NCBI GenBank assembly: GCA_003694225.1
Contig: RFKT01000059.1
Span: 1 to 10,800, forward strand
Reading direction: 5' to 3'
Source: Candidatus Dadabacteria bacterium
GTDB lineage: Bacteria > Bdellovibrionota_C > UBA2361 > J135
DNA: 10,800 nucleotides
Shown: positions 1-10,800 of the stretch, one piece after another
How positions within the stretch are numbered: position 1 is the stretch's first letter
Layout of the letters: the number at the start of each line of letters is the position of its first letter
Notes under the pieces: model-generated
Databases searched by the model: none
What the model was told of the DNA's origin: nothing
The model's input: only the letters and a program-made list of their open reading frames with translations
Translations under genes and position numbers: made by a program

Positions 1-669
1 AATTCCACAAGCACACCCTTCGACCAATGACTCGTATTCCTTTTTAACAATAAGATCCGCCGTTTTCGTATCCACTGTCAAAGCCTCACTATACGGTAGA
101 TAGTGAGAGAGATCCGTGCTAAACACAACCAAATCAGCTCTTTTAAAAGCCACACTTACAACCTCTGCCATACTCTCAACACCACACTCCCCCACAACAA
201 CAGGTGAAATAGAAGCTTCAGGGAAAACAGTCTGTATAAATGGAAGGTGAACTTCTATTGAGTGCTCGCGGGCGTGAGCCGCGTCGTTCCACTCAACGGT
301 GTCAAGCTCCGCTAACGCTTCATTTAACCGCCTACTAAGAGAAACCTTCCCTAGCGGCGTCTCAAAAAACCTCGCTCTGCTTAATCCGCATCCCAAAATA
401 GGAACCCTATGAGAAGGGCCAAAAATAGCTATCTCTCTTATAGACGAAGCTCGTTCTCTCCCAAAAAACAAGGCATATCCCCTTCCAGCAACACTGCCTG
501 AGTAAATATATCCAGCGTGTGGTACAATAAGAGCTGAGGGAAGGATGCCTGAATCCCTGGGCAGATCCTCAGAGAAAGTGAGAAAAGACCGCACCATCTC
601 TTGGAGAGCAGAAGGAGAAGAAGGGTAAAACATACCTGCTACAGCTGGCTCTCTAACGGATATGTCCAT
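1..669 (-). CDS. amrB: AmmeMemoRadiSam system protein B (Memo family), 3' end cut by window edge
   Basis: The minus strand from 669 to the left edge is open for 223 codons. It carries the Memo-family signatures in order: N-terminal REPAVAGMFYP (residues 6-16), VPHAGYIYSG (49-58), FGPSH (83-87), ETPLG (103-107), EHSIEVHLPF (135-144), STDLSHY (184-190) and a CACG motif at 219-222. His51, His87, His189 and the terminal Cys pair match the places where the family keeps its metal or active-site residues. The family is related to extradiol dioxygenases, but its bacterial reaction is not established. The ATG at 669 gives MDISVREP, which fits the family N-terminus. An in-frame ATG at 687 would add six residues and would abut the amrS start codon. 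Neither has a clear Shine-Dalgarno site. The divergent neighbour is the radical SAM partner, which supports the call. The C-terminal part lies outside the window. Confidence 0.9.
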   Translation of the reverse strand, partial: MDISVREPAVAGMFYPSSPSALQEMVRSFLTFSEDLPRDSGILPSALIVPHAGYIYSGSVAGRGYALFFGRERASSIREIAIFGPSHRVPILGCGLSRARFFETPLGKVSLSRRLNEALAELDTVEWNDAAHAREHSIEVHLPFIQTVFPEASISPVVVGECGVESMAEVVSVAFKRADLVVFSTDLSHYLPYSEALTVDTKTADLIVKKEYESLVEGCACGI

Positions 670-675
670 AGAGTT

Positions 676-679
676 GGAG
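676..679 (+). promoter_or_regulatory. Ribosome binding site that decides the amrS start
   Basis: GGAG ends 8 bases before the ATG at 688. The frame stays open upstream to a TTG at 601, but that stretch encodes an Arg-rich peptide antisense to amrB and has no comparable site, so translation most likely begins at 688. Confidence 0.6.
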
Positions 680-687
680 TATATCAT

Positions 688-1743
688 ATGAAAACGCCAG
701 AAGACACTCCATTCAAAACAAGGTATTACAGACAAGCTCCAAACGGAAAGATAGTTTGTACACTGTGCCCAAGAGAATGCTCACTTAGCGAAGGACAGAG
801 GGGGCTTTGCTTTGTAAGGGGGAGAGAGGAAGACTCCATTGTGCTTTACACATACGGCAAAACAAGCGGCCTTTGTGTTGACCCAATTGAAAAAAAGCCG
901 CTTTACCACTTCCTTCCTTCCTCATCGGTTCTTTCCTTCGGCACGGCAGGGTGCAATCTTACCTGCAAGTTCTGCCAAAATTGGCATATGAGTAAATCCA
1001 GAGATATAGCTACATCATCCATTCATTACTCTCCCAGCGAAATAGCCCAGATAGCAAAACGTCAAAAATGCGCCAGCGTTGCCTTTACCTACAACGATCC
1101 CGTTATCTTTATGGAATATGCCGTAGACACAGCTCAAGCGTGCCGGGAAGAAGGGATTGCCTCCGTTGCTGTAACCGCAGGATACATCAATAAAGAGCCT
1201 AGAGAGGAGTTCTTTCGTTATATTGACGGAGCAAACATAGATCTAAAGGGGTTTACAGAGAGTTTCTACAAAAAACTGTGTACAGGAAAGCTTGGAGCAG
1301 TCTTGGATACCTTAAGATATGTCGCCAAAGAAACCAATGTATGGCTTGAAGTAACAACCCTGCTGATCCCTGAAGAAAATGATTCCCCAAATGAGATTGA
1401 AAGGCTTTCCTCTTGGATTGCAAATGAGCTCGGAAGGAATGTCCCCCTCCACTTCACAGCATTCCATCCAGATTTTAGGCTTACCAATAGACCCCGCACC
1501 CCTTTAGAAACTCTGGTTAGAGCGAGAGAAATCGCCTTAAGCAACGGGCTTAACTTTGTCTATATAGGCAATGTATTGCACGAAGATGGATCTACGACCT
1601 ACTGCCGCAGATGCCATCTGCCGCTAATAAAACGGTGGGGATATTCAACGGAAATTACAGGCCTAAACCTTTCACACAGATGCAAACAATGCGGCGAACC
1701 GTGCCCCGGCGTATTTGACTCCTCTGAAATGATGACGACTTGA
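688..1743 (+). CDS. amrS: AmmeMemoRadiSam system radical SAM enzyme
   Basis: This 351-residue protein is a radical SAM enzyme of the type that travels with Memo and AMMECR1 proteins; its substrate is not established. The 4Fe-4S/SAM motif CxxxCxxC is at Cys89, Cys93 and Cys96 in GCNLTCKFCQNW. An N-terminal cysteine set (24, 27, 31, 41; CTLCPRECSL, then GLC) resembles the pyruvate-formate-lyase-activating-enzyme-like branch. A C-terminal cysteine set (306, 309, 332, 335, 339) looks like a metal-binding knuckle, and GNV near 294 lies in the usual late barrel region. The ATG at 688 is chosen over the in-frame TTG at 601 because of the GGAG site at 676-679, the usual family length and the overlap with amrB that the longer form would need. 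The gene is convergent with the histidine kinase gene, with 25 bases between the stops. A run of seven T at 1764-1770 follows, but I see no convincing hairpin before it. Confidence 0.93.
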   Translation: MKTPEDTPFKTRYYRQAPNGKIVCTLCPRECSLSEGQRGLCFVRGREEDSIVLYTYGKTSGLCVDPIEKKPLYHFLPSSSVLSFGTAGCNLTCKFCQNWHMSKSRDIATSSIHYSPSEIAQIAKRQKCASVAFTYNDPVIFMEYAVDTAQACREEGIASVAVTAGYINKEPREEFFRYIDGANIDLKGFTESFYKKLCTGKLGAVLDTLRYVAKETNVWLEVTTLLIPEENDSPNEIERLSSWIANELGRNVPLHFTAFHPDFRLTNRPRTPLETLVRAREIALSNGLNFVYIGNVLHEDGSTTYCRRCHLPLIKRWGYSTEITGLNLSHRCKQCGEPCPGVFDSSEMMTT

Positions 1744-1768
1744 GATTAAGAGCGCACTACCAATTTTT

Positions 1769-3409
1769 TTATAGCGACCTAGCTTTCTCTCTATCAAGCA
1801 CATCCCTTACATAGCTTATAAAATCAGCCATAGAATACGGCTTCGTGATATACCCCTGTATATTATTCTTTTCTAAGACGCTGTGAGTCAGTGTATCGCT
1901 ATACCCACTAGTAATAATTACAGGCTTTCCGGGCCTAAACTTTCGAAACTTTTTTGCCAGAGCAAGGCCGGTTGTACCCGGCATGGTTTGATCTGTGATA
2001 AGAAGATCAATCTCCAAATCTTGCTTCTTAAAGAGATCAATCGCTTCATTGGCTTCCTTAACAAATGTTACCTTATACCCAGACCTTTCAAGCATCTCTT
2101 TGGCTATCTCGCCAACCTTAGGCTCATCATCCACAACAACTACATTCTCTCCTCGCCCAATAGATGACATGGAAACAGCTTTTATATCAGTGCATTCCTC
2201 GTCAGTTGCTGGGAAATATATCTTAAACTCCGCTCCACTGCCCAACTTACTCCGAACCTGTATCCCTCCTCTATGCTCCCCAACAATACCGTGCACAACA
2301 GAGAGCCCTAACCCAGAGCCGTCTCCAACCTTTCTGGTAGTAAAAAAAGGCTCAAATATCTTTGAAATGAGCCCCTCATCAATCCCTTCCCCATTGTCCT
2401 CAACCGAAATCACAACATACCTGCCGGGCACAAGCTTGTTATATACGCACTCCAGAGGTTCTTCAATGTCTTGTTGATACAATGATACCTTTATTATTCC
2501 GTCTTTGGCTGAAGATACAGCGTGATATGCATTTGTAACCAGATTCATCACTACCTGTTGTATTTGAATTGGATCTGCCAGTACCGCCGCGCTATCTTCC
2601 GCACAGTTTAGCTCTATCTTTACTGTTGCCGGCAATGTTGCACGCAAAAACATCACAGCTTCTTTTATCACTCTCTCAAGCCTTATGACCTTCTTCTCTT
2701 CCTTAAGCTTACGGCTGAAAATTAAGATCTGCCTTATAAGGCTCTCTGCCTTGCGAGCGCATAAAAGGGCATTTCTTAGATGCTTAAGGTGATCCTTATC
2801 AGAAATTTCTCCCATCAAAAGCTCGATACTCCCTATTATTGGAGTCAAGAGATTATTAAAATCGTGGGCTATGCCGCCCGCCATAACCCCTATAGTCTCC
2901 ATCTTCTGAGCGTGAAGGAGCTGTTCCTGCAACTGCTGCTTCTCTTCCTCCGCCCTTTGCCGCTCGGTTACGTCCTGTACATAACCTTCATAGTGTGAAA
3001 TGACTCCGGCATCATCCCTTACAACAACCGTGTAATCATAAAGCCACCTCACCTCCCCATCAGGTCTTACAATACGATAGTGCTGCTCGAAATTTGCGGC
3101 GCCGGAGTTGCTGTAATGAATAACCTCTTGACGTATGCGCTCAAGATCATCCTCGTGTATCACTTCCGCAAATTTCACGCGGCCACACATAAAATCTTTA
3201 TCCGAATAACCAAAGATGTTAAATACATTGGGAGAAGCATACTCAACAGGCCAGCCCTCTTTGGCAACCCATCGAAAAACTACCGTTGGACCACCGGAAA
3301 AGAGCCTCCTTTCTCTCTCTAGCTCCCGCTCAAGCTGTGTACATCTCTGTGTAAGCTTGTCTATCTCTTTCTGAAATTTATCTGCCAAAAAGCGGTCTAC
3401 CTCAACCAT
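1769..3409 (-). CDS. Soluble PAS hybrid histidine kinase with C-terminal receiver domain
   Basis: This 546-residue signalling protein has no transmembrane segment or signal peptide, so it should sense something in the cytoplasm. An N-terminal coiled coil (about 12-36) is followed by a PAS_3-type domain (about 42-150; WPVEYASPNVFNIFGY at 53-68, DVTERQRAE at 146-154). The HisKA helix has phospho-acceptor His182 in GGIAHDFNNLL. The HATPase domain shows an N box (Asn289, Asn293), a G1 box DNGEGI (338-343), an F box FEPFFTT (352-358) and a G2 box GDGSGLGLS (362-370). The receiver domain (about 422-540) has acidic Asp427-Asp428, phospho-acceptor Asp473 in LLITDQTMPG, Thr500 and Lys523. All catalytic residues are present, so it should be active. 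It starts 9 bases after the hemL stop and is probably the last gene of the minus-strand operon. No separate output regulator is adjacent, and the ligand is unknown. Confidence 0.93.
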   Translation of the reverse strand: MVEVDRFLADKFQKEIDKLTQRCTQLERELERERRLFSGGPTVVFRWVAKEGWPVEYASPNVFNIFGYSDKDFMCGRVKFAEVIHEDDLERIRQEVIHYSNSGAANFEQHYRIVRPDGEVRWLYDYTVVVRDDAGVISHYEGYVQDVTERQRAEEEKQQLQEQLLHAQKMETIGVMAGGIAHDFNNLLTPIIGSIELLMGEISDKDHLKHLRNALLCARKAESLIRQILIFSRKLKEEKKVIRLERVIKEAVMFLRATLPATVKIELNCAEDSAAVLADPIQIQQVVMNLVTNAYHAVSSAKDGIIKVSLYQQDIEEPLECVYNKLVPGRYVVISVEDNGEGIDEGLISKIFEPFFTTRKVGDGSGLGLSVVHGIVGEHRGGIQVRSKLGSGAEFKIYFPATDEECTDIKAVSMSSIGRGENVVVVDDEPKVGEIAKEMLERSGYKVTFVKEANEAIDLFKKQDLEIDLLITDQTMPGTTGLALAKKFRKFRPGKPVIITSGYSDTLTHSVLEKNNIQGYITKPYSMADFISYVRDVLDREKARSL

Positions 3410-3418
3410 CTTTATAGC

Positions 3419-4702
3419 TTAAAGCAAAGGAAACACCTCCTCCAAAGCGGATACTGTTTTTTGGAAAGTCTCATCATTGTGAGATGCAGAAACAAACCCC
3501 GCTTCAAATTGAGACTGAGCAAAATATACTCCGCGCTCAAACATACCGGCAAAAAACTTTCTAAACCGCTCTAGATCAGATTCTGCCGCATCTTCACAGG
3601 TAACAATCGGCTTTTCAGAGAAAAAATACCCGAACATGGTTCCTTCATTATCAGCCACTAGAGCCACTCCATTGCTGCGAGCTATGTCAGATATCGCTTC
3701 TGCCAATCTAGAAGCATAATTTGCCGCAGTCTCAAACACACCTGTCTTATGCCATTCTCTTAACGTAGCTAATCCAACTCTCATTCCAAGCGGATTGCCA
3801 GAAAGAGTTCCCGCCTGATACACGGGTCCGCTAGGCGCCACAAGTTTCATTATATCCTCCCTGCCGCCATAAGCAGCCACATTTAGGCCTCCCCCTATTA
3901 CCTTACCCAGCATCGTAAGATCAGGGGTTATGCCGTAAAGCAGCTGCGCTCCAACTGGATGAACCCTAAACCCGGTCATCACCTCATCAAAGATTAAAAG
4001 AGCTCCTTCCCGTTCCGTAATCTGCCTCAATTCCTCCAAAAATTCCCCTTGAGGCTTTATAAACCCTGAATTTCCCACAATAGGTTCCACTATAACAGCG
4101 GCTATCTGCCCCCTGTTAGCAGCAAAGATCTCCTCCACGCTCCCTATGTTATTGTATTGGGCAAGCAAGGTGTCTGCCGCAACTGAGCTAGGAACACCGG
4201 GAGAATCAGGCAAACCCAAGCTCAAAACCCCGCTTCCAGCTTTTACCAAAAGTGAATCCACATGACCGTGATAACACCCGGAAAATTTAATTACCTTCTC
4301 TTTACGGGTAAACGCCCGGGCAAGCCTCAAAGCACTCATCGCCGCCTCAGTGCCGGAATTTACAAACCGCACCATATCTATGGATGGAAATAGACCTGTT
4401 ATATACTCAGCAAGCTCAACCTCAGCCTCGCACAGGGCTCCAAAACTTACACCTCTTTCTCCTTGAAAAGACAAAGCATCCAAAACAGCAGGATGTCCAT
4501 GACCCAACACCAATGGTCCCCAACTCAAGACATAGTCAACATACCGATTGCCATCGACATCATAAAGATATGCGCCCTCACCCCTCTCTACCACAAGAGG
4601 ATTGCATCCCACATGCCCAAATGCCCTCGCAGGGGAGCTCACTCCTCCTGGCATCACAGTGCAAGATTTGGAAAAAATCTCTTCAGATTTGACCCTATTC
4701 AT
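3419..4702 (-). CDS. hemL: Glutamate-1-semialdehyde 2,1-aminomutase
   Basis: HemL converts glutamate-1-semialdehyde to 5-aminolevulinate, the committed precursor of heme and other tetrapyrroles in the C5 pathway. It is a PLP enzyme of aminotransferase fold type I acting as a homodimer in the cytosol. The sequence (427 residues from this start) shows MPGGVSSPARAF near the N-terminus, VNSGTEA for cofactor phosphate binding (about 114-120), CYHGHVDS (143-150), FDEVMTGFR (238-246), the Schiff-base lysine in MLGKVIGGG (Lys267) and TLSGNPL (299-305). Length is normal for the family. The ATG at 4702 is preferred; an in-frame TTG at 4708 would add two residues and sits closer to a GGGA site. The gene begins 7 bases after the nadA stop and ends 9 bases before the kinase start, so it is almost certainly co-transcribed with both. 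Confidence 0.97.
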   Translation of the reverse strand: MNRVKSEEIFSKSCTVMPGGVSSPARAFGHVGCNPLVVERGEGAYLYDVDGNRYVDYVLSWGPLVLGHGHPAVLDALSFQGERGVSFGALCEAEVELAEYITGLFPSIDMVRFVNSGTEAAMSALRLARAFTRKEKVIKFSGCYHGHVDSLLVKAGSGVLSLGLPDSPGVPSSVAADTLLAQYNNIGSVEEIFAANRGQIAAVIVEPIVGNSGFIKPQGEFLEELRQITEREGALLIFDEVMTGFRVHPVGAQLLYGITPDLTMLGKVIGGGLNVAAYGGREDIMKLVAPSGPVYQAGTLSGNPLGMRVGLATLREWHKTGVFETAANYASRLAEAISDIARSNGVALVADNEGTMFGYFFSEKPIVTCEDAAESDLERFRKFFAGMFERGVYFAQSQFEAGFVSASHNDETFQKTVSALEEVFPLL

Positions 4703-4709
4703 ACTCAAA

Positions 4710-5633
4710 TTATCCCAGCGACAACATTCTATTAAGTGGTTCCATAGCCTTTTCTATCGTATCCATAGGAACATCCACCTGAGGAGACATGTTCTCCATG
4801 CACGATGCCAGCTTCTCCAATGTGTTAAGCTTCATATATGGACACTCATTGCACGCACACTCCCCTTCATCCTCAGACGGAGCAGCTATAAATTCCTTGT
4901 TGGGATTTCTTAGTTTCATCTGATGGAGGATCCCAGGCTCAGTCACTACGATAAACTGCCTTGCTGAACTTTCGCAGACAAAATTTAAGAGGGAGGATGT
5001 GGATCCAACGTGATCCGCCAAATCCAAGATCTGTTCCGGACATTCTGGATGGGCAACAACAAGTGCTTCGGGATAACGCACCTTAAGCTGAACCAATTTT
5101 TTTTCGCTGAAGGTTTCATGGACAACACATGTGCCATCCCACAAAAGGAGATCCCTGCCTGTCCTTTTCATCAGAAACTTTCCAAGGTGCTTGTCGGGAG
5201 CAAAGATAATCGGCTTATCTGGGGGAATAGAGTTGATTACTTTTACTGCGTTTGTAGATGTGCACAAAATGTCGCTTAACGCCTTAACCTCTGCAGAGCA
5301 GTTGACATAAGTTACAACAGTGTGATCGGGATGCCTTTCAATAAACTCTTTGAACTTATCAGCCGGGCAAGAATCAGCCAGAGAACACCCGGCATCCATA
5401 TCGGGGAGAAGCACGGGCTTGTCGGGATTGAGAATCTTCGCTGTCTCTGCCATAAAATGGACGCCTGCAAACACAATAACATCAGCAGATGTCTCCGCAG
5501 CCTTTTTTGCAAGAGCCAAGCTATCACCGACAAAATCTGCTATATCTTGTATGCGTGATTCTTGATAGTAATGGGCCAAGATTACCGCATTAAGCCTTTT
5601 CCTTAAGCGGTTAATCTTATCTAAAATGTCCAT
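4710..5633 (-). CDS. nadA: Quinolinate synthase (4Fe-4S)
   Basis: NadA condenses iminoaspartate with dihydroxyacetone phosphate to quinolinate in de novo NAD synthesis and needs a 4Fe-4S cluster held by three cysteines. The 307-residue product shows ILAHYYQ (18-24), the first cluster cysteine in DMDAGCSLAD (Cys83), YVNCSAEVKA (109-118), the second in HPECP (Cys198) and the third in the C-terminal CACNECPYMK (Cys264). SEDEGE just before that last motif replaces the first cysteine of the E. coli-type CxxCxxC with Glu, leaving CxCxxC. The ATG at 5633 has a GGAG 4 bases upstream and gives the family-like N-terminus MDILDKINRLRK; a TTG at 5648 would add five residues. No nadB or nadC is in the window. 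The gene lies between the DEAD-box-like gene and hemL on one strand. Confidence 0.97.
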   Translation of the reverse strand: MDILDKINRLRKRLNAVILAHYYQESRIQDIADFVGDSLALAKKAAETSADVIVFAGVHFMAETAKILNPDKPVLLPDMDAGCSLADSCPADKFKEFIERHPDHTVVTYVNCSAEVKALSDILCTSTNAVKVINSIPPDKPIIFAPDKHLGKFLMKRTGRDLLLWDGTCVVHETFSEKKLVQLKVRYPEALVVAHPECPEQILDLADHVGSTSSLLNFVCESSARQFIVVTEPGILHQMKLRNPNKEFIAAPSEDEGECACNECPYMKLNTLEKLASCMENMSPQVDVPMDTIEKAMEPLNRMLSLG

Positions 5634-5682
5634 ACCACTCCATGCCAAAACAACTAAAGCAAGCCAAAGCGATTGGGCGTTT

Positions 5683-7665
5683 TTATGCCCCTGCTTCTAC
5701 CCCCTCCCCAGAGGCAGCGCCTCCGTCTTCTGAGGTGACTTGGCCAGATTCGAGATCGCTTGCCTCCGGTTCAGTCTGAGATTCTGCGCTGGCTATGGCT
5801 TGCTCAGCATTTTCCCCATCACCCTCTTCTTGACCTGAAGAGCTCTGCTGCGGAGATGTCTCCCGCGGCAAAGAGATTGTTGTAGCTTTTCTAATAAAGA
5901 GCTTTTCACCATTTTTTAACGGAGCATCCTCTAAGGCAGTTAGTACACTATCTGCTTGCTCTTCTGCAAAATCCGCAAAAGAGTAGTGCTTTCTTAGGGA
6001 AAACCTCTTAACGCCACCATCGACAAGGCCGCACTTGTCCTTAACCAGCGACACAAATTCCTCCTCAGAAAATCCATCCTCTGAACCGTGCCCTATATAC
6101 ATCCGAACATCCTTTTTTGCAGGCGGAAGGGGCTCCGTCTGCCTGTTCCTCTCCCTACGGTAAGGCTGCTGCCTCTCTTCCTTGGCGCTTTTCTTAGGAT
6201 GCTTTCTCTGGGTATCTTTACGCCCCTTACGGACATTTTTTGAGGCCTTCCTTATATCTCCTCTCGGCTCCCGACTACGGCTTCTGCGATCCTTCCTGGC
6301 TAATTCTGCTACTTCCTTTTTCAACTCTGGAACTGTAACCAAAAACTCATGAAGCAAAAGAGCTAAGATTTGAGCCCTATTTGGATCCTTTTCCAGCATG
6401 TCAACCATGCCAGCAATCTGGCTATTCTCTAAATGATTGGCAAGCTTAGCCTCTTCAAAGAGCTTCTTAAGCCGTATAGCGTCGATATCCGCGCTAGTAG
6501 GAAGGGATGATTTTACAAACTCAATTCCTGTAACCTTTTTTAAGTAATGAAAGTTTGTAAAATCCAAAGGATTTACTAGACAATGCGATTCCTTTATGCT
6601 TACTGCCTGCCCTCTGGATCCGAATCTGTCAAGAAATTGCTCTGGCTTTTCGGGAATGCCGTAGTGGATGATTACTTCAAACATAGTGGGATCCAGATCC
6701 TGTATTGACGCATCGTTTGTAACCAACACAGATACGGCACCTTCTTCAATGTCCTTTCTAAGGCTTCTCATTGCGGATGCACTCCAGTCCTCTCGATCTG
6801 TTACAACTTTTTCAACTGCAAAGCCTCGCTTCTTTAATACAGCCTGCACTAAATCCACATCAGAGCCTGTATTTGTCACCACAAGCACCCTCGACCCGGA
6901 GCCAAAGGTTTCTAGCAACGATGATATTGCATTAGTTTTGTCCAAAAGCTCAGATCCCACTTCATACACAAAATGCTCTATTGAATCCGCTTGGTCGGGT
7001 ATCTCACATGTTTCAGGTGCAGTTACGCATCTTGCCTCGAATTCAGCTACTTCTACATTCTTGCTTAATGCGGAGTAAAGCACTTGGGGCTTTTCTGGTA
7101 TGCTATCTATAAAATCAGCAAGCTTACCCTTATCGATGCCATCAAGTATGCGATCCAACCCTTTCAGATAAACTGCAGCTATATCAGAAAGGGATATGAT
7201 GCGCTCTTCTATGCATTTAAGCACTCTGTCTGCGCTTCCAATTATTATCCTATCACTACTTGAAAAAGCCGTGTCACCTCCCAAGCAAACAAAAACCTCT
7301 ATATCGCTTCCATTAGAGAGTTGAGACATAACATCGCCCACACTCTCAGCCTCCGTATCATCACCGCACACTATGACAACCATCTTTGACTCAGAAAGAA
7401 GCTTAAGCCTCTCTAAGAAACCGATTCCAATAGCCGTCAGATGAAGAGGCAAAATAAACCCCATAATAGAAAGGTTCTTTCCGGCCATAACAGAGCTGCA
7501 CAACCTCCAAGCCGTGTCATCCATGCTCTGCACTCCAAGGCTCCGCAAAGACTCACTATAAGCCTTATAAATTGAGTCAGCTTCCGCTCTTGCGTCATCA
7601 CTTGCTGCATGATCTTCAAATTGCGCTTTATCTTCTCCAGAAAGTTCCGTTACACTATTATCCAT
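5683..7665 (-). CDS. Degenerate DEAD-box RNA helicase-like protein with DbpA-type RNA-binding domain
   Basis: This 660-residue protein keeps the shape of a DeaD/CsdA-type helicase but has lost its catalytic motifs. Residues 30-215 follow lobe 1. The Walker A position reads IMGFILPLH (67-75) with no GKT, and Ia is CGDDTEA (100-106). GSADRVLK (143-150) stands where TPGRLLD would be, AVYLKGLDRILD (164-175) where LVLDEADRMLD would be, and YSAL (197-200) for FSAT. Lobe 2 (about 230-385) has VLVVTNT (260-266), VLVTNDASIQDLD (313-325) for VATDVAARGLD and FLDRFGSRGQAV (344-355) for YVHRIGRTGRAG. A Lys/Arg-rich linker (about 456-510) leads to a well-kept DbpA/CsdA C-terminal RNA-binding domain (about 519-594; RMYIGHGSEDGFS), then an acidic Ser/Glu/Gly tail (600-660). 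The frame is intact over 1.98 kb, which argues for selection rather than decay. ATP hydrolysis and unwinding are unlikely; RNA or ribosome binding is the likely role. The ATG at 7665 has only a weak ribosome site. The gene probably heads the nadA-hemL operon. Confidence 0.85.
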   Translation of the reverse strand: MDNSVTELSGEDKAQFEDHAASDDARAEADSIYKAYSESLRSLGVQSMDDTAWRLCSSVMAGKNLSIMGFILPLHLTAIGIGFLERLKLLSESKMVVIVCGDDTEAESVGDVMSQLSNGSDIEVFVCLGGDTAFSSSDRIIIGSADRVLKCIEERIISLSDIAAVYLKGLDRILDGIDKGKLADFIDSIPEKPQVLYSALSKNVEVAEFEARCVTAPETCEIPDQADSIEHFVYEVGSELLDKTNAISSLLETFGSGSRVLVVTNTGSDVDLVQAVLKKRGFAVEKVVTDREDWSASAMRSLRKDIEEGAVSVLVTNDASIQDLDPTMFEVIIHYGIPEKPEQFLDRFGSRGQAVSIKESHCLVNPLDFTNFHYLKKVTGIEFVKSSLPTSADIDAIRLKKLFEEAKLANHLENSQIAGMVDMLEKDPNRAQILALLLHEFLVTVPELKKEVAELARKDRRSRSREPRGDIRKASKNVRKGRKDTQRKHPKKSAKEERQQPYRRERNRQTEPLPPAKKDVRMYIGHGSEDGFSEEEFVSLVKDKCGLVDGGVKRFSLRKHYSFADFAEEQADSVLTALEDAPLKNGEKLFIRKATTISLPRETSPQQSSSGQEEGDGENAEQAIASAESQTEPEASDLESGQVTSEDGGAASGEGVEAGA

Positions 7666-7685
7666 AACTTACTCACTCGTCCTAA

Positions 7686-7745
7686 TTTTCCAGTTAATTT
7701 TAGCAAAAAATAAATCAATCCATACTGTTTATTAGCCCTGGAAAA
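7686..7745. repeat. 8-base inverted repeat in the divergent promoter region
   Basis: TTTTCCAG at 7686-7693 and its exact complement CTGGAAAA at 7738-7745 are separated by 44 bases. Inside and beside the left arm, TAATTTT occurs twice in direct order (7683-7689 and 7695-7701). The arms lie just upstream of the pseudo-helicase gene and ahead of the plus-strand unit, so they could be operator half-sites. In AT-rich DNA a repeat of this length can also occur by chance. Confidence 0.35.
7697..7705 (-). promoter_or_regulatory. Possible extended -10 element for the minus-strand operon
   Basis: On the minus strand this reads TGCTAAAAT, a TGn extension followed by a 5-of-6 match to TATAAT, about 32 bases before the ATG at 7665. 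No good -35 box is visible at 16-18 bases, as is tolerated in extended -10 promoters. The support is sequence resemblance only. Confidence 0.3.
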
Positions 7746-7807
7746 GTTATACCATAACCAGATATGGACCTAGCTAATCTAGGGAATTGCCCTTCCAAAT
7801 CTGAACG

Positions 7808-7836
7808 TTGTACATTACAAACAAACGTTTTACAAT
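7808..7836 (+). promoter_or_regulatory. Possible sigma-70-type promoter for the WD40 lipoprotein-lspA unit
   Basis: TTGTAC at 7808-7813 and TACAAT at 7831-7836 are separated by exactly 17 bases. The -10 matches TATAAT at five of six positions and the -35 matches only the leading TTG. Transcription from here would start near 7843, which excludes the ATG at 7764 and permits those at 7869 or 8073. Confidence 0.35.
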
Positions 7837-8072
7837 TCCCCAAGTGCCAACAGAGGATAATACTGCTAATGGAATCAAATAAGCAACTTTCCCCACAAAA
7901 CAATTTAGATCCTTACAGGTTAGGGCTACATGCATTCCTTCAGCATAGCAACGAAGAGCTATTAACCAAAGCTCCCCTACGCCTTTTGCCACTTCCCTCC
8001 TCAAAAAGCAGAGAAAGCGCTATATATCCCCTCCTTTCACATATTACCAGCTTACTTATTACCAACGCCCAT

Positions 8073-9446
8073 ATGGCTAGAACGTTGTTATATATTTTTG
8101 CGCCTCTAGGCAAGCGCCATTCCACTTACCGTATCTTATCAAAATTAATATTAAATGTCATTATCTGTATAACATTTACCGTTTTTCAAGGGTGCACTCA
8201 AGCAACATCACTGCCCAATCCACAACAAGCTCAAGACAAAAGGGATAAGCCCGCTCTGCATAATAGAAATCTTAATGTCGAACCCCCTCCAAGCGTACTG
8301 GAGGGGAAATGCGCCAAGGCTAAATCCTTACCCACTGCAAAAATAGCGACTATTTATAAGAGGAACTCTACACATATACAATCAACTGAAAAGCTATCAG
8401 ATGCCATCGAACTATGGAATATAAGCTCTTCTCCCAGCTTAAGTTATATCCTAACAGTTGGAAGGGATGGAAAAGTCATCCTTTGGAAAGTAAGAAAAGG
8501 AACGAGTGATGGTGTTCTTTTAGCGCAACTACCGCCTTCATCTACAGCTAAATCTGCATTCTCACATCATAGCCACCTTCTTGCATACAGTGTGGGGGAA
8601 AATCTATATATCTTATCCATTGCTTCTCCTGCATTGGAACAACAAACCGTATCCCTTTCAACTCGGATACAATCATTGGCCTTTACCCCTTCTGGCAAAT
8701 CCCTTATTGTCGGCGGTTCAGACGGAAACATCTATGAAATTCCAAATGTAAAAGAATGGAATCCAAACAGCCCTACTAACAGGTATCTCGGTTCCTCTTC
8801 CCCAATATCTGCGATTGTATCAGGATTCAAAGGAAAGGTGTTTTTCAGCGGAAACTTTAAGGGTGATCTTATCGCATGGGTTAGATACAGCTTTGAGAAG
8901 CACGGAGGGTTTTACGACAAAAATTTAGGCACCAAGAAATATGTTGAATACAAGAGCGTAAAGGAAGTAGGGAGGAAAGGAAACGGGGTTGGAATTGATC
9001 ATATCGCAATAAACTGCAATGGAACTATATTGTATGCAGCCCTCCAAGACGGAACTGTTGAAGCATGGAAGATTAAAGGGTTTAAGCTTTTGGCTTCAAA
9101 AAAGATCCACTCAACAAGAATAAAAGGGCTTTATGCAAACGGCATTAGCCGGTTTCTTACAATCTGGAGCGATAAGCGAATAATATTGACAGAATTAACC
9201 TCAACTGAGTTTAAATCAACCGTGATTGTGCCCGTAAGGCGAGGAGAAGGGCCTCCAAACCAGATAGAAAAAATAAGAGAAGAATATGAGCTGGCAAACA
9301 TTTTGAGCGTCAAAAAACCGAAGATTCTTGGTGCTGTGTTTTCTGGAGGAAACAGTATAATTACACTGGAAGCAGATAAAGGATTTTTAATAAACAGCCT
9401 AAAACTGCCAGTACAACAGAACAAAAATCAAAAAGGATCCCTGTGA
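8073..9446 (+). CDS. WD40-type beta-propeller lipoprotein
   Basis: From the ATG at 8073 the product has 457 residues. A basic n-region (GKRHSTYRILSK) leads to a hydrophobic stretch ending in the lipobox VFQGC, with lipidated Cys41 followed by Thr, so by the E. coli rule it would go to the outer membrane. After a low-complexity linker (42-75) come several degenerate WD-like blades: TVGRDGKVILWKV (128-140), VGGSDGNIYEIP (214-225), SGNFKGDLIAWVRY (259-272), ALQDGTVEAWKI (323-334) and WSDKRIILTEL (365-375). Such propellers are binding platforms, so an envelope scaffold role is plausible; I recognise no specific family. The start is uncertain: ATG 7869 has an AGAGG 12 bases upstream and ATG 7764 has no site. 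The stop codon overlaps the lspA GTG start by 4 bases, so the two genes are very likely translationally coupled. Confidence 0.75.
   Translation: MARTLLYIFAPLGKRHSTYRILSKLILNVIICITFTVFQGCTQATSLPNPQQAQDKRDKPALHNRNLNVEPPPSVLEGKCAKAKSLPTAKIATIYKRNSTHIQSTEKLSDAIELWNISSSPSLSYILTVGRDGKVILWKVRKGTSDGVLLAQLPPSSTAKSAFSHHSHLLAYSVGENLYILSIASPALEQQTVSLSTRIQSLAFTPSGKSLIVGGSDGNIYEIPNVKEWNPNSPTNRYLGSSSPISAIVSGFKGKVFFSGNFKGDLIAWVRYSFEKHGGFYDKNLGTKKYVEYKSVKEVGRKGNGVGIDHIAINCNGTILYAALQDGTVEAWKIKGFKLLASKKIHSTRIKGLYANGISRFLTIWSDKRIILTELTSTEFKSTVIVPVRRGEGPPNQIEKIREEYELANILSVKKPKILGAVFSGGNSIITLEADKGFLINSLKLPVQQNKNQKGSL
8284..8306 (+). other. Strong GC-rich hairpin inside the WD40 lipoprotein coding region
   Basis: CCCCTCCA at 8284-8291 and TGGAGGGG at 8299-8306 are perfect complements around the 7-base loop AGCGTAC. 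No T run follows (the next bases are aaatgc), so it is not a standard intrinsic terminator. It encodes PPPSVLEG in the linker between the lipidated Cys and the propeller. Confidence 0.5.
9433..9437 (+). promoter_or_regulatory. Ribosome binding site supporting the GTG start of lspA
   Basis: AAGGA lies 5 bases before the GTG at 9443, inside the last codons of the upstream lipoprotein gene. It supports the GTG start and the 4-base GTGA overlap. Confidence 0.6.
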
Positions 9447-9952
9447 AGTTCAGCAATAGAAAAAGGGTTAACAGTTTAAAAATCGTGGCCTGCGTGACTT
9501 TATTGGTCACTGCGCTAGATCAGTATACTAAGCACATCATATTAGAGCATCTGGCGCCAGGGGAAACGATAACCGTGATCCCAAGTCTCTTCAATATCAT
9601 TTTAACCTTCAACAAAGGAGCTGCGTTCGGAATCTTTTCAAACATGCCGGATGGACACAGAACTATAATATTAGGCATGGCTACGATCTCTGCCCTTGCT
9701 GTAGTAGCTTATCTCTTAGTGAAAGACTACAAAGGCAACCTTTGGGGCCAGATTGCTCTAAGCATGGTGCTGGGAGGAGCATTTGGCAATATTATAGATA
9801 GGATAAGGCTTGGTATGGTGGTGGATTTTTTGGATTTTTATATAGGAGCATACCATTGGCCTGCGTTTAACCTTGCTGATTCTGCTATAACAGCTGGGAT
9901 CTGCATCCTTATACTTATAAGGACTACAGTCTCCAGGGAAAATCATAAATGA
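9443..9952 (+). CDS. lspA: Lipoprotein signal peptidase (signal peptidase II)
   Basis: LspA is an inner-membrane aspartyl protease that cuts the signal peptide of diacylglyceryl-modified prolipoproteins just before the lipidated cysteine. The 169-residue product has the expected four hydrophobic segments (about 13-30, 74-94, 101-118 and 144-161). The conserved blocks are LDQYTK with Asp26, FNKGAAFG (56-63), GGAFGNIIDRI with catalytic Asp119, VVDFLDFY (126-133) and FNLADSAIT with catalytic Asp146. The length is typical. The GTG start overlaps the WD40 lipoprotein stop by 4 bases. Downstream are two genes for putative lipoproteins, so the enzyme sits among its likely substrates. Usual partners such as ileS are not seen here. 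Confidence 0.97.
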   Translation: MKFSNRKRVNSLKIVACVTLLVTALDQYTKHIILEHLAPGETITVIPSLFNIILTFNKGAAFGIFSNMPDGHRTIILGMATISALAVVAYLLVKDYKGNLWGQIALSMVLGGAFGNIIDRIRLGMVVDFLDFYIGAYHWPAFNLADSAITAGICILILIRTTVSRENHK

Positions 9953-10024
9953 ACTTCTTGCGTCACACCACCTAATGATAGATTATATAAAAAGGAAAGG
10001 GCTGTCTTTTGCGGTAAAGATTGT

Positions 10025-10444
10025 ATGCTCAAAAAGAAAAAAGCAACGTGTAGGCAGATCTCTCTGTTAGCATCCATGCCTATACCAGAGTTTATCATTT
10101 CGATATCTATTATATTGGCAACTGCACTATTGCTTGCAGGGTGCTCAAACCACGGGGGAGCCTCTATTGGCGCAACGGCAGGAGCTGTAGCCGGCGGAGT
10201 AGCAGGAAAGAAAAGCGGTTCAACTGCTGGAGGGGCGGTTATAGGGGGCATAGGCGGAGCGGCTGCGGGAGAGATTATCGATGTAGAGCTTCAGAAAAAA
10301 AATCCTCTGGGACAGGCGTATTATGAAGAGCTAGAAAGGCAAAAAAAAGACATTGAAAGGCAGAGAAGAGAGATAGAAGATATTAAAAGGCAAAAATACT
10401 ATGATGAAAGGCTTAAAGGCTACACAACTTCTAAAGAGGACTGA
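10025..10444 (+). CDS. Glycine-zipper lipoprotein with C-terminal coiled coil
   Basis: This 139-residue protein has a hydrophobic signal (about 22-38) ending in the lipobox LLAGC, with lipidated Cys40 followed by Ser. A long run of small residues with a GxxxG pattern (about 44-82: ASIGATAGAVAGG, then GGAVIGGIGGAAAGE) is of the glycine-zipper type found in Rickettsia 17-kDa antigen-like and related envelope proteins. It can form packed, membrane-associated helices. Residues 97-130 are highly charged and repeat RQ and KD/RE pairs (ELERQKKDIERQRREIEDIK), as in a coiled coil. An internal ATG at 10076 would give a shorter signal, and neither start has a strong ribosome site. The gene begins 72 bases after lspA. 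TTGCGT at 9958-9963 and GATTAT 17 bases on form a weak promoter candidate in that gap. The exact function is unknown. Confidence 0.8.
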   Translation: MLKKKKATCRQISLLASMPIPEFIISISIILATALLLAGCSNHGGASIGATAGAVAGGVAGKKSGSTAGGAVIGGIGGAAAGEIIDVELQKKNPLGQAYYEELERQKKDIERQRREIEDIKRQKYYDERLKGYTTSKED

Positions 10445-10529
10445 CAACAGAGGGATAAATAGTGAAAGCGCCTCTGCTATAACACTTTGAATGGGAGTAA
10501 GATTTCCTGAAAGGCGCAGCGGTTAATAT

Positions 10530-10535
10530 GGAGGT
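10530..10535 (+). promoter_or_regulatory. Strong ribosome binding site for the second glycine-zipper lipoprotein
   Basis: GGAGGT is a full Shine-Dalgarno core ending 7 bases before the ATG at 10543. ATG codons at 10528 and 10540 are in the same frame but overlap this site or lie too close to it. Confidence 0.7.
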
Positions 10536-10542
10536 AGAGATG

Positions 10543-10800
10543 ATGCGAAACACACTCTTAGGCATAGCTTGTTTGGGATGGCTCGCTGTAAACGGGTGTA
10601 CAGTGCCTGGAGACACAACAAAACTTGGAGCTGCTACAGGAGGAATAATAGGCGCAGGAGTGGGCGCGCTTGTAGGAAGCCAAACGGCAACCCCTGCAGG
10701 CGGATTGATCGTAGGAGGATTAGCCGGCTCAGCGGCGGGGGCGGCTGTAGGAAATGCTTTGGAAGCGCATGAAGAACAGCTAAGAAGACAGGACGAAGCG
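10543..10800 (+). CDS. Second glycine-zipper lipoprotein, 3' end cut by window edge
   Basis: The frame is open for 86 codons to the right edge. The product begins MRNTLLGIACLGWLAVNGC, a compact lipoprotein signal with lipobox AVNGC and lipidated Cys19 followed by Thr. Residues about 27-68 are a glycine zipper (LGAATGGIIGAGVGALVGS, then GGLIVGGLAGSAAGAAVG). A charged segment, ALEAHEEQLRRQDEA, follows, probably the start of a coiled coil. The order of parts is the same as in the gene 98 bases upstream, which suggests tandem paralogues, although the sequences have diverged. The start is chosen for the GGAGGT site at 10530-10535 and the fit of the signal peptide. The C-terminus is outside the window, so an OmpA-like or other domain there cannot be excluded. 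Confidence 0.8.
   Translation, partial: MRNTLLGIACLGWLAVNGCTVPGDTTKLGAATGGIIGAGVGALVGSQTATPAGGLIVGGLAGSAAGAAVGNALEAHEEQLRRQDEA

Follow-up and report, generated by a model that had tools for sequence, protein, structure and literature searches.

A probable conserved pseudo-helicase of the bacterial DEAD-box type that keeps a DbpA-like RNA-binding domain

The window analysed here, a stretch of 10,800 nucleotides from the genome of a Candidatus Dadabacteria bacterium, carries a gene that is laid out like a DEAD-box RNA helicase and has lost the motifs of catalysis, as have all of the orthologues that we found in its taxonomic order. On balance, we favour the view that the product is a conserved pseudo-helicase, namely an ATP-independent, non-catalytic RNA adaptor or chaperone that would form dimers and take part in RNA decay or ribosome assembly. 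Since nearly all sampled members of the order keep a motorless version, the gene probably encodes a functioning RNA-binding protein rather than being in decay. Its parts and its conserved neighbours are listed in Table 1.

Table 1. Position of the pseudo-helicase gene, its domains and motif positions, and its conserved neighbours in the window.
Feature	Position	Strand	Basis or remark
Pseudo-helicase gene, 660 aa	5683..7665	-	ORF, ATG start; orthologues in 25/28 genomes of the order, its own included
Degenerate RecA1 lobe, ~residues 20-224	6994..7608	-	
Walker A position, GFILPLHL, residues 69-76	7438..7461	-	Alignment to intact relative
DEAD position, KGLD, residues 168-171	7153..7164	-	Alignment to intact relative
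SAT position, SAL, residues 198-200	7066..7074	-	Alignment with CshA 5ivl
RecA2 lobe, ~residues 225-388; core present in every member	6502..6993	-	Helicase_C in 28/29 degenerate members; model
HRxGRxxR position, DRFGSRGQ, residues 346-353	6607..6630	-	Alignment to intact relative
Helical domain, residues 391-463, where the CshA/Hera dimerisation domain sits	6277..6495	-	Model, structural alignment
Basic disordered linker, residues 464-516	6118..6276	-	pLDDT, residue composition
DbpA-type RRM, residues 517-602	5860..6117	-	Pfam DbpA; pLDDT mostly >90; DbpA in 27/29 degenerate members
Acidic disordered tail	5686..5859	-	Last 57 residues: 14 D/E, zero K/R
WD40-like gene, divergent conserved neighbour	7764..9446	+	26/29 neighbourhoods; Pfam WD40
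lspA, signal peptidase II, conserved neighbour	9443..9952	+	Neighbourhood comparison
Glycine-zipper protein gene, often a neighbour (cluster is loose)	10025..10444	+	Neighbourhood comparison

An initial annotation, made from the sequence of the window by itself, had described an open frame of 660 codons in which Walker A lacks GKT, SAT reads SAL and HRIGRTGR reads DRFGSRGQ, and the frame proves to be uninterrupted and each of these readings is reproduced by alignment. The loss of the DEAD motif likewise stands, although the residues given for it (LKGL) were one position off. The window protein is thus devoid of the Walker A GKT and the DEAD motif, as well as of SAT and HRxGRxxR, by which a DEAD-box RNA helicase is recognised, and the Q motif is also absent.

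That the protein nonetheless resembles helicases is not a matter of chance, because it matches the NCBIfam families DbpA (5e-22) and CshA (7e-21), both far under the family cut-offs, and because its top match among PDB sequences, CshA 5ivl, reaches 9e-14. The Pfam scan of the protein, a check that the annotation had proposed, found no DEAD domain, a weak Helicase_C (17.3 bits against a cut-off of 23.5) and a DbpA domain (PF03880) at threshold, with 25.5 bits in hmmscan against a cut-off of 25.6; in the genome search the same domain scored 29.2 bits, above the cut-off. The predicted structure contains both RecA lobes and the RRM, mostly at pLDDT above 90, and so bears out the two-lobe layout that had been traced from end to end, keeping in mind that the alignment behind this model (A3) held nine intact helicases, which can lend the fold. 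As modelled, then, this would be a helicase fold without functional motifs, as in a Utp25-like pseudohelicase. The RNA-binding domain, which had been called intact, is so in its predicted fold but not in its sequence, which is divergent and, searched alone, has no match among PDB sequences at E <= 10.

Structural comparisons (VIA-align results) align the CshA model 9a76_B over residues 20-447 and 5ivl_A over residues 33-443, and the alignment with CshA spans the part where the model has helices, at residues 391-463. Hera and DeaD fragments match a single-lobe member (P0014), whose alignment (A4) held five intact helicases that can likewise lend the fold. Beyond the helices, pLDDT falls below 50 across most of residues 468-511, and residues 447-515 hold 26 K/R against 11 D/E. 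The length of the linker between RecA2 and RRM differs widely across 29 degenerate proteins (20 to 174 residues), and RG dipeptides in it number as many as 18; RG-rich linkers occur in phase-separating RNA-binding proteins.

To see how widely the losses are shared we used 45 genomes, 28 in the order and 17 others of the phylum, searches at class and at phylum level having given the identical set. A first search round matched 34 of 37 genomes, the window's own included. In the order, a profile search recovers the motif-less gene at more than 350 bits in 25 genomes, among them all 13 of high quality (at least 90% complete, at most 5% contaminated), and does not find it in G011, G022 and G025 (84-88% complete). 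For G011 (88% complete), the profile finds no DEAD-box match at all, and there is no DbpA and no RpoB match either. When the aligned positions of the 25 orthologues are tabulated, none keeps a complete GKT, DEAD, SAT or HRxGRxxR motif, the nearest relics being a Q-like motif and APAGSGKR in L002 and HRMGRTGN in L016; the losses are therefore common to every order orthologue compared. Erosion goes further in many of them: 14 of the 25 have lost the first lobe altogether, and 18 of 29 degenerate members across the phylum have no RecA1 (fewer than 100 residues ahead of RecA2). RecA2, the helical part, the linker and the RRM are common to every member, with open frames of 380-704 aa, and Pfam detects DbpA in 27 of the 29 (at E <= 0.01), Helicase_C in 28 and DEAD in two.

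The conserved half of one member retrieves 115 relatives from 3701 database candidates, of which 86 separate at E <= 6e-38; 81 of these 86 have no precomputed DEAD domain. Some members without a DEAD domain nevertheless carry misleading database names such as "ATP-dependent RNA helicase DeaD" or "superfamily II DNA/RNA helicase" (e.g. P0034, P0047, P0062, P0072). By source name, the relatives come from a Bdellovibrionota, Bdellovibrionales, Deltaproteobacteria or Pseudomonadota bacterium, names suggestive of Bdellovibrionota-like organisms, and the accessible text of one source treats the limits of the phylum Bdellovibrionota as unsettled (PMC13200544).

Selection could be gauged in g11, a genus other than the window's and the sole one with close pairs, and there the gene is under purifying selection. 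Full-length dN/dS in g11 ranges from 0.033 to 0.206 over the 34 of 45 pairs for which it was computable, dS being saturated in the other 11; the closest pairs give 0.079 (L053/L061, dS 0.81) and 0.033 (L054/L058, dS 1.68). The check that had been suggested thus places the gene well under 1 (0.03-0.21) in the genus where it was run. In the pair L049/L050, which keeps the first lobe, that lobe has a dN of 0.353 and a dN/dS of 0.181, against 0.077 and 0.073 for RecA2.

Where did such a protein come from? Outside the order, the phylum is represented by 17 genomes, and the gene is intact in 11 and degenerate in four (G028, G031, G035, G040); of the rest, G030 gave no match and G034 other helicases only. 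The intact relatives have every catalytic motif (e.g. L046, L060) and a DbpA RRM in 10 of 11 cases, the eleventh gene running into a contig end. Their surroundings are familiar: the WD40 gene adjoins eight of the 11, once with an ORF between, and three of the four degenerate genes outside the order, and lspA lies near that of G028. The WD40-like gene is a divergent neighbour at 24 of 25 order loci, with lspA beyond it in 22 of the 24, and at two of four class-level loci. Intact, degenerate and near-paralogue genes also have in common the RecA2 residues H231 and FCN..SD, with an R/K-RG stretch after them, which differ from those in the consensus of 13 further DEAD proteins from the phylum. Judging by sequence and neighbourhood, the window gene is related to an intact CshA/DbpA-like DEAD-box helicase that sister families (again L046 and L060) have at the same position of the chromosome, beside WD40 and lspA and with the same RRM and RecA2 residues. 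Because intact and degenerate genes occupy the same place, the motor appears to have been lost in situ.

Other features of these loci are recorded here in their own right. At the class-level loci L060 (9630-12962) and L113 (1612-4905), a class I tRNA synthetase with DUF5915, which we take to be IleRS-like, lies between the WD40 gene and lspA, a spot from which it is missing in the window and the order loci. Immediately downstream of the pseudo-helicase, the window has nadA and an aminotransferase class III (hemL-like) gene (3419-5648, minus strand), relatives of which occur in none of the other 28 neighbourhoods compared. Nine bases downstream of the hemL-like gene follows a hybrid sensor kinase with PAS, HisKA, HATPase and receiver domains (1769-3409, minus strand), and a Memo-like gene (1-735, minus strand) is divergent from a radical SAM protein gene (601-1743, plus strand), the two overlapping as called. 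An Rfam scan of the window gave no match, so that no conserved 5' RNA was found. Upstream of the gene at nine g11 loci (L049, L050, L052-L055, L057-L059), most have a short conserved, promoter-like block resembling AACTTCCGC..TATGGTATAGACTA, which is followed by a brief repeat like a hairpin and, up to the start codon, by a long stretch of poor conservation; the arrangement may be that of a promoter and a long leader.

How often the motor was lost depends on the tree that is consulted. The helicase tree does not reject all degenerate genes as one clade (AU p 0.143 with all 29 rows and 0.449 once L116, which is very long, is left out), yet a single loss is rejected by the RpoB tree, which nests G035 and G040 among intact genomes. 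A clade of the nine intact genomes (p 9.3e-5), a position of G035 and G040 outside the intact genomes (p 0.0012) and a clade of G031, G035 and G040 (p 1.1e-5) are all rejected there, while G031 outside the intact genomes is acceptable (p 0.30); these p values are favourable because the groups were picked after the tree had been seen. The RpoB tree covers 40 of the 45 genomes, partial genes included, and leaves out G011, G025, G037 and G038 (unmatched) and G022 (partial). Provided that catalysis was not regained and the gene not transferred, RpoB phylogeny points to at least two losses of the motor, with a third possible. The trees also conflict over the window's own genome: RpoB puts it (G000) beside 13 class-level genomes (support 99), away from the rest of the order, and the helicase tree puts its gene within the order's degenerate clade (100/99).

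An intact near-paralogue is present in 15 of the 28 genomes of the order, with a DEAD domain in 15/15 and a DbpA domain in 0/15. PF03880, conversely, is found in 24 of the 28, always on the pseudo-helicase and solely there in 22 of the 24, and intact class-level relatives bear both domains. Given this distribution of domain matches, catalysis and RNA targeting are, it seems, on separate genes in the order. The helicase tree unites 13 near-paralogues, the intact class-level helicases and the degenerate genes of G035, G040 and G031 in one clade (95/86), and sets apart the order's degenerate genes with that of G028 (100/99), which, together with the division of DEAD and DbpA, fits duplication followed by complementary loss. 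One could go on to suppose that a dimeric helicase was divided in trans after that duplication into two parts of one machine, an ATPase core without an RRM (the near-paralogue) and a motorless subunit of RecA2, dimerisation domain and RRM that supplies the targeting; the RecA2 residues shared by near-paralogue, pseudo-helicase and intact gene would agree with this. Parallel motor loss at the same locus elsewhere in the phylum would then indicate that the C-terminal half has a function of its own. We regard both the division in trans and this extension of it as unlikely, if deserving of thought. No such partner turned up in five f4 genomes or in G002, G005 and G000, all of which have the pseudo-helicase (for some of them the exclusion is by profile score alone), G003 and G005 additionally encode an intact helicase that bears a DbpA domain, and the near-paralogues do not form a single clade, the tree leaving the duplication undated. 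A role as regulator of an active DeaD paralogue, as raised in the initial annotation, stays conceivable, but the near-paralogue was found in no more than 15 of the 28 genomes, and the window's own assembly (70% complete) offers no such paralogue: its five DEAD-domain matches, read by eye, are Mfd, PriA, SecA and one XPB-like helicase on two contigs, with no DEAD-box RNA helicase among them. By eye, too, an XPB/MPH1-like helicase seemingly spans two contig ends in this genome (L033, L035).

A motorless copy might alternatively hold an active helicase in check by filling its RNA sites or dimer sites. To retain the RRM and a dimer-like helical domain while losing catalysis is indeed the usual make-up of a dominant negative. 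We think this improbable, however, as the 22 genomes with DbpA solely on the pseudo-helicase offer no other DbpA-bearing helicase to compete with, and the shorter near-paralogues (385-399 aa) stop at about the end of RecA2. Continued ATPase activity at an unusual nucleotide site strikes us as more improbable still. The first arginine of motif VI (R347) is invariant across 19 aligned members and nearly so across 29, and the motif V aspartate is nearly invariant among degenerate members (TND in the window protein, P0002 and P0003, TD in most members of the order), but complete Walker A, DEAD and HRxGRxxR motifs are lost in 25/25 and more than half of these proteins have no first lobe. That same missing lobe, and the fast divergence of RecA1 where it survives, might suggest a decaying gene on its way to being lost, which we hold to be scarcely credible: conservation and selection contradict it, with the gene in every high-quality genome of the order, frames that stay long and dN/dS well below 1. 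A pseudogene or an assembly error is ruled out by the long frames, the dN/dS values and the losses common to 25 genomes.

We return to the non-catalytic RNA adaptor or chaperone. The suggestion of a conserved, repurposed pseudoenzyme is supported by the shared losses, by selection in g11 and by the two predicted RecA lobes. Via RRM and linker the protein would bind structured RNA, in all likelihood rRNA or else some other RNA of the ancestral helicase; it would dimerise through the helical domain, by analogy with CshA and Hera; RecA2 would be a binding platform, not half an ATPase; and the whole would act without ATP. Ribosomal RNA seems the likeliest guess, since 23S rRNA is bound by DbpA-type domains; the RRM of the window protein itself is too divergent for its RNA to be deduced from it. 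A clamp on RNA or on a ribosome precursor, as had been proposed, is less sure, because a clamp of the DEAD-box style requires two closing lobes and 14 of the 25 order members have one.

Compared with dimeric helicases of the CshA/CsdA/Hera type, which have C-terminal accessory domains, the proteins of the order lack complete motifs without exception and most of the 29 degenerate members lack RecA1. DbpA and YxiN, which bind hairpin 92 of 23S rRNA, share with the window protein a C-terminal RRM of the DbpA family, but the window protein has no ATPase motifs and its RRM has diverged too far to match any PDB sequence. Since intact, two-lobe and single-lobe forms coexist, for the most part at a single locus, roles of DEAD-box proteins beyond unwinding become testable. 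The open-access literature that we searched held no conserved bacterial DEAD-box pseudohelicase among the matches listed. The closest parallel is eukaryotic: Utp25/Def of the SSU processome is described, in the portion of the source available, as "the first fully validated pseudohelicase" (PMC9539457). Like the window protein, it is reported there to have a predicted DEAD-box fold with vestigial helicase motifs and to be conserved (PMC9539457). It differs in being eukaryotic, in its N-terminal accessory sequence, in keeping both lobes and, as far as that portion of the source goes, in that no DbpA RRM is mentioned (PMC9539457), and we infer that the two arose separately.
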